The notes below the pieces were generated by a model. It was given only the letters and a program-made list of their open reading frames with translations. It did no database searches and was not told the DNA's origin. From Luteimonas deserti (lineage in GTDB: Bacteria > Pseudomonadota > Gammaproteobacteria > Xanthomonadales > Xanthomonadaceae), in the NCBI RefSeq assembly GCF_013425765.1, contig NZ_JACCJZ010000004.1, forward strand, positions 186,001 to 250,000: DNA of 64,000 bases. Reading direction: 5' to 3'. Below, piece by piece: positions 1 to 64,000 of this stretch (its first letter is position 1; each line of letters opens with the position of its first letter). The translations under genes were made by a program, and so were the position numbers.

Positions 1-321
1 CTGCTCAACGATTTCGCGCGCATTCCGGTGTGCGGCCTGGTGGCCCACTACAACGCCACCGGCCCGGCGCCCGGTCCCGACCGCGTGCCGCAACTGATGT
101 CGCTTATCCTCACCCGGCATCTGACGGTGCGCGGTTTCATCCAGCACGATTTCATCGCGCTGTATCCGGAGTTCGTGCGCGAGATGGGCCAATGGCTGCG
201 CGACGGGCGCATCCGCTATCGCGAGGATGTGGTCGAGGGGCTGGAGCGCGCGCCGGAGGCGTTCATCGGCATGCTCGAGGGGAAGAACTTCGGCAAGTTG
301 CTGGTGAAGATCGCGGACTGA
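1..321 (+). CDS. NADP-dependent oxidoreductase (MDR family), C-terminal part
   Basis: The reading frame is open from base 1, so the start lies outside the window and only the last 106 residues are visible. They match the C-terminal end of the medium-chain dehydrogenase/reductase group that includes prostaglandin/2-alkenal reductases and CurA-like proteins: the G-LVAHYN segment, a fold-back region with GFI, and the closing sequence that ends in GKNFGKLLVKI. Such enzymes reduce activated double bonds with NADPH in the cytoplasm. The nucleotide-binding domain is not visible. The substrate cannot be told from this fragment. It converges on icd across the repeat-bearing spacer. Confidence 0.8.
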   Translation: MLNDFARIPVCGLVAHYNATGPAPGPDRVPQLMSLILTRHLTVRGFIQHDFIALYPEFVREMGQWLRDGRIRYREDVVEGLERAPEAFIGMLEGKNFGKLLVKIAD

Positions 322-462
322 GACCAGCGCGGTCTGGTGGCCGGACGCGTGGTGCGCAAACGACGCGAAGTGTGCGCCCCTTGTAGGTCTGCATCTTTGC
401 GCAGGTTTACTCGTTCCGTGAGGTCTCGTGCCGACGCAGTGAACATGCTGTCGTCGGCGCCA

Positions 463-486
463 TTGCGGTTGCGGTTGCTGTTGCCT
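463..486. repeat. Hexamer run (GCAACC-like on the minus strand)
   Basis: Imperfect tandem copies of a six-base word (GCGGTT/GCTGTT on the plus strand) lie just outside the left repeat arm. The right repeat unit carries a comparable run (955-1018) at the mirrored position, so the run appears to belong to the repeat unit. Confidence 0.6.
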
Positions 487-518
487 CGTCGGAGCAATGA
501 CTCACCGGCGCACCAGCA

Positions 519-602
519 AGACCCGTAGGGCGCCGCCCATGGATGGGCGGCGTTTTTCGACCGAGCCAGGATGGCGAGTCGAAAAAATCCCGGAACGAAT
601 GA
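519..602 (+). repeat. Left arm of the intergenic inverted repeat
   Basis: About 84 bases that reappear nearly identically, as reverse complement, at 845-927. Only a handful of substitutions and one- to two-base indels separate the arms. The arm contains a perfect GC-rich hairpin with a T run, then a conserved block ending CCCGGAACGAATGA. Similarity continues more weakly both inward (T-rich block and an A/T hairpin at 648-673) and outward (hexamer run), so the full unit is longer, roughly 200-250 bases. Confidence 0.85.
531..557 (+). terminator. Rho-independent terminator for rightward transcription
   Basis: A perfect 10-bp stem (531-540 with 543-552, two-base GG loop) is followed directly by five T residues at 553-557. 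It is placed to end transcripts coming from the oxidoreductase gene. The mirrored copy at 890-915 faces the other way. Confidence 0.75.
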
Positions 603-647
603 AGGTCCGGGTGAGCTTTCTCGGGGAATCGTTTTTCTTTGGTTCCG

Positions 648-673
648 TTTCTTTTGTCGATTGACAAAAGAAA
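648..673. repeat. A/T-rich perfect hairpin inside the left repeat unit
   Basis: TTTCTTTTGTC pairs with GACAAAAGAAA around a four-base loop, an 11-bp perfect stem. The right unit has a matching element at 776-801. It is unlike the surrounding GC-rich sequence. Confidence 0.7.
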
Positions 674-775
674 TGAACTCGGCCGCGACAGCGGACGAAA
701 GCGGTTGATGTTGCGTTGGTGCTGCCTGCGCAGAGCAAGTGCAGGGCTTCCACTCGCCTAGCGGCGAGCGGCTCA

Positions 776-801
776 CTTTTCTTTGTTGGCCCAAAGAAAA
801 G
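776..801. repeat. A/T-rich perfect hairpin inside the right repeat unit
   Basis: CTTTTCTTTG pairs with CAAAGAAAAG around a six-base loop. It is the counterpart of the hairpin at 648-673 in the other repeat unit. Confidence 0.7.
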
Positions 802-844
802 TAAGCAAAAGAAAGGGCCTCCTCGACGAAGCGAACCCGGTGCG

Positions 845-927
845 TCATTCGTTCCGGGATTTTCCGACTCGCCATCCTGGCTCGGTCGGAAAACGCCGCC
901 CATCCATGGGCGGCGCCCTCCGGGTCT
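845..927 (-). repeat. Right arm of the intergenic inverted repeat
   Basis: This is the reverse-complement counterpart of 519-602. It carries the same hairpin (894-915) and the same conserved block reading leftward. The arms are about 240 bases apart, so the two units are separate inverted copies and not a simple hairpin. Confidence 0.85.
890..915 (-). terminator. Rho-independent terminator for leftward transcription (icd)
   Basis: Ten-bp perfect stem at 894-915 with a two-base loop. On the minus strand it is followed by four T residues (plus-strand A run at 890-893). It lies about 290 bases past the icd stop codon and is oriented to end icd transcripts. Confidence 0.7.
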
Positions 928-954
928 GGCGAGCGCGCAGACACATCATTTCTC

Positions 955-1018
955 AGCGAAGCCGAAGCCGAAGCCGAAGCGAGAGCTAAAGCCAAAGCAA
1001 AAGCTAGATCCAAAGCCA
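955..1018. repeat. Degenerate GCCGAA hexamer run
   Basis: Tandem GAAGCC units, first perfect (about four copies from 958) and then decaying to AAGCCA/AAGCAA/AAGCTA variants. Translation gives Ala/Glu/Lys/Pro or Ala/Phe/Gly/Leu dipeptide repeats in different frames, which explains the misleading open frames here. Confidence 0.75.
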
Positions 1019-1203
1019 GGCGGAGCGAATTGTCCGTCGCACATCGACACGCGAACGATGTCGACCTCGCGCGCGGCGCACCGCCCGCGGCGATCTGCGG
1101 GCGCCACCCCACGGCACAGCACAACACCTGCGCGAACCCGCCACCCCACAACGCAACAGGCCCACCGAAGCGGGCCTGTCGATCACACATTGACGCGGAC
1201 AGC

Positions 1204-4145
<2,942 letters not shown>

Positions 4146-4420
4146 GGAGCGCTCCGGGACAGGTGGACGGGGAGGGATGCGGTGTCGTGCGCGCGCAGCC
4201 GGATGGCCGTGGACCGGGATGCACGCGGCGACGCTGGAGCGGGCACCGGGCACGGCGCGGGTCCAGATGGCGGCCGACCCTGCGCAGCCGCGTGGTCGAT
4301 GCGAGGCCTCGCCTGGCGGGTGGGAACCGGGCATGCGGGCATGGCGGTGCCGGGCATCGGGTCACTCGGCAGGACGGGGGCAGGCAGGCTCCCATCCGCC
4401 GCGTTAAGAAACCATCGCTA

Positions 4421-4456
4421 CTGGCGCCACCGGCGCCACCGGCGCTACTGGCGCTG
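4421..4456. repeat. Nine-base tandem repeat over the queF stop codon
   Basis: Four imperfect copies of a nine-base unit (CTGGCGCCA, CCGGCGCCA, CCGGCGCTA, CTGGCGCTG). The TAG stop codon of queF lies in the third and fourth units, so unit gain or loss would change the C-terminus of QueF by multiples of three residues. Confidence 0.75.
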
Positions 4457-5266
4457 CTCGCGGCGCACCGGACCCTGCGGGGTGCCGGGCGTGGCCCGCC
4501 AGGGATTGATGTCCAGGCCGCCCCGGCGGGTGTAGCGCGCCTCCACCGAAAGCGCCCGCGGCGCCCCCGCGCGCATCAGGTCGAGCGCGATGCCCTCCAC
4601 GCACTGCTCGTGGAAGCCGGCGTGGCCACGGTAGGACACCAGGTACCGGAGCACCCCGGCCGGATCGAGACGCGGTCCGTCCCAGTCGATGTACACGCTG
4701 GCCCAGTCGGGCTGGCCGGTGACCGGGCAGTTGGACTTGAGCAGGTGCGACACCAGACGCTGACGCACGGGCGCGCCGTCCGCCAGGCGCAGATGCGTGG
4801 GATTCGGTGGGCCGTAATCGTCGATGTCGATGTCGAGGGTGTCGAGCTCGATGGCATCGTCGCCGCGGGCATCGAAGGCCGGCAGACCGAAGGCGACCTC
4901 GACCGGCGCGCCCGCGGCGGCCGAGAGATCGTCGGCGATGCGCGTGCGCACCGCATCGGGCGTGTCGAAGCGGCTGGCGTTGAGCGAATTGAGGTAGAGC
5001 TTCAGCGATTTCGATTCGACCAGGCTCGGCGAGTCGGCGGGCACCGTGAGGGTGGCGGTGGCGACCACCGGCTTGCCGCGACCATCCAGCCAGCCCAGCT
5101 CGTAGGCGTGCCAGCGGTCGTGGCCGGTGAACGGCAGCGCCGCACCGCCCGCCAGGCCGAGCTCGGCGCGCGCCGGTGCGCGCGGGATGGGGAACAGCAG
5201 GGTCGGGTCGTAGGCGTCGGGATAGGCGACGCTGCGTCCGAGGGTGGACTCGTGCGGGGTGCTCAT
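4445..5266 (-). CDS. queF: NADPH-dependent 7-cyano-7-deazaguanine reductase
   Basis: Reduces preQ0 to preQ1 with NADPH in queuosine biosynthesis for tRNA modification, in the cytoplasm. The 273-residue length fits the long (YqfB/E. coli-type) QueF with two tunnelling-fold halves. The family signature [11 protein letters not shown] is at residues 84-94, the catalytic Cys180 lies in [12 protein letters not shown] with the partner Asp187, and HEQCVE follows near residue 225. The C-terminal tail ([13 protein letters not shown]) is encoded next to a nine-base repeat. The start ATG at 5266 gives the expected N-terminus. No other queuosine gene is nearby. Confidence 0.95.
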
Positions 5267-5368
5267 GCGCGCATTCTATCGACCGGCGTTCGCGGGAACC
5301 CGCAGGCCCGGCCGGTCATGCATCGCGCGATCCGCGCCCCGCCCGCCGGCTGCGCCCTGCAGCCGGGG

Positions 5369-5878
5369 TCATGCGCCGGCTGCGGGCGGCCGCGGCATCC
5401 GCAGCACGTGCGGGCGCAGGTTGATCGCGGTGCCGGGCATCGCGCTGGTCAGGACGAAGGCGATCGGCATGCCCGGCTCGACGTCGCGCACCACCTCGGC
5501 GGCGAAGCCGCGCGCCCGCAGGAAGCCCGCTGCCGCCTGCGCATCGGCCTCCGGGTCGGCCGCCACCAGGCCGATACACGAGGTCACGCCGCCTACGCGG
5601 GCCACCACGTCCGGGGACGAGCAGTTGATGATGGTGCCGTCGGTGAGAATGCTGCGCTGTACCTGCGGCGAATCCACACGCATGCGTTCGCGCAGGCCGT
5701 GCCGGGCGAGCAGGGCGACGACGGCCTCGCGCGCCTCGGGCGAAGCGGCGGCGAAGATCCGCGAGCCCGGGTCGGGCACCGGCAGCGGATTGCGCCCCAG
5801 CGCGAGCAGCACGCTCCACGTCAGCAGCACCACGCCGCACACCACCGCCACGACCAACATCCACATCGGCACGAACAT
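5369..5878 (-). CDS. Membrane-anchored protein of unknown function
   Basis: 169 residues. The start [13 protein letters not shown] gives an N-terminal transmembrane segment of about 20 residues, then a soluble domain with a two-part pattern: an early half ([31 protein letters not shown]) and a later half with conserved-looking Cys pairs and hydrophobic strands ending in [11 protein letters not shown] small cytoplasmic or periplasmic domain on a signal anchor is the most that can be said. It lies between queF and an M20 peptidase gene on the same strand, about 55 bases from the latter. Confidence 0.65.
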
Positions 5879-5932
5879 CGCGTCTCTCCCGGGGCACGTC
5901 GCCCACGGCATCAGGTCACGCGAAGGCGCGCC

Positions 5933-7261
5933 TCAACCGGCCGGCGGCGTGTCCAGGTAGTCCAGCGTCGCCTGCAGCATCGCGCGCAGGCCGAGGTCGA
6001 GTGCGGATTCGTCGACGTCGAACTTCGGCGAATGGTTGCTCGGCGCCGCGCCGGCGTCCTGGCCCACGGGCGTCGCGCCGACGAAGAAGAACAGCCCCGG
6101 TACCTCGCGCGCGTACAGCGAGAAATCCTCGGCGCCCATGATCAGCGGCATGTCGACCACCGGCTCGGCGCCCGACGCGGCCTGCAGGCTCGCGCGCATG
6201 CGCGCGGTCAGCGCCTCGTCATTGAACGTGACGGGATTGCCGTCTTCGGCCGGGATCTGGGTCTCCACCGTCGCACCGTTGGCGGCGGCCACGTGTTCGG
6301 CGATCGAGGTCAGCCGCTTGAAGACGTCGGCGCGCATGTCCTCGTCGAAGGTGCGGATGGTGCCGACCAGTTCCACCGAATCGGGAATGATGTTGTAGCG
6401 GATGCCGCCGTTGATCGCGCCGAAGGTCACCACCACCGGCTGCTTGCTGATGTCCATCTGCCGGCTGACGATCGCCTGCGACTGGTTGATGATCTGCGCC
6501 GCGGCGACGATCGGATCCACCCCGCCCCAGGGCCGCGAGCCGTGCGTCTGGCGGCCGACGACGGTCATGCCGAAGCGGTCGGACGCGGCCATCGTCGGCC
6601 CGGCGCGCACACCGATCTGGTTGGCGTTGAGCGTGCTGAAGACGTGCAGGCCGAACACCGCATCCGGCTTGAAGTCCGCGAACACGCCCTCCTTCAGCAT
6701 CAGGCCGGCGCCGCCTTCCTCGCCCTCGGGCGCGCCTTCTTCGGCCGGCTGGAACACGAACAGGATCTCGCCGGCCAGCTGCTCGCGCATGCCCACCAGC
6801 GCCTCGGCCACGCCCATCAGGATCGCCGTGTGCGCGTCGTGGCCGCAGGCGTGCATCACGCCGGTGGTCTGGCCGCGGTAGGTGTCGGTGACCTGCGAGG
6901 CGAACGGCAGGCCGGTTTCCTCGGTGACGGGCAGCGCGTCCATGTCCGCGCGCAGCGCCAGCCGCGGGCCGGGGCGGGCGCCCTTGAGCACCGCAGTCAC
7001 GCCGTGGTGGGCGATGCCGGTGCGCGGTTCCAGGCCCAGGCTGCGCAGATGCGCGGCCACCTTGGCCGCGGTGCGGGTCTCGCGGTTGGACAGCTCGGGG
7101 TGCTGGTGGATGTCGCGGCGCCAGTCCACCACGCGGGCCTGCACGGCGGCCGCGGCCCGGGCCACCTCCGCGCGCTGCGGCGGCGCGGGCGGCGCCTGGG
7201 CGATGGCGAATGCGGGCAGGGCGCAGCAGGCGCCGAGCAGGACGGATGCGAGACGTGGCAT
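5933..7261 (-). CDS. Exported M20-family amidohydrolase
   Basis: A 442-residue metallohydrolase of the peptidase M20D/amidohydrolase group, which deacylates N-acyl amino acids or related amides. A signal peptide (about residues 1-22, ending AFAIAQA) implies export to the periplasm or outside. Metal-site motifs are visible: HQHPELS near residue 53, the Cys-Gly-His-Asp motif [11 protein letters not shown] near 140, [10 protein letters not shown] near 173, GLHVF near 205 and the late MGAEDFSLY. All metal-binding residues expected for the family are present. It diverges from the transaldolase gene across a 132-base intergenic region that must hold both promoters. The substrate is unknown. Confidence 0.9.
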
Positions 7262-7393
7262 CGGCGGATTCCCAGGGACGGTGCACCCGATCCTAGAGGA
7301 TTCGCCGCCCCCGCGCGGACCACGACGCCGGGGAGGTGGCCCTCGCGGGCGCCTGCGTCGACAATGCAGGTCCACACCGCACCCGAGGTCCCC

Positions 7394-8365
7394 ATGACGG
7401 CATCGCCCTCCAAGCTCGACCAGCTGCGCGACCTCTCGGTGGTCGTCGCCGATACCGGCGATTCCGACGCGATCGCGCGACTCAAGCCGGTCGACTGCAC
7501 CACCAATCCCACGCTCGTGCGCAAGGCGCTGGATTTGCCGGTGTATGCGACCCTGCTCGAGCGCGAGCTGGAGCGGGCCGCGCAGCTCGACGGCGACATC
7601 GAGCAGGTGGCGCGCCAGGTCGCGGACCGGCTGACCATCGGCGTCGGCCGCACGCTGGCCGGGCTGGTGCCGGGGCGGGTGTCGACCGAGGTGGACGCGG
7701 ATCTGGCCTTCGACACCGAGGCCACCATCACCAAGGCGCGCCAGTTCATCGAGATGTACCAGGACGCCGGCGTCTCGCGCGAGCGGGTGCTGATCAAGAT
7801 CGCCGCCACCTGGGAAGGCATCCGTGCGGCCAAGGTGCTGCAGACCGAGGACATCGACTGCAATCTCACCCTGATCTTCAACCGCGCCCAGGCGATCGCC
7901 TGCGCCGAGGCCGGGGTGTTCCTGATCTCGCCGTTCGTCGGTCGCATCCTCGACTGGCACGTCGCCCGCGGCGATACGCCGGCGACCATCGACGACGATC
8001 CGGGCGTGCGTTTCGTGCGCGAGGTCTTCGAGACGTTCAAGACGCGCGGTTCGCCGACCATCGTCATGGGCGCTTCGTTCCGGTCGACCGCGCAGATCGA
8101 GGCGCTGGCCGGCTGCGATCGCCTGACGATCTCGCCGGAGCTGCTGGAAGCGCTGGCGGCCGATCACGGCCCGCTGCCGCGCCGCCTGCACACCGCCAAG
8201 AGCAGCGGCGCCACCGCGGCGCCGGTGGATGCGGCCGCCTTCGAAGCCGCGATGGCGGCCGATCCGATGGCCACCGAGAAGCTGCGCGACGGCATCGCCG
8301 CATTCGCCCAGGACCTCGACACGCTGCGCCAGACCCTGGTCCGGCGCCTGCACGACCGTCGATGA
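7394..8365 (+). CDS. tal: Transaldolase
   Basis: Transfers a dihydroxyacetone unit between sugar phosphates in the non-oxidative pentose phosphate pathway. The protein has 323 residues, the usual length of the TalB type. It starts [15 protein letters not shown], carries the DCTTNPTL motif near residue 35, and has the Schiff-base lysine in [12 protein letters not shown] near residue 136, followed by NLTLIF and [15 protein letters not shown] ribosome binding site sits five bases before the ATG. The stop overlaps the start of the next gene (ATGA), so the two are probably translated together. Confidence 0.97.
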
Positions 8366-9213
8366 GACCGCGCCGCATCCGCCTTTCGCGAGCCGCCGCC
8401 GCGGCGGCCGCGCTGGTGTTCGTGGCCGCCTGCGCAGGCCTGCCGGAGGCCTCCAGGGCGCCGGAAGCGGTGGTGGTGCCCGAGCGCAGCCCCGGCGTGT
8501 CGATCGGCTACCTCGACGGTCCGGCCTTCGACAGCGCGGCCTTCGTCCCGCCGCCGCCGCAGGCGGGCAGCGCCGCGCACGCACTCGATGCGGCGCTGGC
8601 CACGCGCGCCCTGGCGCAGGCCGGCACCCCGCGCTGGGATCAGGCCGCGGTGGATGCGGATCTCGACTTCCCCGCCGGCGGCGCCTTGTTCGCCTGCGCG
8701 CTGGGGGTGCCGGTGGACAGCACGGATACGCCGCATCTGGTGCGCCTGCTGCGACGCTCGCTCGCCGACGCCGCGGTGACCAACCGCGCCGCGAAGGACC
8801 GCTGGCAGCGCCCGCGTCCCTTCCTGGCCAACGGCGGCGCGGTCTGCACCCCCGCCGACGATGCGCGCCTGCGCGAGAGCGCCTCGTATCCCTCCGGCCA
8901 CGCCAGCATCGGCTGGACCTGGACCTATGCCCTGATCGCCGCGGCGCCCGAGCGCAGCGACGCGCTGCTGCAGCGGGGGCGCGATTTCGCCGAAAGCCGG
9001 CTCGTCTGCAACGTGCACTGGCACAGCGACCTCGTGCAGTCGCAGACGGTGGGCGCGGCGACGTTCGCGCGGCTGCAGGACGACGCCTCGTTTCTCGCCG
9101 ACCTGGCCGCTGCGCGGCGCGAGATCGCCGCGCAACGCGCACGCGGTGCGCAGCCATCCGGCTGCGCGGCCGAGGCGGCGGCGCTGCAACCGGCAGACCC
9201 CGCGCTGCCGTGA
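8362..9213 (+). CDS. Class A acid phosphatase-like lipoprotein (PAP2 superfamily)
   Basis: A 283-residue exported phosphatase related to PhoC/PhoN. The N-terminus is a basic, alanine-rich signal ending in the lipobox VAAC at Cys24, so it is probably lipid-anchored and periplasmic. The three PAP2 motifs are intact: K(x6)RP in [14 protein letters not shown] in YPSGHAS, and SR(x5)H(x3)D in [13 protein letters not shown]. These residues form the vanadate-type phosphatase active site, including the nucleophilic His. It starts inside the transaldolase stop codon and overlaps the next small gene by GTGA, which makes a three-gene array. Confidence 0.9.
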
Positions 9214-9380
9214 CCGGCACGCCCGTCGACCCGCGGCCCCAGCCACCGGAGCCACCGCTGCCCAGCGACTGCTGCGACAGCGGCTGCTCGGTCTGCGTGC
9301 ACGACACCTATGCCGAAGAGCTGCAGTACTACCGGGAGCAGCTCGCGGCCTGGCGGTTGCGCCATCCGGATGCGGATTGA
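9210..9380 (+). CDS. Small oxidoreductase-like domain protein
   Basis: A 56-residue protein that begins with GTG inside the stop codon of the phosphatase gene (GTGA). The sequence has a proline-rich leader (RPQPPEPPLP) and a cluster of five Cys in SDCCDSGCSVCVHDTY, then an amphipathic helix (EELQYYREQLAAWRL). This pattern matches the short oxidoreductase-like N-terminal domain family (PF09791), found in bacteria as stand-alone proteins and in eukaryotic mitochondrial proteins. The Cys cluster suggests metal binding, but no function is established. Confidence 0.75.
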   Translation: MTGTPVDPRPQPPEPPLPSDCCDSGCSVCVHDTYAEELQYYREQLAAWRLRHPDAD

Positions 9381-9395
9381 GCCGCGGTCCCTGCG

Positions 9396-9803
9396 CTACA
9401 GCGTGTCGGTGACGTTCCGGCCGTTCCGCGTGTAGTCGAGCGCGGTGCCCGGTGGTGCGCCGAGGCGCGCCAGTTCGGATTTCAGCAGTGGCAGCCCGCG
9501 CTCGAGATCGTCCAGCTCGACGTCGATGCCGACCCAGGCGATCACCGGCGCGCCATCGGGACCCGGGTCTCCGAGCTGGCTGCCGCCCCCGGTCACGCCT
9601 CCCACGCCCGCACGCACCAGCGCCGCATCGAGCGGATCCTCGTACTTCTCGCCGCGTTCGACCGGCCAGATCGATTCGGGAATCCTGACGAAGACAAAGG
9701 TGGTCGGGGACTCATCCCCGCCGGCATCGCCCGCGCGGGTCCCCACCCAGAGCAGCGAGCACGCGCCGACGATCGCCAGCGCCGCATACAGGATCCACTT
9801 CAT
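9396..9803 (-). CDS. Small exported or lipid-anchored protein, unknown
   Basis: 135 residues, starting MKWILYAALAIVGAC. The hydrophobic N-terminus with VGAC at Cys15 could be a lipobox or a plain membrane anchor. The remainder is acidic and contains a short beta/alpha pattern (SPTTFVFVRIPESIWPVERGEKYEDPLDAAL, then VELDDLERGLPLLKSELARLG). No family recognised. It converges on the small oxidoreductase-like gene with a 15-base gap and shares its strand with the exported protein gene upstream. Confidence 0.65.
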   Translation of the reverse strand: MKWILYAALAIVGACSLLWVGTRAGDAGGDESPTTFVFVRIPESIWPVERGEKYEDPLDAALVRAGVGGVTGGGSQLGDPGPDGAPVIAWVGIDVELDDLERGLPLLKSELARLGAPPGTALDYTRNGRNVTDTL

Positions 9804-9941
9804 CGCACGCTCCCTGTCGAATGGCCGCGGCCCCGTCCTGCGCCGCGGTGGCACTGTGCCGCGGCGCGCGTGCGGGTGTCCATGCCTCACTGCGCTGGCG
9901 AGTGGATGTGCTCGCAGGGCGCGACCCGGCCCGTCGGCACA

Positions 9942-10532
9942 TCACCGCGGTCGACGCACGGTTTCGCCCGGCAGCGGACTCTTCGGCGGCAGCCGCGGCG
10001 GATCGATATGCGGCTGTTCGATCCGCACCGGGATGCGATCGACGAGGCAGCCGTCGAGCACGTAATCGCCCGTGACCGCGGTGGTCGTGGCATTGCGGTT
10101 GATCTCGATCTTCACGAGTGTGTCGCGATCGGCATACACCGTGGACGGGCCGCCGGGCGTCGGGAAACGACCACTCCCGTCGATGATGGTCATCGGAACC
10201 CACGCGAAGGTCCGCCCGGTGGTCGCGCCGACTGCGGATGCCCGCAGTCCGGGCGCGCGCAGCGTGGTGCGGACGCGATCGATGCGCAGGATGGCATCGG
10301 TCGGCGAGAGGAACTCGCCGGTGGCACCGCTGAAACCCGGGCGCAGCACCACGCTGCCACGCCGTACGAAGGGGCGCGGGCAGAGGCGGACGTCACGGGC
10401 ATGGTCGAGGGAACGGTCCAGGACGATGCGCGGCGGCGGTGCGGCCGTCTGGGCCGGCGCCGGGGCGGCGACGACCGACGCGAGGAGGGCCGACAGCAGA
10501 GCACGCAGGGCGGGTGGACTTGCAGTGTTCAC
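9942..10532 (-). CDS. Secreted protein of unknown function
   Basis: 196 residues. The start is a GTG at 10532 and not an upstream ATG, because an AAGGAG ribosome binding site lies seven bases before it. The N-terminus is then VNTASPPALRALL with a signal peptide that ends near APAPAQ (about residue 27). The mature part is rich in strands (GSVVLRPGFSGATGEF, TFAWVPMTIIDGSG, TLVKIEINRNATTTAVTG) and has two Cys. No family recognised. A large gene-free stretch lies upstream, so its promoter is probably in 10533-10700. Confidence 0.7.
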   Translation of the reverse strand: MNTASPPALRALLSALLASVVAAPAPAQTAAPPPRIVLDRSLDHARDVRLCPRPFVRRGSVVLRPGFSGATGEFLSPTDAILRIDRVRTTLRAPGLRASAVGATTGRTFAWVPMTIIDGSGRFPTPGGPSTVYADRDTLVKIEINRNATTTAVTGDYVLDGCLVDRIPVRIEQPHIDPPRLPPKSPLPGETVRRPR

Positions 10533-11605
10533 GGGAGAGCTCCTTGCAGATCCGGAACCGGTGGCGGTGGCCGGGCCGTGGCGCACAGGTCGGGTCCGAT
10601 GCCGACATCCGTCGATCGCTCGCTTCCGCTGAACGCGCCGCCGAGCGGGAACAGCGCCCGAGCGCCCCGCCTGCGGGCGTCGCCGACCGACAGGGCCTGC
10701 TCGCCGCCCCGGACCCCCGCGCCCCCCGCGATGCAGCCGCGCGGGCGCCGTGTACGCGCGGACTTCATCGCCATGTGCGACATCGCCGCAGACGTGGTGC
10801 GAACCTCACGACGATCTCCCGAGGGCCGGCCGAGTGCGCGGTCCCTGCTGGAGAACGCGGAGGTCCGAGAAAACCGGACAGGCGCCCGGCGTCGCACGTC
10901 GCACCCGGAGCGCAGCCGATGCGGCGCCACGGACAGCAGGTTGCGACCGAGCCGCATGTCGGTGCCCGACGGGACGCGCGTCGCGCAGCTGATGCTGCAG
11001 GTTCGGCATGTCGATGTCGCAGTCGATTCCGCGCGGGCAACGCGCGGTTCGCTGGCGCGGCGAAACAGCATCCGACAGCCCCTGCAAGCCCTCTTCTGCA
11101 GCGACCGAACCTCGACCGGCGACGACGCCATCCGGCGAAGATCGACGCCACGTCGCATCGTCTCCGCCACCCGTGCATCGGCCGCCCTGCAGCGCACGGC
11201 CTGCCAGCGTGCGCGCGTACACGCGTGCGACGCGGACCCGACGCGCATCGAACGCGCGGCGCCGCACGACGCAGTCCGCATGACGTGCTGCGCCTCCGAC
11301 TTGCCGGGCGCGCACCCCGAAACCCGTGGTGCCGCGGTGCGCTGCTGCGCGGCAGGAATCGCCGCCGTGCACGGGCCGAGCACCGATCGGCTCGGCGGAG
11401 TTTGCGGCGACGCTCCGCGCCCGCTGCCCGGAACCCGGATCGGAAGCGCCGCCGCGGCGCTGGCGGACGTCATTCCGGCCGGTCCACTCGGGCGCTGCCA
11501 CGCGGGATACACACCGCGGCGTGCAGGATCGGACATCCGGCGCCGTGGCGCCGCGTCGTCACCCATCCCAGCCTGCCTCCGGCGGGCGCCTTCCGGAGAT
11601 CGATC
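10533..11605. other. Gene-free GC-rich stretch of about 1.07 kb
   Basis: Between a secreted-protein gene (minus) and sodA (plus) I see no convincing gene. Open frames up to about 230 codons exist on the minus strand, but their products are Arg/Ala-rich without recognisable motifs, hydrophobic pattern or ribosome binding sites. Both promoters must lie here. The stretch could be decayed coding sequence. Confidence 0.6.
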
Positions 11606-12310
11606 ATGCGTGTTGTCTCTCTGCTCGCCGCAGCCTGCCTCGCCACCTTCGCCATCGCGCCCGCCGCGGCGGCCGATACCGCCGCGCCGTTCTCGCTGCC
11701 GGACCTGCCGTACGCGGCCAACGCCCTGGAGCCGGCCATCGACGCGAAGACGATGGAGATCCACCACGGCCGTCACCACAAGTCCTACGTCGACAATCTC
11801 AACGGAAAAGTCGCCGAGTTCCCGGCGCTCGCGAATGCCGCGATCGAAGACTTGATGGCCAACGTCTCCAGCTACGACACCGCGGTGCGCAACAACGGCG
11901 GCGGTCACTACAACCACAGCCTGTTCTGGACGGTGATGGCCGCGCCGGGCACCGGCGGCGCGCCGTCGGCGGCGCTGCGTGCACGCATCGACCGCGATTT
12001 CGGCTCCGACGCGAAGTTCCGCGAGGCCTTCAACGAGGCCGCCAAGACCCAGTTCGGTTCGGGTTGGGCCTGGCTCATCGTCAAGCCCGACGGCAGCCTC
12101 GCCGTGACCGGCACGCCCAACCAGGACAACCCCCTGATGGACGTCGTCGACACCCGCGGCACGCCGGTGCTCGGGCTCGATGTCTGGGAACACGCCTATT
12201 ACCTGCAGTACCAGAACAAGCGGCCCGACTACGTCGGCGCATGGTGGGACGTCGTGAACTGGAACGAGGTCAACCGCCGCTTCGAGGCCGCGACCGCGTC
12301 CGCGCGCTGA
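11606..12310 (+). CDS. sodA: Exported superoxide dismutase, Mn-type sequence
   Basis: Converts superoxide to oxygen and hydrogen peroxide. 234 residues: a signal peptide (about 1-23, ending APAAAA) followed by a complete Fe/Mn SOD. Metal ligands are in HHGRHHKSYVDNL (N-terminal His), GGHYNHSLFW (second His) and DVWEHAYYLQYQNKRPDY (Asp and His). The GGHxNHSLFW motif and the wording around GSGWAWL resemble Mn-type (SodA) enzymes more than Fe-type, but metal use cannot be settled by sequence alone. Export is the notable feature, since SodA is usually cytoplasmic. A purine-rich CGGAGAT element precedes the ATG. Confidence 0.92.
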   Translation: MRVVSLLAAACLATFAIAPAAAADTAAPFSLPDLPYAANALEPAIDAKTMEIHHGRHHKSYVDNLNGKVAEFPALANAAIEDLMANVSSYDTAVRNNGGGHYNHSLFWTVMAAPGTGGAPSAALRARIDRDFGSDAKFREAFNEAAKTQFGSGWAWLIVKPDGSLAVTGTPNQDNPLMDVVDTRGTPVLGLDVWEHAYYLQYQNKRPDYVGAWWDVVNWNEVNRRFEAATASAR

Positions 12311-12396
12311 GCCGGACACGTCGCACCGGCCCCGCCGCACCGGGGCGGTATCATCACCGCCCCGGGTTTCGCACCGCTCGCACAGGATCTTCGAAC

Positions 12397-13290
12397 GTGG
12401 CAATCAATCAGGAACAGCAGACCAGGATCGCGTCGGGCCAGGGCTTCATCGCCGCGCTCGACCAGAGCGGCGGCAGCACGCCCAAGGCGCTCAAGCTCTA
12501 CGGCATCGACGAAAGCGAGTACGGCACCGATGCCGAGATGTTCGGCCTGGTCCACGCGATGCGCACGCGCATCGTCACCAGCCCGGCCTTCAGCGGCGAG
12601 CGCGTGCTCGGCGCGATCCTGTTCGAGCGCACGCTCGACGACCAGTTCGACGGTCGGGACGCGGCCACCTACCTGTGGGACGTCAAGGGCGTCGTGCCGT
12701 TCCTGAAGATCGACAAGGGGCTCGAGGATGAGGTCGACGGCGTGCAGATGCTCAAGCCGATCCCGGGCCTCGAGGACCTGCTGGCGCGGGCCAAGGCCAA
12801 GGGCGTGTTCGGCACCAAGGAACGCTCGGTGATCAAGCAGAACAACGCGGGCGGCATCGGGCGCGTACTCGACCAGCAGTTCGAACTCGGCCGCCAGGTG
12901 CTCGCTGCCGGGCTGGTGCCGATCATCGAACCGGAAGTCGACATCAAGGCCGCCGACAAGGCCGAGATCGAGACTACGCTGAAGCAGGGCCTGATCGAAC
13001 GCCTGGATACGATCGATGCCTCGACGCCGGTCATCCTCAAGCTCACCTTGCCCGATGTCGACGGCTTCTTCCGCGAACTGGTCGATCATCCGAGCGTGCT
13101 GAAGGTCGTCGCGCTCTCCGGCGGCTACAGCCGCGACGACGCCAATGCGCGCCTCGCCCGCAATCCGGGCGTGGTCGCCAGCTTCAGCCGCGCGCTGACC
13201 GAAGGCCTGAGCGCGCGGCAGAGCGACGACGAATTCAACACCGCGCTCGATACCGCGATCGAATCGATCTACCGAGCCTCGATCGCCTGA
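12397..13290 (+). CDS. fda: Fructose-bisphosphate aldolase, class I bacterial type
   Basis: Cleaves fructose 1,6-bisphosphate to the two triose phosphates by a Schiff-base mechanism in glycolysis and gluconeogenesis. 297 residues, GTG start at 12397 with AGGATCT upstream. It matches the short metal-independent class I aldolases of bacteria: ALDQSGGSTPKAL near residue 20, FLKIDKGL near 107 and PIIEPEVDI near 175, with the lysine in the VILKLTLP strand near 212 as probable Schiff-base residue. It follows sodA by 86 bases and is closed by a terminator. Confidence 0.95.
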   Translation: MAINQEQQTRIASGQGFIAALDQSGGSTPKALKLYGIDESEYGTDAEMFGLVHAMRTRIVTSPAFSGERVLGAILFERTLDDQFDGRDAATYLWDVKGVVPFLKIDKGLEDEVDGVQMLKPIPGLEDLLARAKAKGVFGTKERSVIKQNNAGGIGRVLDQQFELGRQVLAAGLVPIIEPEVDIKAADKAEIETTLKQGLIERLDTIDASTPVILKLTLPDVDGFFRELVDHPSVLKVVALSGGYSRDDANARLARNPGVVASFSRALTEGLSARQSDDEFNTALDTAIESIYRASIA

Positions 13291-13314
13291 GCCTCCCATC
13301 CGGGCGGTCACCGG

Positions 13315-13341
13315 AAGCCGGCGCGAATGCGTCGGCTTTTT
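13315..13341 (+). terminator. Rho-independent terminator after fda
   Basis: AAGCCGGCGC pairs with GCGTCGGCTT (one mismatch) around a four-base loop, followed by a T run reaching 13341. It lies 25 bases past the aldolase stop codon. Confidence 0.8.
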
Positions 13342-14099
13342 CGTGCCGGACCAGCGGAGCGGCGTGCCGTGCAGGCGCGCCGCACTGCAGGCCGCGGTAC
13401 GGCAGGCGACGGCCAACGGGTACCGTCATCGCGTACCCCTGGGCGTTCGCATTCGAATCACACGTCACCGCGCCGCGGCCGTCGTCCTGGCCCTGCGTTG
13501 CGTCCATCCCGGAAGCGCCGAGAGGCGCAGTGATGGGCGCAGGAGCACCGTGCGAGGTATCAGTCACTGTGCGCCCCGCGTACGCCGGCCGATATTCGTA
13601 TCAGGTGGAGCGCGCGCAGCGATGGGGTGAACATTCCGGGGATGGTTGTTAGCGAAGCGTTCGAAACGCGGTGACCGGCGACGACATTCCCTGCAAGCGA
13701 CTGAACCCGTTCGGGCTGAATACGCTGGCTACACCGGCGTCTCCACGCGGTGCCGATAGCGTCGGAACCCATGGCTTTGCCTGGAGTTCCGACGATGTCG
13801 CAGCCCACTTTCGTGACCCATTACATGGTGCGCCGACCCGCGCAGACGAGTCGCGCGTCGACGCCGGCGCGCCGTGTTCCCGAGTCCGCCATCCGCGCGA
13901 TCCCGCTGCGGCGGTGCGATGCCGCTTCGTCCCGGAGCGACCCGGCCACCACCCGCACCGACGATCAGCGCCGTCCCCGATCCTCGATGTCGGCGCTCCG
14001 ATTCAGTTGAGCCCATGGGATGCAGGCATGCAGTGTCACGGCTCGCTCCGTCCGGCATCCGGTCGACGATGCAGCACCGACCTTCGCTCGGCTGCGGCG
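13342..14099. other. Gene-free stretch of about 760 bases
   Basis: Between the fda terminator and the mntR stop codon. Open frames on both strands lack motifs, signal segments and ribosome binding sites. No repeats or hairpins of note apart from the terminator at its left edge. Confidence 0.55.
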
Positions 14100-14597
14100 T
14101 TAGCGATGCGTTCCGGCGACGAACGCCTCGAACAGCGCCAGGGTCTCCGGACTGACGTGGTGCTCGATGCCTTCGGCATCGCGACGGGCGATCTCGGGCG
14201 GTACGCCGAGCGCAAGCAGAAAGGCTTCGACGGTCTGATGACGGGCGCGGCTGGCGCGCGCCAGGGCTTCGCCGGCTTCGGTGAGATAGGCGCCGCGATA
14301 CGGCTTCTGCCGTACGAGGCCGTCCCGCACCAGGCGCTGGAGCATGCGTGCGACGGTGGGCTGGGCCACGCCCAGACGCTCGGCGATATCGACCTGGCGG
14401 GCTTCGCCGCGATCGGCGACGAGGTCGGAAATCAGCTCGACGTAGTCTTCGACCAGTTCCACGCGGCGCGCTTCGCGCACCTGGCGGAAACTCTCCACGT
14501 GCACCCTGGCGTCGGGCAGCCCCGCGCTGGGTGAGGCGTGCTCCGGGGCGGGGCGGTCCAGGGCCTCATCGGCAGGCTTGGTCTTGCGAGCGGCCAT
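14100..14597 (-). CDS. mntR: Manganese-responsive transcriptional regulator MntR
   Basis: A DtxR-family regulator that senses Mn(II) and represses manganese uptake genes. 165 residues: a basic, disordered leader of about 35 residues, then a winged helix ([38 protein letters not shown]) and a dimerisation/metal-binding part with ETLALFEAF. His and Glu residues of the metal site ([19 protein letters not shown]) are present. The protein lacks the SH3-like third domain of DtxR, as expected for MntR. No mntH is visible in the window. A secreted Mn-type SOD gene lies 1.8 kb away, which is suggestive but not proof of a link. Confidence 0.9.
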
Positions 14598-14691
14598 GGA
14601 ACCGATCCAGCAGATGAGGCGCCATTGTCGCCGATCGTCCTCAGCGGCGTCCGGGCCGGCGCGTGCCGCCGGCCCGATGCGCGCGCGCGGC

Positions 14692-14787
14692 TCAGCGCTT
14701 GCGGTTGAAGAAGGTCAGCACCGCGCCGCAGACGACACCGATGAACAGCCCCAACGCAATCCACTGCAGGATCGACAGTTCGCTCAT
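14692..14787 (-). CDS. 31-residue single-pass membrane protein, copy 2
   Basis: [19 protein letters not shown]... ends in FFNRKR. One transmembrane helix with a short basic C-terminal tail. It is nearly identical to the gene at 15631-15726 (one Val/Ile difference) and lies inside the duplicated 212-bp segment. As in the other copy, its ATG overlaps a stop codon (ATGA), here that of a truncated thioesterase remnant. The substitutions between copies leave the protein almost unchanged, which argues that both encode real peptides or that they diverged under selection elsewhere. Confidence 0.7.
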
Positions 14788-14903
14788 GTCATGCCTCCCG
14801 GAAGCTGTGCCACCGGCGCCGGCCGGCCGCGTGCATCGAGGGCGATCATCACGAAGCGGCCGCGCGTGCACACTTCGCGTTCGCCGCTGAGCAGGTCCTC
14901 GGC
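14784..14903 (-). pseudogene. 3' remnant of an acyl-CoA thioesterase gene
   Basis: Forty codons (AEDLLSGEREVCTRGRF through [12 protein letters not shown]) repeat the C-terminus of the intact thioesterase at 15723-16127, with stop codon and ATGA junction preserved. No start, hotdog helix or active-site region is present, so it cannot be functional. It marks the far edge of the duplicated segment. Confidence 0.85.
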
Positions 14904-14937
14904 GATCTGAAGCCTTCCAACAACTGAGCCATCTCCG

Positions 14938-14950
14938 CCGGAAATTCCGG
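14938..14950. repeat. Perfect palindrome CCGGAAATTCCGG
   Basis: Thirteen-base perfect palindrome between the repeat edge and the lipoprotein stop codon. It could act as a weak terminator stem or a binding site. Nothing further supports either. Confidence 0.4.
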
Positions 14951-14991
14951 TAGAACAACCGGGGGACAAGTTGACTGTAAGAGCCCGATGG

Positions 14992-15534
14992 TCAACGTGC
15001 GGTTCCTGCGAAATTGATCTGTATGGCGGTGATGCACTCCGAACGGCCATAGAAGAATTTGATCTCACCGGTTGTCGTTCGTTCCGACATCCAGTCGAAA
15101 AAACTCGCTTTCTGCAATCCTCCCGACAGGCCATGCTCCACTTGCTGCACGGTGCCAGTGTCGCCGATTGAAAAATCCTTACGAACTGATTCTGCTGCAT
15201 AGCATGGCGAATCTTCGACACTCATGACGACCGATGAGGATTTAGAATAGTGAGGCAATCCTCTCCTGATGGAGACGTTGCTGAGTTTGAATGCGTCGCT
15301 GGTGATCAACGGTCCTAACTCAATCGTGGACTCGGGGGAGTCGATTTTTTCGCCGAACTTCGACACCAATGTTTGGTGCAAGGAGGCCGGCGATCTCGAA
15401 ATTTCAGCGACAAGAGTGCTCAGATCATCTGCCAGGCTGCCATCAAGGACGGGGTTGGTTGCGCAAGCCGTAGCGGACAACAACAAAGAAGATGCCGCTA
15501 TCGATAAAGATGATTTTCTGCGATTGATTTCCAT
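14992..15534 (-). CDS. Low-GC putative lipoprotein inside a direct-repeat bracket
   Basis: 180 residues, unknown function. Starts MEINRRKSSL, with a signal segment (SIAASSLLLSATAC) and lipobox Cys at residue 24, so an outer-membrane or periplasmic lipoprotein is likely. A good ribosome binding site (GGAGAGG) lies nine to ten bases before the ATG. The mature part has three Cys (SPCYAAES, SECITAI and the lipid Cys) and no family I recognise. GC content and codon choice (frequent AAA, ATT, TCG-poor) are clearly unlike the neighbours, a sign of transfer. It sits between two copies of the 212-bp repeat. Confidence 0.8.
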   Translation of the reverse strand: MEINRRKSSLSIAASSLLLSATACATNPVLDGSLADDLSTLVAEISRSPASLHQTLVSKFGEKIDSPESTIELGPLITSDAFKLSNVSIRRGLPHYSKSSSVVMSVEDSPCYAAESVRKDFSIGDTGTVQQVEHGLSGGLQKASFFDWMSERTTTGEIKFFYGRSECITAIQINFAGTAR

Positions 15535-15630
15535 CTCGAATCCCTCTCCATTGAGCTCACCCTAAGCATTTCTGTAACGTTCTGTATGGCTCACACATAC
15601 GACGTCGCCGGCGCGCTACGTACGCGCCGA

Positions 15631-15726
15631 TCAGCGCTTGCGGTTGAAGAAGGTCAACACCGCGCCGCAGACGATGCCGATGAACAGGCCCAACGCAATC
15701 CATTGCAGGATCGACAGTTCGCTCAT
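15631..15726 (-). CDS. 31-residue single-pass membrane protein, copy 1
   Basis: [19 protein letters not shown]... ends FFNRKR. One predicted transmembrane helix (about residues 8-26) and a basic tail, so the C-terminus probably faces the cytoplasm. The start overlaps the thioesterase stop (ATGA), placing it as the last gene of the nrd-flavodoxin-thioredoxin-thioesterase operon. Role unknown. A peptide this short is easily missed by automatic annotation, but its duplication with the reading frame preserved supports it. Confidence 0.75.
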   Translation of the reverse strand: MSELSILQWIALGLFIGIVCGAVLTFFNRKR

Positions 15727-15842
15727 GCCGCATCTCCGGGAAGTTGCGCCACCGGCGCAGGCCGGCCGCGCGCATCGAGGGCGATCATCACGAAGCGGCC
15801 GCGCGTGCACAGCTCGCGCTCGCCGCTGAGCAGGTCCTCGGC
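15631..15842 (-). repeat. Direct repeat, copy 1 (212 bp)
   Basis: The copy that is continuous with the intact thioesterase gene. Together with 14692-14903 it brackets 727 bases of low-GC DNA (14904-15630). See the other copy for the alignment. Confidence 0.9.
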
Positions 15843-16127
15843 CACCAGTTCCACTTCCACCTGCATCGAGGTGCGGCCCACTTCCACCACGCGCGCGATG
15901 GTTTCCACCAGCTGGCCCTGCTTGATCGGCAGCTTGAAATCCACCTGCTCCGAGCGCGCGGTCACCACGGTGCGGCGCGCATAGCGCGAGGCGGCGATGA
16001 AGGCGGCCTTGTCCATCCACGCCAGCGCGGTGCCGCCGAACAGTGTGCCCAGATGGTTGGTGTGATCGGGAAACACGATCTCCATCATCCGCGCCTCGGT
16101 CTCGGGCGCCTCAATGAGCGGTGTCAT
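15723..16127 (-). CDS. yciA: Acyl-CoA thioesterase, YciA-like hotdog protein
   Basis: Hydrolyses acyl-CoA to free acid and CoA in the cytoplasm. 134 residues from the ATG at 16127, which overlaps the preceding thioredoxin stop as TGATG (a TTG one codon upstream is also possible). The hotdog-fold signature is clear: FPDHTNHLGTLFGGTALAWMD near residue 20, then TARSEQVDFKLPIKQGQLVE and the strand VGRTSMQVEVELVAEDL. It belongs to the broad-specificity YciA/BFIT group. Its last 40 codons are repeated downstream as a pseudogene fragment. Confidence 0.9.
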   Translation of the reverse strand: MTPLIEAPETEARMMEIVFPDHTNHLGTLFGGTALAWMDKAAFIAASRYARRTVVTARSEQVDFKLPIKQGQLVETIARVVEVGRTSMQVEVELVAEDLLSGERELCTRGRFVMIALDARGRPAPVAQLPGDAA

Positions 16128-16471
16128 CAACCCGCGTCCGCCGCGGCGAAATGCGCCGCCACGGCCTGCGCGATCTGCGGCGGTGCCTGGAAGCCCGGCA
16201 GGCGCGCGGCTTCATTGCCGTCCTTGAACAGCGCCAGCGTCGGCGTCTGGCGCAGGCCCAGGTTCCGGAAGAAGTCTTCGCCGATCGTTTCCATCTTCAC
16301 CTTCAGCAGCGCGACGCCGGCGGCACCCTCGCTCGCGGCGAACTTCGCCAGCGACATGTCGAGCATCTTGCAGCCCGGGCAATCGTCCTTGTAGTAATCG
16401 ACGAGCAGGCGCGGGTGCGCGGCCAGTGCTGCGGCGTAGTCGTCAGGGGTGGAGGCGTGGAGCGTCTGCAT
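16127..16471 (-). CDS. Thioredoxin-family protein with CPGC motif
   Basis: 114 residues with a thioredoxin fold pattern: the strand LLVDYYKDDCPGCKMLD carries the Cys-x-x-Cys motif near residue 30, and RQTPTLALFKDGNE contains the cis-proline region. The motif CPGC differs from the usual CGPC, so redox potential and partners may differ. It overlaps the flavodoxin gene by 29 bases and the thioesterase start by one base. Given its place downstream of nrdAB, it may re-reduce ribonucleotide reductase, but this is inference from position. Confidence 0.85.
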   Translation of the reverse strand: MQTLHASTPDDYAAALAAHPRLLVDYYKDDCPGCKMLDMSLAKFAASEGAAGVALLKVKMETIGEDFFRNLGLRQTPTLALFKDGNEAARLPGFQAPPQIAQAVAAHFAAADAG

Positions 16472-16937
16472 GGGGGGTGGTCTCGATCGGTGTGTCGGCA
16501 ATGCCGAGGATGTGGTCGGTCCAGCGTTGGATGTTGGCGGCGTCGCGCTCGCCGTGCGGCATCTGCTCGATTTCCAGCCGCTGATAGGGGGAGGCGAAGA
16601 ACGCGGCGATGCGCCGCGCCGCGCCGCAGTAGTACTCCTCGCCCCACTGCGTCTCGCCGGTGCCGAACACCGCGACGCGCTCCGGCTTGCCCACCGCGGC
16701 GACGAGGTCCTCGATGAAACGCTTCATCTCCGGCGGCGTGCGCCCGGCGTTGATGCTCCAGCTGCCGAGCACGTAGAGATCGTGTTCGGCGCCTTCGGGG
16801 CAGGCCTTCGCCAGCGTCTGGATATCGGCATCGATCCAGGTGATGGCATGGCCCAGCGCCTCGCACCGTGCGTGAATCGCACGCGCGACATCGCGGGTGT
16901 TGCCGCTGAGCGATGTGTGGGCGAGGAGGATGCGCAT
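16443..16937 (-). CDS. Flavodoxin-like protein of the nrd operon
   Basis: 164 residues. The N-terminus MRILLAHTSLSGNTRDVA holds the FMN phosphate-binding loop (SxSGNT), GSWSINAGRTP corresponds to the first aromatic loop, and FGTGETQWGEEYYCGA to the second flavin loop. A flavodoxin next to nrdB could supply electrons for regenerating the tyrosyl radical cofactor, as YfaE or NrdI does elsewhere. It is longer than typical NrdI. The ATG lacks a recognisable ribosome binding site, since the 35 bases upstream are A/T-rich sequence belonging to the ATPase insert, so the insertion may have replaced the native leader. Confidence 0.85.
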   Translation of the reverse strand: MRILLAHTSLSGNTRDVARAIHARCEALGHAITWIDADIQTLAKACPEGAEHDLYVLGSWSINAGRTPPEMKRFIEDLVAAVGKPERVAVFGTGETQWGEEYYCGAARRIAAFFASPYQRLEIEQMPHGERDAANIQRWTDHILGIADTPIETTPHADAPRLHP

Positions 16938-16972
16938 TTATCGCGTAGTTTTAAGGGGTTTTGTACTTACAT

Positions 16973-18220
16973 TTAGGTACTGCTCACGTCGCCCCAGCGC
17001 AGGTAAAACGCAAAAAAAGGATCAGTGATGTGAAGCTTCTTATCGCTCTCGTCGAAGTCGATCACGGGCGTCGAGCTCTGGTCCGTTGAAGCAATGGTTG
17101 CCATGTGCTTCAGTACGCGAGCTACTTCATGCAGCTGTGGAATGTTGCCGCTAATTACTTCACGGATGGCCGCTCGCAGATCTTCATATTCAAGCGTGAC
17201 CAGGTCGGGCTTAAGGTGCGCAAGCGCATGAATCACGAGCTGGTAGATATCTGCTTCGCCACCTGACTTCAGGGTTCTCTTTACGCGGTCGGATCTTTGC
17301 CTGGGGCCTTTGGCGAGCTTTTCGAAGATCGGTCGGCCGATGGTGTTGGCTACCTCTCTGTAGATCGGAGAGGGATCAAAATCTAAAGCAAGTTCCTTCG
17401 TCTTTGACTGCGCGATATGGCGCGCGATTCCACGACAGAACTCTTGCATCAAATGTGGGCTTCCGATCGCTTCTTTGGAGATCAGCGCCGCGATGGAATC
17501 GGGAACCTTGATGCCGAGCAGGGGGAATCCTTTGGTCGGGATGAAGGAGAGCTCCTTCTCATCCCAAGTGGGAATCGTCATGGGAAGCATCCTTCCCGTC
17601 ATCTCACGCTCAACGCGCACCGCGTCGTATCGACGGTGAGGGATGGCGATTAGAACTACGGGCACCCCGTCAAAGACTAAGGGCTTTAGCGCACGGACGA
17701 TTCCGCCCTGAAGATTCTTCGGAAGGTAGTGAAAATCATCAATAACCAAGGGGACATTGGCTTCGCGAAGTGCTGTAAGTGCGGCAACCCGATTTGAGAC
17801 TTTGCGGGCACGGCCCGCGCTCGTACTCCTGTTTCGCTCGTGCTCGGCGCCAACCTCACCCTCGCCCTTGGCGACGATGAAATTTGCACTTGCCGTGCCT
17901 TTTCCAGAAATCGTGGAGGAACTCCCACTTTCGCTGGCTGAATGATGTTCCGTGTACGCATCTAGCTGCTCGAGAACAGATGTCCAGAGGTCGTCTTCGG
18001 CATCAACCATCCCGCCATCGACCCATACTGATTCATTCAGTGGAAGAACTTTTCGAGTAAGAACGGTCTTTCCTGACTTGGTGTGGCCGGTGACCGTTAC
18101 AAGCTTGCATAGGTTGCTTTTTACCTCGGAAATTTGGTCCTCAATTTTCCAAGAGTCGCGAGGGTTGTACGTGTGACGCGGAAAGCCGCCAGGAACAAAG
18201 ACGTCTGAATACTTAAGCAT
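16973..18220 (-). CDS. Orphan P-loop ATPase inserted in the nrd operon
   Basis: 415 residues. The start MLKYSDVF is chosen because GGAAAGGA lies about eight bases upstream of the ATG at 18220. Walker A is GHTKSGKT (residues 45-52), Walker B is VPLVIDDFHYL (157-167), and VVLIAIPHRR fits a sensor strand. A Ser/Gly/Lys-rich insert lies between them (about 90-140). The C-terminus has a helical part and the closing HITDPFFAFYLRWG, like the winged-helix end of archaeal-type/DUF234 and STAND-like ATPases. GC content and codon use are far lower than nrdB and flavodoxin on either side, so it was probably acquired. Function unknown; a role in phage defence is possible but unproven. Confidence 0.85.
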   Translation of the reverse strand: MLKYSDVFVPGGFPRHTYNPRDSWKIEDQISEVKSNLCKLVTVTGHTKSGKTVLTRKVLPLNESVWVDGGMVDAEDDLWTSVLEQLDAYTEHHSASESGSSSTISGKGTASANFIVAKGEGEVGAEHERNRSTSAGRARKVSNRVAALTALREANVPLVIDDFHYLPKNLQGGIVRALKPLVFDGVPVVLIAIPHRRYDAVRVEREMTGRMLPMTIPTWDEKELSFIPTKGFPLLGIKVPDSIAALISKEAIGSPHLMQEFCRGIARHIAQSKTKELALDFDPSPIYREVANTIGRPIFEKLAKGPRQRSDRVKRTLKSGGEADIYQLVIHALAHLKPDLVTLEYEDLRAAIREVISGNIPQLHEVARVLKHMATIASTDQSSTPVIDFDESDKKLHITDPFFAFYLRWGDVSST

Positions 18221-18280
18221 TAGAGATCCTTTCCATAGCATAGATATTTTAGTCAGATCAGGAAGAAGGTAGATAACGGT

Positions 18281-19330
18281 TCAAAGATCATCGAACCCGT
18301 TATCCGAATTCGTCTTCTTGTACGACGCATTCCGCATCTCGAAGAAGTCCGTCTTGGTCTCGGTGAAGTTGTCGGCGTAGGCCTTGATCCACGGCATCAC
18401 GTTCTCGTTCGATTCGCTGTAGAGCTTCTCGATGCCGAGCATGCCGGCCATCTTGTTGGCGCGGTACTTCACGTAGCGGACCATTTCGTCGACGTCGATG
18501 CCGTCGATGCCGTCGAGCACTTCTGCCGTCCAGCGCGTCTCGAGTTCGATCGCGTGCTCGAAGGCCGTGTGTACGTATTCGGTGAGTTCGTCGCCCTGCA
18601 GGCTCTGGTTCTCGCCGACGATGGCGCGGATCAGTTCGCTGATGAACTTGCTGTGCGCCAGTTCGTCGCGGTTGATGAAGCTGATGATCTTGCCGGTGCC
18701 GGTCATCCGGTTCTGGCGGACCAGGTTGTAGAAGTAGGCGAAGCCGGAATAGAAGTTGATGCCTTCGAGGATCGACGACTGCACCAGCGAGCGGATCAGC
18801 GTTTCGGCCGAGCGCTCGCGCATGAAGTCGTTGTACGAATCCATGATCGGCTGGTTGCGCGCGATGATCGTGGGATGCGTGCGCGCGAGTTCGAACACGC
18901 GGTTCTGGTCGGCCAGACCGGTGATCGAGGCCAGCACGTAGCTGTAGCTCTCGTTGTGGATCACTTCCTGCTGACCGATGATCGCGGCGTTGGCGTGCGC
19001 GGCCGGGTCGGTGATGTATTCGGCGACGTTGTAGATGAAGCGCGTCTGCGGCGAATCCAGCGTGGCCAGCAGGCCGATGATCGAATCGTAGGCGTTCTTC
19101 TCGCGCGCCGAGAGCTCGCCGTACTGCTTGGCGTCGCCCTTCATGTCGACCTCGTCCGGAATCCAGAAGTTGGTCGAGAGCTCCTTGTAGGCGCGATAGA
19201 ACGACGGATACGGAATGTCGTTCCAGTTGAGGATGCCGCTGGTCTGGCCGTTGATGATGCCGGTGGAGCGGTTGGGGTGACGCGGCTCGAGGATCTTGAT
19301 GCGGTCGAGCGGGGTGGACGTAACGGCCAT
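18281..19330 (-). CDS. nrdB: Ribonucleotide reductase class I, small (radical) subunit
   Basis: Forms the diiron-tyrosyl radical that is passed to NrdA for deoxyribonucleotide synthesis. 349 residues. All six metal ligands are visible: Asp in LLATLDSPQ, Glu and His in QQEVIHNESY, Glu in SILEGINFY, and Glu/His in NRDELAHSKF. The radical Tyr is in HNESYSY, four residues after the ligand His. The C-terminal tail (ASYKKTNSDNGFDDL) would dock on NrdA. It is 331 bases downstream of nrdA, an unusually large gap filled with palindromic repeats. The orphan ATPase gene follows 60 bases later. Confidence 0.96.
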   Translation of the reverse strand: MAVTSTPLDRIKILEPRHPNRSTGIINGQTSGILNWNDIPYPSFYRAYKELSTNFWIPDEVDMKGDAKQYGELSAREKNAYDSIIGLLATLDSPQTRFIYNVAEYITDPAAHANAAIIGQQEVIHNESYSYVLASITGLADQNRVFELARTHPTIIARNQPIMDSYNDFMRERSAETLIRSLVQSSILEGINFYSGFAYFYNLVRQNRMTGTGKIISFINRDELAHSKFISELIRAIVGENQSLQGDELTEYVHTAFEHAIELETRWTAEVLDGIDGIDVDEMVRYVKYRANKMAGMLGIEKLYSESNENVMPWIKAYADNFTETKTDFFEMRNASYKKTNSDNGFDDL

Positions 19331-19411
19331 GTGCGGTTTCTCGTGTCTGAAGTCTCGCGCGACGTCGAATCGCGCGACGGAAAAGTCTCGCGCGGTGAGG
19401 GATCGCGCGAC

Positions 19412-19485
19412 GGTGTCGGAGTCACTTCCGGCTAATGGACGTTCCGTCAGCCGATGCGGCGCGTCCGGAAAGTGACTCTGACACC
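19412..19485. repeat. Long palindrome 1 in the nrdA-nrdB spacer
   Basis: GGTGTCGGAGTCACTTCCGG (19412-19431) pairs with 19465-19485 with one mismatch and one bulged base, around a 33-base loop. The core GGAGTCACTT is a word I associate with dispersed intergenic palindromes of Xanthomonadaceae. Confidence 0.8.
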
Positions 19486-19570
19486 TTGCTGTTTCTTGAA
19501 GCTCGCGCGATGCGGGGATCGTGCGAGTGCCGGCTTTCGAAGCGTCGCGTGGTGGGGCACCGCGCGTACG

Positions 19571-19644
19571 GGGTCGGAGTCGTGTTTTCGGGTATCGACC
19601 GCGCGCGTACCGGACGCCATCGGCCGGAAAACGACTCCGAGCCC
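19571..19644. repeat. Long palindrome 2 in the nrdA-nrdB spacer
   Basis: GGGTCGGAGTCGTGTTTTCGG pairs with CCGGAAAACGACTCCGAGCCC with small bulges, around a loop of about 31 bases. It shares the TCGGAGTC start with palindrome 1, so both are related units in the same orientation. Confidence 0.75.
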
Positions 19645-19661
19645 TGTCGGGTGGATCTACC

Positions 19662-22157
19662 TCAGCTCGAACACCACTCGCACTCGGCGATATCGATATC
19701 GTTCGAACGCACGTAGTACGTGGTCTTCATGCCGAGATTCCACGCGGTCATGTGCAGGTCGAGCAGGGTGCGGGCGGGGATGGTGCTGGGCACGTAGAAG
19801 TTGAAGCTGATCGCCTGGTCGACGTGGCGCTGACGACGCGCGTTCTGGCGCACCGATGCGAACTGGTCGACCTTGTAGGCGCCCTTCTCGTAGTAGGGCC
19901 AGGTCTCGAGCGACAGGCCGGGCGCGGCGACCGGGCGACGGTAGTCCTTCTTCTCCTCGTAGTAGAACGCGGAGTAGATCGGATCGATCGACGCGGTGGA
20001 GCCGGCGATCTGCGCGGTGGACATGTTCGGGGCGACCGCCATCAGCCAGCCGTTGCGCATGCCGTTGACGCCGACCTGCGCGGCCAGATCCAGCCACTGC
20101 GGGCTGTTGTAGTCGCGATCGCGGAAGTACGCGCCGGTGTGCCAGTCGCTGCCGGCGAACACGGGATAGGCACCCTTTTCCTTGGCGAGTTCCATGCTGG
20201 CCTGCACGGTGAGGAAGTTGATGCGCTCGTACAGCGAATCGCTGAAGTCTTCCGCTTCCTTCTCGTTCCAGTGGATGCCCTTCTGCGCCAGCAGGTGATG
20301 CCAGCCGAAGGTGCCGAGGCCGATCGCGCGGTACTTCTGGTTGGTGATCGTGGCCTGCGGCACCGGCAGCTGGTTGAGATCGATCACGTTGTCGAGCATG
20401 CGCACCTGGATCGGGATCAGACGCTCGAGCACGTCGGTGATCAGGTCGCCCTGGCCCTGCTGCGGCACGACCGCGCGGCCCAGGTTCACCGACGACAGGT
20501 TGCAGACGACGAAGTCGCCGGCCTGCTTGGTGGTGACGATCTGATTGCCGGAGATGATCTCCTGCATCATCTTCGTCGGGCTCATGTTCTGCAGGATCTC
20601 GGTGCAGAGGTTCGACGAGTACACGCGGCCGACGTGCTTGTTCGGGTTCTTCCGGTTCACCTCGTCGCGGTAGAACATGAAGGGATTGCCGGTCTCCAGC
20701 TGCGAGACCATGATCCGCTTGAAGATGTCGATCGCCTTGACCGTCTTGCGGCTGATGCGCTCGTCGGCCACCACTTCTTCATAACGGCGACGGAAGCTGC
20801 CGTTCGGGTCGCCCTTCTTCTCGTCGAAGAAATCCTGCAGGTAGAAGCCCTTGATCTTGTGGACCTCGTGCGGGTCGAACAGGTACCAGTCGCCGCGACG
20901 CTCGACCGCTTCCATGAACAGGTCGGGGATGCAGATCGAGGTGAACACGTCGTGCGCGCGCAGGCGCTGGTCGCCGTTGTTGAGCCGCAGGTCGAGGAAG
21001 TTCTCGATGTCGCGGTGCCACACGTCGAGATACACCGCGACCGCGCCCTTGCGCTGGCCCAGCTGGTCCACCGACACGGCGGTGTTGTTGAGCTGCTTGA
21101 TCCACGGCACCACGCCGCCGGAGGAGTTGGGCACGCCGCGGATGGCCGAACCGCTGGAGCGCACGTAGCCCATGTACGCGCCCACGCCGCCGCCGCCCTT
21201 GGAGACGCGGGCGATGTCGGTGTTGGAGTCGTAAATGCCCTGCAGGCTGTCGTCGACGGTGTCGATGAAGCACGACGACAGCTGGCCGCCGACCTTGCCG
21301 GCGTTCTGCAGCGTCGGCGTGGCCACGGTCATGTACAGGTTCGACAGCGCCCAGTAGGCCTCGCCGACGAGCTGCATGCGGCGCTCGCGGCCGCCCTTGG
21401 TCTCGTTCTGCATCAGGTACAGGGCGATGGTGAGCCAGCGCTCCTGCGGCAGTTCGAACACGGCGCGCGAGGTGTCGGTGGCCAGATACCGCGTGGCCAG
21501 CAGGTAAAGGCCGTTGTAGGCGAAGAGTTTGTCGCGCTCGGGCTCGATCATGCGGCCGGCTTCCTGCAGCTCGTCCTTGGAATAGGCGCGCAGGATGTCG
21601 TTCGAGTAGATGTTGCGGTCGGCCAGCGATTCCTGCAGGCCGACGTAGGAGCCGTACTTCTGCTCGGCGTCGTAGAAGCGGTTGCGGCTGGCGCGCTTGT
21701 ACAGGCGGTGCAGGTACAGGCGGGCGGCGAAGAATTCCCACTCCGGCGCGGTGACATCGACGCGGGCCTCGGCCTCGCGGATCAGGTGATCGGTGAGGTC
21801 GTCGGCGTTGACGGCCTCCTTGCGCTCGACGAAGCCGAACACGCTGCGCTTGTAGTCGGCGATGTCGAGCTGCGGGAATTCGGCATGGGTGCGGTCGATG
21901 CTGCGCTCCAGGCGCGCGCGATCGAACGGAATGCGGCGGTTGCCGGCTTCCTTGGTGATCCAGGTGGAGACGCCGGCGTCGGCGTCGGTGGATGCGGCGA
22001 TTGCGGTGTTCATGGCGGCACTCGGGGGCGGCGGCACCAGATCGTCGACGGCGGCATCGACGGCAGGCGGCGTCACGGGAAGGGTGGGCGGGGCGAGGGT
22101 CGGGCTGGCGTCTGCGGCGGCCGATGCATCGGTCGTGACGGTGTCGTGGCTGGTCAT
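19662..22157 (-). CDS. nrdA: Ribonucleotide reductase class I, large (catalytic) subunit
   Basis: Reduces ribonucleoside diphosphates. 831 residues from the ATG at 22157 (GAGG three to four bases upstream). Residues 1-70 are a Pro/Ala/Asp-rich extension; an ATG at 22013 would remove 48 of them. An ATP-cone follows (WITKEAGNRRIPFDRARLERSID). Catalytic features include LSSCFIDTVDDSLQGIY, the glycine-rich SKGGGGVGAYMG, NLCTEIL and VVCNLSSVNLG, and the C-terminal redox pair in ECEWCSS. Expression is probably controlled by the cobalamin riboswitch in its leader. Confidence 0.96.
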   Translation of the reverse strand: MTSHDTVTTDASAAADASPTLAPPTLPVTPPAVDAAVDDLVPPPPSAAMNTAIAASTDADAGVSTWITKEAGNRRIPFDRARLERSIDRTHAEFPQLDIADYKRSVFGFVERKEAVNADDLTDHLIREAEARVDVTAPEWEFFAARLYLHRLYKRASRNRFYDAEQKYGSYVGLQESLADRNIYSNDILRAYSKDELQEAGRMIEPERDKLFAYNGLYLLATRYLATDTSRAVFELPQERWLTIALYLMQNETKGGRERRMQLVGEAYWALSNLYMTVATPTLQNAGKVGGQLSSCFIDTVDDSLQGIYDSNTDIARVSKGGGGVGAYMGYVRSSGSAIRGVPNSSGGVVPWIKQLNNTAVSVDQLGQRKGAVAVYLDVWHRDIENFLDLRLNNGDQRLRAHDVFTSICIPDLFMEAVERRGDWYLFDPHEVHKIKGFYLQDFFDEKKGDPNGSFRRRYEEVVADERISRKTVKAIDIFKRIMVSQLETGNPFMFYRDEVNRKNPNKHVGRVYSSNLCTEILQNMSPTKMMQEIISGNQIVTTKQAGDFVVCNLSSVNLGRAVVPQQGQGDLITDVLERLIPIQVRMLDNVIDLNQLPVPQATITNQKYRAIGLGTFGWHHLLAQKGIHWNEKEAEDFSDSLYERINFLTVQASMELAKEKGAYPVFAGSDWHTGAYFRDRDYNSPQWLDLAAQVGVNGMRNGWLMAVAPNMSTAQIAGSTASIDPIYSAFYYEEKKDYRRPVAAPGLSLETWPYYEKGAYKVDQFASVRQNARRQRHVDQAISFNFYVPSTIPARTLLDLHMTAWNLGMKTTYYVRSNDIDIAECEWCSS

Positions 22158-22362
22158 GCGTCCTCTCTGTGTCCAGTGCATTCGCGCACACGACCGGCCC
22201 GCCCGCGTCGGGGTCCGGCGGCTGAAGGCGCATCACAGGGTGGTCGGGCGGCGTCGCAGGAACCGCGATCGGGCGCATGGCGCCATCGCTCTCCCCCTCC
22301 GCAAGCCCGCCCCCCACGGAGCGACCGCAGCCGGCACCGCGCGCTGTGCTGATCGCGCGGCT
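22158..22362 (-). other. nrdA leader between riboswitch and start codon
   Basis: About 205 untranslated bases separate the riboswitch core from the nrdA ATG. This is where the expression switch (anti-terminator or ribosome-binding-site sequestering stem) should lie. I could not identify a convincing terminator with a T run, so control at translation or by another mechanism is possible. Confidence 0.5.
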
Positions 22363-22530
22363 GTCGGCAGGTCTTCGGACTCATGGGCGCGACGGCAACG
22401 CCGTCTCCTCGCCCGCCGCTTCCCGGATCGCTCCAGTGCCATGGCGGGGTTGTTCCCAATTACCGCTGCGGGGCAGTGCCGGAGTGGCGCGAGGCGTCAC
22501 CGGCTTCCCGTTTTAATCCACTGCCCCTGG
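22363..22530 (-). promoter_or_regulatory. Cobalamin (B12) riboswitch upstream of nrdA
   Basis: On the minus strand the conserved blocks of the adenosylcobalamin aptamer appear in order: GGGGCAG (22521-22527) of the P1 stem, GGGAAGCCGGTGACGCC with the core at 22493-22510, GGCACTGCCCCGCAGCGGTA across 22460-22480, the GCACTGG/CCGGGAAG stem region (22420-22440), and ATGAGTCCGAAGACCTGCC (22366-22384) closing P1. This matches the classical B12 element. It would lower nrdAB expression when coenzyme B12 is present, which makes sense if a B12-dependent class II reductase is encoded elsewhere in the genome. Confidence 0.92.
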
Positions 22531-22744
22531 AGGCGCGGAACCGACCCGGCCCAAGATAGTGGGGTGGGTCGGCAGCGTCAACGCTAAATGTAGTGAAGAG
22601 GCGGCAGGCCGCGTCAGGACGGCAATCGCGTTTCGTCAAGCCCCAGGCAGGCGCCTGCCGATGCAGATCGGGCCGCGCCGGGCAAGTGCCGGCAGGGGTG
22701 TCGGGCCCCCGCATCGGGTGCCCGATCGGCCCGCACGGCCGGGG
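22531..22744. other. Promoter side of nrdA and downstream end of paiB-like gene
   Basis: About 210 bases without a gene. It carries the nrdA promoter (22553-22581) and several GC-rich inverted segments near the 3' end of the paiB-like gene, none with a convincing T run. Confidence 0.5.
22553..22581 (-). promoter_or_regulatory. Sigma-70-like promoter for the nrd operon
   Basis: On the minus strand TTGACG (22581-22576) and TATCTT (22558-22553) are separated by exactly 17 bases. Transcription would start near 22546, immediately before the riboswitch, which is the expected arrangement. Confidence 0.65.
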
Positions 22745-23344
22745 TCAGTCGCGCTGGGCGCGCATCCAGTCGCGCAGGGCGGGATGGTCCAGCCCCTGGA
22801 CGATCTCCTCGAACGTCTGCGGCGTTTCGTCCTGGCCCAGCTTGAAGGTCGCCCGCGCCTGCTCGACGTGCGCATGGAAGGCGATGATGTGCGGGCGCTT
22901 CTGCGGATAGAGCGGCCCCATCCGGTCGGGGGTCCAGGGCTCGGGATTGCCGGCCTCGAGCGCCGCCGCCAGGGTTTCGAGCGCGTAGGCGTTCTCGTCG
23001 GGGACGAACTCGATGCGCACCGAGAAACGTGCGACCGCGTAGTTCCAGGTGGCGCCCCAGGCGGGGCTGGTGACCAGGCGCGGCGGGATGTAGCCGTCGG
23101 GGCCCTTGAACAGCAGCAGGGCGCGCGGATCGGCGCGCAGGGCCTCGACCTGCGGATTGGCGCGGGCGAAATGACCGAGAAACGAGACGATCCGGCCGGC
23201 AGCGTCGAGTTCCGGGAGCAACGGCAGCGGGGTCGCATCGAAGGGCCCCATCGCGCCCCCGTGGCCGATCACCCAGGCCAGCGGATAGGCCCGCACGAGG
23301 GCCAGCACGTCGGTGTCGCTGCGCGGATCGAAGGGGCCGCTCAT
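22745..23344 (-). CDS. FMN-binding negative regulator, PaiB-like
   Basis: 199 residues. Belongs to the PaiB/FMN-binding split-barrel family first described as a negative regulator in Bacillus. Recognisable segments are the N-terminal ...VRAYPLAWVIG, PLLPELDAAGRIVSFLGHFARANPQ near residue 60, GPDGYIPPRLVTS near 100 and the C-terminal KRPHIIAFHAHVEQARATFKLGQDE. FMN binding is inferred from the family. The start at 23344 (MSGPFDPRSD) gives the usual N-terminus. It is transcribed away from zapE across a gene-free 410-base gap and ends next to the nrd promoter region. Confidence 0.85.
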   Translation of the reverse strand: MSGPFDPRSDTDVLALVRAYPLAWVIGHGGAMGPFDATPLPLLPELDAAGRIVSFLGHFARANPQVEALRADPRALLLFKGPDGYIPPRLVTSPAWGATWNYAVARFSVRIEFVPDENAYALETLAAALEAGNPEPWTPDRMGPLYPQKRPHIIAFHAHVEQARATFKLGQDETPQTFEEIVQGLDHPALRDWMRAQRD

Positions 23345-23754
23345 GGGCGGACGCCGGTGTCGCCTGCCGCAGCGCCGGCGCATGCACGCGGGGGCGAGGC
23401 GCCGGACACCTCACCGGCCGCGGCCGGAGGCCGTGCGCATCCGCGACCGTGCGGCATGGCGCGCCCGGTGCCGGCCCGGGCGAGGGGGGCGCCGACCGTG
23501 GCGGACGACGCTGGTGTTCTGCAGGTGGCCATCGGGTGCTCCCGGACTGCGGTCCGACGCATCGTAGCGATGCAGGGTGCGCGCCCGGATCAAGGCGGAC
23601 GCCGCGATCCGCTCGCATGGACAGGCCGCCGGAGAGCCGCCGACGGCATGCGCCGAAGCCGGTGGGCGGATCCGAACACCCCGCCTGCAGGACCGACGCG
23701 GCGAGCGATGGATCGGGTGGGCGTCCGCGGCGGGCGCTGCGCCCCGGCCGATGC
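23345..23754. other. Gene-free GC-rich stretch, 410 bases
   Basis: Between the paiB-like start and the zapE stop. No gene, repeat or convincing hairpin. The promoter of the paiB-like gene should be near 23350-23450. Confidence 0.5.
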
Positions 23755-24942
23755 TCAGCCGCGGTGTTCGCGCTGCAGATACTCGGCGCTGCGCATCTCG
23801 ATCAGACGCGAGGCGGTGCGCTCGAACGCGCCGGCCAGGCGTTCGCCCGAGTACAGCGCCGGCGGCTCGGCCGCGGCGGTGCACACCAGGTTGACGTTGC
23901 GGTCGTAGAGCTCGTCGACGAGCGTGACGAAGCGGCGGGCCGCGTCGTCACGGGTGGCGTCCATGTGCGGAATGGCGCCGAGCAGCACGGTGTGGAACTC
24001 GGTGGCGATCTGGATGTAGTCGCCGGCCCCGCGCGGACCCTCGCACAGCGCGTCGAAATCGAACCAGGCCATCCCCGGCGTGCGCGCACGCACGCGGATG
24101 CGGCGGCCGTCGATCTCGATGCCGGCGTCGCGATGCTCGTCGTCGCCACCGAGTTCGTGCCAGCGCGTGTCGAGCCAGGCATCGGCGCCGGCATCCAGTG
24201 GCGTGCGGTAGACCGGCGAGCGGGTCAGCGCGCGCATGCGGTAGTCGGTGTCGCTTTCCAGGAACACCACGCGGCAGTGACGCTGCAGCAGGTCGATCGC
24301 CGGGAGGAAGCGCGCGCGCTGCAGGCCGTCCTTGTACAGGTCCTTGGGGTCGACGTTGGAGCTGGTCACCAGCACGATGCCGTCGGCGAACATGCGGTCG
24401 AGCAGGCGCGCGAGCAGCATCGCATCGCCGATGTCGCTGACGAAGAACTCGTCGAGCACCAGCACGCGCAGCCCGGCGTCGCGCCAGCCGCGCACGATCG
24501 CCGCGAGCGGGTCGCGTTCGCCGGCATGGGTGCGCAGCGCGTCGTGGACCTCGCGCATGAAACGGTGGAAGTGCGTGCGGCGCTTGCGGCCGAGCGCGGG
24601 ATCGGGCACCGCGTGGCGCGCAGGATCCCGCGCGGCACGCGCAGCGGGGTCGACGGCCGCCGCGCCGCGCATCGGCTGCAGCGGCAGGCCGTCGTGGAAC
24701 AGGTCGATCATGAAGGTCTTGCCGCGGCCCACGCCGCCCCACAGGTACAGGCCCGGTGCGGCCTCGGGCGCGGTGGCGCCGAGCAGCCGTCCGAGCAGGC
24801 CGCGGCGCGGCGCCGGTGCGGCGAGCGCGACGTGCAGACGATCGAGCTCGACCAGCGCCGGCTGCTGTGCGGGATCGGCCTGCCAGTCGCCACGGGCCAC
24901 GCCCTGGGCATAGCGCTGCGACGGCAGCGGCGCGGTGCTCAT
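23755..24942 (-). CDS. zapE: Cell division ATPase ZapE (AFG1-like)
   Basis: An AAA-type ATPase that associates with the division ring and destabilises FtsZ polymers in E. coli. 395 residues. Walker A GGVGRGKT is at residues 69-76, followed by FMIDLFHDGLPLQ. The pattern THFHRFMREVH near residue 125 and Walker B VLVLDEFFVSD near 165 are typical of AFG1/ZapE. SSNVDPKDLYKDGLQRARFLPAI is the family-specific stretch after sensor 1. The protein is collinear with the family over its whole length. The next upstream gene (hydrolase) is 73 bases away on the same strand. Confidence 0.93.
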   Translation of the reverse strand: MSTAPLPSQRYAQGVARGDWQADPAQQPALVELDRLHVALAAPAPRRGLLGRLLGATAPEAAPGLYLWGGVGRGKTFMIDLFHDGLPLQPMRGAAAVDPAARAARDPARHAVPDPALGRKRRTHFHRFMREVHDALRTHAGERDPLAAIVRGWRDAGLRVLVLDEFFVSDIGDAMLLARLLDRMFADGIVLVTSSNVDPKDLYKDGLQRARFLPAIDLLQRHCRVVFLESDTDYRMRALTRSPVYRTPLDAGADAWLDTRWHELGGDDEHRDAGIEIDGRRIRVRARTPGMAWFDFDALCEGPRGAGDYIQIATEFHTVLLGAIPHMDATRDDAARRFVTLVDELYDRNVNLVCTAAAEPPALYSGERLAGAFERTASRLIEMRSAEYLQREHRG

Positions 24943-25015
24943 CGCCGACGCAGCCGGGCCGCGCACGCGCACGCCCGGACGCCGGCCGTGGCCGGAGCGC
25001 GCAACGGCCGGCCCA

Positions 25016-25684
25016 TCAGCCCGCGGCGTCCGGCAGGTGGTCGCGCACGCCGTGCTTCACCGCGCCGCGTAGATCCATCAGCTTGCGGTGGAAGAAGTGG
25101 CTGGTGTCGGGCATGCGCACCAGCTCGGCCTCGGCGCCGCTGTCCTCGAGCCAGTGGTAGACGGCCTGGGGATCGACGATCTCGTCGGCCTCGCCCTGGA
25201 TCACCAGCCAGGGACAACGCGGCAGGACGATGCTGTCGAAATCCCAGCGACCGGCCGGCGGCGCCACCGAGAGCAGCAGGTCGGGGCGCAGGGCGTCGCT
25301 TGCGCGCAGCGAGACGTAGGCGCCGAAGCTGAAACCGGCCAGCCACAATGCGTGGCCGGGCCGTTCGCGGCGCACCCACCCGGCCACGGCGGCGAGATCG
25401 GCGGATTCGCCATCGCCCTGGTCGTAACGACCTTCGGACGCGCCGGTGCCGCGGAAGTTGAAGCGCACCGTGGTGACGCCCAGCTCGCGCAGCGCGCGGC
25501 CGACCATCGTCACCACCTTGTTGTGCATCGTGCCGCCCTCGGTGGGCAGTGGATGGCAGACCACGGCCACCACCGGGCGGGCCTCGACCTCGTCGCCGGG
25601 CAGGTCGATCGCGGCCTCGAGGGCGCCGGCGGGGCCGGCCAGGGTCAGGGAGCCGGAAACGGTGGGAAACGGGGGGAACGTCAT
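25016..25684 (-). CDS. Alpha/beta hydrolase (dienelactone hydrolase-like)
   Basis: 222 residues. An alpha/beta hydrolase with CHPLPTEGGTMHNK near residue 45, RFNFRGTGASEG near 72 and the nucleophile elbow GFSFGAY near 117 (Ser). The acid/base partners are in QGEADEIVD (Asp) and DTSHFFHRK (His). This wording matches the conserved proteobacterial family related to YfhR/alpha-hydrolases often annotated next to zapE. The substrate is unknown; cytoplasmic because no signal is present. It is probably cotranscribed with zapE downstream. Confidence 0.85.
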   Translation of the reverse strand: MTFPPFPTVSGSLTLAGPAGALEAAIDLPGDEVEARPVVAVVCHPLPTEGGTMHNKVVTMVGRALRELGVTTVRFNFRGTGASEGRYDQGDGESADLAAVAGWVRRERPGHALWLAGFSFGAYVSLRASDALRPDLLLSVAPPAGRWDFDSIVLPRCPWLVIQGEADEIVDPQAVYHWLEDSGAEAELVRMPDTSHFFHRKLMDLRGAVKHGVRDHLPDAAG

Positions 25685-25709
25685 GCGTGAATGATAAGCG
25701 TCGCCACGT

Positions 25710-27428
25710 TCACTCCGTGCGCAGGCGCAGGCCGACGACCAGCGGATCGTGGTCGGAGCTGCGCCACGGCCCGCGCGCTTCGCGCTCGCGCATGTCGGCC
25801 GGCTCGTCGGCATTGCTGTGCCATTTCGCCGCGCCGGCCACCCGTGCCGCCAGCGCGGGCGTCAGCAGCAGGTGATCCAGGCGCCCGGCCTGGCCGTCGA
25901 AGACGAAGCTGTGCGCGGGCGCGCCCGCCGCGGCGAAGGGATCCTGCCAGCCCGCGTCACGGAAGACCCGGATCGGGTCCTCCATGGCGTAGGCATTGAA
26001 ATCGCCGACCACCGCCACGTGCTCGCTGGCGCCGGTCGGTGCGGTCGCCAGCCAGTCCCGCAGGCGGCGAGCGGAGTCGGTGCGGGTGGCGTTCCAGCAG
26101 GCCTGACCGTCGCCGCGGTCGCGATCGGCGCCGTCGGCCTGGCCGCAGCCCTTGGACTTGAAGTGCACGGCGACCACGGTGAAGGCGGCCCCGTCCACGC
26201 CGCCGGCGTGCACCGGAACGAAGGCCTGCGCCAGCGGAACCCGGCTCAGGCGGTCGAAGGGCCCACCGGTCAGGGTGGCGGGGCGGCCGTCCGGTCGCAC
26301 CCGCGTGGCCCGGTAGATCAGTCCGACCCGGATCGCATCCGAACCCGGCCCGACGCCGGCGTCGACGAAGCGCCAGTCGCGCGCCGGCCCGGCTGCGTTG
26401 AGCGCATCCACCAGGTGGGCGATGCTCGAATCGCGGTCGAACCCGTCGTTTTCCAGTTCCATCAGCGCGGCGACGTCGGCATCGAGCGCGGCGATGGTGG
26501 TCACCAGCCCGTCGAGCTGGCGCGCGAGTTCGGCCGGCGTCGCCACGCCGCGCGGCGTCGGGAAGCCACCGCCGCGGCCGTCGCCATTGAACAGGTTCTC
26601 CAGATTGAACGCGGCGAGGCGCACGTCGCCGTCCACCCGGGGCGGCGCGGGGCGCGGCGCGGGCTGCACCTGGACGGGTGCGGTGAGCTGCAGCCGCCAG
26701 GCCCCGTGGCGGTGGTCCACGATGCCTTCGACGCCCGTGAGCACGCTGCCGCTGCGCAGGGCGCGCGCGGTCGCGGGGAGGTACCACGGCGCGCCGTCCT
26801 CGGGCGCGGCCTCGCGGCCGTCGTCGAGCAGCACGCGGCGCTGCGCGTTCGCGGCCTGGACCGTCGCGGCCTGCACGCCCGGGTGGGCGAGCTCGGTCGG
26901 GACGAACAGCCGACCGTCGAAGCTCGCGACCAGACTGCCGCGGCGGGCGAGATCGTGCTGGCCGCTGAGGGTCAACGGGGCCTCGATGCGGACCCAGCGG
27001 CCGGCGAGCGACGGCCAGTCCTCCGGCGGACCGGACAGGCGCAGCGGGGTCAGTGCGGGCGCCGGCGTCGCGAGGGTCTCGACCTTCGCGGGCTGCAGCG
27101 TGGGCAGTCCGTCCGCCCGGCGCAGTGCCCCGGTCACGCGGACGTGGGCGCCGGTCGCCGGGACCGGCTGGCCGTCCACCCCCTCGACGAACACAGCACG
27201 CGGCGCATCCCCGCGCGCGCCGGGCGACTCGACGAACCAGCCGCCGAGCCCATCGGCGAACGCGCCGGTCACCCGCCCCTCGAGCACGACGTCGGTGAGG
27301 CCGCCGACGCCCGCGGGCGTGTCGACCACGGGCGACGCGTCGGAGGCGGGCGCGGTGGCCCGGCACGCGGCCAGCAGTGCACAGGCCAGCAGGCTGGCGA
27401 GAAGACGGGGGCGAAGGCGGACGGACAT
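25710..27428 (-). CDS. Extracellular endonuclease/exonuclease/phosphatase protein (ExeM/NucH type), lipoprotein
   Basis: 572 residues. The N-terminus MSVRLRPRLLASLLACALLAAC has a lipobox at Cys22, so it is exported and probably lipid-anchored. Residues about 45-250 contain OB-fold-like modules (VVLEGRVTGAFADGLGGWFVE). The catalytic domain from about residue 270 has the endonuclease/exonuclease/phosphatase motifs: RLAAFNLENLFN, MELENDGF, VVAVHFKSKGCG, VVGDFNAYAMEDPI and the final SSDHDPLVVGL with the catalytic His/Asp. This matches exported nucleases of the ExeM/Xds group that degrade extracellular DNA. It ends 25 bases before the hydrolase gene. Confidence 0.9.
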   Translation of the reverse strand: MSVRLRPRLLASLLACALLAACRATAPASDASPVVDTPAGVGGLTDVVLEGRVTGAFADGLGGWFVESPGARGDAPRAVFVEGVDGQPVPATGAHVRVTGALRRADGLPTLQPAKVETLATPAPALTPLRLSGPPEDWPSLAGRWVRIEAPLTLSGQHDLARRGSLVASFDGRLFVPTELAHPGVQAATVQAANAQRRVLLDDGREAAPEDGAPWYLPATARALRSGSVLTGVEGIVDHRHGAWRLQLTAPVQVQPAPRPAPPRVDGDVRLAAFNLENLFNGDGRGGGFPTPRGVATPAELARQLDGLVTTIAALDADVAALMELENDGFDRDSSIAHLVDALNAAGPARDWRFVDAGVGPGSDAIRVGLIYRATRVRPDGRPATLTGGPFDRLSRVPLAQAFVPVHAGGVDGAAFTVVAVHFKSKGCGQADGADRDRGDGQACWNATRTDSARRLRDWLATAPTGASEHVAVVGDFNAYAMEDPIRVFRDAGWQDPFAAAGAPAHSFVFDGQAGRLDHLLLTPALAARVAGAAKWHSNADEPADMREREARGPWRSSDHDPLVVGLRLRTE

Positions 27429-27517
27429 GCTCGATCTCCAGCGACCGGCGGGGGCCGGATGCGACGACGCCGCCCGGGCGGGCGGCGTCTGGGGTGGGGC
27501 GGACGCCCGCAGGCGGC

Positions 27518-28033
27518 TTACTTGAGGTTGTCGACCATCCAGTCGACGGTGACCTGCATCTGCTCGTCCGACAGTGCCGGATTGCCTCCGCGCGCGGGCA
27601 TCACGCCGGCCTCGCCGACGAAGCCCTCGATGGAGTGGCGGTACAGCGTCTCGGTGCCCTGCGCCAGTCGCGCGGCCCACTGCGCGCGCACCAGGGTCGG
27701 CGCGCCGCCGGCGCCGGAGGTGTGGCAGCCGGCGCACAGGTTCTGGTAGATCGTGCCGCCGTCGAGCGTGCCGCCATAGGCGACCTGGGACGCCGCGGCC
27801 GCGGCCGCAGCGGCCGTGGCGGCCGCCTGGGACGCCGCACCGGTGGCCCCCGCATAGACCGCGCCGACCGGCGCGATCCGCGCCTCGGTCCGCTTGGCCA
27901 CATTGGGCGGCGTCTCGGTGGGCACGGACGAGTGCAGCATCCACGCGCCGATGATCAGCCCCAGCGTCACGATGCTCAGGAACACCAGGACGAGCGAGAA
28001 ACGCTTGAGGAATTCGAGATCGTAATTACGCAC
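27518..28033 (-). CDS. Membrane-anchored cytochrome c5-family protein
   Basis: 171 residues. The start is taken as GTG at 28033 because AAGGG lies seven bases upstream; ATG codons further up belong to unlikely N-termini. VRNYDLEFLKRFS leads into one transmembrane helix (about 15-35), then a spacer, an unusual alanine tract (about 80-100) and a single c-type heme domain with CAGCH near residue 116. The axial Met is probably in AGVMPARGG. It should carry electrons on the periplasmic side of the membrane, and is a candidate donor to the aa3 oxidase encoded in this window. Confidence 0.9.
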   Translation of the reverse strand: MRNYDLEFLKRFSLVLVFLSIVTLGLIIGAWMLHSSVPTETPPNVAKRTEARIAPVGAVYAGATGAASQAAATAAAAAAAASQVAYGGTLDGGTIYQNLCAGCHTSGAGGAPTLVRAQWAARLAQGTETLYRHSIEGFVGEAGVMPARGGNPALSDEQMQVTVDWMVDNLK

Positions 28034-28402
28034 GAAACACCCTTGGCGGCATGGCCGTCTGGCCACAGCTGCGGCCGAGTATACGGGCAGGGTTTCCAAC
28101 TTGTCTCCGGCCGGGGCGGCGCACGCGCGCGATGGCGCGGCGTGCGGGCGGGGCATCGGGAGGCGTTGCAAGGCGGCGACCGGCCGCGTGCGAACCGGCG
28201 GTGTCGCATGCGATCCACGCCGCCGGCGCACGGCGCGCCGTAGGCATGCAGGTGGCCAGGCAGGCCGCGGCGGTGACGTGCCGCCGAGCGCGGGGTACCT
28301 GGCGCGACCGGCGCGGCATCACGGTGGCCGTCGCCTGCGCGATGCGCTCGCCTCCGTGCATCTCGATGCGGACGGCGCCGTCCGCCACCGCCGCGCGCTG
28401 CG
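28034..28402. other. Gene-free stretch, 369 bases
   Basis: Between the cytochrome c5 start and the ETF dehydrogenase stop. Open frames are low-complexity. No terminator with a T run found. Confidence 0.5.
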
Positions 28403-30088
28403 CTACATCCCCGCGTAGTTCGGCCCGCCACCGCCCTGCGGCGCGACCCAGACGATGTTCTGGGTCGGATCCTTGATGTCGCAGGTCTTGCAGTGCACGC
28501 AGTTCTGCGCGTTGATCCGCAGGAACGGGCCGTCGGGGCCATCGAGGTATTCGTAGACCGCGGCCGGGCAGTAGCGCGCCTCGGGGCCGGCGTAGGTCGC
28601 CAGGTTCACATCCACCGGCACCGACGGATCCTTCAGCGTCAGATGCGCCGGCTGGTCCTCGTCGTGGTTGGTGCTCGACAGGTACACCGAACTCAGCCGG
28701 TCGAAGGTCAGCGTGCCGTCGGGCTTCGGGTATTCGATCTTCGTGTGCTGCGCCGCCGGTTCCAGGCAGGCGTGATCCGGGCGGTCGCGGTGGATCGTCC
28801 ACGGCGGCACGCGGATGCCGAGCTTGGGCAGCAGCCACTGTTCGATGCCGGTCATCAGCGTCGCGGTGGTGCGGCCTTTCTTGAACCACTGCTTGAAGTT
28901 CTTGGCCTGCGACAGCTCCGCATGCAGCCAGCTGGCCTCGAACGCCGTCGGATACGCGGACAGTTCATCGGCACTGCGGCCCTCGCCGAGTGCGGCGACC
29001 GCGGCCTCGGCGGCAAGCATGCCGGTCTTGATCGCGGCGTGGCTGCCCTTGATGCGGCTGGCGTTGAGCGTGCCGGCCTCGCAGCCGACGAAGGCGCCGC
29101 CGGGAAACACGAGCTTGGGAATCGACAGCAGGCCGCCGGCGGTGATCGAACGCGCGCCGTAGCCGACGCGCTTGCCGCCCTCGAGATACGTGCGGATCGC
29201 CGGATGCGTCTTGAAGCGCTGGAATTCCTCGAACGGACTCAGCCACGGGTTGCGGTAGTCGAGCCCGACGACGAGGCCGATCGCGACCTTGCCGTCCTCG
29301 GCGTGATAGATGAAGGAGCCGCCGTAGGTGTCGTCGGTCAGCGGCCAGCCGGCGGTGTGCACCACCAGGCCGGGTTCGTGCTTCGCCGGATCGACCTGCC
29401 AGAGTTCCTTGATGCCGATGCCATAGCTCTGCGGGTCGCGGCCTTCGTCGAGTGCGAACTTCGCGATCAGCTCGCGGCCCAGCTGGCCGCGCGAGCCCTC
29501 GGCGAAGATCGTGTACTTCGCCAGCAGTTCCATGCCGAGCTGGAATTCGGCCGTCGGCTCGCCGTCTTTGCCGACGCCGAGGTTGCCGGTGGCCACGCCG
29601 CGGACCACGCCCGCGTCGGTGTAGAGCACTTCGGCCGCGGCGAAGCCCGGGAAGATCTCCACCCCGAGACCTTCGGCCTGCGTGGCCAGCCAGCGCGTCA
29701 GTGCGCCGAGGCTGATGATGTAGTTGCCGTGGTTCTTGAAACAGTCGGGCAGGAAGAAATCGGGCGTGGACTTCGCGCCGGTCTCGTCGAGGAACAGGAA
29801 TTCGTCGCGGGTGACCGCCTGCTTCAGCGGTGCGCCCTTCTCCTTCCAGTCCGGGATCAGTTCGGTCAGCGCGCGCGGATCGACGATCGCACCCGAGAGG
29901 ATGTGCGCGCCCGGCTCGGAGCCTTTTTCCAGCACGCAGACCGAGACCTCGCGCCCCGCTTCGGCGGCCAGCTGTTTCAGGCGGATGGCGGTCGCCAGGC
30001 CGCCGGGGCCGGCGCCCACGACGACGACGTCGTACTCCATCGATTCGCGCGGGCCGTGGGTGTCGAGCAGGTGCTGGGGAGTCGTCAT
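28403..30088 (-). CDS. Electron transfer flavoprotein-ubiquinone oxidoreductase
   Basis: Passes electrons from ETF to ubiquinone, linking fatty acid and amino acid oxidation to respiration, on the inner face of the cytoplasmic membrane. 561 residues, complete. The FAD-binding Rossmann motif VVVVGAGPGGLATAIRLK is near residue 25, AHILSGAIVDPRAL near 65, and the [4Fe-4S] cluster cysteines are in AEARYCPAAVYEY and NCVHCKTCDIKDP at the C-terminus, four Cys in the expected spacing. Long family similarity throughout. It stands alone on the minus strand. Confidence 0.96.
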   Translation of the reverse strand: MTTPQHLLDTHGPRESMEYDVVVVGAGPGGLATAIRLKQLAAEAGREVSVCVLEKGSEPGAHILSGAIVDPRALTELIPDWKEKGAPLKQAVTRDEFLFLDETGAKSTPDFFLPDCFKNHGNYIISLGALTRWLATQAEGLGVEIFPGFAAAEVLYTDAGVVRGVATGNLGVGKDGEPTAEFQLGMELLAKYTIFAEGSRGQLGRELIAKFALDEGRDPQSYGIGIKELWQVDPAKHEPGLVVHTAGWPLTDDTYGGSFIYHAEDGKVAIGLVVGLDYRNPWLSPFEEFQRFKTHPAIRTYLEGGKRVGYGARSITAGGLLSIPKLVFPGGAFVGCEAGTLNASRIKGSHAAIKTGMLAAEAAVAALGEGRSADELSAYPTAFEASWLHAELSQAKNFKQWFKKGRTTATLMTGIEQWLLPKLGIRVPPWTIHRDRPDHACLEPAAQHTKIEYPKPDGTLTFDRLSSVYLSSTNHDEDQPAHLTLKDPSVPVDVNLATYAGPEARYCPAAVYEYLDGPDGPFLRINAQNCVHCKTCDIKDPTQNIVWVAPQGGGGPNYAGM

Positions 30089-30194
30089 CGTTGCCTTGGG
30101 CGGTGTGCCTGGGTGACGGGCGGGCCAGCATCGCAGCCGGCACGCGATGGTTGCGTGGGCGGGCGAGTGTAACGCGGGGTCCGCGGGTGCCCGC

Positions 30195-30518
30195 TCAGCG
30201 CGGCCGGGCGGGGAACGGGAACGGCGTGACCACCTTCTCGCCCGATTCCGCGTCACGGATGGCCGACTGGCCCTTCTTCTCGACATCCTCGATCCGCAGC
30301 ACGCTCTGCATCGGCAGGTGCAGGGTGCGGGTATTGCGGAACTCGTCGCGCAGGCGTTCCTCGGTCGGGTCGACCACGAGGCCGTCGTGCACGTCGAACA
30401 CCAGGTCCGACACCTCGACGAAGCCCCACAGCCGCCCGCTCTCCACGCGCTGCGCATACAGCTCGTAGACCTTGCCGTGGCTGAGGAAGGTGACCTTGTG
30501 CAGCGTCCTGGCAGTCAT
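30195..30518 (-). CDS. DUF1820 family protein
   Basis: 107 residues, small cytoplasmic protein of unknown function. The family pattern is clear: KVTFLSHGKVYELYAQRV, WGFVEVSDLVFD, GLVVDPTEERLRDEF, LHLPMQSVLRIEDVEKKG. It is widespread in gammaproteobacteria, usually single-copy. It ends about 107 bases before the ETF dehydrogenase start on the same strand. Confidence 0.88.
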   Translation of the reverse strand: MTARTLHKVTFLSHGKVYELYAQRVESGRLWGFVEVSDLVFDVHDGLVVDPTEERLRDEFRNTRTLHLPMQSVLRIEDVEKKGQSAIRDAESGEKVVTPFPFPARPR

Positions 30519-30602
30519 GCGGGCAGTCTACGGGCGTCGGGTGGTGCGGACGGAGGTGGCGACGGTGCAGGCGTTTCCCAATCCCCGGATCCTGCGTGGC
30601 AC

Positions 30603-31301
30603 TCAATACCCCTTGAGCCGGCGCAGGCGCTGCCCGATCGCATGCCGCGACACGAGGGCGAACACGATGCCGAGCAGGAAGCCCGCCACGTGCGCCGCCC
30701 AGGCCACCGCGCCGTAGGCCGGCCCGATGTAGGCGAAGAACACCTGCAGCACCGCCCAGATGCCGATCAGCAGCGATGCCGGCGCGCGCACGAATTCCAG
30801 GAACAGGCCCAGCGGTACCACCACGCCGAGGCGCGCGCGGGGAAACAGCGCCAGATAGGCCCCGATCAGCGCCGAGACCGCGCCGCTCGCGCCGATGATG
30901 AGACGGTCGGGCGTGCCGATCGCCAGCACCGCGGCGAGGTTGGCGAGCGCGCCGCCGATCAGGAACAGCACCAGCAGGCGCCAGGCGCCCATCAGGCGTT
31001 CGGCGGGCAGGCCGAAGATCAGCAGGAACACCAGGTTGCCGAGCAGATGCGCCCAGTCGGCGTGCAGGAACAGGGCCGTGACCAGGCGCAGCCACGGACC
31101 GGGATCGAGCCAGTTGACCTGCACGCCGTCGGCGCCGACCGGTGTGCCGTACAACGCACCCCAGTCGAGCAGCAGCGTGTAGTGATCGCTGGCCGAGCGG
31201 GTCACCGCCCACAGGAAGGCCAGCCACAGCACCGCGCACAGCATCGGCACGGCCCAGCGCAGCGGGGCCTTGGCACGTCGGTGGGGGATGGAAATGAACA
31301 T
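30603..31301 (-). CDS. Rhomboid-family intramembrane serine protease
   Basis: 232 residues with six or seven predicted transmembrane segments. Cleaves membrane proteins within the bilayer. The catalytic Ser is in GASGAVSALIGAY (about residue 135), and the partner His in AAHVAGFLLG (about residue 204). LFLHADWAHLLGNLVFLLIFG is the family signature around the second helix. Both catalytic residues are present, so it should be active. It is divergent from fadL, with about 215 bases between the starts. Confidence 0.92.
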   Translation of the reverse strand: MFISIPHRRAKAPLRWAVPMLCAVLWLAFLWAVTRSASDHYTLLLDWGALYGTPVGADGVQVNWLDPGPWLRLVTALFLHADWAHLLGNLVFLLIFGLPAERLMGAWRLLVLFLIGGALANLAAVLAIGTPDRLIIGASGAVSALIGAYLALFPRARLGVVVPLGLFLEFVRAPASLLIGIWAVLQVFFAYIGPAYGAVAWAAHVAGFLLGIVFALVSRHAIGQRLRRLKGY

Positions 31302-31517
31302 CGCGGGCCATTGTCGGCCGCCGCCGAGGACGCGGTAAAGCGCGGCGCGCGCCGCGGCGTCCGGCGGGTGGCGCACTGCGTCCGGACGGGGAGGTACGGT
31401 ATAGTCCGCGCGCGCCGCGTTCGGGAGGGGATGTCCGGAAGCTGACGACGACCAAGGGGGGCCGGGTCGCGTCCGCGGAGCATCCACTACATGCCTCATT
31501 CGGAGAGAACGCGACAC

Positions 31518-32846
31518 ATGGCTACCACCCCCCGCATCATCCAGTGCACCGCGCTGGCACTCGGCGTCGCCGGCGCGCTGGCCTTCGCCGCCCCGGCGCA
31601 CGCTGCCGGCTTCCAGCTCAAGGAAAACAGCGTCAAGTCGCAGGGCACGTCCTTCGCCGGCACCGCCGCGAAGACCGGCGACAGCTCGGTCGTGACCAAC
31701 AATCCGGCCGTGATGACCCAGTTCGACCGCACCACCGTGCAGGCCGACCTGACCGTCATCGACCTCAACTATGAATTCCAGGGCAGCGGCACCGATCCGC
31801 TCGGCCGTCCGCTGACCGGCGGCAACGGCGGCAACGCCGGCGACGTCACCCCGGTGCCGGCGCTGTCGGTCGTGCACAAGCTCGACAACGGCGTCGCCCT
31901 CGGCGCGATGATCAGCGCCCCGTTCGGCCTGAAGACCGAATACGACGCGGGCTGGGTCGGCCGCTACGCCGCGCAGACTTCGGACGTGCGGATCGTGGAC
32001 CTGACCCTGTCGGGTGCGATCGACATCAGCGACCGCTTCTCGGTGGGCCTGGGCGTGATCGCCTCGCGCGCCGACGTGACCCTGTCGCGCGCCGTCGATT
32101 TCGGCGGCCTGCTGGCCGGTGCCCGTGTTCCGGGCTTCCTGCCGGGCAGCGCTGACGGCCTGGCCGAGATCCAGGGTGACGACAACGGCTTCGGCTGGCT
32201 GGTCGGCGCGCATTTCCGTCCGACCGATACCGTGTCGGTCGGCGTCAGCTACCGCTCCGAAATCGACTACGAGCTGGCCGGCACCGCCGACTGGACCGTG
32301 CCGGGCAATGCCGCCGCGGTGCTGGGCCAGGCGCAGCCGGGTCTGTTTCTCGACGGCCCCGGCGGCGCCGACCTGACCACCCCGTCGATCCTCAACATCG
32401 GCGCGACCTGGCAGGTCACCGATGCGCTGATGCTGTCGGCCACCTATGCCGAGACCGGCTGGTCGTCGCTGCGCGAAGTGCGTATCCAGTTCGAGAACCC
32501 GGATCCGGACTCGGTCGAGCCCTTCGAATGGCGTGACACCTACTTCGCCGCCCTCGGCGCCGAATACGCGCTCAACGAGACCTGGACGCTGCGTGGCGGC
32601 GTCGCGTACGACGAAACCCCGACCAGCCTCCAGCACCGCACCCCGCGCCTGCCCGATGCCAACCGCATCTTCTATTCGGTCGGCGCGACCTGGGCGATGA
32701 GCGACGCGTTCGACGTCAACTTCGCCTACACCCGCATCGAGCCGCGCAGCCCGCGGATCGACACCACCAGCGGCGGCAGCCGCGTCGCCGGCGGCTTCGA
32801 CGGCAACGCCAACCTGTTCGGCGTGTCGGCGCAGTACCGCTTCTGA
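31518..32846 (+). CDS. fadL: Long-chain fatty acid outer membrane transporter FadL family
   Basis: A 14-stranded outer membrane beta-barrel for hydrophobic substrates. 442 residues: signal peptide to about residue 30 (FAAPAHAA), then AGFQLKENSVKSQGTSFAGTAA, which includes the N-terminal plug with the conserved NPA in TNNPAVMTQFD. Many alternating hydrophobic/polar strands follow, and the protein ends in QYRF, the Phe needed for barrel insertion. GGAGAG lies about ten bases upstream of the ATG. A TATAGT box at 31400 is a possible -10 element, though the matching -35 is poor. A strong terminator follows. Confidence 0.94.
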   Translation: MATTPRIIQCTALALGVAGALAFAAPAHAAGFQLKENSVKSQGTSFAGTAAKTGDSSVVTNNPAVMTQFDRTTVQADLTVIDLNYEFQGSGTDPLGRPLTGGNGGNAGDVTPVPALSVVHKLDNGVALGAMISAPFGLKTEYDAGWVGRYAAQTSDVRIVDLTLSGAIDISDRFSVGLGVIASRADVTLSRAVDFGGLLAGARVPGFLPGSADGLAEIQGDDNGFGWLVGAHFRPTDTVSVGVSYRSEIDYELAGTADWTVPGNAAAVLGQAQPGLFLDGPGGADLTTPSILNIGATWQVTDALMLSATYAETGWSSLREVRIQFENPDPDSVEPFEWRDTYFAALGAEYALNETWTLRGGVAYDETPTSLQHRTPRLPDANRIFYSVGATWAMSDAFDVNFAYTRIEPRSPRIDTTSGGSRVAGGFDGNANLFGVSAQYRF

Positions 32847-32872
32847 TCCTCCGGATCGACGCGACATGGAGA

Positions 32873-32898
32873 GCCCCGCTTCGGCGGGGCGTTTTTTT
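32873..32898 (+). terminator. Rho-independent terminator after fadL
   Basis: GCCCCGC pairs perfectly with GCGGGGC around a TTCG tetraloop, followed by G and seven T residues. It is 26 bases past the stop codon and is a textbook strong terminator. Confidence 0.95.
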
Positions 32899-32936
32899 AC
32901 GGTCCGCCGGAACCCGCTGCGGCGTCGGGACCTTAC

Positions 32937-32964
32937 CGCTGCAGGCACCTGCATGCCTGCAGCG
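32937..32964. repeat. Perfect 11-bp palindrome with six-base loop
   Basis: CGCTGCAGGCA pairs with TGCCTGCAGCG around CCTGCA. No T run follows. The role is unknown. Confidence 0.7.
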
Positions 32965-33408
32965 CGGCGATGCGGGGCACGATCGGTCGCGCACATCGCC
33001 GCACACGACGCATCGCGCACGCGGGCGCCTGCGTCTCGAGGGCCGCGGCGATGTGCGCCCCGGCGTGTCATGCGGGACCGGCCTGCAGTCACTGGCCCGG
33101 GGCCTCGGCGGGCGGCCGTGCGCCCTCGCCGCGCGCGACCGCGCGCGGCAACGAAGCCGCGCCTTCGCGCAGCGGCGGGTGGCTCGCACCAGGCAGCGGT
33201 CCGTCCTACGCCGTGGCATCGCGTCACGTCCAGCGCGCGGTGCGGATGCGCCGGGCCGCGCGGCACGCGGCACGTCTGCCGACCTCGACGCGCGCCCACG
33301 GCGGGTCGGTCCCTGCCGGCCGCCGATGACGCCGGGGCACCTGACCGCAGTGCAGACTGCGCGGGTCCAACGTCGGCATGCCCGGCGCCACCCGTCCGGC
33401 ATCCACTG

Positions 33409-33963
33409 ATGATCCCGTCCGATGATCGCCGTCCTTCCGGGCACCACGCGCCATCAGCGACGCCCTGGCCGGGCCTGAGCGCGCACGACACCCTGACCGT
33501 CCCGGTGTGCGGCCCCGACTGGGCCTTGCCGTGCGGCGAGCGCATCGTCGACGGTCTGGTCTTCGTACCCAAGGCCGAGCTGCACATCACCCTGGCCGGG
33601 CGCGATGCGATCGCCGCGATCCGGGCCCGGCATGGCGGACCCGGCGCCGAGACATTGCTGCGCAGCGCCTTCGCCGCGTGCGACTGGCGCTACCGGCGCA
33701 CGCGGCGCTTCCTGCGTCTGCGCAGACCGCAACCGCCCGGGCCGGATGCCGGATCGATCATCGAGCTGCTCGAGTTGCCGGGCCTCGCGACGTTCTACCG
33801 CGCGCTCGCCGACACCGGCACACCGCGCCCCGTGCCGCCGGCGCACGTGACCCTGTGGACCCATGCGAGGCCCCAGGGCATCGGGGTCGCGGACTCCGAT
33901 GCCCTGGCGGCACTGTGCGTACGCGAGGTGTCGTTGGACGAACTCGGGCTCACGCGCATTTGA
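33409..33963 (+). CDS. 2H-phosphoesterase-like protein
   Basis: 184 residues from the ATG at 33409; the start is uncertain because no ribosome binding site is visible. Two HxT motifs, AELHITLAG near residue 63 and PAHVTLWTH near 150, are spaced as in the 2H phosphoesterase superfamily (2'-5' RNA ligase/cyclic phosphodiesterase). The region between is helical and Arg-rich. Such proteins act on 2',3'-cyclic phosphate ends of RNA or on small cyclic nucleotides; the substrate here is unknown. It converges on the GGDEF-EAL gene. Confidence 0.7.
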   Translation: MIPSDDRRPSGHHAPSATPWPGLSAHDTLTVPVCGPDWALPCGERIVDGLVFVPKAELHITLAGRDAIAAIRARHGGPGAETLLRSAFAACDWRYRRTRRFLRLRRPQPPGPDAGSIIELLELPGLATFYRALADTGTPRPVPPAHVTLWTHARPQGIGVADSDALAALCVREVSLDELGLTRI

Positions 33964-34011
33964 GCACGTCCCGAGCGTGCACGCCGCACGCGCCGCGCGC
34001 CCCGCGGGACG

Positions 34012-35856
34012 TCAGCCCGGAACCGCCTCGGTCGCGTCCGCGTGCCAGCGGGCGAGCACGTCGTCCGGTGGCACCGGGCGGGCGATCCGGTATCCCTGGA
34101 TCTGGTCGCAGCCGGCAGCGCGCAGAAAGTCGTGCTGGGCCTGGGTCTCCACGCCTTCGGCCACCACGCACAGGCCGAGGCCGTGGGCCATCGCCAGGAT
34201 CGCGGTGGTGATGGCCTCGCCGTCGCCGGGAATGTCGCGTACGAAGGTCATGTCGATCTTCAGTGCGTCGATCGGCAGGCGCTGGAGGTAGGCCATCGAC
34301 GAATAGCCGGTGCCGAAATCGTCGATCGCCAGGCGCAGGCCGCGCGCGCGCAGGCGTGCGAGCAGGCCGATGGCGAGATCCGCCTCCTCCATCAGCACGC
34401 TTTCGGTGATCTCCAGCTCGAGGCAGGCGGGGGCGAGGCCGAATTCCCCGAGCAGCGCGTCGATGAAGTCGGGCAGCTGCTCGTCGCGGGTCTGGCGGAC
34501 CGACAGGTTGACCGCGACCCGCACCCCCGAGAATCCGGCCCCGCGCCACGCCGCGAGCTGACGGCAGGCCTCGCGCAGTACCCAGCGGCCGATCGGCACG
34601 ATCAGACCGGACTCCTCGGCGATCGGCACGAACACCGCAGGGGACACGGGCCCCAGTGTCGGATGGTCCCAGCGCAGCAGGGCCTCCACGCCGGTCAGCG
34701 CGCCGCTGCGGGTGTCCACCTGGGCCTGGTAGTGCAGCGCCAGTTCGTCCTGTTCCAGGGCGCGGCGCAGATCCGTCTGCAGCCGCAGCCGTTCGGCCAT
34801 CGCCTCGCGCAGCCGCGGATCGAAGAACGCGACCCGGTTGCGACCGTGGCGCTTGGCCTCGTACATCGCCGCGTCGGCGTTGCCGGCGAGATCGTGGAAC
34901 TCGCTCGAATCCTGCGGGTAGAGGCTCACCCCGGCGCTGGCGGTGACGTAGAGCTCGTGGCCGGCGATGCGGAACGGGGCGGCGAATTGCGCCAGCACCC
35001 GTTGCGCGACCACGTCCGCCTCCGCCGCGGTGGCGACGGGATGCATCAGCACCGCGAATTCGTCGCCGCCGAGCCGGAACAGCTGGTCCTCGGCGCGGAT
35101 CGCGGACGCCAGGCGGGTGCCCACCTGGCGCAGCAGTTCGTCGCCGCCGAGGTGGCCCAGCGTGTCGTTGATCTCCTTGAAGCGGTCCATGTCCAGCTGC
35201 AGCAGCGCGTGCCGCGACTGCGCGCGCGCATCGCGCGCGCGGTGCAGGGTGGCGTTGAAGGCGTTGCGGTTGAGCTGGCCGGTGACCGGATCGTGGTGCG
35301 CGAGATGGTCGAGCCGGGCCTCGGCCAGGCGCATGCGCAGCCGCATCCGGCGCAGCAGCGGCAGGCTCAACGCCAGCGCCACCATCGCCGCGACCAGGAA
35401 GGCGCCGGCGAACGCCAGCAGGCGGCTGAACACCCGCTGCAGCGAGACCTCCAGCACCACCGCGCCGAGCGGCGCGCCGGCATGTTCGATCGGCGCCGAG
35501 ACCCGGGTGCAGTCCAGCCCGCAGTCGCCCATGCCGTCGACCGCGCCCACGGCCACGTAGGTGGCCAGCACCGTTCCGGTCTCGTCCTCGATGCGCGCCG
35601 CGCGCACCGTGGATGCCGCGCTCAGCGCGTCGAGCATCTCGGCCGCCACCACCCGATCCTCGAACAGCACCGCGGCGGCACTGTTGAGGGCGACGATGCG
35701 GGCCTGGGCGCCGGCGTCCTCGACCAGTTCCCGGCGCAGGCCGACGTACTGCAGCAGCGCCAGCACGACGCCGGCCATCGTCAGCACCAGGACCGAGGCG
35801 AGCAGGCTCGAACGTTCGAAACTGCGGCCCAGCCGATCGGCGTCCTCGCGGGTCAC
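34012..35856 (-). CDS. Membrane GGDEF-EAL c-di-GMP enzyme with periplasmic sensor
   Basis: 614 residues, GTG start overlapping the YfiR-like stop (GTGA). Two transmembrane helices (about 15-38 and 145-168) flank a periplasmic domain of about 105 residues, the layout of YfiN/TpbB-type sensors. The diguanylate cyclase motif GGDEF is at 263-267 with the inhibitory RxxD site (RAED) five residues before it. The EAL domain starts at GVEALLRW (391) and keeps the catalytic signature residues (ELEITES, IDDFGTGYSS, EGVET). Both domains look active, so it may make or degrade c-di-GMP. It is controlled presumably by the YfiR-like protein encoded just upstream. Confidence 0.93.
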   Translation of the reverse strand: MTREDADRLGRSFERSSLLASVLVLTMAGVVLALLQYVGLRRELVEDAGAQARIVALNSAAAVLFEDRVVAAEMLDALSAASTVRAARIEDETGTVLATYVAVGAVDGMGDCGLDCTRVSAPIEHAGAPLGAVVLEVSLQRVFSRLLAFAGAFLVAAMVALALSLPLLRRMRLRMRLAEARLDHLAHHDPVTGQLNRNAFNATLHRARDARAQSRHALLQLDMDRFKEINDTLGHLGGDELLRQVGTRLASAIRAEDQLFRLGGDEFAVLMHPVATAAEADVVAQRVLAQFAAPFRIAGHELYVTASAGVSLYPQDSSEFHDLAGNADAAMYEAKRHGRNRVAFFDPRLREAMAERLRLQTDLRRALEQDELALHYQAQVDTRSGALTGVEALLRWDHPTLGPVSPAVFVPIAEESGLIVPIGRWVLREACRQLAAWRGAGFSGVRVAVNLSVRQTRDEQLPDFIDALLGEFGLAPACLELEITESVLMEEADLAIGLLARLRARGLRLAIDDFGTGYSSMAYLQRLPIDALKIDMTFVRDIPGDGEAITTAILAMAHGLGLCVVAEGVETQAQHDFLRAAGCDQIQGYRIARPVPPDDVLARWHADATEAVPG

Positions 35857-36371
35857 AGCACGCGCCTGGCCAGGCGCAGCAGCCGGCTGCTGAAGGTCAC
35901 GCCGGCATCGCTGGCCACTGCGGCGTCCACGTCGAAGCGCAACCGCGCGCCGTCGCGGCCCAGCGCCACGGAGGTCACCGCGTCGGGCAGCACGCAGCCG
36001 TCGCAGACCACCAGCCGGCCGGGCTGCGCCGACACCGCCGGCGACGCGGCGGCGCGCACCAGCACGTCGCAACCGGCCGGCATGTCCCGCGCGGCGCGGA
36101 AGCTCAACCGGCGCTCGGCGACCTGGCGCCCGTCGAGCGTCGCCAGCGCCGCGGACAGCCCGGGGTCGACTGCGGTGCAGACCACCAACACCTCGCGGCG
36201 CAGCGGACCGTCCCAGCTGGCGAAACTGATGATGTTGTAGACGAACGCCGCCTTGAGCGCGTTTTCCTCCACCTGGGCCAGCGCCGGCGCGCACAGCGCC
36301 AGCAGCACGGCGAGCGCCGCGCCCGCCGGGCGCACGCGGCGCCGGGACCGGGGAACGGGGCGCGCAGCCAT
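35853..36371 (-). CDS. YfiR-like (DUF4154) periplasmic protein
   Basis: 172 residues with a signal peptide (about 1-33, ending ALAQ). The mature part matches the YfiR/DUF4154 pattern: NALKAAFVYNIISFASW at the N-terminus, then VLVVCTAVDPGLSAAL, RRLSFRAARDMPAGCDVL, and the late LRFDVDAAVASDAGVTFSSRLLRLA. YfiR in Pseudomonas aeruginosa holds the membrane cyclase YfiN inactive in the periplasm. The overlaps on both sides (TGATG with the TonB receptor, GTGA with the cyclase) tie the three genes together. Confidence 0.88.
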   Translation of the reverse strand: MAARPVPRSRRRVRPAGAALAVLLALCAPALAQVEENALKAAFVYNIISFASWDGPLRREVLVVCTAVDPGLSAALATLDGRQVAERRLSFRAARDMPAGCDVLVRAAASPAVSAQPGRLVVCDGCVLPDAVTSVALGRDGARLRFDVDAAVASDAGVTFSSRLLRLARRVL

Positions 36372-38329
36372 CAGAAGCGCCAGAGCAGGTCGAGGTGGGC
36401 CGCGCGGCCGCGACGCGGGATCGCGTCGGGCAGGAACTCCGGACCCACGGGATCGGCGTACCGGCGGTCGAACAGGTTCTCGACGCCGAGCGCCAGCTCC
36501 AGGCGACTGCCCGGCACGGCCCACAGCAGGTTGGCATCGGTCACGGTGGCGCCGCCGACCGTGCCGTCGCGGGTGGCGCGGCGCGAGGTGTAGCGGCTGC
36601 CCAGGGCGAGCGAGACCGTCTCGCCCAGCGGCGCGGTGACGTAGGCCTTCGCGAGGTGTCTGGGCGAGTTCACCGGCTGACCGTGTTCCTCCCAGCCGTC
36701 CACCTTGGCGTAGGCGTAACTCGCACGCAGCTGCACGCCGCCGGACCAGCGGTGCAAGAGGCTGGTTTCGAGCCCCTTGCTGCTCGCGGTGGCGGCGTTC
36801 CGCAGGGTCAGCATCTCCCCGTCTTCCACGAGGCTGATCAGGTTGTGCAAGCGGTAGCTGTACACGCCGACATCGACCTGGGTCGCCGCCCCGAGCTCGT
36901 GGCTCAGCAGCAGCTCGACGGTGCGGATGTGCTCGGCACCGAGTCCCGGGTTCGCGCGCTGTCCGCCCGGGCCCTGGGCTTCGTAATAGCGCTCGTAGGC
37001 ATTGGGGGCGCGGAAGGCCCGCCCGGTGATCGCCTTGAGCGTCGTCCCCGGGCGCAGCGTGCCGACCAGCGCCAGGCGGGGATTCAGGCGCACGTTGCCG
37101 CCGTCCTCGCTGTCGAGCCTCAGGCCGGTCGACAGCGACCAGTCCGGAGTCCAGCTCCATTCGTCGTTGAGGTAGACGCCCACACGCTCGGCGGCCTGGT
37201 GCGAGTCGAGATGGACCTCGTACGGCGCGGGGTCGAAATTGCGCTGGTCGACGTCGCGCTTGACGACGACCTCGACGCCGGCGGCGATCACGTGGCGCTC
37301 GAACGCGCGCGTGACGAGGCCGGTCTCCACGGCCAGCGACCGGCCCCGCGCGACATCGCGGTTGATCACTTCGTAGACGTAGTTGCCCACGTAGCGGAAG
37401 TCGAGGAGGCGGCCCTGGACGTAGGCGTCGGTCACCGGGCTCAGTGCACGGGTCCAGTCCACGCCCAGCACCGCCCAGCGGTCGTCGATGTCCGACCCCG
37501 GGGCGCCGAACACCTGTTCGTAGTTCGCGGTGGGAATGTCCTTGGTGCGCTGGCCGGCGATCAGCGACAGGTTGAGATCGCCGCTGCGGTGACGCACGAA
37601 CAGCCGGCGCGCCCGCATCCCGTCGAGCCCGCGGGCGACACCGTCGCCCGTCTCGTCGGCGTAGACCGGCAGCGCGAGATCGTCGCCCGCGCTGCGTGTG
37701 ACATCGGCCGACAGCAGGGTCTCGCCCAGCGCCCCGCGCACGGCCAGCGAGGCGCGCACGGCACGCTGCCCCTGGCTGCCGGCGATCAGGTCCAGTTCGC
37801 CGCGCTCGACCGAGGCGGCGTCGCGGGTCATCACGTTGATGACCCCGAAGAACGCGTTCGAACCGTACAGCGCCGAACCCGGGCCGGGCACGTACTCGAT
37901 GCGTTCGATCAGCTCGACGTCGAGCGGAAACTCCCAGCCCACCGGGCCCTGGCTGTAGACCGGGTCGTTCATCCGGTGTCCGTCGACCAGGAGCAGGAAC
38001 CGCGTGCCGAAATCGCCCGGGCGCAGGATGCCGCGTGCGCCCAGAAACGTGTAGCCGCGATCGTCGCTGACGTGCAGGCCCGGCAGGCTCTCCAGCGCCT
38101 GGGCCAGGGTGCGCCAGCCGTGACGGCGGATGTCGTCGGCGGTGATCACGCGCACGGCGGACGGCGCACGGCTGGCCTTCTGCTGGAACCGCGACGCCGT
38201 CTGGACTTCCATGTCGAGCAGCTGCTCGAACGGAATGGCGGTGAGATCCGCGGTCCCGGGCTGGGCGAGCGCGCCCGTCGCGGTGGCGGCCAGCAGGGCC
38301 GCGCACAGGCGGGCGATGCGGCGGGGCAT
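36371..38329 (-). CDS. TonB-dependent outer membrane receptor
   Basis: 652 residues from the ATG at 38329 (further ATGs at 38359 and just above would add short N-terminal extensions). Signal peptide to about residue 22 (TATGALAQ). The plug domain follows with ASRFQQKASRAPSAVRVITADDIRRHGWRTLAQALESLPGL near 45-85. The barrel ends in LLWRF. The ligand is unknown. Such receptors are often found with a YfiR-like protein and a GGDEF or kinase gene, suggesting that ligand binding outside is reported to the c-di-GMP enzyme. Overlaps the YfiR-like start by TGATG. Confidence 0.92.
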   Translation of the reverse strand: MPRRIARLCAALLAATATGALAQPGTADLTAIPFEQLLDMEVQTASRFQQKASRAPSAVRVITADDIRRHGWRTLAQALESLPGLHVSDDRGYTFLGARGILRPGDFGTRFLLLVDGHRMNDPVYSQGPVGWEFPLDVELIERIEYVPGPGSALYGSNAFFGVINVMTRDAASVERGELDLIAGSQGQRAVRASLAVRGALGETLLSADVTRSAGDDLALPVYADETGDGVARGLDGMRARRLFVRHRSGDLNLSLIAGQRTKDIPTANYEQVFGAPGSDIDDRWAVLGVDWTRALSPVTDAYVQGRLLDFRYVGNYVYEVINRDVARGRSLAVETGLVTRAFERHVIAAGVEVVVKRDVDQRNFDPAPYEVHLDSHQAAERVGVYLNDEWSWTPDWSLSTGLRLDSEDGGNVRLNPRLALVGTLRPGTTLKAITGRAFRAPNAYERYYEAQGPGGQRANPGLGAEHIRTVELLLSHELGAATQVDVGVYSYRLHNLISLVEDGEMLTLRNAATASSKGLETSLLHRWSGGVQLRASYAYAKVDGWEEHGQPVNSPRHLAKAYVTAPLGETVSLALGSRYTSRRATRDGTVGGATVTDANLLWAVPGSRLELALGVENLFDRRYADPVGPEFLPDAIPRRGRAAHLDLLWRF

Positions 38330-38508
38330 CGGCGCCGGGGGCGGATGCGCGCGGGTCATTGGATGCATCGGTCGTCGGCAGGTCGTTGGGCGGGGGCGCC
38401 CTCGGTTCCGGTATCGGCCCCGTGTGCCGGTTCTTGACCGCCGGTGCGGCGGGACGCGTCCTTCCGGCGTGGCGTGCCGGGCCGGCGCGCGAGACCGGCC
38501 GCGCCCGG

Positions 38509-39426
38509 TCAGGCGGCGATGCGCGCCAGCAGCCAGGCCCAGGCCGGCAGTGTGAGCATCGACAGCAGGATGCCGTAACCCACCAGGGCCGCCGCCAGCC
38601 GCGGCGCCAGGCCCGCGGCGATCGCCAGCGCGGCCGCCGTGATCATGCTCGGCATCGCCGCCTCGAGCACGTTCGCCTGCAGCAGGGTGCCGGACATGCC
38701 GAACGCCAGGGACACCGGCAGCGCGATGGCCGGCATCACCAGCAGCTTGAGCACCAGACCCGTGGCCAGTGGACGCAGCTCCTGCGCCGGCAGGCGCAAC
38801 CGGATCGACAGACCCACCGCCAGCATCACCAGCGGCAGCAGGGCATTCGCCAGGCTGCGCAGGCCGCTGTCGATCCAGCCCGGCGGCTCGGCCGGCATCA
38901 CGGTCAGTGCGACGGCCAGTGCCCAGAGCGGCGGGAAGCGTAGCATCCGTCCGATGATCTGGCGCGCCGTCGGCGGCGTGTCGCCGGCGTAGCGCGCGAT
39001 CACCGCCAGGCCGAACGTCGATAGCAGCACGAAGGTGCCGAACTGGTCGTAGACCACCGCATAGGCCACCGCGTCCTCGCCCAGCAGCGCGCCGATCATC
39101 GGATAGCCGATGAAGCTGCTGTTGCACAGCGCCACGCACAGCAGCACGACCGCGGTCTCGTCCCGCGCGAAATGCAGCAGGCGTGCCAGCGGCCAGACCA
39201 GGGCCACCGTCGCCGCCGTCAGCACCCACGGGGTCAGCGCCAAGCCCACGAGCGCGGGATCGAACCGCAGCGACGGCACGTGCACCAGGACCGCGGCCGG
39301 CAGACAGACCAGCAGCACCACGCGATTGAGCACCTCGGCGGCGCCGTCGGGGAGCACGCCGAAACGCGCGAACAGCATGCCCAGCGCGAGCATCGCCAGG
39401 ATCAGGGCAAAGGCATCGAAGGCCAT
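38509..39426 (-). CDS. AEC-family auxin-efflux-type transporter
   Basis: 305 residues with about ten transmembrane segments in two halves. The pattern (ALILAMLALGMLFARFGVLPDGAAEVLNRVVLLVCLPA at the N-terminus, NSSFIGYPMI near residue 100, GLAVIARY) matches the AEC/Mdc family of carriers for auxin-like compounds, malonate or malate in bacteria. The substrate is unknown. It is separated by 179 bases from the receptor gene on the same strand. Confidence 0.88.
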   Translation of the reverse strand: MAFDAFALILAMLALGMLFARFGVLPDGAAEVLNRVVLLVCLPAAVLVHVPSLRFDPALVGLALTPWVLTAATVALVWPLARLLHFARDETAVVLLCVALCNSSFIGYPMIGALLGEDAVAYAVVYDQFGTFVLLSTFGLAVIARYAGDTPPTARQIIGRMLRFPPLWALAVALTVMPAEPPGWIDSGLRSLANALLPLVMLAVGLSIRLRLPAQELRPLATGLVLKLLVMPAIALPVSLAFGMSGTLLQANVLEAAMPSMITAAALAIAAGLAPRLAAALVGYGILLSMLTLPAWAWLLARIAA

Positions 39427-40162
39427 GGGCCGTCAGGACTGCGGGGGAGGCGGCATGGTAGCGGCAGGCGATACGCCCGAGGCACGGCCCGGCTGCGACG
39501 TGCCGCGGTCGACGGGGACGCGCCGCAGGTCAGACGTGCGCAAGGCAGCGCGGCAACGGACATCGACCATCGCGCAGGTCCGTCCGCGCCGGGCGCCCGA
39601 CCGGCGCCACGCGCTGCGCCAGGCCGTGGCGCCTGCGGGCGACGCCGCCCGGTCGTTCGATGCGCGGTCGGCAGGTCATGCCCGGCTCGGACCTGCGACG
39701 TCGCACCGGCGTCCACGGGCCGGGCACGGGCGTCCGCGCGCAGGCGGCGACGCCTGCTGCGCGGGCCCGCGCCTGCCCGTCAGGACGGACATCCGGCCCC
39801 GTCGAGCGCCCACCACCGTGTCAGGCGGTGGCGATGCGTCCGTTCCGCCTGCACTCGCGGGCGGGCGTGTCGCGCGCGACGGGTGCTTCATGCGCCGCCT
39901 TCCCCCGTGCCCGCCTGCCGCGGCACGGCGGACCGTCGCAGCCGCGGCAACACACCCGGCCCGCCGGAGGCGGCGGGCGTGCGCCCGCGGACGAAGCCGT
40001 GCTCCGTCCGAGGCGCTCAGTCGCTCCGGCCCGCCGAGGCGCGGCGGGCGCTCACCTTCGCAGTCGCGCGAGGCGTGCCCCGCGAGCCGTGGCTGCTCAT
40101 GCGGCCCGCCCGGGCCGGCAGGCGTTTCGTTCGCGCACGACGCGGGGCTTCGTCAGCCGCGC
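39427..40162. other. Gene-free stretch of about 740 bases
   Basis: Between the AEC transporter start and the putA stop. Extremely GC-rich, with several strong GC inverted segments (for example around 39955-39985 and 40035-40055) that could be imperfect terminators of putA, but none with a T run. No gene seen. Confidence 0.55.
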
Positions 40163-43100
40163 TCACTCACCCAAGGTCAGCAGGGAGGCGTTGCCGCCGG
40201 CGGCGGTGGTGTTGATGGTGACCGTCTTCTCGGTGGCGAACCGCGGCAGGTAGTGCGGGCCACCGGCCTTCGGACCCGTGCCGGACTGGTTCTGGCCGCC
40301 GAAGGGCTGCACGCCGACCACCGCGCCGATCTGGTTGCGGTTGACGTAGATGTTGCCGACCTTCGCGCGCTGGACGATGCGCTCCACCGTCTCGTCGATC
40401 CGCGAGTGGATGCCGAGGGTCAGGCCGAAGCCGGTGGCGTTGATCGCGTCGACCACCGCATCGAGCTGGTCGGCGCGGAAGCGGATCACGTGCAGGGCCG
40501 GGCCGAAGTTCTCGCGGGTGAGCTGATCGATCGAGGCCAGCTCCCACGCGCGCGGCGCGAAGAAGGTGCCGTGCTCGGTGCCGGCGCCCAGCGGGGCCTC
40601 GGCGATGAAGGTCGCCGTGCCCTGCATGCGCGCGGCGTGCTCGTCGAGCAGGCACTTGGCATCGGTGTCGATCACCGGACCGACGTCGGTCGACAGTAAC
40701 GCCGGATCCCCGACCGTCAGCTCGGCCATCGCACCGGCGATCATCCCGACCACCTTGTCGGCGATGTCGGCCTGCACCAACAGCACGCGCGCGGCCGAGC
40801 AGCGCTGGCCAGCCGAGGTGAATGCCGAGGCCAGCGCGTCCTTGACCAGCTGCTCGGGCAGGGCCGAGGAATCGGCGATCAGCGCGTTCTGGCCGCCCGT
40901 TTCGGCGATCAGCACGCCGATGGCAGCGTCGCGCGCGGCCATCGCGCGGTTGATCGCACGCGCCGTGTCTGTGGACCCGGTGAAGGCCACGCCCGCCACG
41001 CGCGGGTCCGACGTCAGCGCCGCGCCGACCGTCGCGCCGTCGCCCGGCAGGTACTGGAGCACGTCCTTCGGGATGCCCGCCTCGTGCAGCAGCTTCACCG
41101 CCTCGAAGCCGACCAGGGTGGTCTGTTCGGCGGGCTTGGCGATGACGCTGTTGCCGGCGGCCAGTGCGGCCGCGATCTGCCCGGCGAAGATCGCCAGCGG
41201 GAAGTTCCACGGGCTGATGCAGACGAACACGCCGCGGCCCGCGAGCTGCAGCGCATTCGACTCGCCGGTGGGCCCGGGCAGGGCTTCGGGCACGAAGGCG
41301 CTGCGCGCCTGGCCGGCGTAGTAACGCAGGAAATCCACCGCCTCGCGCACTTCGGCCACGCCGTCGGGAATCGTCTTGCCGGCCTCGCGCGTGCACAGCG
41401 CGATGAACTGCGGCATGCGCTGCTCGAGCAGGTCGGCGGCGTGTTCGAGGATGGTCGCGCGCGACGCGACGGGCGTGGCATCCCAGCCCGGTTGGGCGAC
41501 GACCGCGTTGGCCAGCGCGCGCTCGACGGTGGCGGCATCTGCCGCGAGCCATTCACCCACGCGCACCCGGCGGTCGGCCGGATTGGTGACTTCGACCGCC
41601 GGGCCGGCGGCCTGCGCGCCGGGCACCAGCGGTGTGGCAGACCAGCTGGCCGGCGCGGCCTGGATCTGCGCGGCGAGTTCGGCCAGCTCTGCGTCGTTGG
41701 CGAGATTGACGCCCATGGAATTGCTCCTGTCGTGCGACTGGCTGCGGTAGAGGTCGACCGGCAGCGGAATGCGGGGATGAGGAATCGATTCGAAACCGGC
41801 GACGACCTCGACCGGGTCGCGGATCAGGTCGTCGATCGCGACGTCCTCGTCGCTGATCCGGTTGACGAAGCTGGAGTTGGCGCCGTTCTCGAGCAGGCGG
41901 CGCACCAGGTACGGCAGCAGGTCCTCGTGCGAGCCCACCGGCGCATAGACGCGGCAGGGCACATCCAGGCGCGCGGCCGGAATGACCTCGGCGTAGAGGT
42001 CGTCGCCCATGCCGTGCAGCTTCTGGAACTCGAACGGCGCGCCGTGCCCGCGCGCGGGCAGCAGGCGCGCGGCGATGCGGTGCACCGCGGCGATGGTGTG
42101 CGCGTTGTGGGTGGCGAACATCGGATAGACCGCGTCGGTGGCGGACAGCAGCCGGCACGCGTTCGCGAGGTAACTGACGTCGGTATTGGGCTTGCGGGTG
42201 AAGACCGGATAGCCGGGATGGCCCTCCACCTGGGCGCGCTTGACCTCGCTGTCCCAGTAGGCGCCCTTGACCAGGCGCACCGGGATGCGCCGGCCGAGCG
42301 TGCGCGCCAGCGCCGCGATCCAGTCGATGACCATCGGTGCCCGCTTCTGGTAGGCCTGCACGACGATGCCGAAGCCGTTCCAGCCCGCCAGCGACGCGTC
42401 GCCGAGCACGCGCTCGATCAGGTCGAGCGAAAGTTCGAGGCGGTCGGTCTCCTCGGCATCGATGGTCAGGCCGATGCGGTAGCGCTGCGCGCGCCGGGCG
42501 AGATCGAGCAGGCGCGGCGCCAGCTCGGCGAGCACCCGCTCGCGCTTGGCGTGCTCGTAGCGCGGATGCAGGGCCGAGAGCTTGACCGAGATCGACGGCG
42601 CGCCGATCTCGTCGACGAACGCGGCCGATCCGTCGCGCTGCCGCGGGGCGGACTGGCCGATCGCGTCGATCGCGTCGCGGTAGGCCTTGAGGTAGCGGTC
42701 CGCGTCGCGCTGGGTCAGGGCGGCCTCGCCGAGCATGTCGAACGAGTAGCGGTAGGCCGCATTGCCGCCCTTGCGGCTGCGCGCCAGCGCCTCGCCGATC
42801 GTCCGGCCCATCACGAACTGGTGGCCCATGATGCGCATCGCCTGGCGCACCGCGAGCCGGATGACGGGCTCGCCCACCCGGCCCACCAGCCGCTTGAACG
42901 CGTTGTGCGCGTCGCGCTTGGTCTCGTCGGCGAGATCCACGAGCCGTCCGGTCAGCATCAGCCCCCAGGTCGAGGCATTGACCAGCACCGAGTCGGACCG
43001 GCCCATGTGCTTGCGCCAGTCGGCCTCGCCGAGCTTGTCGCGGATCAGGCGGTCGGCGGTGTCCTCGTCGGGAATGCGCAGCAGGGCCTCGGCCACGCAC

Positions 43101-43381
43101 ATCAGCAGCACGCCTTCCTCGCTGCCGAGGTCGTACTGCTGCATGAAGGCCTCGATCGCGCCCCGGTCCCGGGCGCGGGTGCGCACCCGCCGTACCAGGT
43201 CGGCGGCGGTCGCCTGGATCGCGGCCCGGTCGGCCTCGCTCCAGTCGGCGAGGGGCTGGCGGGCCTGGGCGAGCAGGGCGCGCACGTGCGCGGCCTCGTC
43301 GAGGCTCCAGGCGGCGGTGATCGCCGCGCGCAGCGGCACGAGGGTGGCCGCCGGGGAGGCGGGCGACAGGCTGGCGTTCAA
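40163..43381 (-). CDS. putA: Bifunctional proline dehydrogenase / glutamate semialdehyde dehydrogenase PutA
   Basis: Oxidises proline to glutamate in two steps. 1072 residues, TTG start giving MNASLSP; no ribosome binding site is obvious, so a start further in is possible. The proline dehydrogenase half has VRLVKGAYWDSEVK and VVQAYQKRAPM. The aldehyde dehydrogenase half has FTGSTDTARAI, LIAETGGQNALI and the catalytic Cys in GQRCSA near residue 860. It begins directly with the dehydrogenase arm, so it lacks the N-terminal ribbon-helix-helix DNA-binding domain of E. coli PutA and should not autoregulate. It diverges from coxB. Confidence 0.96.
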   Translation of the reverse strand: MNASLSPASPAATLVPLRAAITAAWSLDEAAHVRALLAQARQPLADWSEADRAAIQATAADLVRRVRTRARDRGAIEAFMQQYDLGSEEGVLLMCVAEALLRIPDEDTADRLIRDKLGEADWRKHMGRSDSVLVNASTWGLMLTGRLVDLADETKRDAHNAFKRLVGRVGEPVIRLAVRQAMRIMGHQFVMGRTIGEALARSRKGGNAAYRYSFDMLGEAALTQRDADRYLKAYRDAIDAIGQSAPRQRDGSAAFVDEIGAPSISVKLSALHPRYEHAKRERVLAELAPRLLDLARRAQRYRIGLTIDAEETDRLELSLDLIERVLGDASLAGWNGFGIVVQAYQKRAPMVIDWIAALARTLGRRIPVRLVKGAYWDSEVKRAQVEGHPGYPVFTRKPNTDVSYLANACRLLSATDAVYPMFATHNAHTIAAVHRIAARLLPARGHGAPFEFQKLHGMGDDLYAEVIPAARLDVPCRVYAPVGSHEDLLPYLVRRLLENGANSSFVNRISDEDVAIDDLIRDPVEVVAGFESIPHPRIPLPVDLYRSQSHDRSNSMGVNLANDAELAELAAQIQAAPASWSATPLVPGAQAAGPAVEVTNPADRRVRVGEWLAADAATVERALANAVVAQPGWDATPVASRATILEHAADLLEQRMPQFIALCTREAGKTIPDGVAEVREAVDFLRYYAGQARSAFVPEALPGPTGESNALQLAGRGVFVCISPWNFPLAIFAGQIAAALAAGNSVIAKPAEQTTLVGFEAVKLLHEAGIPKDVLQYLPGDGATVGAALTSDPRVAGVAFTGSTDTARAINRAMAARDAAIGVLIAETGGQNALIADSSALPEQLVKDALASAFTSAGQRCSAARVLLVQADIADKVVGMIAGAMAELTVGDPALLSTDVGPVIDTDAKCLLDEHAARMQGTATFIAEAPLGAGTEHGTFFAPRAWELASIDQLTRENFGPALHVIRFRADQLDAVVDAINATGFGLTLGIHSRIDETVERIVQRAKVGNIYVNRNQIGAVVGVQPFGGQNQSGTGPKAGGPHYLPRFATEKTVTINTTAAGGNASLLTLGE

Positions 43382-43678
43382 GGCGGAAACCGGCGGTGAC
43401 AGACGCGGAATTCTAGCCTGCCCACCCGCCTGCGACTGTGCGTCTCACGGTCGTTGTACCGGGCCGCGACCCGGTCCGGCCGCCTGCCGACGCCTCATGG
43501 CGCGTTGCAGCACGGCGCTGTCAAGAGGGCCGGCGCAGACTCGGCTTGCCCCTGCCGATTGCCGACAGCTACCATTCATGGGTTATTTGCAGTACGCCGC
43601 CGCTCCTGCGCACGCACCACCGGTCGTCCCGACGGTCGCGGACCGGACGCGTTCCCGCCAGCCAACGCCAGCTCAGGC
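43382..43678. other. putA-coxB divergent intergenic region
   Basis: 297 bases between the putative putA start and the coxB start. Both promoters should be here. I saw no clear -35/-10 pair or conserved operator. Confidence 0.5.
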
Positions 43679-44620
43679 ATGGGGTCCGATGTGAAGCAAG
43701 CCCGTCGTTTCAAGCAGTGCGTGTGGGGACTCGCCGCACTGGCGCTGTCCGCGAGCGTCGCGGCCCAGTCCGCCGATCCCCGGCCGTGGCAGCTGAACAT
43801 GGGGCGGGGCGTCACCGCGACCTCGCAGCACGCCTACGAGGCCCACATGCTGGCGCTGTGGATCTGCGTGGCGATCGGCGCGCTGGTGTTCGGCGCGATG
43901 GCGGTGGCGATGTTCCGCTTCCGCAAGTCGCGCGGGGTCACCGCGGCCACCTTCACCCACAACACCACGGCCGAGATCATCTGGACGGTCGTGCCGATCC
44001 TGATCCTCGTGGCGATGGCGGTGCCGGCGACCCGCAAGCTGATCCAGATGTACGACACCCGCGACTCGCAGATGACCGTCAAGGTCACCGGCGCCCAGTG
44101 GATGTGGCATTACGAATACATGGGCGAGGACGTCACCCTGACCAGCCGCCTAGACCGAGGCAGCGACCGCCTGCGCCAGAACCGCGCCACCACCCGCGCC
44201 GAGCTCGATGCCCACGGGCACTACCTGCTGGACGTCGACAACGTCCTGGTGCTGCCCACCGACACCAAGATCCGCTTCGTCATCACCGCCGACGACGTGA
44301 TCCACTCGTGGTGGGTGCCGGCTTTCGGGTGGAAGCAGGACGCAATTCCCGGCCTGGTCAACGAGGCCTGGACCGAGATCCTCGAGCCGGGCGTCTACCG
44401 CGGCCAGTGCGCCGAACTCTGCGGCAAGGACCATGCGTTCATGCCGATCGTCGTGCGCGCGGTCCCGCCGGCGGAATTCGACGCCTGGCTGGCGGCGGAG
44501 AAAGCCCGCAATGCGCCGGCCGAGCCGCTGCCCGCCGCGCCCGCGCCGGTCCCCGCGCCTGCCGCCGACGACGCCACCGCGCAGTCGCCTTCCGCTCCTG
44601 CCGCGCCCGCGGCCGGCTGA
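43679..44620 (+). CDS. coxB: Cytochrome c oxidase subunit II
   Basis: 313 residues. Takes electrons from cytochrome c through a CuA center in the periplasm. Signal/first membrane segment (about 12-30), two anchors around 55-75 and 95-115 (EIIWTVVPILILVAMAVPA), then QWMWHYEY and the CuA ligands in HSWWVPAF (His), CAELCGKDHAFM (two Cys, His, Met). All ligands are present. Pro/Ala-rich C-terminal tail. The ATG at 43679 has a weak upstream element; a GTG at 43691 is an alternative. First gene of the oxidase cluster. Confidence 0.95.
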   Translation: MGSDVKQARRFKQCVWGLAALALSASVAAQSADPRPWQLNMGRGVTATSQHAYEAHMLALWICVAIGALVFGAMAVAMFRFRKSRGVTAATFTHNTTAEIIWTVVPILILVAMAVPATRKLIQMYDTRDSQMTVKVTGAQWMWHYEYMGEDVTLTSRLDRGSDRLRQNRATTRAELDAHGHYLLDVDNVLVLPTDTKIRFVITADDVIHSWWVPAFGWKQDAIPGLVNEAWTEILEPGVYRGQCAELCGKDHAFMPIVVRAVPPAEFDAWLAAEKARNAPAEPLPAAPAPVPAPAADDATAQSPSAPAAPAAG

Positions 44621-44641
44621 TCGTTCCGAGGTCCATCGCCC

Positions 44642-46261
44642 ATGTCGACGCACACCGCCACTGCCGACGCGCACCACGACGATCACGGCCACAGCCAGGG
44701 TTTCGTGCAGCGCTGGTTCTTCTCCACGAACCACAAGGACATCGGCACGCTCTATCTGCTGTTCGCGTTCGTGATGTTCATCATCGGCGCGGGAATGAGC
44801 ATGGTGATCCGTGCCGAGCTGGCCGCCCCCGGCCTGCAGCACGTCAGCCCGCACTTCTTCAACCAGATGACCACCATGCATGCGCTGGTGATGATCTTCG
44901 GCGGGGTGATGCCGGCGTTTGTCGGTCTCGCCAACTGGATGATCCCGCTGCAGATCGGCGCGCCGGACATGGCGCTGCCGCGCATGAACAACTGGTCGTT
45001 CTGGATCCTGCCGTTCGCCTTCACCCTGCTGCTCGGCACGCTGTTCCTGCCCGGCGGCGGGCCGGCCGGCGGCTGGACGCTGTATCCGCCGCTGTCGCTT
45101 CAGTTCGGCAGCGCGACCTCGCTGACGATCTTCGCCATCCACATGATGGGCATCAGCTCGATCATGGGCGCGATCAACGTCATCGCCACCATCCTCAACA
45201 TGCGCGCCCCGGGCGTCGACCTGCTGAAGATGCCGATCTTCTGCTGGACCTGGCTGATCACCGCGTTCCTGCTGATCGCGGTGATGCCGGTGCTGGCCGG
45301 CGCGGTCACGATGCTGCTGACCGACAAGTTCTTCATGACCTCGTTCTTCAACGCGGCCGGCGGTGGCGACCCGGTGATGTACCAGCACATCTTCTGGTTC
45401 TTCGGGCATCCCGAGGTCTACATCATGATCCTGCCGGCGTTCGGCATCGTCTCGGAGATCATCCCCACCTTCAGCCGCAAGCCGCTGTTCGGCTACCAAG
45501 CGATGGTCTACGCCACGGCGGCGATCGCGTTCCTGAGCTTCATCGTCTGGGCCCACCACATGTTCACCGTGGGCATGCCGCTGGGCGGCGAGATCTACTT
45601 CATGTTCGCGACGATGCTGATCTCGATCCCGACCGGCGTGAAGATCTTCAACTGGGTCTCCACGATGTGGCGCGGGTCGCTGACCTTCGAGGCGCCGATG
45701 CTGTGGGCGGTGGCCTTCGTGATCCTGTTCACCATCGGCGGCTTCTCCGGTCTGATGCTCGCGATCGTGCCGGCGGACTTCCAGTACCACGACACCTACT
45801 TCGTGGTCGCGCACTTCCACTACGTGCTGGTCACCGGCGCGCTGTTCTCGATCATCGCCGCCACCTACTACTGGTGGCCGAAGTGGACCGGGCGCATGTA
45901 CAGCGAGTTCTGGGCCAAGGTGCAGTTCTGGTGGACGATCGTCTTCGTCAACCTGCTGTTCTTCCCGCAGCACTTCCTCGGCCTGGCCGGCATGCCGCGG
46001 CGCATTCCCGACTACAACGTCGTGTTCGCGGACTGGAACCTGATCAGCTCGGTCGGCGCGTTCGGCATGTTCGTCACGCCGTTCATGATGTTCGCGATCC
46101 TGCTGCACTCGAAGCTGCGCGGCGCGCCCGCCGCGGCGCGCTCGTGGGAGGGCGCCAAGGGCCTGGAGTGGACGGTGCCGTCGCCGGCCCCGCACCACAC
46201 CTTCGCCAAGCCGCCGATCCTCAAGCCCGGCGATCTTGCCCACGACGACATCAGTCATTGA
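44642..46261 (+). CDS. ctaD: Cytochrome c oxidase subunit I
   Basis: 539 residues, the catalytic subunit with low-spin heme a and the heme a3-CuB center; twelve transmembrane segments. Signatures: WFFSTNHKDIGTLYL near residue 25, TMHALVMIFGG (heme a ligand), WFFGHPEVYIMILPAFG near 260 with the CuB/covalent Tyr-His region, HHMFTVGM and the late HDTYFVVAHFHYVL with the heme ligands. Proton-channel residues typical of the A-family are present. The stop is followed by ctaG-side small gene. Confidence 0.97.
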   Translation: MSTHTATADAHHDDHGHSQGFVQRWFFSTNHKDIGTLYLLFAFVMFIIGAGMSMVIRAELAAPGLQHVSPHFFNQMTTMHALVMIFGGVMPAFVGLANWMIPLQIGAPDMALPRMNNWSFWILPFAFTLLLGTLFLPGGGPAGGWTLYPPLSLQFGSATSLTIFAIHMMGISSIMGAINVIATILNMRAPGVDLLKMPIFCWTWLITAFLLIAVMPVLAGAVTMLLTDKFFMTSFFNAAGGGDPVMYQHIFWFFGHPEVYIMILPAFGIVSEIIPTFSRKPLFGYQAMVYATAAIAFLSFIVWAHHMFTVGMPLGGEIYFMFATMLISIPTGVKIFNWVSTMWRGSLTFEAPMLWAVAFVILFTIGGFSGLMLAIVPADFQYHDTYFVVAHFHYVLVTGALFSIIAATYYWWPKWTGRMYSEFWAKVQFWWTIVFVNLLFFPQHFLGLAGMPRRIPDYNVVFADWNLISSVGAFGMFVTPFMMFAILLHSKLRGAPAAARSWEGAKGLEWTVPSPAPHHTFAKPPILKPGDLAHDDISH

Positions 46262-46286
46262 GCCCGCGGAACCCACGGTCGCGACC

Positions 46287-46418
46287 ATGCCCAATCCCGA
46301 TGCCGACGCCGATCTCGCCACGCGGCGCCGTCGCGCCCGGCGCACGGCCCTGATGGTGGCCGTGATCGCCGCGGTGATCTACGTGGGCTTCATCCTGCGC
46401 GGGGTGCTGTCGGCATGA
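46287..46418 (+). CDS. Small single-pass membrane protein in the oxidase cluster
   Basis: 43 residues from the ATG at 46287 (an in-frame ATG at 46236, inside ctaD, would give 60). Hydrophilic N-terminus, Arg-rich stretch (ATRRRRARRTALM) and one transmembrane helix (VAVIAAVIYVGFILRGVL). The position between ctaD and ctaG and the ATGA overlap with ctaG match the tiny membrane proteins commonly found there in gammaproteobacterial oxidase operons. Function unknown. Confidence 0.75.
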   Translation: MPNPDADADLATRRRRARRTALMVAVIAAVIYVGFILRGVLSA

Positions 46419-47002
46419 GCGCGCAACGCAAGACACTCGGCATCGGCACGCTGGTCGGCATCTCGATCGCCGCGTTCGCCTTCACGTTCTCGCTGGTGCC
46501 GCTGTACCGCATCGCCTGCGAGAAGGTCTTCGGCATCCGTCTCGAGAACAGTGCGGCGAGCGCGCCGGCCACCAGCGCCACGCCGGCCGAGCGCTGGGTG
46601 ACGGTGGAGTTCGACGCGACGGTGAATTCGCGGTTGCCGTGGTCGTTCCGGCCCAACGAGACCCGCATGCGCGTGCGCGTCGGCGAACAGTACGAGACCA
46701 CCTACTACGCCCACAACGACAGCGCGCAGCCGGTGGTCGGCAGCGCGACGCCGTCGGTGGCGCCCGCGCGCGCATCCGGGTATTTCCAGAAGACCGAATG
46801 TTTCTGCTTCACCGCGCAGACGCTCGAGGCCGGCGAAACCCGCGACATGCCGGTGCGTTTCATCGTCGATCCGTCGTTGCCGCCGGACGTCAACACGGTC
46901 ACGCTGTCCTACACCTTCTTCAAGAACGATGTGTTGACCTCGCGGCTGGCCGCGCAGGTGGCCTCGGCGCCGGGACGCCCCGGGCCGGCTGCAGCGCCCT
47001 GA
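46415..47002 (+). CDS. ctaG: Copper chaperone for CuB site, CtaG/Cox11
   Basis: 195 residues. A single membrane helix (about 8-28), then a periplasmic immunoglobulin-like domain that delivers copper to the CuB site of subunit I. The copper-binding motif is FQKTECFCF near residue 128, preceded by the SVAPARASGYF segment and followed by ETRDMPVRFIVDP, all typical of the family. Start overlaps the stop of the small membrane gene (ATGA). Confidence 0.95.
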   Translation: MSAQRKTLGIGTLVGISIAAFAFTFSLVPLYRIACEKVFGIRLENSAASAPATSATPAERWVTVEFDATVNSRLPWSFRPNETRMRVRVGEQYETTYYAHNDSAQPVVGSATPSVAPARASGYFQKTECFCFTAQTLEAGETRDMPVRFIVDPSLPPDVNTVTLSYTFFKNDVLTSRLAAQVASAPGRPGPAAAP

Positions 47003-47050
47003 CGCACGCGCATCGCCCTTCCGATCCGAATCCGCCACACGGACACCGCC

Positions 47051-47935
47051 ATGGCCGACGCCAAGCCCGCTTCGCACGATCCCAACGTCTACTTCGTGCC
47101 GCACGACAGCAAGTGGCCGTTGTTCGCCTCGGTCGCGCTGTTCCTCACCATGCTGGGCCTGGCGAGCTGGTTCAACGAGGCGAGCTGGGGCCGGCCGATG
47201 TTCTTCGTCGGCGCCGCGCTGCTGTCGCTGATCCTGTTCAAGTGGTTCGCCGACGTCATCCTCGAATCGGTGTCGGGCTACTACAACAAGCAGGTCGACC
47301 TGTCCTTCCGCATGGGCATGGTGTGGTTCATCTTCTCGGAGATCATGTTCTTCGCCGCGTTCTTCGGCGCGCTGTTCTACGCGCGGACCCTGTCGCTGCC
47401 GTGGCTCGGCGGCGAGGGCAGTGGCGCGATGACCAACGCCGTCCTGTGGGACGGCTACAGCGCGGCCTGGCCGACCTCCGGCCCGGGCGAGGTGGGTGGC
47501 ACGTTCCAGACGATCCCGGCCTGGGGGCTGCCGTTGCTCAATACGCTGATCCTGCTGGCGTCGGGCGTCACGATCACCATCGCCCACCACGCCCTGCGGG
47601 CCGCGCGCCGCACCCAGCTGCTGGTGTTCCTCGGCGCGACGATCCTGCTCGGCTGCGTGTTCCTGTTCTTCCAGATCGAGGAATACGTCCACGCCTACCG
47701 CGATCTCAACCTGACGATGGGTTCGGGCATCTACGGCTCGACCTTCTTCATGCTCACCGGCTTCCACGGCGCGCACGTGACGCTGGGCACGATCATGCTG
47801 ATCGTCATCTGGCTGCGGTGTTATCGCGGCCACTTCACCAGGGAGAACCACTTCGCGTTCGAAGCGGTCGCCTGGTACTGGCACTTCGTCGACGTGGTCT
47901 GGCTGATCCTGTTCCTGTTCGTCTACGTCGTCTGA
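47051..47935 (+). CDS. ctaE: Cytochrome c oxidase subunit III
   Basis: 294 residues, seven membrane helices (the first two are separated by a longer loop, as in this family). Motifs: WPLFASVALFLTMLG near the start, MVWFIFSEIMFFAAFFGALFYAR near 95, ITIAHHALRA near 175, FHGAHVTLGT, and the last helix with AVAWYWHFVDVVWLILF. Non-catalytic subunit that stabilises the enzyme. It is 48 bases after ctaG. Confidence 0.96.
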   Translation: MADAKPASHDPNVYFVPHDSKWPLFASVALFLTMLGLASWFNEASWGRPMFFVGAALLSLILFKWFADVILESVSGYYNKQVDLSFRMGMVWFIFSEIMFFAAFFGALFYARTLSLPWLGGEGSGAMTNAVLWDGYSAAWPTSGPGEVGGTFQTIPAWGLPLLNTLILLASGVTITIAHHALRAARRTQLLVFLGATILLGCVFLFFQIEEYVHAYRDLNLTMGSGIYGSTFFMLTGFHGAHVTLGTIMLIVIWLRCYRGHFTRENHFAFEAVAWYWHFVDVVWLILFLFVYVV

Positions 47936-48042
47936 TCCGGCCCTGCGAGTTCGCGCCGGCACGCGTGCGCGTCGCCGGCATGATGGACGGAGCGCGGGGC
48001 CTGCCGGGCGAAATCGTCCGCTGGACGATCCGTTGCCGGGCG

Positions 48043-48267
48043 TCAGCCGTATACCCCGTGTGGCCGGATCCATCCCATCGCGATCGCCAGCAGCACCAGG
48101 GCGATCAGCGCCACCGACAGGCCGATGCGGCGGGTCAGCGCCTTCACCGTGCGGTCTGTGCGTCCCTTGTCGGTCAGCATGTAGTACAGGCCGGCGCCCA
48201 GGTTCCACAGGATCAGCAGCACGAAGCCGATGATCAGCAGGGTCTTGAGCGAATCGTTGATCACCAT
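48043..48267 (-). CDS. Twin transmembrane protein (DUF2909-like)
   Basis: 74 residues on the opposite strand between coxC and SURF1: two transmembrane helices (KTLLIIGFVLLILWNLGAGLYYML and RIGLSVALIALVLLAIAMGWI) separated by a short basic loop (TDKGRTDRTVKALTRR). This matches the twin-transmembrane family found beside oxidase genes in many proteobacteria. Function unknown; oxidase assembly is a reasonable guess from position. Confidence 0.8.
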   Translation of the reverse strand: MVINDSLKTLLIIGFVLLILWNLGAGLYYMLTDKGRTDRTVKALTRRIGLSVALIALVLLAIAMGWIRPHGVYG

Positions 48268-48326
48268 GGCGGGCTCCGGGGCGCGCGGGACATGAGTGCA
48301 GTATCGCAGCGCCGGAGGGCCCGGGT

Positions 48327-49061
48327 GTGAGCCCGCGCACGACCCGTGTCGCCGGGTGGATCCTGGCCGTGTCGGTGATGGGCGTCTGCACCGCCCTCGG
48401 CGTCTGGCAGGTGTCGCGCATGCATGAGAAGCGGGCGATGCTCGAGGCGGTCGACGCGGTCCTCGCCCGGCGCGATGCGCGACCGCTCGCCGCCGCACAT
48501 GCGCCGGAGCGCGAAGGTGCCTACGACTGGGCGGCAGGCGAGGGCCGCTTCGTCGATGCGCCGGCGTTCGTCCTCGACAACCAGATCCATGAGAGCCGTC
48601 CGGGCCTGCGCATCTATCGCCTGTTCCAGCCGGCCACCGGTGCCGCACCGCTGCTCGTCGATCTGGGCTGGACGCCGCTGGTGGACCGCACGACCCGCAT
48701 GCCCGCGGCCGACGTGGTGGCCGGCGAGGGTCTGCTCGACACGCCAGTCGCGGTGCGCGGCCTGCTCGCACCGCCGCCGTCGAGCGGGCTCGCGCTCGGT
48801 CCCGCGCTCGCCGAAGGCTCGCGGTTGATGACCCGCTTCGATGCAGGGGCGATCGCCGCGGCCGCCGGCCTGCAGGCCCCGCCGCGGCGCGTGCTGCGTC
48901 TCGACCCGGCCCTGCCGCTGGGCTACGCACGCGATCTCGACGTGCTGCCGAACACGCTTCCGCCCGACAAACACCTGGGCTACGCCGTGCAGTGGTTCGG
49001 CCTGGCACTGGCCGCCCTGGTCACCGCCCTCGTTCTCACGTTCCGCAGGCCCCGCCGATGA
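48327..49061 (+). CDS. SURF1-family oxidase assembly protein
   Basis: 244 residues, GTG start. SURF1 aids heme a insertion into subunit I. Two membrane helices at the ends (about 10-28 and 220-238), with the family pattern TALGVWQVSRMHEK in the first and GYAVQWFGLALAAL in the last. RLFQPATGAAPLLVDLGWTPL and RTTRMPAADV lie between. The next gene starts within its stop codon (ATGA). Confidence 0.92.
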   Translation: MSPRTTRVAGWILAVSVMGVCTALGVWQVSRMHEKRAMLEAVDAVLARRDARPLAAAHAPEREGAYDWAAGEGRFVDAPAFVLDNQIHESRPGLRIYRLFQPATGAAPLLVDLGWTPLVDRTTRMPAADVVAGEGLLDTPVAVRGLLAPPPSSGLALGPALAEGSRLMTRFDAGAIAAAAGLQAPPRRVLRLDPALPLGYARDLDVLPNTLPPDKHLGYAVQWFGLALAALVTALVLTFRRPRR

Positions 49062-49642
49062 CCGTCGATCTTCCCCGTGCGCAGCGCGACCGCAACCGCA
49101 TGCTGCTGGTGCTGATCGTGGTGCTGTTCCTCGGCAGCGCGCTCGTCGCCGGCGCCTTACGCTTCTCCGGCTGGCGGCCGAGCGGCATGCAGAACCGCGG
49201 CGAGCTGCTCGATCCGCCGGCCGACCTGCGGGCGCTGTCGCCGCGTCTCGCAGGTGGCGACTCCTACGCGTGGCGGCCGGCCGAACGCCGCTGGCGCATC
49301 CTCGTGGCGCCGCCTGCGGGCTGCGCGGCGCCGTGCGTCGAACTCGCGCGCGAGCTCGATCTCGTCTGGCAGCTGTTCGGACGCAATGCCGATCACGTCG
49401 ACATCCTGTGGCTGGGCGCGGTGCCCGACGGCGCGGTGCGCAACGCGGCCTGGCGCGTGCTCGAGGCCGACCCGGCGTTGCGCGCCGCCCTGCCGCGCGT
49501 CGACGGCGCCCCCGGCGAAGCGGACAATGGCGTTCCCGCCTACGTCGTGGACCCCAACGGGTTCGTGATCCTGCGCTACGCACCCGGCTTCGATCCCGGG
49601 CATCTGCGCAGCGACATGGCCCGGCTGCTCAAGCTGAAATGA
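49058..49642 (+). CDS. SCO-like thioredoxin-fold assembly protein
   Basis: 194 residues. One N-terminal membrane helix, then a domain with the CAAPC motif (Cys-x3-Cys) near residue 90, as in SCO/SenC copper and thiol proteins that prepare the CuA site. The downstream part (GRNADHVDILWLGAVPD, YVVDPNGFVILRYAPGFDPGHLRSDM) has the thioredoxin-like strand with a His close to the end. It overlaps SURF1 (ATGA) and the ctaA start (ATGATG). Confidence 0.85.
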   Translation: MTVDLPRAQRDRNRMLLVLIVVLFLGSALVAGALRFSGWRPSGMQNRGELLDPPADLRALSPRLAGGDSYAWRPAERRWRILVAPPAGCAAPCVELARELDLVWQLFGRNADHVDILWLGAVPDGAVRNAAWRVLEADPALRAALPRVDGAPGEADNGVPAYVVDPNGFVILRYAPGFDPGHLRSDMARLLKLK

Positions 49643-50841
49643 TGACCCAGACCTCCCCCGTTTCCGGCAGCGTGTTCCGCCCCGCCGTGCACCGTCACTT
49701 CCACCGCATCGCGTGGCTGGCGGCGGCGCTGACCCTGTGCGTGATCGTGTTCGGTGCATTCGTCCGGCTCTCCGACGCCGGTCTCAGCTGCCCCGACTGG
49801 CCCACCTGCTACGGGCGCGCGGCCTGGCCGCAGACGGCCGAGGAAGTGGCCGACCATGCGGCCACCGCGGTCCGCGTGCTCGAGACCGACAAGGCCTGGC
49901 GCGAGCAGGTTCATCGTCATCTGGCCGCGGTGCTCGGCGTCTTCGTACTGGGGCTGGCGCTGCTGGCCGCGCGCCGGCGCCGCTACGGCGTGGCCCAGAT
50001 CATCGGCGCGTCGTTGCTGGTGGCGCTGGCCATCCCGCTGTACATGGCCGGCCACGTGATGTCGGCCCTGGCCCTCGCGGCCGTCGGAGAAGCGATCCTG
50101 CTGCTCGCCGCCTTGCGCTGGTCGAACATCGACCTCGCGCGCGCGGCGGCGCTGACGCTGGCGGTGGTGATCTTCCAGGCTCTGCTGGGCAAATGGACGG
50201 TCACCATGCTGCTCAAGCCGGTGATCGTCATGGGCCACCTGATGGGCGGCATGCTGACGTTCTCGCTGCTGCTGTGGATAGCCTGGCGCGCGACGGTGCG
50301 ACCGATCGTCCTCGTGCACGCCGATGTCCTGCGCCGCTGGACGATCGTCGCGATCGCCCTGGTGGCGGTGCAGATCGCCCTCGGCGGCTGGGTCAGCGCG
50401 AACTACGCGGCGCTCGCCTGCGGCGCGGGCGGCTGGACCACCGCGGTGCATCACTACATCGATTTCCCGCGATGCGTGGGCCAGTGGTGGCCGGAAGCGG
50501 ACTTCCGCGAGGGCTTCGTGCTCTGGCGTGGCGTGGGCGTGGACTACGAGGGCGGGGTACTCGATGGCGCGGCGCGCATCGCGATCCAGCTCGCACACCG
50601 GGTGATGGGCGTGGTGGTGTTCGTGGGCCTGCTGGCGTTCGCGGCGCGGCTGCTGCGCACGCCCGGGCTGCGCGGCTGGGCGGTGACGCTGGGCCTGCTG
50701 ACCTGCGCCCAGGTCCTGCTGGGCGTGCTCAACGTCAAACTGTCGCTGCCGCTCCCGGTCGCCGTGATGCACAACGGCGGCGCCGCGTTGCTTCTCTTCG
50801 TGCTGGTCTCGCTGCTGGCGCGGCTCAAGCGGCCCGACTGA
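49639..50841 (+). CDS. ctaA: Heme A synthase
   Basis: 400 residues, eight transmembrane helices. Oxidises heme O to heme A for the oxidase. Four His ligands expected in the family fall in HRHFHR, MAGHVM, MGHLMGG, LAHRVMG and MHNGGAAL; the [20 protein letters not shown] motif with its Cys pair and [13 protein letters not shown] are typical. Several overlapping start options exist (ATGATG). Next gene starts one base after its stop codon. Confidence 0.95.
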
Positions 50842-50842
50842 C

Positions 50843-51775
50843 ATGGCCCACATCGCGAGCCAGTATTGGGAACTCACCAAGCCGCGCGTCGTCGCCCTGA
50901 TCGTATTCACCGCGCTGGTGGGCATGTTCCTCGCGGTGCCCGGCCTGCCGCCGTGGCGCGAGAGCGTGTTCGGCCTGCTCGGCATCTGGCTGGCGGCGGC
51001 ATCGGCGGCGGCGATCAACCACCTGATCGACCAGCGCATCGACAAGGTCATGGCGCGCACCGCGAACCGGCCGCTGGCGACGGGCACGTTGCGCCCGGTG
51101 CAGGTGCTGGTGTTCGCGCTGGCGCTGGGCGCGGTGTCGATGGCGATCCTGGTGCTGCTGGTCAACGTGCTGACGGCGGCGCTGACGTTCGCCTCGCTGA
51201 TCGGCTATGCGGTCGTCTACACCGGATTCCTGAAGCGCGCGACGCCGCAGAACATCGTCATCGGCGGCATCGCCGGCGCGGCGCCGCCACTGCTGGGCTG
51301 GGCCGCGGTGACCAACATGCAGGGCCAGTGGGACTGGGCGCATGCACTGCTGCTGGTGCTGATCATCTTCGTGTGGACGCCGCCGCACTTCTGGGCGCTG
51401 GCGATCTTCCGCCGCGAGGACTACGCGCGCGCGCTGGTGCCGATGCTGCCGGTCACCCACGGCGTGGCGTACACGCGCTGGCAGATCCTGATCTACACCG
51501 TGCTGCTGGTGCTGGTGACCCTGCTGCCCACCGCGATCGGCATGAGCGGCCTGTTCTATCTCGGCGGCGCCGTGGTGCTCGGCCTGGTGTTCCTCTGGTA
51601 CGCGTGGCGCCTGCTCGATCCGCCGGACGAGTTCTTCGCGATGCGGATGTTCAACTATTCCGTCGTCTACCTGATGGCGCTGTTCGCCTTCCTGCTGGTC
51701 GACCACTGGTTGCTGCCGTGGCTGCCGGGCGCCGGGGCCGCGGCCGGCGGCCTCGATTTCCAGCGCGTGGGGTGA
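50843..51775 (+). CDS. ctaB: Protoheme IX farnesyltransferase (heme O synthase)
   Basis: 310 residues, about eight to nine transmembrane helices of the UbiA prenyltransferase superfamily. Adds the farnesyl group to heme B, giving heme O, the substrate of CtaA. Prenyl-binding aspartate motifs: [19 protein letters not shown] near residue 55 and [20 protein letters not shown] near 180. [19 protein letters not shown] at the N-terminus is the family's start. Last gene of the cluster. Confidence 0.96.
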
Positions 51776-51790
51776 CACGACGGCCGCTCG

Positions 51791-51814
51791 CGCCTCGGAA
51801 CGGCATCCGAGGCG
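51791..51814. terminator. Possible bidirectional hairpin between convergent genes
   Basis: CGCCTCGG pairs perfectly with CCGAGGCG around an eight-base loop, 16 bases after the ctaB stop and facing the lipoprotein gene. There is no T run on either side, so its terminator role is only tentative. Confidence 0.35.
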
Positions 51815-51896
51815 CTGCTGGTCCCATGCGGACCGGAGACGGCACCTCGATGGCGCAGCGGCTGCGCGCCGCCTCTCCTGCGGTGGCTGGCGCGCG

Positions 51897-52520
51897 TCAG
51901 CCGCCGGCGAGCACGGTCGCGGTCGGCCGGGCGTGCAGGCAGGCATCCGGGTCGCCGTCCAGGCCGGCCGGCATCCCGCAGGCACGTGGCGCGAAATCCA
52001 GCGTCGGTCGCCAACCGGCCCGGCTGTCCGGCCGCAGGGCGACCTGGATGTCGACATCGCGTACCACGATGCGCGCCGTGCGATCGTCGGCAGCCGCGAG
52101 CGTCCAGCCGTCGAGGGTATGGGCCAGGGCGGGATCGAGCAGGCGATTGTCGTCGAGCAGGCCGCGCACGTGGTCGCGCGCGACCGCCTCGTCGCCGGCC
52201 GCGCCACTGGGTTCGATCGTGACGCTGGCCAGCATGCCGTCCTGCTGGCGGAACGACACGCGATCCGCCGGCACCGTGAACTGGCGTCCGTCGGGCAGGC
52301 GCAGGGTCACCTGCCGTGGCTGGTCGATCGCGTGCCCGGGGGCCAGACCGCCCTGGCGCTGCGGCCAGGCCAGATCGACCTGTTCGGTCACCGGCGCCGC
52401 AAGATCGATGTGCAGCGGCTTGACGAGCGCGGGTGGTGTCTCGATGCCGGCGCAGCCGACGAGCAGGACGCTTGCGAAAGCGCTGGCGAGCAAGGCCGCG
52501 CGGACGGGGACAGGGGACAT
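51897..52520 (-). CDS. Putative lipoprotein, unknown function
   Basis: 207 residues. Signal segment and lipobox LLVGCAG with Cys at residue 22. The mature part has many strands and a DNA-like repeating arrangement (LPDGRQFTVPADRVSFRQQDGMLASV, then RDVDIQVALRPDSRAGW). Six Cys in total, including a cluster near the C-terminus (ACGMPAGLDGDPDACLH). No family recognised. It lies 265 bases downstream of dnaG on the same strand and converges on ctaB. Confidence 0.7.
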   Translation of the reverse strand: MSPVPVRAALLASAFASVLLVGCAGIETPPALVKPLHIDLAAPVTEQVDLAWPQRQGGLAPGHAIDQPRQVTLRLPDGRQFTVPADRVSFRQQDGMLASVTIEPSGAAGDEAVARDHVRGLLDDNRLLDPALAHTLDGWTLAAADDRTARIVVRDVDIQVALRPDSRAGWRPTLDFAPRACGMPAGLDGDPDACLHARPTATVLAGG

Positions 52521-52785
52521 CGGGTCTACCTGGAACGGGGGAGTGGGGCGGGGCACCGGACCGGGCACGTCTGCGCGGCCCTGGCCGATCGGTCTTCGAC
52601 GGCCAGGGCGACCGGCCGTATGGCCATGCGTCGATCCTGTCGATTCCCCGCGCGGATCAGACCAGCGGGGGAGTTAAGGTCGCGTCGACGCGCGCTGCGC
52701 GCCGCAGGGTCCGCGTGCAGGCGCTGTCGCCGCGTTGGGCCATGCGCCAGCCCTGTTTCGCCGGGGACCGCCTCTCGCGTGGCCT

Positions 52786-54522
52786 CTAGCCGGGGGCGCC
52801 GCCCACCCGGGCCAGCAGATCGCGCAGCTCCTGCTTGCCTGCCGGGTCGAGCGCGCCGGCTCGTTGCAGGTCGAGGAGGGCGTCGATCCGCTGCTGCACC
52901 ACCTGCCGGTTGAGCTGGGTGATGACGTCGTGCAGTTCGGCCTGCCAGATCGCCTCGTCGCCGGGCAGCGTCTGGCTGGCCAGCTTCTGCAGCGCGGGGG
53001 CTTCCTCGCGTGCTTCGAAGTGCGCCAGCAGCATGCCGGTGCTGATGTCGGGACGCACACTTCCCAGGGCGATGAGCTCGGTCAGCAGCTCGATGCCGGG
53101 CTGACGCAGCGCGACGAAGGGATACGGCGGCGGCAGCGCCGCGGCCATGCCCGGCTTCTGCAGCAACAGCGCGATCGCGTGACGCACCAGACTGCGCTTG
53201 GGCGCCGGCACCGCGCGCCCGCCACGCGCCGTGCGCACGGGCGGCTGGACACGCGCAGCGGCGGCCTGGCCGAGCCCGGTGAGTTCGGCCAGGTGCTGGC
53301 GCATCAGATCGGCGAAGGCGCCGTCGGGAATCTGCGCCAGCATCGGTTTGGCGCGCTCGGCCAGTCGCGCCTTGCCGTCGAGCGTCGACAGGCTGATGCC
53401 TTCGCCCAGGGTGTCGAAGAAGAATGTCGACAGCGGGGTCGCCGCGGCCAGCCGCGCCTCCAGGCCGGTCGCGCCCTCGCTGCGGACGATGGTGTCGGGA
53501 TCCTCGCCGTCTGGCAGAAACAGAAAGAACGCCTGGCGGCCGTCGCGCATGCGCGGGAGCACCGATTCCATCGCGCGCGTCGCCGCGCGTCGTCCGGCGG
53601 CGTCGCCGTCGAAGCAGAAGTACACGTCCGGCGCATTGCGGAACAGCAGCTCGGCGTGGTCGGGGGTCGTCGCCGTGCCCAGCGTCGCCACCGCCTGCGG
53701 CACGCCGAACTGGAACAGGGCGACCACGTCCATGTAGCCCTCGACCACGATCAGCCGTTCGATCTTCTGGTTGGCCTGGCGCACCTGCCACAGGCCGTAG
53801 AGCTCGCGGCCCTTGTGGAACAGCGGGGTCTCGGGCGAGTTGAGGTACTTGGGCGAATCCTCGGGATCGAGCACCCGGCCGCCGAACGCGATCGGCCGGC
53901 CGCGGCGGTCGTGGATCGGAAAGATCACCCGGTCGCGGAACTTGTCGTAGCTGTGGCCGCGGTCGTTCTTCGACAACAGCCCGACCTTCTCCAGCACCGC
54001 GACCCGGCGCGCGTCGTCCTTGCCGAGGGCGTCCTTGAGCGACGAGAAGCCGTCGGGCGCGTAGCCGATCGCGAACTGGGCGCGCACCGCATCGTCGACG
54101 CCGCGACGCTGCAGGTAGTCGCGCGCCTTGTCGCTGGCGGCCAGCTGGCGCTGGAAGAACCGCATGGCCGCGTCGAGCGCCTCGAACATCGGCGCGCTGT
54201 CGGGCCGCGCCTCGCGCTGCTGGGTCTCTCGCGGAATCTCTATGCCGGCGCGCTTGGCCAGCTCGTCCACCGCGTCGAGAAACTCGAGGCGGTCGTAATT
54301 CATCAGGAAGCTGATCGCGGTGCCGTGGGCCCCGCAGCCGAAGCAGTGGTAGAACTGCTTGGTCGGCGAAACGGTGAAGCTGGCCGAGCGCTCGTCGTGG
54401 AACGGGCAACGCGACGCGTACTCCTTGCCCTGGCGCTTGAGCGGCACGCGCGCGTTGATCAGCTCGACGATGTCGGTGCGCGCGAGCAGGTCGTCGATGA
54501 AGGCATCGGGGATCCGGGCCAT
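52786..54522 (-). CDS. dnaG: DNA primase
   Basis: Makes RNA primers at the replication fork. 578 residues, the usual length, complete. The CHC2 zinc finger is near residue 40 (SRCPFHDE and YHCFGCGAHG), the TOPRIM domain has the metal-binding VVEGYMDVVAL and DVYFCFDGDAAG, with the conserved NSPETPLFHKGRELYG upstream of it. A C-terminal helical domain binds DnaB. The ATG at 54522 (MARIPDAFID) fits the family better than one 36 bases upstream. The usual rpoD neighbour is missing from the downstream side. Confidence 0.96.
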   Translation of the reverse strand: MARIPDAFIDDLLARTDIVELINARVPLKRQGKEYASRCPFHDERSASFTVSPTKQFYHCFGCGAHGTAISFLMNYDRLEFLDAVDELAKRAGIEIPRETQQREARPDSAPMFEALDAAMRFFQRQLAASDKARDYLQRRGVDDAVRAQFAIGYAPDGFSSLKDALGKDDARRVAVLEKVGLLSKNDRGHSYDKFRDRVIFPIHDRRGRPIAFGGRVLDPEDSPKYLNSPETPLFHKGRELYGLWQVRQANQKIERLIVVEGYMDVVALFQFGVPQAVATLGTATTPDHAELLFRNAPDVYFCFDGDAAGRRAATRAMESVLPRMRDGRQAFFLFLPDGEDPDTIVRSEGATGLEARLAAATPLSTFFFDTLGEGISLSTLDGKARLAERAKPMLAQIPDGAFADLMRQHLAELTGLGQAAAARVQPPVRTARGGRAVPAPKRSLVRHAIALLLQKPGMAAALPPPYPFVALRQPGIELLTELIALGSVRPDISTGMLLAHFEAREEAPALQKLASQTLPGDEAIWQAELHDVITQLNRQVVQQRIDALLDLQRAGALDPAGKQELRDLLARVGGAPG

Positions 54523-54663
54523 CAGCGATCCGGACGGCCGGGCCGAGGCCTTCCGCACGGGAACGCACGGGGGGCGGTCGATGGAATCGGTGCGGGGCGG
54601 ACGCTCATGCGGGCGCTAGGATGCCACGCGCCGCGCGTCTCCCGCGCCCGGTCCGGCGCGCGG

Positions 54664-55674
54664 TCAGCGTGCCGGGGTCGAATCCTGCGTTCCGCTCCCC
54701 ACGGACGGGGCGATGCCGGCGGCGGCCTGACGCTCGGCACGCTTGCGCAACGCCCGCTCGACCGACGCCCGGCGCAGGCGCTCGTCGATCACCGCGGTGA
54801 TCAGCGCGCCGACGAAGAAGATCGTCGCCGCGTAGTACATCCAGATCAGCAGGATCACCAGTGTGCCGAACGAGCCGTAGGCGCTCCCCGGAGCCGCATG
54901 GGCGATGTAGACGCCGATCGCCCAGCGCCCGAACACGAACAGCGCCGCGGTGACCGCACCGCCGAACAGCGCCTGGCGCCAGCGCACGCGGCGGTCGGGC
55001 AGATAGTGATAGAGCAGGGCGAAGGCCAGCGAATACAGCACCAGGGTCAGCACGTTGCCGACCAGGGGAAGGATCGAGGGCACGTTGGCGAAGATCACCT
55101 CGACCGCGGTGGTCATCAGAGTCGAGACCAGCACCAGGAAGCCGAGCGCGAACACCACGCCGGCCGAGAACACGCGCTTGCGCAGGAAGACCTTCAGGCC
55201 GCCGGGCAGGCGATCGCCGTCGGTGCGGAAGATCAGGTTCAGCGTGCCCTGCAGCTGCGCGAACACCACCGTGGCGCCGACGAACAGCAGCAGCGTGCTC
55301 CACAGCCCGGCCAGCGAGCCGACATCGGGCTGCGCGTTGGCGTTCTGGATGACGGTATTGGCGACCGTCTGCGCGCCCTCGCCCGCGAATGCACCGATCT
55401 GCTCGATCAGCGCATCCTGCGCCTCCGGGTACAGCGACGCGACGATCCACAGCACCAGCACCAGCATCGGCGCGAGCGAGATCAGCGTGTAGAACGACAG
55501 CGAGGCGGCCTGGGTCAGCAGGTCCGCATCGACGAAGCGTCTGACCAGGGCCGCGGGCAGGCTGTCCTCGAGCCGTTCGACCCGGCGGTCGATCCGGGAG
55601 CGCAGCCTGCCCCAGCGGGTGTGGCGCACCGGCGCATCGGAATCGGCGGGGTCCTGGTTCGAGGGGGTACTCAT
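54664..55674 (-). CDS. YihY/UPF0761-family membrane protein
   Basis: 336 residues, six transmembrane helices, with the family's AASLSFYTLISLAPMLVLVL near residue 55 and the late GSFGTLVILLIWMYYAATIFFVGALITAV. Once called ribonuclease BN; that activity belongs to another gene, so the function is unknown. N-terminal cytoplasmic basic region and a long charged C-terminal tail. It is 141 bases upstream of dnaG on the same strand. Confidence 0.88.
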   Translation of the reverse strand: MSTPSNQDPADSDAPVRHTRWGRLRSRIDRRVERLEDSLPAALVRRFVDADLLTQAASLSFYTLISLAPMLVLVLWIVASLYPEAQDALIEQIGAFAGEGAQTVANTVIQNANAQPDVGSLAGLWSTLLLFVGATVVFAQLQGTLNLIFRTDGDRLPGGLKVFLRKRVFSAGVVFALGFLVLVSTLMTTAVEVIFANVPSILPLVGNVLTLVLYSLAFALLYHYLPDRRVRWRQALFGGAVTAALFVFGRWAIGVYIAHAAPGSAYGSFGTLVILLIWMYYAATIFFVGALITAVIDERLRRASVERALRKRAERQAAAGIAPSVGSGTQDSTPAR

Positions 55675-55771
55675 GGGCGAAACGGTCGTCAGGGCCGGGA
55701 CCGGAGGCCCCTCGCGGCGTTGCCGTCACCTTATGCACGCCCGCGTTGGGGCGCGTGACGACGTCGCGCGA

Positions 55772-56275
55772 TCAGACGGTGGTTCGGGCCAGCTGCCGCA
55801 AGGCCTCGCCCTTGAGCCGCTGCACGGTCCAGGTGTCCTGGCCTACGGCGCCCAGGGCGCGATAGAAGCCGATCGCCGGCGCGTTCCAGTCCAGGACCGC
55901 CCACTCGAAGCGGCCACAGCCGCGTTCCACGGCCAGGGCCGCCAGATGGGTCATCAACCGCCGCCCGATGCCGCGCCCGCGATGGGCCGGGCGCACGTAG
56001 AGGTCTTCGAGATACAGGCCGCGACGGCCGAGGAAGGTCGAGAAATTGTGGAAGAACAGCGCGAAGCCGGCCGGCGCGCCGTCGACTTCGGCCAGCACCA
56101 CCTCGGCATCGGGACGGTCGCCGAACAGGGCTGCGGCGAACCCGGCCTCGTCGGCCACCACCGCATCGGCCAGGCGTTCGTACTCGGCCAGCTCGCGCAC
56201 GAAGGCCAGCACCTGCGGCACATCGGCGGGGAGCGCAGGCCGCAGGGTCACCGCCGGCGCGTCGCGGCCGCTCAC
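55772..56275 (-). CDS. GNAT-family N-acetyltransferase, SSAT-like
   Basis: 167 residues, GTG start overlapping the GatB/YqeY stop (GTGA). Acetyl-CoA binding motif RGRGIGRRLM near residue 100, and the HNFSTFLGRRGLYLEDLYVRP stretch typical of the spermidine/thialysine acetyltransferase group. ERGCGRFEWAVLDWNAPAIGFYRALGA is the C-terminal substrate and dimer region. Acts on a small amine in the cytoplasm, but the exact substrate is unknown. Confidence 0.88.
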   Translation of the reverse strand: MSGRDAPAVTLRPALPADVPQVLAFVRELAEYERLADAVVADEAGFAAALFGDRPDAEVVLAEVDGAPAGFALFFHNFSTFLGRRGLYLEDLYVRPAHRGRGIGRRLMTHLAALAVERGCGRFEWAVLDWNAPAIGFYRALGAVGQDTWTVQRLKGEALRQLARTTV

Positions 56276-56715
56276 GCCAGCGACTGCTTCACCAGCCGCG
56301 AGACCACGCCCATGTCGGCCTGGCCGGCGAGCCGCGGCTTGAGCACGCCCATCAGCCGGCCGATGTCGGCCGGGCCGCTGGCGCCGGTCTCGGCCTTCGC
56401 GGCGGCGATCGCGGCGAGGATCTCGGCCTCGCCCAGCTTCTCGGGCAGATAGCGTTCGATCACGACGATTTCGTCGCGTTCGATCTGCGCCAGGTCCTCG
56501 CGGCCGGCGCCCTCGTACTGGCTGACCGAATCGCGCCGCTGCTTGACCATCTTCTCCAGCACCGCGAGCACCGCCGCATCGTCCAGCTCGACGCGTTCGT
56601 CCACTTCGCGCTGCTTGATCGCGGCGTTGACCAGGCGGATCACGCCCAGGGTCGCCTTGTCGCCGCCCTTCATGGCGGCTTTCATGTCATCGGTGAGGCG
56701 CTGTTTCAGGGACAT
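56272..56715 (-). CDS. GatB/YqeY domain protein
   Basis: 147 residues from the ATG at 56715 (an ATG four codons earlier is less likely). A helical protein related to the tRNA-binding domain of the GatB amidotransferase: [58 protein letters not shown], and the final [25 protein letters not shown]. It sits directly after rpsU in the same direction, as in many gammaproteobacteria. Cellular role not well established. Confidence 0.9.
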
Positions 56716-56777
56716 GGCGGATTCCATCAGGCGGTGCGAACGGAGGCGGGGCGGCGGGGCAGATGCGCGGAAACGGC

Positions 56778-56809
56778 AAAAAGCCGGCGGCGCGATGCGC
56801 GGCCGGCTT
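56778..56809 (-). terminator. Rho-independent terminator after rpsU
   Basis: On the minus strand AAGCCGGC and CGCGC segments pair with GCGCCG and CCGGCTT around a short loop, followed by a T run (plus-strand A run at 778-782 of this block). It lies about 47 bases past the rpsU stop, between it and the GatB/YqeY gene, so readthrough to the downstream genes must be partial or they have their own promoter. Confidence 0.75.
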
Positions 56810-56855
56810 GTGCGTCATCAATCACTCGAACCGGGGAATGCCCGGTCCGCGCCGA

Positions 56856-57071
56856 TCAATACAGGCGCTGGCGCTTGGTGACGTCGCGCGACACGCGACG
56901 GGCCTGACGCTTGACCGCGGCAGCGGCCTTGCGCTTGCGCTCCTGGGTCGGCTTTTCGTAGAACTCGCGCTTGCGGGTTTCGGCGAGCACGCCCGCCTTC
57001 TCGCAGGTGCGCTTGAACCGACGCAGCGCAAACTCGAAGGGTTCGTTTTCGCGGACTTTGACGCTTGGCAT
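56856..57071 (-). CDS. rpsU: Ribosomal protein S21
   Basis: 71 residues, small basic protein of the 30S subunit involved in mRNA-16S rRNA contact at initiation. Sequence [21 protein letters not shown] with the expected [16 protein letters not shown] segment and Arg/Lys-rich end. Promoter at 57166-57195. The upstream neighbour on the other strand is tsaD, a common arrangement in this order. Confidence 0.97.
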
Positions 57072-57165
57072 GGAATCTCCGGGGAATTGACCGCCCGGCC
57101 TCCGTTGGCCGGATCGACTGCGAATGAACTCGCATTCCACCGGGCCCTGGCCCGGCGAGCCGCGT

Positions 57166-57195
57166 ATCATAGCCGCGTCCCGCTCGGCTGTGCAA
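57166..57195 (-). promoter_or_regulatory. Sigma-70-like promoter for rpsU
   Basis: TTGCAC (minus strand, 57195-57190) and TATGAT (57171-57166) are separated by 18 bases. The start point would be near 57158, giving a leader of about 85 bases before the rpsU ATG. Confidence 0.7.
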
Positions 57196-57251
57196 GCCGT
57201 GGGGCCGGCCGCGTCGGCGCGGCGTCCCGTCCCGCATCCGGCAGCTTCGCG

Positions 57252-58289
57252 ATGAAAGTCCTCGGCATCGAAACCTCCTGCGACGAAACCGGCGTGGCCG
57301 TCTACGACACCGCGGTGGGCGGTGCGTCCGGCCTGCGCGCGCACGCCGTGTACAGCCAGATCGCGCTGCATGCCGAATACGGCGGCGTGGTGCCCGAACT
57401 CGCCAGCCGCGACCATGTGCGCAAGCTGCTGCCGCTGATCCGGCAGACCCTCGCCGAGGCCGGGCTCTCGACCACCGACATCGACGGCGTCGCCTACACC
57501 GCGGGGCCCGGTCTGGTGGGCGCGCTGCTGGTGGGCGCGGGCGTGGCCCGGGCGCTGGCATGGGGGCTCGACGTGCCGGCGATCGGTGTGCATCACATGG
57601 AGGGCCACCTGCTCGCCCCCCTGATGGAGGACGACCCGCCGGCCGCCCCGTTCGTCGCCCTGCTGGTGTCGGGCGGGCATACTCAGCTCGTGGCGGTCGA
57701 TGCGATCGGCCGCTATCGCCTGCTGGGCGAGACCCTCGACGACGCCGCCGGCGAGGCCTTCGACAAGACCGCCAAGATGATGGGCCTGCCGTACCCGGGC
57801 GGCCCGCAGCTCGCGGCGCTGGCCGAACACGGCACCCCGGGTGCGTTCCGCTTCGCGCGGCCGATGACCGACCGGCCGGGGCTGGATTTCAGCTTCAGCG
57901 GTCTCAAGACCCAGGTCCTGCTGGCCTGGCGCGGGAGCGACCAGGCCGACGCCACCCGGCGCGACATCGCCCGCGGATTCGAGGATGCGGTGGTCGACAC
58001 CCTGGCGATCAAGTGCGCACGCGCGCTGGACGCCGCGGGCTGCGACACCCTGGTGGTCGCCGGCGGCGTGGGCGCGAACACCCGGCTGCGCGCGAAGCTG
58101 CAGGCCGACGCCCGCCGCCGCGGCGGCCGCGTGTGTTTTCCGCGCCCGGCCCTGTGCACCGACAACGGCGCGATGATCGCGTTCGCCGGCGCATTGCGCC
58201 TCGCCGCCGGGCAGTACGACGACGCCACCGTGCGCGCGACACCGCGCTGGGACATGGCCTCGCTGTCGTCGGTGGCGGCCGCGACGTGA
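57252..58289 (+). CDS. tsaD: tRNA N6-adenosine threonylcarbamoyltransferase
   Basis: Transfers the threonylcarbamoyl group to A37 of tRNAs reading ANN codons. 345 residues, complete: [19 protein letters not shown] at the N-terminus, [16 protein letters not shown] near 95, [11 protein letters not shown] with the metal-binding His pair near 115, [10 protein letters not shown] and the [10 protein letters not shown] at the end, all family hallmarks. Divergent from rpsU. Confidence 0.97.
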
Positions 58290-58459
58290 GTGATGCCGGG
58301 CGGGCGGGTGGCTGATCGCAGGGGCAGCGCGGCGCGATCGTCGCGACCGCATGCCGGAAGTGCCGGTAAGCTGTTGCCGCCGCAGTTGCCGTGGCGAGCC
58401 GCGGCGTTCGACGGACGACTGTCCGGACATCCCCACTCACGAATCCCGGCGTTTCCCCC

Positions 58460-58816
58460 ATGGACCACGTCTTCATCGAAGGCCTCGAGATCGAGGCGCT
58501 CATCGGCATCTACGACTGGGAGCGGCGGATCCGTCAGCCGCTGGTGTTCGATCTCGAGATGCGCTTCGACAACCGCGTGCCCGCCGCCAGCGACGACATC
58601 GCCGACACGCTCAACTACAAGGCGGTCAGCAAGCGGCTGATCGAGTATGTCTCGGCGTCCGATTTCGGCCTCGTCGAGACCCTGGCCGAACGCTGCGCGG
58701 CGATCGTGCTCGAGGAGTTCGCCGTGACGTCGGTCCGCCTGAAGCTCAGCAAGCCCGGCGCAGTGCGTGGCGCGCGTGCGGTCGGCGTGACCATCGAACG
58801 CAGCCGGTCGGCCTGA
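58460..58816 (+). CDS. folB: Dihydroneopterin aldolase
   Basis: 118 residues. Converts 7,8-dihydroneopterin to 6-hydroxymethyl-7,8-dihydropterin in folate synthesis. Typical segments: MDHVFIEGLEIEALIGIYDWERR at the start, RQPLVFDLEM, LNYKAVSKRLIEYV with the catalytic Lys/Tyr region, and VRLKLSKPGAVRGARAVGV near the end. folK lies 1.4 kb downstream with one unrelated gene in between. Confidence 0.93.
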   Translation: MDHVFIEGLEIEALIGIYDWERRIRQPLVFDLEMRFDNRVPAASDDIADTLNYKAVSKRLIEYVSASDFGLVETLAERCAAIVLEEFAVTSVRLKLSKPGAVRGARAVGVTIERSRSA

Positions 58817-58858
58817 TCCGCGCCGCCGACGCCGACCGCGCCAGGAGACAGCCGCACC

Positions 58859-60178
58859 ATGCAGGTCCAGTTCGAACGCCTTCGCGACGTCCTCGCGCCG
58901 TATCCGCTGGCCTATACCGCGACCGTGCTGGTGGGACTGCTGGCGCTCGCTTGGCTGGCCAACCTGCTCACCAAGCGCGTGCTGCTGCGCGGCCTGCGCC
59001 AGCTGCTGCTGAAGACGCCGCTGGGCGGCGCCCAGCACGATCACGAAGTCCGCCTGCAGGTCATCCCGCGCCTGGCCAACGTGGTCCCGGCCCTGGTGAT
59101 CTCGGCCGGCATCTCCATCGTGCCGGACCTGCCGCCGCAGCTGGTCACCGTGGTCAAGGCCCTTTGTCAGGTGTTCGTGGTGGTGACGATCGCGCTGGCG
59201 GTGTCCAGGGCGCTGGATGCGATCAACCGGCATTACGAACGTCGGCCCGAAGCGCAGAACAAGCCCATCAAGGGCTACTTCCAGGTCGCCAAGATCGTGA
59301 TGTTCGTGCTGGTGGCGATCTCCGCGGTGGCGACGCTGATCGGCGCGGAATTCCTGCACATCGTCACCGGCCTCGGCGCGATGACGGCCGTGCTGCTGCT
59401 GATCTTCCAGGACACGATCCTCTCGCTGGTGGCCAGTGTGCAGATCAGCAACGACGGCCGCGTGCGCATCGGCGACTGGATCGAGATGCCGGGGCAGAAT
59501 GCAGACGGCGACGTCATCGACATCGCCCTGCACACGGTGACCGTGCGCAATTTCGACCGCACCGTGACCACGGTGCCGACCAAGAAACTGGTCAGCGACT
59601 CGTTCAAGAACTGGCGGCACATGTCCGAGGGCGGCGGGCGCCGGATCAAGCGTGCGCTGCACATCGACCAGCACAGCGTGCGCTTTCTCGATCGCGCCGA
59701 GATCGCGCGGTTCCGGCGCTTCGCGCTGCTCGACGACTACCTCGACCGCAAGGCCGCCGAGATCCAGGCCTGGAACGATGCGCTGGCCGAGCGCGGGGCC
59801 GAGCCGGTGAATCACCGCCGGGTGACCAACCTCGGGACCTTCCGTGCGTACGTGGAGCACTACCTGCGCCACCACGCCGGCATCAACCAGGACCTGACCC
59901 TGCTGGTGCGGCAGCTGCAGCCGTGCGAAACCGGCGTGCCGCTGGAGGTCTACTGCTTCACCGCCGATACGCGGTGGCCGGTCTACGAAGGCATCCAGTC
60001 GGACATCTTCGACCATCTGCTGGCGATCCTGCCGGAGTTCGACCTGCGCGTGTTCCAGGCGCACAGCGATGCGCCCGTCGAGGTCAGATTGCGGCAGATC
60101 GAGGACGCCCCGTCCGATCCGCCGCAGGCGGGGCCACCGCGCGCGGCCCCGCCGCTCCGGGCGCCCGACGCCGGCTGA
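58859..60178 (+). CDS. Mechanosensitive ion channel, MscS family (YbdG-like)
   Basis: 439 residues. Several N-terminal helices then the MscS pore helix region and a long cytoplasmic beta domain: NKPIKGYFQVAKIVMFVLVAISAVATLIG, FLHIVTGLGAMTAVLLLIFQDTILSLVASVQIS, GRVRIGDWIEMPGQNADGDVIDIALHTVTVRNFDRTVTTVPTKKL. The late MscS-domain sequence matches YbdG rather than MscS itself. It probably opens under membrane tension to release solutes. Not obviously linked to the folate genes on either side. Confidence 0.92.
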   Translation: MQVQFERLRDVLAPYPLAYTATVLVGLLALAWLANLLTKRVLLRGLRQLLLKTPLGGAQHDHEVRLQVIPRLANVVPALVISAGISIVPDLPPQLVTVVKALCQVFVVVTIALAVSRALDAINRHYERRPEAQNKPIKGYFQVAKIVMFVLVAISAVATLIGAEFLHIVTGLGAMTAVLLLIFQDTILSLVASVQISNDGRVRIGDWIEMPGQNADGDVIDIALHTVTVRNFDRTVTTVPTKKLVSDSFKNWRHMSEGGGRRIKRALHIDQHSVRFLDRAEIARFRRFALLDDYLDRKAAEIQAWNDALAERGAEPVNHRRVTNLGTFRAYVEHYLRHHAGINQDLTLLVRQLQPCETGVPLEVYCFTADTRWPVYEGIQSDIFDHLLAILPEFDLRVFQAHSDAPVEVRLRQIEDAPSDPPQAGPPRAAPPLRAPDAG

Positions 60179-60243
60179 GGTGCGGAGGCCCTCGCGCGCG
60201 TCCACGGCGATGCGCGATCATGGCGCCCCCACCGGAGCGCGCC

Positions 60244-60747
60244 ATGCCCATCGCCCTGCTGAGTCTCGGCAGCAACGTCGAGCCCGAGAGACATCTGCGT
60301 GCCGCGATCGCTGAGCTGCAGGCGCGCTTCGACGATGTCGTGGTGTCGGCGGTCTACCGGTTTCCGGCAGTGGGTTATACGGGACCGGATTTCCTCAATG
60401 CCGCCGCCACGCTCCGGACCGCGCTCGCGCCGGCCGCCCTCAACGACTGGCTGCACGCGCTCGAGGACGCGCACGGACGCGACCGCAGCGGTCCGCGCTA
60501 CAGCGATCGCACGCTCGATGTCGACATCGTGCTGTTCGACGACGCGGTGCTGACCGGGGCCGGCAATCTCCGCATCCCGCGCGACGAGCTGCGTCACGCC
60601 TTCGTGCTGCGTCCGGCTGCGGAGATCGCGCCCACGTGGCGACACCCTGTCGACGGCCGGACGCTGGCGCAACTGTGGGACGCGCACGCGGACCGCGACA
60701 CGCCATTCGACCGGATCGATGGCGTCTGCGCGGACGCGCGCCTCTGA
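60244..60747 (+). CDS. folK: Hydroxymethyldihydropterin pyrophosphokinase
   Basis: 167 residues. Adds pyrophosphate to 6-hydroxymethyl-7,8-dihydropterin, next step after FolB. Motifs: LLSLGSNVEPERHL near the start, VYRFPAVGYTGPDFLNAA near 40, EDAHGRDRSGPRYSDRTLDVDIVLFDD near 80-105 with the metal aspartates, and IPRDELRHAFVLRPAAEIAPTW. Its stop overlaps the next start (TGATG), coupling it to the ketoacyl synthase gene. Confidence 0.95.
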   Translation: MPIALLSLGSNVEPERHLRAAIAELQARFDDVVVSAVYRFPAVGYTGPDFLNAAATLRTALAPAALNDWLHALEDAHGRDRSGPRYSDRTLDVDIVLFDDAVLTGAGNLRIPRDELRHAFVLRPAAEIAPTWRHPVDGRTLAQLWDAHADRDTPFDRIDGVCADARL

Positions 60748-61751
60748 TGGATGCGCATGCGGGTCTGCGCATCCTCGGTACCGGCTGTCATCACCCGGCG
60801 CGGCGCGTGGCGTCGACGGTGTTCGATGCACGCCTCGGCCTGCCGCCGGGCGGCAGTGAAGCGGCGACGGGCGTGGCGATGCGCGGCATCGCCGGCGACG
60901 ACGAGACCGCCTCGTGGATGGCGGCCCGCGCGGCCGAGGCGGCATTGCGGGCGGCCGGCATCGACGGCGGCGCGCTCGATGCGATCGTCTCGACCTGCGC
61001 GGTGATGGAGCAGCCGATACCCTGCCAGGCGGCACTCGTGCAACGCGCACTCGGCCTCGGCGCGTCCGGCATTCCGGCCTTCGACATCAACGCGACCTGC
61101 CTCGGCTTCCTGGTCGCGCTGGATCTGATCGACGTGTCGATCGCCGCCGGCCGCTATCGCCGCGTGCTGGTGGTCGCCAGCGACGTGCCCTCGCGGGGCC
61201 TGCGCGCCGAGGATCCGGTGACCGCGCCGCTGTTCGGCGACGGCGCGGCAGCGGTCGTACTGGGCGCAGCCGCCCCGGGCGAGCCGTCGGCCCTGCTCGC
61301 CTGGCGCATGGAAACCTATGCCGACGGCGCCGACGCCTGCCGCATCCGCGGCGGTGGCACGCGCGTCGCGCCGGGTGATCCGCGCAACGACGACCGCGAT
61401 GCCTATCGCTTCGAGATGGACGGCCCGGCGACGTTCCGCATGGCCGGCCGACGTCTGCCGAGACTGCTCGCACGCCTGCTCGAAGCGGCCGGCCTCCCGG
61501 TCGACGCGCTCGACTGCATCGTCCCGCACCAGGCCTCCGGCGGCGGCCTCGACCGCATCGTGCAGGCGCTGCGCCTGCCGGAGGCGCGCACCGTGCGCAT
61601 CCTCGGCGAGCACGGCAACCAGGTCGCGGCGTCGCTGCCCCATGCGTTGCACCATGCGATCGACAGCGGGCACCTGCAACGTGGCCAGACCTGCCTGCTG
61701 CTCGGCACCGGCGCCGGCCTGTCGGTGGGCGGCGCGGTGCTGCGGTACTGA
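60747..61751 (+). CDS. Ketoacyl-ACP synthase III-like condensing enzyme
   Basis: 334 residues. A FabH-like thiolase-fold enzyme with all three catalytic residues: Cys118 in DINATCLGFL, His in IVPHQASGGG (about residue 258) and Asn in GEHGNQVAASLPH (about 289). It joins two acyl units by a decarboxylating or non-decarboxylating Claisen condensation. It is not next to the usual fab genes but starts a run with an MBL hydrolase, an NAD epimerase and a glycosyltransferase, so a role in a specialised lipid is likely. Start overlaps folK (TGATG). Confidence 0.9.
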   Translation: MDAHAGLRILGTGCHHPARRVASTVFDARLGLPPGGSEAATGVAMRGIAGDDETASWMAARAAEAALRAAGIDGGALDAIVSTCAVMEQPIPCQAALVQRALGLGASGIPAFDINATCLGFLVALDLIDVSIAAGRYRRVLVVASDVPSRGLRAEDPVTAPLFGDGAAAVVLGAAAPGEPSALLAWRMETYADGADACRIRGGGTRVAPGDPRNDDRDAYRFEMDGPATFRMAGRRLPRLLARLLEAAGLPVDALDCIVPHQASGGGLDRIVQALRLPEARTVRILGEHGNQVAASLPHALHHAIDSGHLQRGQTCLLLGTGAGLSVGGAVLRY

Positions 61752-61752
61752 C

Positions 61753-62631
61753 GTGCGTGTCCAGCTGACCCTGTTCGATGTCGGCCACTGCCGCCACTGC
61801 GAGCGGGTCACGCTGGCTGGCGGGCGCTGGGCCAGCGTGACGTTCCCGTCGATGGTCGCGCTGATCGTGCATCCGACCGAGGGCGCCATCCTCTACGACA
61901 CGGGCTACGCGCCGCATTTCATCGGCGCCACCGCGGCTTTTCCCGAGCGCGCGTACCGCTGGGCGACGCCGGCGGCGCTGCCGCAGGCGCAGCGGCTGGA
62001 GGTGCAGCTGGCCGCTTGCGGCCTGCGGCCGTCCGACATCCGCTGGTGTCTGGTCTCCCACTTCCACGCCGACCACATCGCCGGGCTGCGCGACCTGCCG
62101 AGCGCGCGCTTCATGTGCATGCGCGAAGACCTCGAGGGCATGCGCGCGATGTCGCGCCTGCGCGGTCTGCGCAACGGGTGGTTGCCGGCCCTCGTGCCGG
62201 ACGATTTCGATGCGCGTGTGCGCTATGCAGGCGACGGGATCGCGCGCGCGTTGCCGGCGCCCTGGACCACGCTGGGCGAGGGCGTCGACCTGTTCGGCGA
62301 CGGCAGCCTGTTTGCGGTGGCGATGCCGGGCCACGCACCGCGGCAGATGGGCCTGTGCCTGCGCGATGCGCAGGACCGCGCGGTGCTGCTGTGCGCCGAT
62401 GCCTGCTGGTCGCATCTGACGTTCCGGGAGCGGCGCCTGCCGACCTGGCCGGCACGGCTGGTGACGCACGACTGGGCCGCCTACGTGCGCACCGTGGAAC
62501 GGCTGCACGCGCTCGCGCGCACCGCGCCCGATGTCGCGATCCTGCCGTCGCACTGCCGGGCCAGTCTCGACGCGTATCGCGCGGCGACCTCCGCGACGAT
62601 GCCTGGAGGCCGCGCATGCGCATCCTCGTGA
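61753..62631 (+). CDS. MBL-fold metallohydrolase
   Basis: 292 residues, GTG start two bases after the synthase stop. Metallo-beta-lactamase-fold hydrolase: first-domain LIVHPTEGAILYDTGYAPHF, the metal motif SHFHADHIAG near residue 98, MPGHAPRQMGLCL near 195, and ADACWSHL plus the final LPSHC. Two-metal site looks complete. Substrate unknown; by context perhaps a thioester, lactone or ester in the same lipid pathway. Its end overlaps the epimerase start by 16 bases. Confidence 0.85.
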   Translation: MRVQLTLFDVGHCRHCERVTLAGGRWASVTFPSMVALIVHPTEGAILYDTGYAPHFIGATAAFPERAYRWATPAALPQAQRLEVQLAACGLRPSDIRWCLVSHFHADHIAGLRDLPSARFMCMREDLEGMRAMSRLRGLRNGWLPALVPDDFDARVRYAGDGIARALPAPWTTLGEGVDLFGDGSLFAVAMPGHAPRQMGLCLRDAQDRAVLLCADACWSHLTFRERRLPTWPARLVTHDWAAYVRTVERLHALARTAPDVAILPSHCRASLDAYRAATSATMPGGRACASS

Positions 62632-63572
62632 CCGGGGCGTCCGGCTTCGTCGGCGGCGCCTTCCTGCGGCGTCATGCCGGCGAGAAGGATCTGCAGCTGA
62701 TCGGCACCGGGCGACGCGCGAGCGATCTCGACGATTACATCCGCTGCGATCTCAGCCGGCCGTTCGATCTGCCAGTGCGGCCCGACGTCGTCATCCATGC
62801 CGCCGCGCGATCCTCGCCGTGGGGCACGCGCGCCGAGTACAGCGCGCAGAACGTCGACGCGACCCGGCACGTCATCGAGTTCTGCCGCCGCAACGGCAGC
62901 CCACGCCTGGTCTATCTGTCGTCGAGCTCGGTGTTCTACCGCGAGGCGCATCAATACGACCTGCGCGAGGACAGCGTGGTCGGCCCGCGGTTCGTCAACA
63001 CCTATGCCGAAACCAAATATGCCGGCGAGCAGCTGGTGCGCGACTATCCCGGCGAACACGTGATCGTCCGACCGCGTGCGGTGTTCGGCGTCGGCGACAC
63101 GGTGCTGTTTCCGCGCATTCTCGAAGCCGCGCGTCGTGGCGCCTTGCCGCTGTTCACCGGTCAGGACCGGCCGGTCGTCGGCGACCTGATCCAGATCGAT
63201 ACGCTGTCGGACTACCTGCTGCGGGTCGCGACGATGGCGGCGCCCGCCGAGAGCTACAACCTGACCAACGCGCAGCCGGTGGACATCCAGACGCTGCTGC
63301 TCGATGTGCTGGGCCGGCTGGACCTGCCGGCGCCGACTCGGCGCGTGCCCATCGGCGCGGCCCTGCGCATGGCGACCATCGCCGAATGGCTGTGGCGCAG
63401 CCTGCGGCTGCGCGGCGAGCCGCCCCTGACGCGCTTCGGGGTCGGTGTATTCGCGTATTCGAAGACCTTCGATCCGGCGCGGATGCTCGCCGATCTCGGC
63501 CCGCCGAGCGTCTCGATCGCAACCGGCATCGACGACTTCGTTGCCTGGCAGCAGGCGCAGTGGGCGGCGTGA
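62616..63572 (+). CDS. NAD-dependent epimerase/dehydratase (extended SDR)
   Basis: 318 residues with a good GGAGG ribosome binding site seven bases before the ATG, located inside the preceding gene. Rossmann motif MRILVTGASGFVGG, then HAAARSS near residue 64, the active-site YAETKYAGE (Tyr-x3-Lys) near 130-138 and VRPRAVFGVGDT. Oxidises or reduces a hydroxyl or keto group, or epimerises a sugar nucleotide. With the ketoacyl synthase upstream it could reduce the beta-keto product, as OleD does in olefin synthesis. Overlaps the next gene (GTGA). Confidence 0.9.
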   Translation: MRILVTGASGFVGGAFLRRHAGEKDLQLIGTGRRASDLDDYIRCDLSRPFDLPVRPDVVIHAAARSSPWGTRAEYSAQNVDATRHVIEFCRRNGSPRLVYLSSSSVFYREAHQYDLREDSVVGPRFVNTYAETKYAGEQLVRDYPGEHVIVRPRAVFGVGDTVLFPRILEAARRGALPLFTGQDRPVVGDLIQIDTLSDYLLRVATMAAPAESYNLTNAQPVDIQTLLLDVLGRLDLPAPTRRVPIGAALRMATIAEWLWRSLRLRGEPPLTRFGVGVFAYSKTFDPARMLADLGPPSVSIATGIDDFVAWQQAQWAA

Positions 63573-64000
63573 ATCTCGCGGCCGTCTTCGCCTGCGCATA
63601 CGCCGCGGTGCTGGTGTTGCGTGCGGTCTGTGCATGGCGCGAGATCCACCGGCAGGCAGCGCTGCCTGCGGCGGATGCCGCATGGGCGATGTCCGGGGTC
63701 GCGGTCCTGCAGCCGATCCTCGGCGGCGATCCACGGCTGGCCGAGGTGCTGGACGAGACGCTCGATGCCCTGCCGGGCGCGCGTTTCCACTGGCTCGTCG
63801 ATGACGGCGATACGCAGGCGCGGGTCGTGGTCGCATCGCTGCGCGCCGCGCATCCACGTGCGCGCGTCGCCGTCGAGGTCAATCCGCCGGCGCCCGACGG
63901 CGTGAACCCCAAGAGCTTCAAGCTCGATCGCGCACTCGCTGCGGTCGAGGCGCCGGTGTGCCTCGTGCTCGACGACGACGCCACGCTGACCGCCGGCGCG
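63569..64000 (+). CDS. Glycosyltransferase family 2-like, N-terminal part
   Basis: The first 144 residues; the gene continues beyond the window. GTG start within the epimerase stop codon (GTGA). One N-terminal membrane helix (about residues 2-20), then a nucleotide-sugar domain with VAVLQPILGGDPRLAEVL, FHWLVDDGDTQA and the metal-binding DDDATL after VNPKSFKLDRALAAVEAP. The pattern resembles ceramide glucosyltransferase/hopanoid-type GT (GT21-like) more than standard polysaccharide GT2 enzymes. It would glycosylate a lipid acceptor. The C-terminal part is not visible. Confidence 0.8.
   Translation, partial: MNLAAVFACAYAAVLVLRAVCAWREIHRQAALPAADAAWAMSGVAVLQPILGGDPRLAEVLDETLDALPGARFHWLVDDGDTQARVVVASLRAAHPRARVAVEVNPPAPDGVNPKSFKLDRALAAVEAPVCLVLDDDATLTAGA

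Follow-up and report, generated by a model that had tools for sequence, protein, structure and literature searches.

An orphan gene for a putative lipoprotein lies within the ribonucleotide reductase operon of Luteimonas deserti, between two diverged copies of the operon's end, and we estimate a probability of about 0.55 that it entered when a donor fragment bearing its own version of that end was integrated through homology on one side. Import of the lipoprotein gene together with an operon end would make the locus a good illustration of an already known type of event, and is the most likely, if not the only, reading of it. On that reading the locus would show a step that is usually invisible, in which a single foreign gene enters a working operon, leaving it unbroken, with no evident mobile element; an orphan gene accompanied by a diverged partial copy of a host gene would then be a usable marker of such an event. 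The window (the whole stretch of 64,000 nucleotides that was analysed) is held by a 366-kb contig of a 3.72-Mb genome. On its minus strand the genes run in the order nrdB-like, 422-aa ATPase, flavodoxin, thioredoxin, intact thioesterase, small membrane gene, lipoprotein gene, startless thioesterase tail, second small gene and mntR, where nrdB is the name we presume for the anchor gene at 18281..19330. The features of the locus are as follows.

14100..14597, minus strand: mntR, manganese-responsive regulator (NCBIfam PRK11050.1, E 1.5e-69), the conserved downstream neighbour
14667..14903, minus strand: repeat copy 1, 237 bp, made up of the headless thioesterase tail, the second small membrane gene and 25 bp of spacer
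14784..14903, minus strand: truncated thioesterase tail, codons 97-135 plus stop (tblastn residues 96-132 at 94%; codon comparison)
14692..14787, minus strand: small membrane gene, copy 1, 31 aa, with one amino-acid difference from copy 2
14904..15605, no strand: inserted non-repeated DNA, 702 bp (727 bp counting the 25-bp weaker repeat end)
14992..15534, minus strand: orphan putative lipoprotein gene, 180 aa, 50.6% GC, no family match
15606..15842, minus strand: repeat copy 2, 237 bp, running on into the intact thioesterase gene
15631..15726, minus strand: small membrane gene, copy 2, 31 aa, its start overlapping the thioesterase stop
15723..16130, minus strand: intact acyl-CoA thioesterase-like gene, 135 aa (PF03061, E 1.9e-20)
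16127..16471, minus strand: thioredoxin-like gene, trx (PF00085, E 1.7e-10)
16443..16937, minus strand: flavodoxin gene (PF00258, E 5.1e-7)
16973..18241, minus strand: 422-aa ATPase, the second cargo gene, between nrdB and flavodoxin (PADLOC PDC-S59, E 1.7e-28; AAA_16, E 2.4e-6, below Pfam's cut-off; 53% GC)
18281..19330, minus strand: nrdB-like gene, the syntenic anchor, in the same order in relatives

The gapless match between 14692-14903 and 15631-15842 that an earlier, sequence-only reading of this DNA had described was recovered exactly, with 18 differences in 212 bp (91.5% identity). It continues ungapped for 25 bp past the small-gene stop codon, giving a full repeat of 237 bp (14667-14903 and 15606-15842) with 89.5% identity, an E value of about 1e-87, no indels between the copies and 25 differences scattered along its whole length. 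Chance similarity of the copies is ruled out by this E value, and a fresh tandem duplication by the 18 differences per 212 bp. The 727 bp between the copies had been called low in GC with one lipoprotein gene, which also stands (51.9% GC vs 69.9% for the window; longest frame, 180 aa). The roles given to the two copies have to be exchanged: copy 1 had been taken for the real 3′ end of the thioesterase gene and copy 2 for a displaced version, but the complete frame (15723-16130, minus strand) ends in copy 2. Copy 1 comprises thioesterase codons 97-135 and the stop with no start, followed by the second 31-aa membrane gene, which adjoins mntR; it is a stranded tail in its ancestral place beside mntR, and the working gene now ends with copy 2. 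A scan for promoter and terminator consensus sequences gave no more matches than shuffles, over which RNA folding at the junctions likewise brought no clear improvement (best z −1.8).

We screened 480,000 bases of the host genome (80,000 in overlapping window pieces and 400,000 from elsewhere) for direct repeats of at least 60 bp and at least 80% identity, spaced 50-4000 bp apart. Four pairs were found, one of them the repeat studied here, which was the only one of the four seen to enclose low-GC DNA; of the other three, two were inspected, the remaining pair lying in L165. A second pair lies within two adjacent genes of what we take to be the ExbD-like family, and a third, judged by eye, is apparently a dispersed repeat. 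When 120 stretches (the window and L038-L156, several genomes being present twice) were compared with themselves, direct repeats overlapping the tested operon genes appeared at three loci, namely this one and those of G005 and G006. In G005 (L043, reverse-complement 4378-4450; seen twice, in L043 and L083) a 73-bp copy of the flavodoxin start, 90% identical, lies between trx and the thioesterase gene, just ahead of the latter. The G006 locus (L044, reverse-complement 2062-2166) has a 105-bp flavodoxin-start copy between a cargo gene and the intact flavodoxin gene, after which comes a short GGGGTCAG-type repeat.

A thioesterase match was present in 44 of 52 genomes of the genus, the host included, and our comparison covered 37 of the 43 others, with 39 stretches (the matching genomes G017, G035, G037, G038, G039 and G041 were left out); 2 of the 40 stretches examined are without a full thioesterase gene, L037 being the lipoprotein locus and L076 a decayed gene. 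Most of the named records whose thioesterase comes closest are of Luteimonas, and the relatives include Luteimonas sp. BLCC-B24 (G044), Luteimonas sp. 4-12 (G005), Lysobacteraceae NML93-0793 (G032), Luteimonas sp. 9C (G045) and Luteimonas terrae (G047). The small gene stands behind the thioesterase in 10 of the 37 genomes. In seven relatives (G044, G045, G032, G011, G047, G005 and G006) the order thioesterase, small gene, mntR is undisturbed, with an estimated 20-306 bp from the small gene to mntR and no cargo gene, and given this order the insertion is most simply read as derived in the host genome. Other cargo between the same repeats, which the sequence-only reading had suggested looking for in relatives, did not turn up: the 237-bp repeat occurs in this one only of the 120 stretches, and different cargo at the junction of small gene and mntR is absent from all seven relatives having that junction.

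Elsewhere in the operon, insertions of 0.6-2.1 kb lie between trx and the thioesterase gene in L042 (G047), L051 (G036), L053 (G007) and L055 (G001), G047 and G036 both having there, on the minus strand, a 373-377-aa frame whose start is similar. About 2.9 kb separates the thioesterase gene from mntR in L049 (G042) and L051 (G036), with a 733-aa minus-strand frame. In L076 (G023) the operon thioesterase gene has lost its middle part, and a more distant thioesterase (74%) is found elsewhere in the genome.

A tree of 12 rows (the two copies and the 10 relatives having the small gene) placed the copies as sisters with support of 85/86, which is not starred, and G044 and G032 next to them. Such clustering had been named beforehand as the mark of plain local tandem duplication, and to that extent the prediction was borne out, but an alternative tree joining copy 2 to G044/G032 was not rejected (p 0.26) and one joining copy 1 to G044/G032 was borderline (p 0.055). 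The sister placement keeps local duplication alive; it would also be expected if the donor lineage were closer to the host than any genome compared. The copies differ by 8.5% (18/212), copy 2 and copy 1 being 91.0 and 88.2% identical to the nearest species, G044 (9.0 and 11.8% different), while G044 and G032 are 93.9% identical to each other over the repeat (6.1% different). Bases common to both copies, for example GCC at the codon before CTC GAT, are seen in 0 of the 10 other species of the alignment.

Across the first 36 codons of the tail the copies differ by seven silent changes and one amino-acid change. In simulations of neutral drift with 8 changes, one or no amino-acid change arose at P 0.00045-0.0013, and with the 6 changes assigned by eye to the branch of copy 1 at P 0.005-0.014, in a test of small sample in which copy 2 is under selection throughout. 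All five differing positions in the last three tail codons change the amino acid, and this end is also variable in the working genes of relatives. The silent-change bias, together with the species-level difference, suggests that the copies most likely diverged inside two working genes and that the truncation is recent, although this falls short of proof. The earlier claim that the copies came from different lineages rather than from a fresh duplication gains from the species-level difference and the mostly silent changes, and loses from the sister placement in the tree (85/86). Just before the repeat, at codon 96, copy 1 has ATC, as do 15 of 33 relatives, and copy 2 has GTG, which may reflect either different alleles or a 4-bp match at the junction. 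The GATC before the repeat matches the sequence of codons 95-96 in many relatives. A fragment cut at GATC and ligated was considered and dropped, there being nine GATC sites in the 939-bp unit.

Recombination in the operon is indicated independently by trx. The trx gene of the host (G000) falls in a starred set of two rows (99/95) and by path length is closest to G005; a grouping of G000, G044 and G032 is rejected for this gene (p 7.5e-5). Taken in steps of 80 bp, the first 240 bp of the gene match G005 at 98, 95 and 99% identity (G045 and G011 come to 96% in the second of the three steps); the 80-bp steps of flavodoxin and thioesterase are 71-95% identical to G005. These 240 bp most likely derive from a G005-related lineage and would represent a recombination tract. 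The thioesterase groups with G044/G032 (98/83, starred), in phylogenetic conflict with trx among the flanking core genes, and the operon is, to judge from such comparisons, a recombination mosaic. Homologous recombination at the operon, which the sequence-only reading had offered as the simplest idea, thus finds support outside the repeat itself.

The trees of mntR and fba (the latter our presumed name for that anchor gene) are unresolved for the host genome and offer no choice of which copy came from the donor. For mntR the grouping of G000, G044 and G032 is not rejected (p 0.28), and its marked sites are common to G005 alone in 29 cases, to G044/G032 alone in 17 and to neither in 37. Identity between host and G044 is 82.8% for mntR, 90.1% for the thioesterase gene and 87.6% for fba, the corresponding values for G044 vs G032 being 95.1, 95.3 and 95.9%. 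The spacer behind copy 1 is nearest to G005 (81 of 114 alignment columns; G044, 63 of 99). Repeat sites favour G044/G032 over G005 by 14:8 in copy 1 and by 15:6 in copy 2, and since both copies lean this way about equally they show no clear-cut change of ancestry from one side of the insert to the other. Genes of the ComEC and DprA families are present in the host genome, which is weak evidence for competence because ComEC also occurs in 10 and DprA in 11 of 14 control genomes, E. coli included.

The 180-aa frame (14992-15534, minus strand) has, by eye, a lipoprotein-type signal peptide, and its signal cysteine, C24, is conserved in the lone homologue. Searched up to E 1, Pfam, NCBIfam and PADLOC had nothing that matched the protein, and PHROGs had one match (E 0.05). 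A search for the lipoprotein elsewhere, as the sequence-only reading had proposed, yielded a single clear homologue among 395 genomes of the family, in G042, with 62% identity and at an unrelated site (L037 4895-5515), where it lies in a lower-GC stretch with a transposase core fragment (PF13683) at a distance of about 0.7-1.1 kb. Profile searches of 398 genomes of the order and 369 of the class gave no clear homologue; these samples overlap that of the family, and G042, reported by neither, is therefore absent from both. No relatives were found in genome_contigs, viral contigs, plasmids or phages. Matches in G212 (E 0.0085) and G313 (E 0.0066) were treated as chance, as was one in G506 that is short and has internal stops. 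A structure model built from the two sequences was too poor for use (mean pLDDT 44). Our guess at the function is an accessory trait of the cell envelope.

For the origin of the insertion we infer a donor from a related Luteimonas-like lineage, whose fragment would have consisted of its own thioesterase tail and small membrane gene followed immediately by the lipoprotein gene. Taken up by natural transformation, the fragment would have entered the host operon by recombination needing homology on one side only: it may have been small and circularised and crossed over once, or it may have recombined homologously at one end and been joined illegitimately at the other. The outcome would be the order intact thioesterase, small gene, lipoprotein, headless tail, small gene, mntR. 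That the insertion brought its own version of the gene end had been suggested from the sequence alone, and agrees with the undisturbed order in seven relatives, the species-level difference between the copies and the mostly silent changes in the tail. Against one-sided import stand the sister placement of the copies, the lack of a clean ancestry switch, the failure to find a donor (none of the 395 family genomes has the order thioesterase, small gene, lipoprotein), the changes in the last three codons and the lack of a visible deletion.

Single crossover of a circularised fragment would fit the locus better than homology-facilitated illegitimate recombination (HFIR), because HFIR usually leaves deletions and single crossover leaves duplications; here all neighbouring operon genes are present, DNA is duplicated and no deletion is visible. 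Single crossovers of circularised fragments give duplications of 109-950 bp according to an excerpt of PMC3240628, the case described there being small plasmids in E. coli in the laboratory, and the 237 bp found here fall within that range. As in such Campbell-type integration, the cargo lies between direct repeats of a homologous segment and a site-specific recombinase would not be needed; unlike the laboratory single crossovers, the copies have a divergence of about 9-11% and the event is read from one genome. Such a crossover would make each copy a chimera that changes between host and donor sequence at the exchange point; the 25 differences are spread along the repeat, and neither a donor genome nor an empty strain of the host species turned up among the genomes compared. 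HFIR, described in the same excerpt from naturally competent bacteria and as usually deleting host DNA, would resemble the locus in its one homologous and one illegitimate end, in inserts of around 1 kb and in the possible 4-bp match (GATC) at the illegitimate junction, the microhomologies of HFIR being mostly 3-10 bp. As a rule HFIR also costs the recipient about as much DNA as is inserted, whereas here there is a duplication and none is visibly lost.

We consider it somewhat unlikely that the structure arose by an old local duplication of the thioesterase tail and small gene, the lipoprotein gene arriving between the copies then or later and the copies drifting apart. The copies are mutually closest (85/86) and have bases in common that are absent from the ten other aligned species, as such a history would predict, and short duplicated pieces of operon genes also occur in G005 and G006; but silent changes make up 7 of the 8 differences in 36 codons of the headless tail (P about 0.001) although that tail has no evident function in coding, there are no indels despite a difference of about species level, and the low-GC orphan gene would still require an outside source. 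That the structure was built in another strain and swapped in ready-made, by double recombination in the flanking core genes, seems to us quite improbable. It would suit a mosaic operon that recombines between species, and hotspots free of mobile elements that change through recombination of flanking core genes are described in an excerpt of PMC5635113; however, the structure is in no other genome searched, and its origin would merely be shifted elsewhere. The likeness to those integrase-free hotspots lies in accessory genes between conserved genes, a recombining flank and a contig without a tyrosine integrase match, whereas at this locus the accessory genes are single ones within a housekeeping operon, and one of the inserts comes with a partial copy of its neighbour.

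Placement of the gene by a mobile element, whether as an integron cassette, by an integrative element using the 3′ end or as the remnant of a transposon, is very unlikely. Integrative elements do restore the 3′ end of a gene with incoming DNA, and the G042 homologue does lie close to a transposase core fragment. Repeats made by integrases are, however, usually short and near-identical, and the 366-kb contig has no match to the tyrosine integrase family PF00589 (six are on other contigs), as the sequence-only reading had anticipated. An integrase gene of the tyrosine type, as carried at the end of a site-specific element in a 3′ end, is thereby missing from the contig. An integron cassette would be expected to have an attC site behind the gene and an integron integrase; the observation for it is the same lack of a PF00589 match on this contig. 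The two ends of the insert are not paired by any inverted repeat of 20 bp or more, Rfam gave no match in 13000-19500, and the gene had no viral, plasmid or phage match. One-sided import of a fragment with its own operon end is the reading that we prefer to these three.

The same operon has another slot, between nrdB and flavodoxin, which is a more promising lead than the repeat-flanked insertion. In the window this gap (16938-18280) is filled by the 422-aa ATPase matching PADLOC PDC-S59, and across Luteimonas and Xanthomonas it holds varied low-GC, co-directional cassettes of one or two genes (window, L038-L041, L043, L044, L046, L048, L055, L061, L081, L110, L111, L113, L115, L117, L132, L141 and L146), different cargo at the same junction being present in relatives. 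Among loci with both nrdB and flavodoxin in hand, with repeated genomes counted once, the gap is filled in 12 of 31 Luteimonas and 8 of 22 Xanthomonas loci. Filled gaps measure 0.8-1.9 kb, with 44-55% GC and a co-directional longest frame. The other 19 Luteimonas gaps are of at most 128 bp (16) or of 441-479 bp (3), and the other 14 from Xanthomonas comprise 12 of 85-224 bp, one of 302 bp (with an 89-aa frame) and one of 574 bp. PADLOC matches at E 2e-5 or better were obtained for 8 of the 11 cargo proteins scanned (from 21 frames), some over a shared domain only, and the cassettes appear defence-like. The slot suggests the operon as a place to seek hitherto unknown single-gene defence systems in Xanthomonadaceae.

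Excerpts of PMC10250203 describe core defence hotspots of Pseudomonas aeruginosa to which the slot is comparable, with defence-like genes between constant core genes and no single evident mobilising element. Those hotspots have medians of 6-26 kb, in contrast to one or two genes per site here; unlike them, the nrdB-flavodoxin slot is inside an operon, co-directional and in two genera, and its defence role is predicted. A search of the open-licence literature found no report of an nrdB or ribonucleotide reductase hotspot in Xanthomonas, and the main text of a paper on defence islands of Stenotrophomonas maltophilia (PMC11680222) contains no words starting nrd.

A bolder and unlikely interpretation is that the ribonucleotide reductase operon of Luteimonas and Xanthomonas offers a docking site, free of recombinases, to exchangeable single genes of which many are phage-defence-like, with the main slot behind nrdB and an occasional slot at the tail, and that the lipoprotein is a new envelope defence or exclusion factor travelling with its own copy of the operon end. 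If so, that copy would spare the operon on landing, and the direct repeats would permit loss of the gene again.

Some cassettes are common to the two genera. G044 and three Xanthomonas records have a pair of genes of 232 and 158 aa at 83-85% DNA identity; G045, G013 and X. dyei have a 278-aa gene at 83-84% identity. For nrdB and flavodoxin the pairs compared between genera show 86-90% identity, above the cassettes, and because the flanks are more alike than the cassettes this sharing is no evidence of recent transfer of cassettes between the genera; old presence with loss, or exchange along with the flanks, fits as well.
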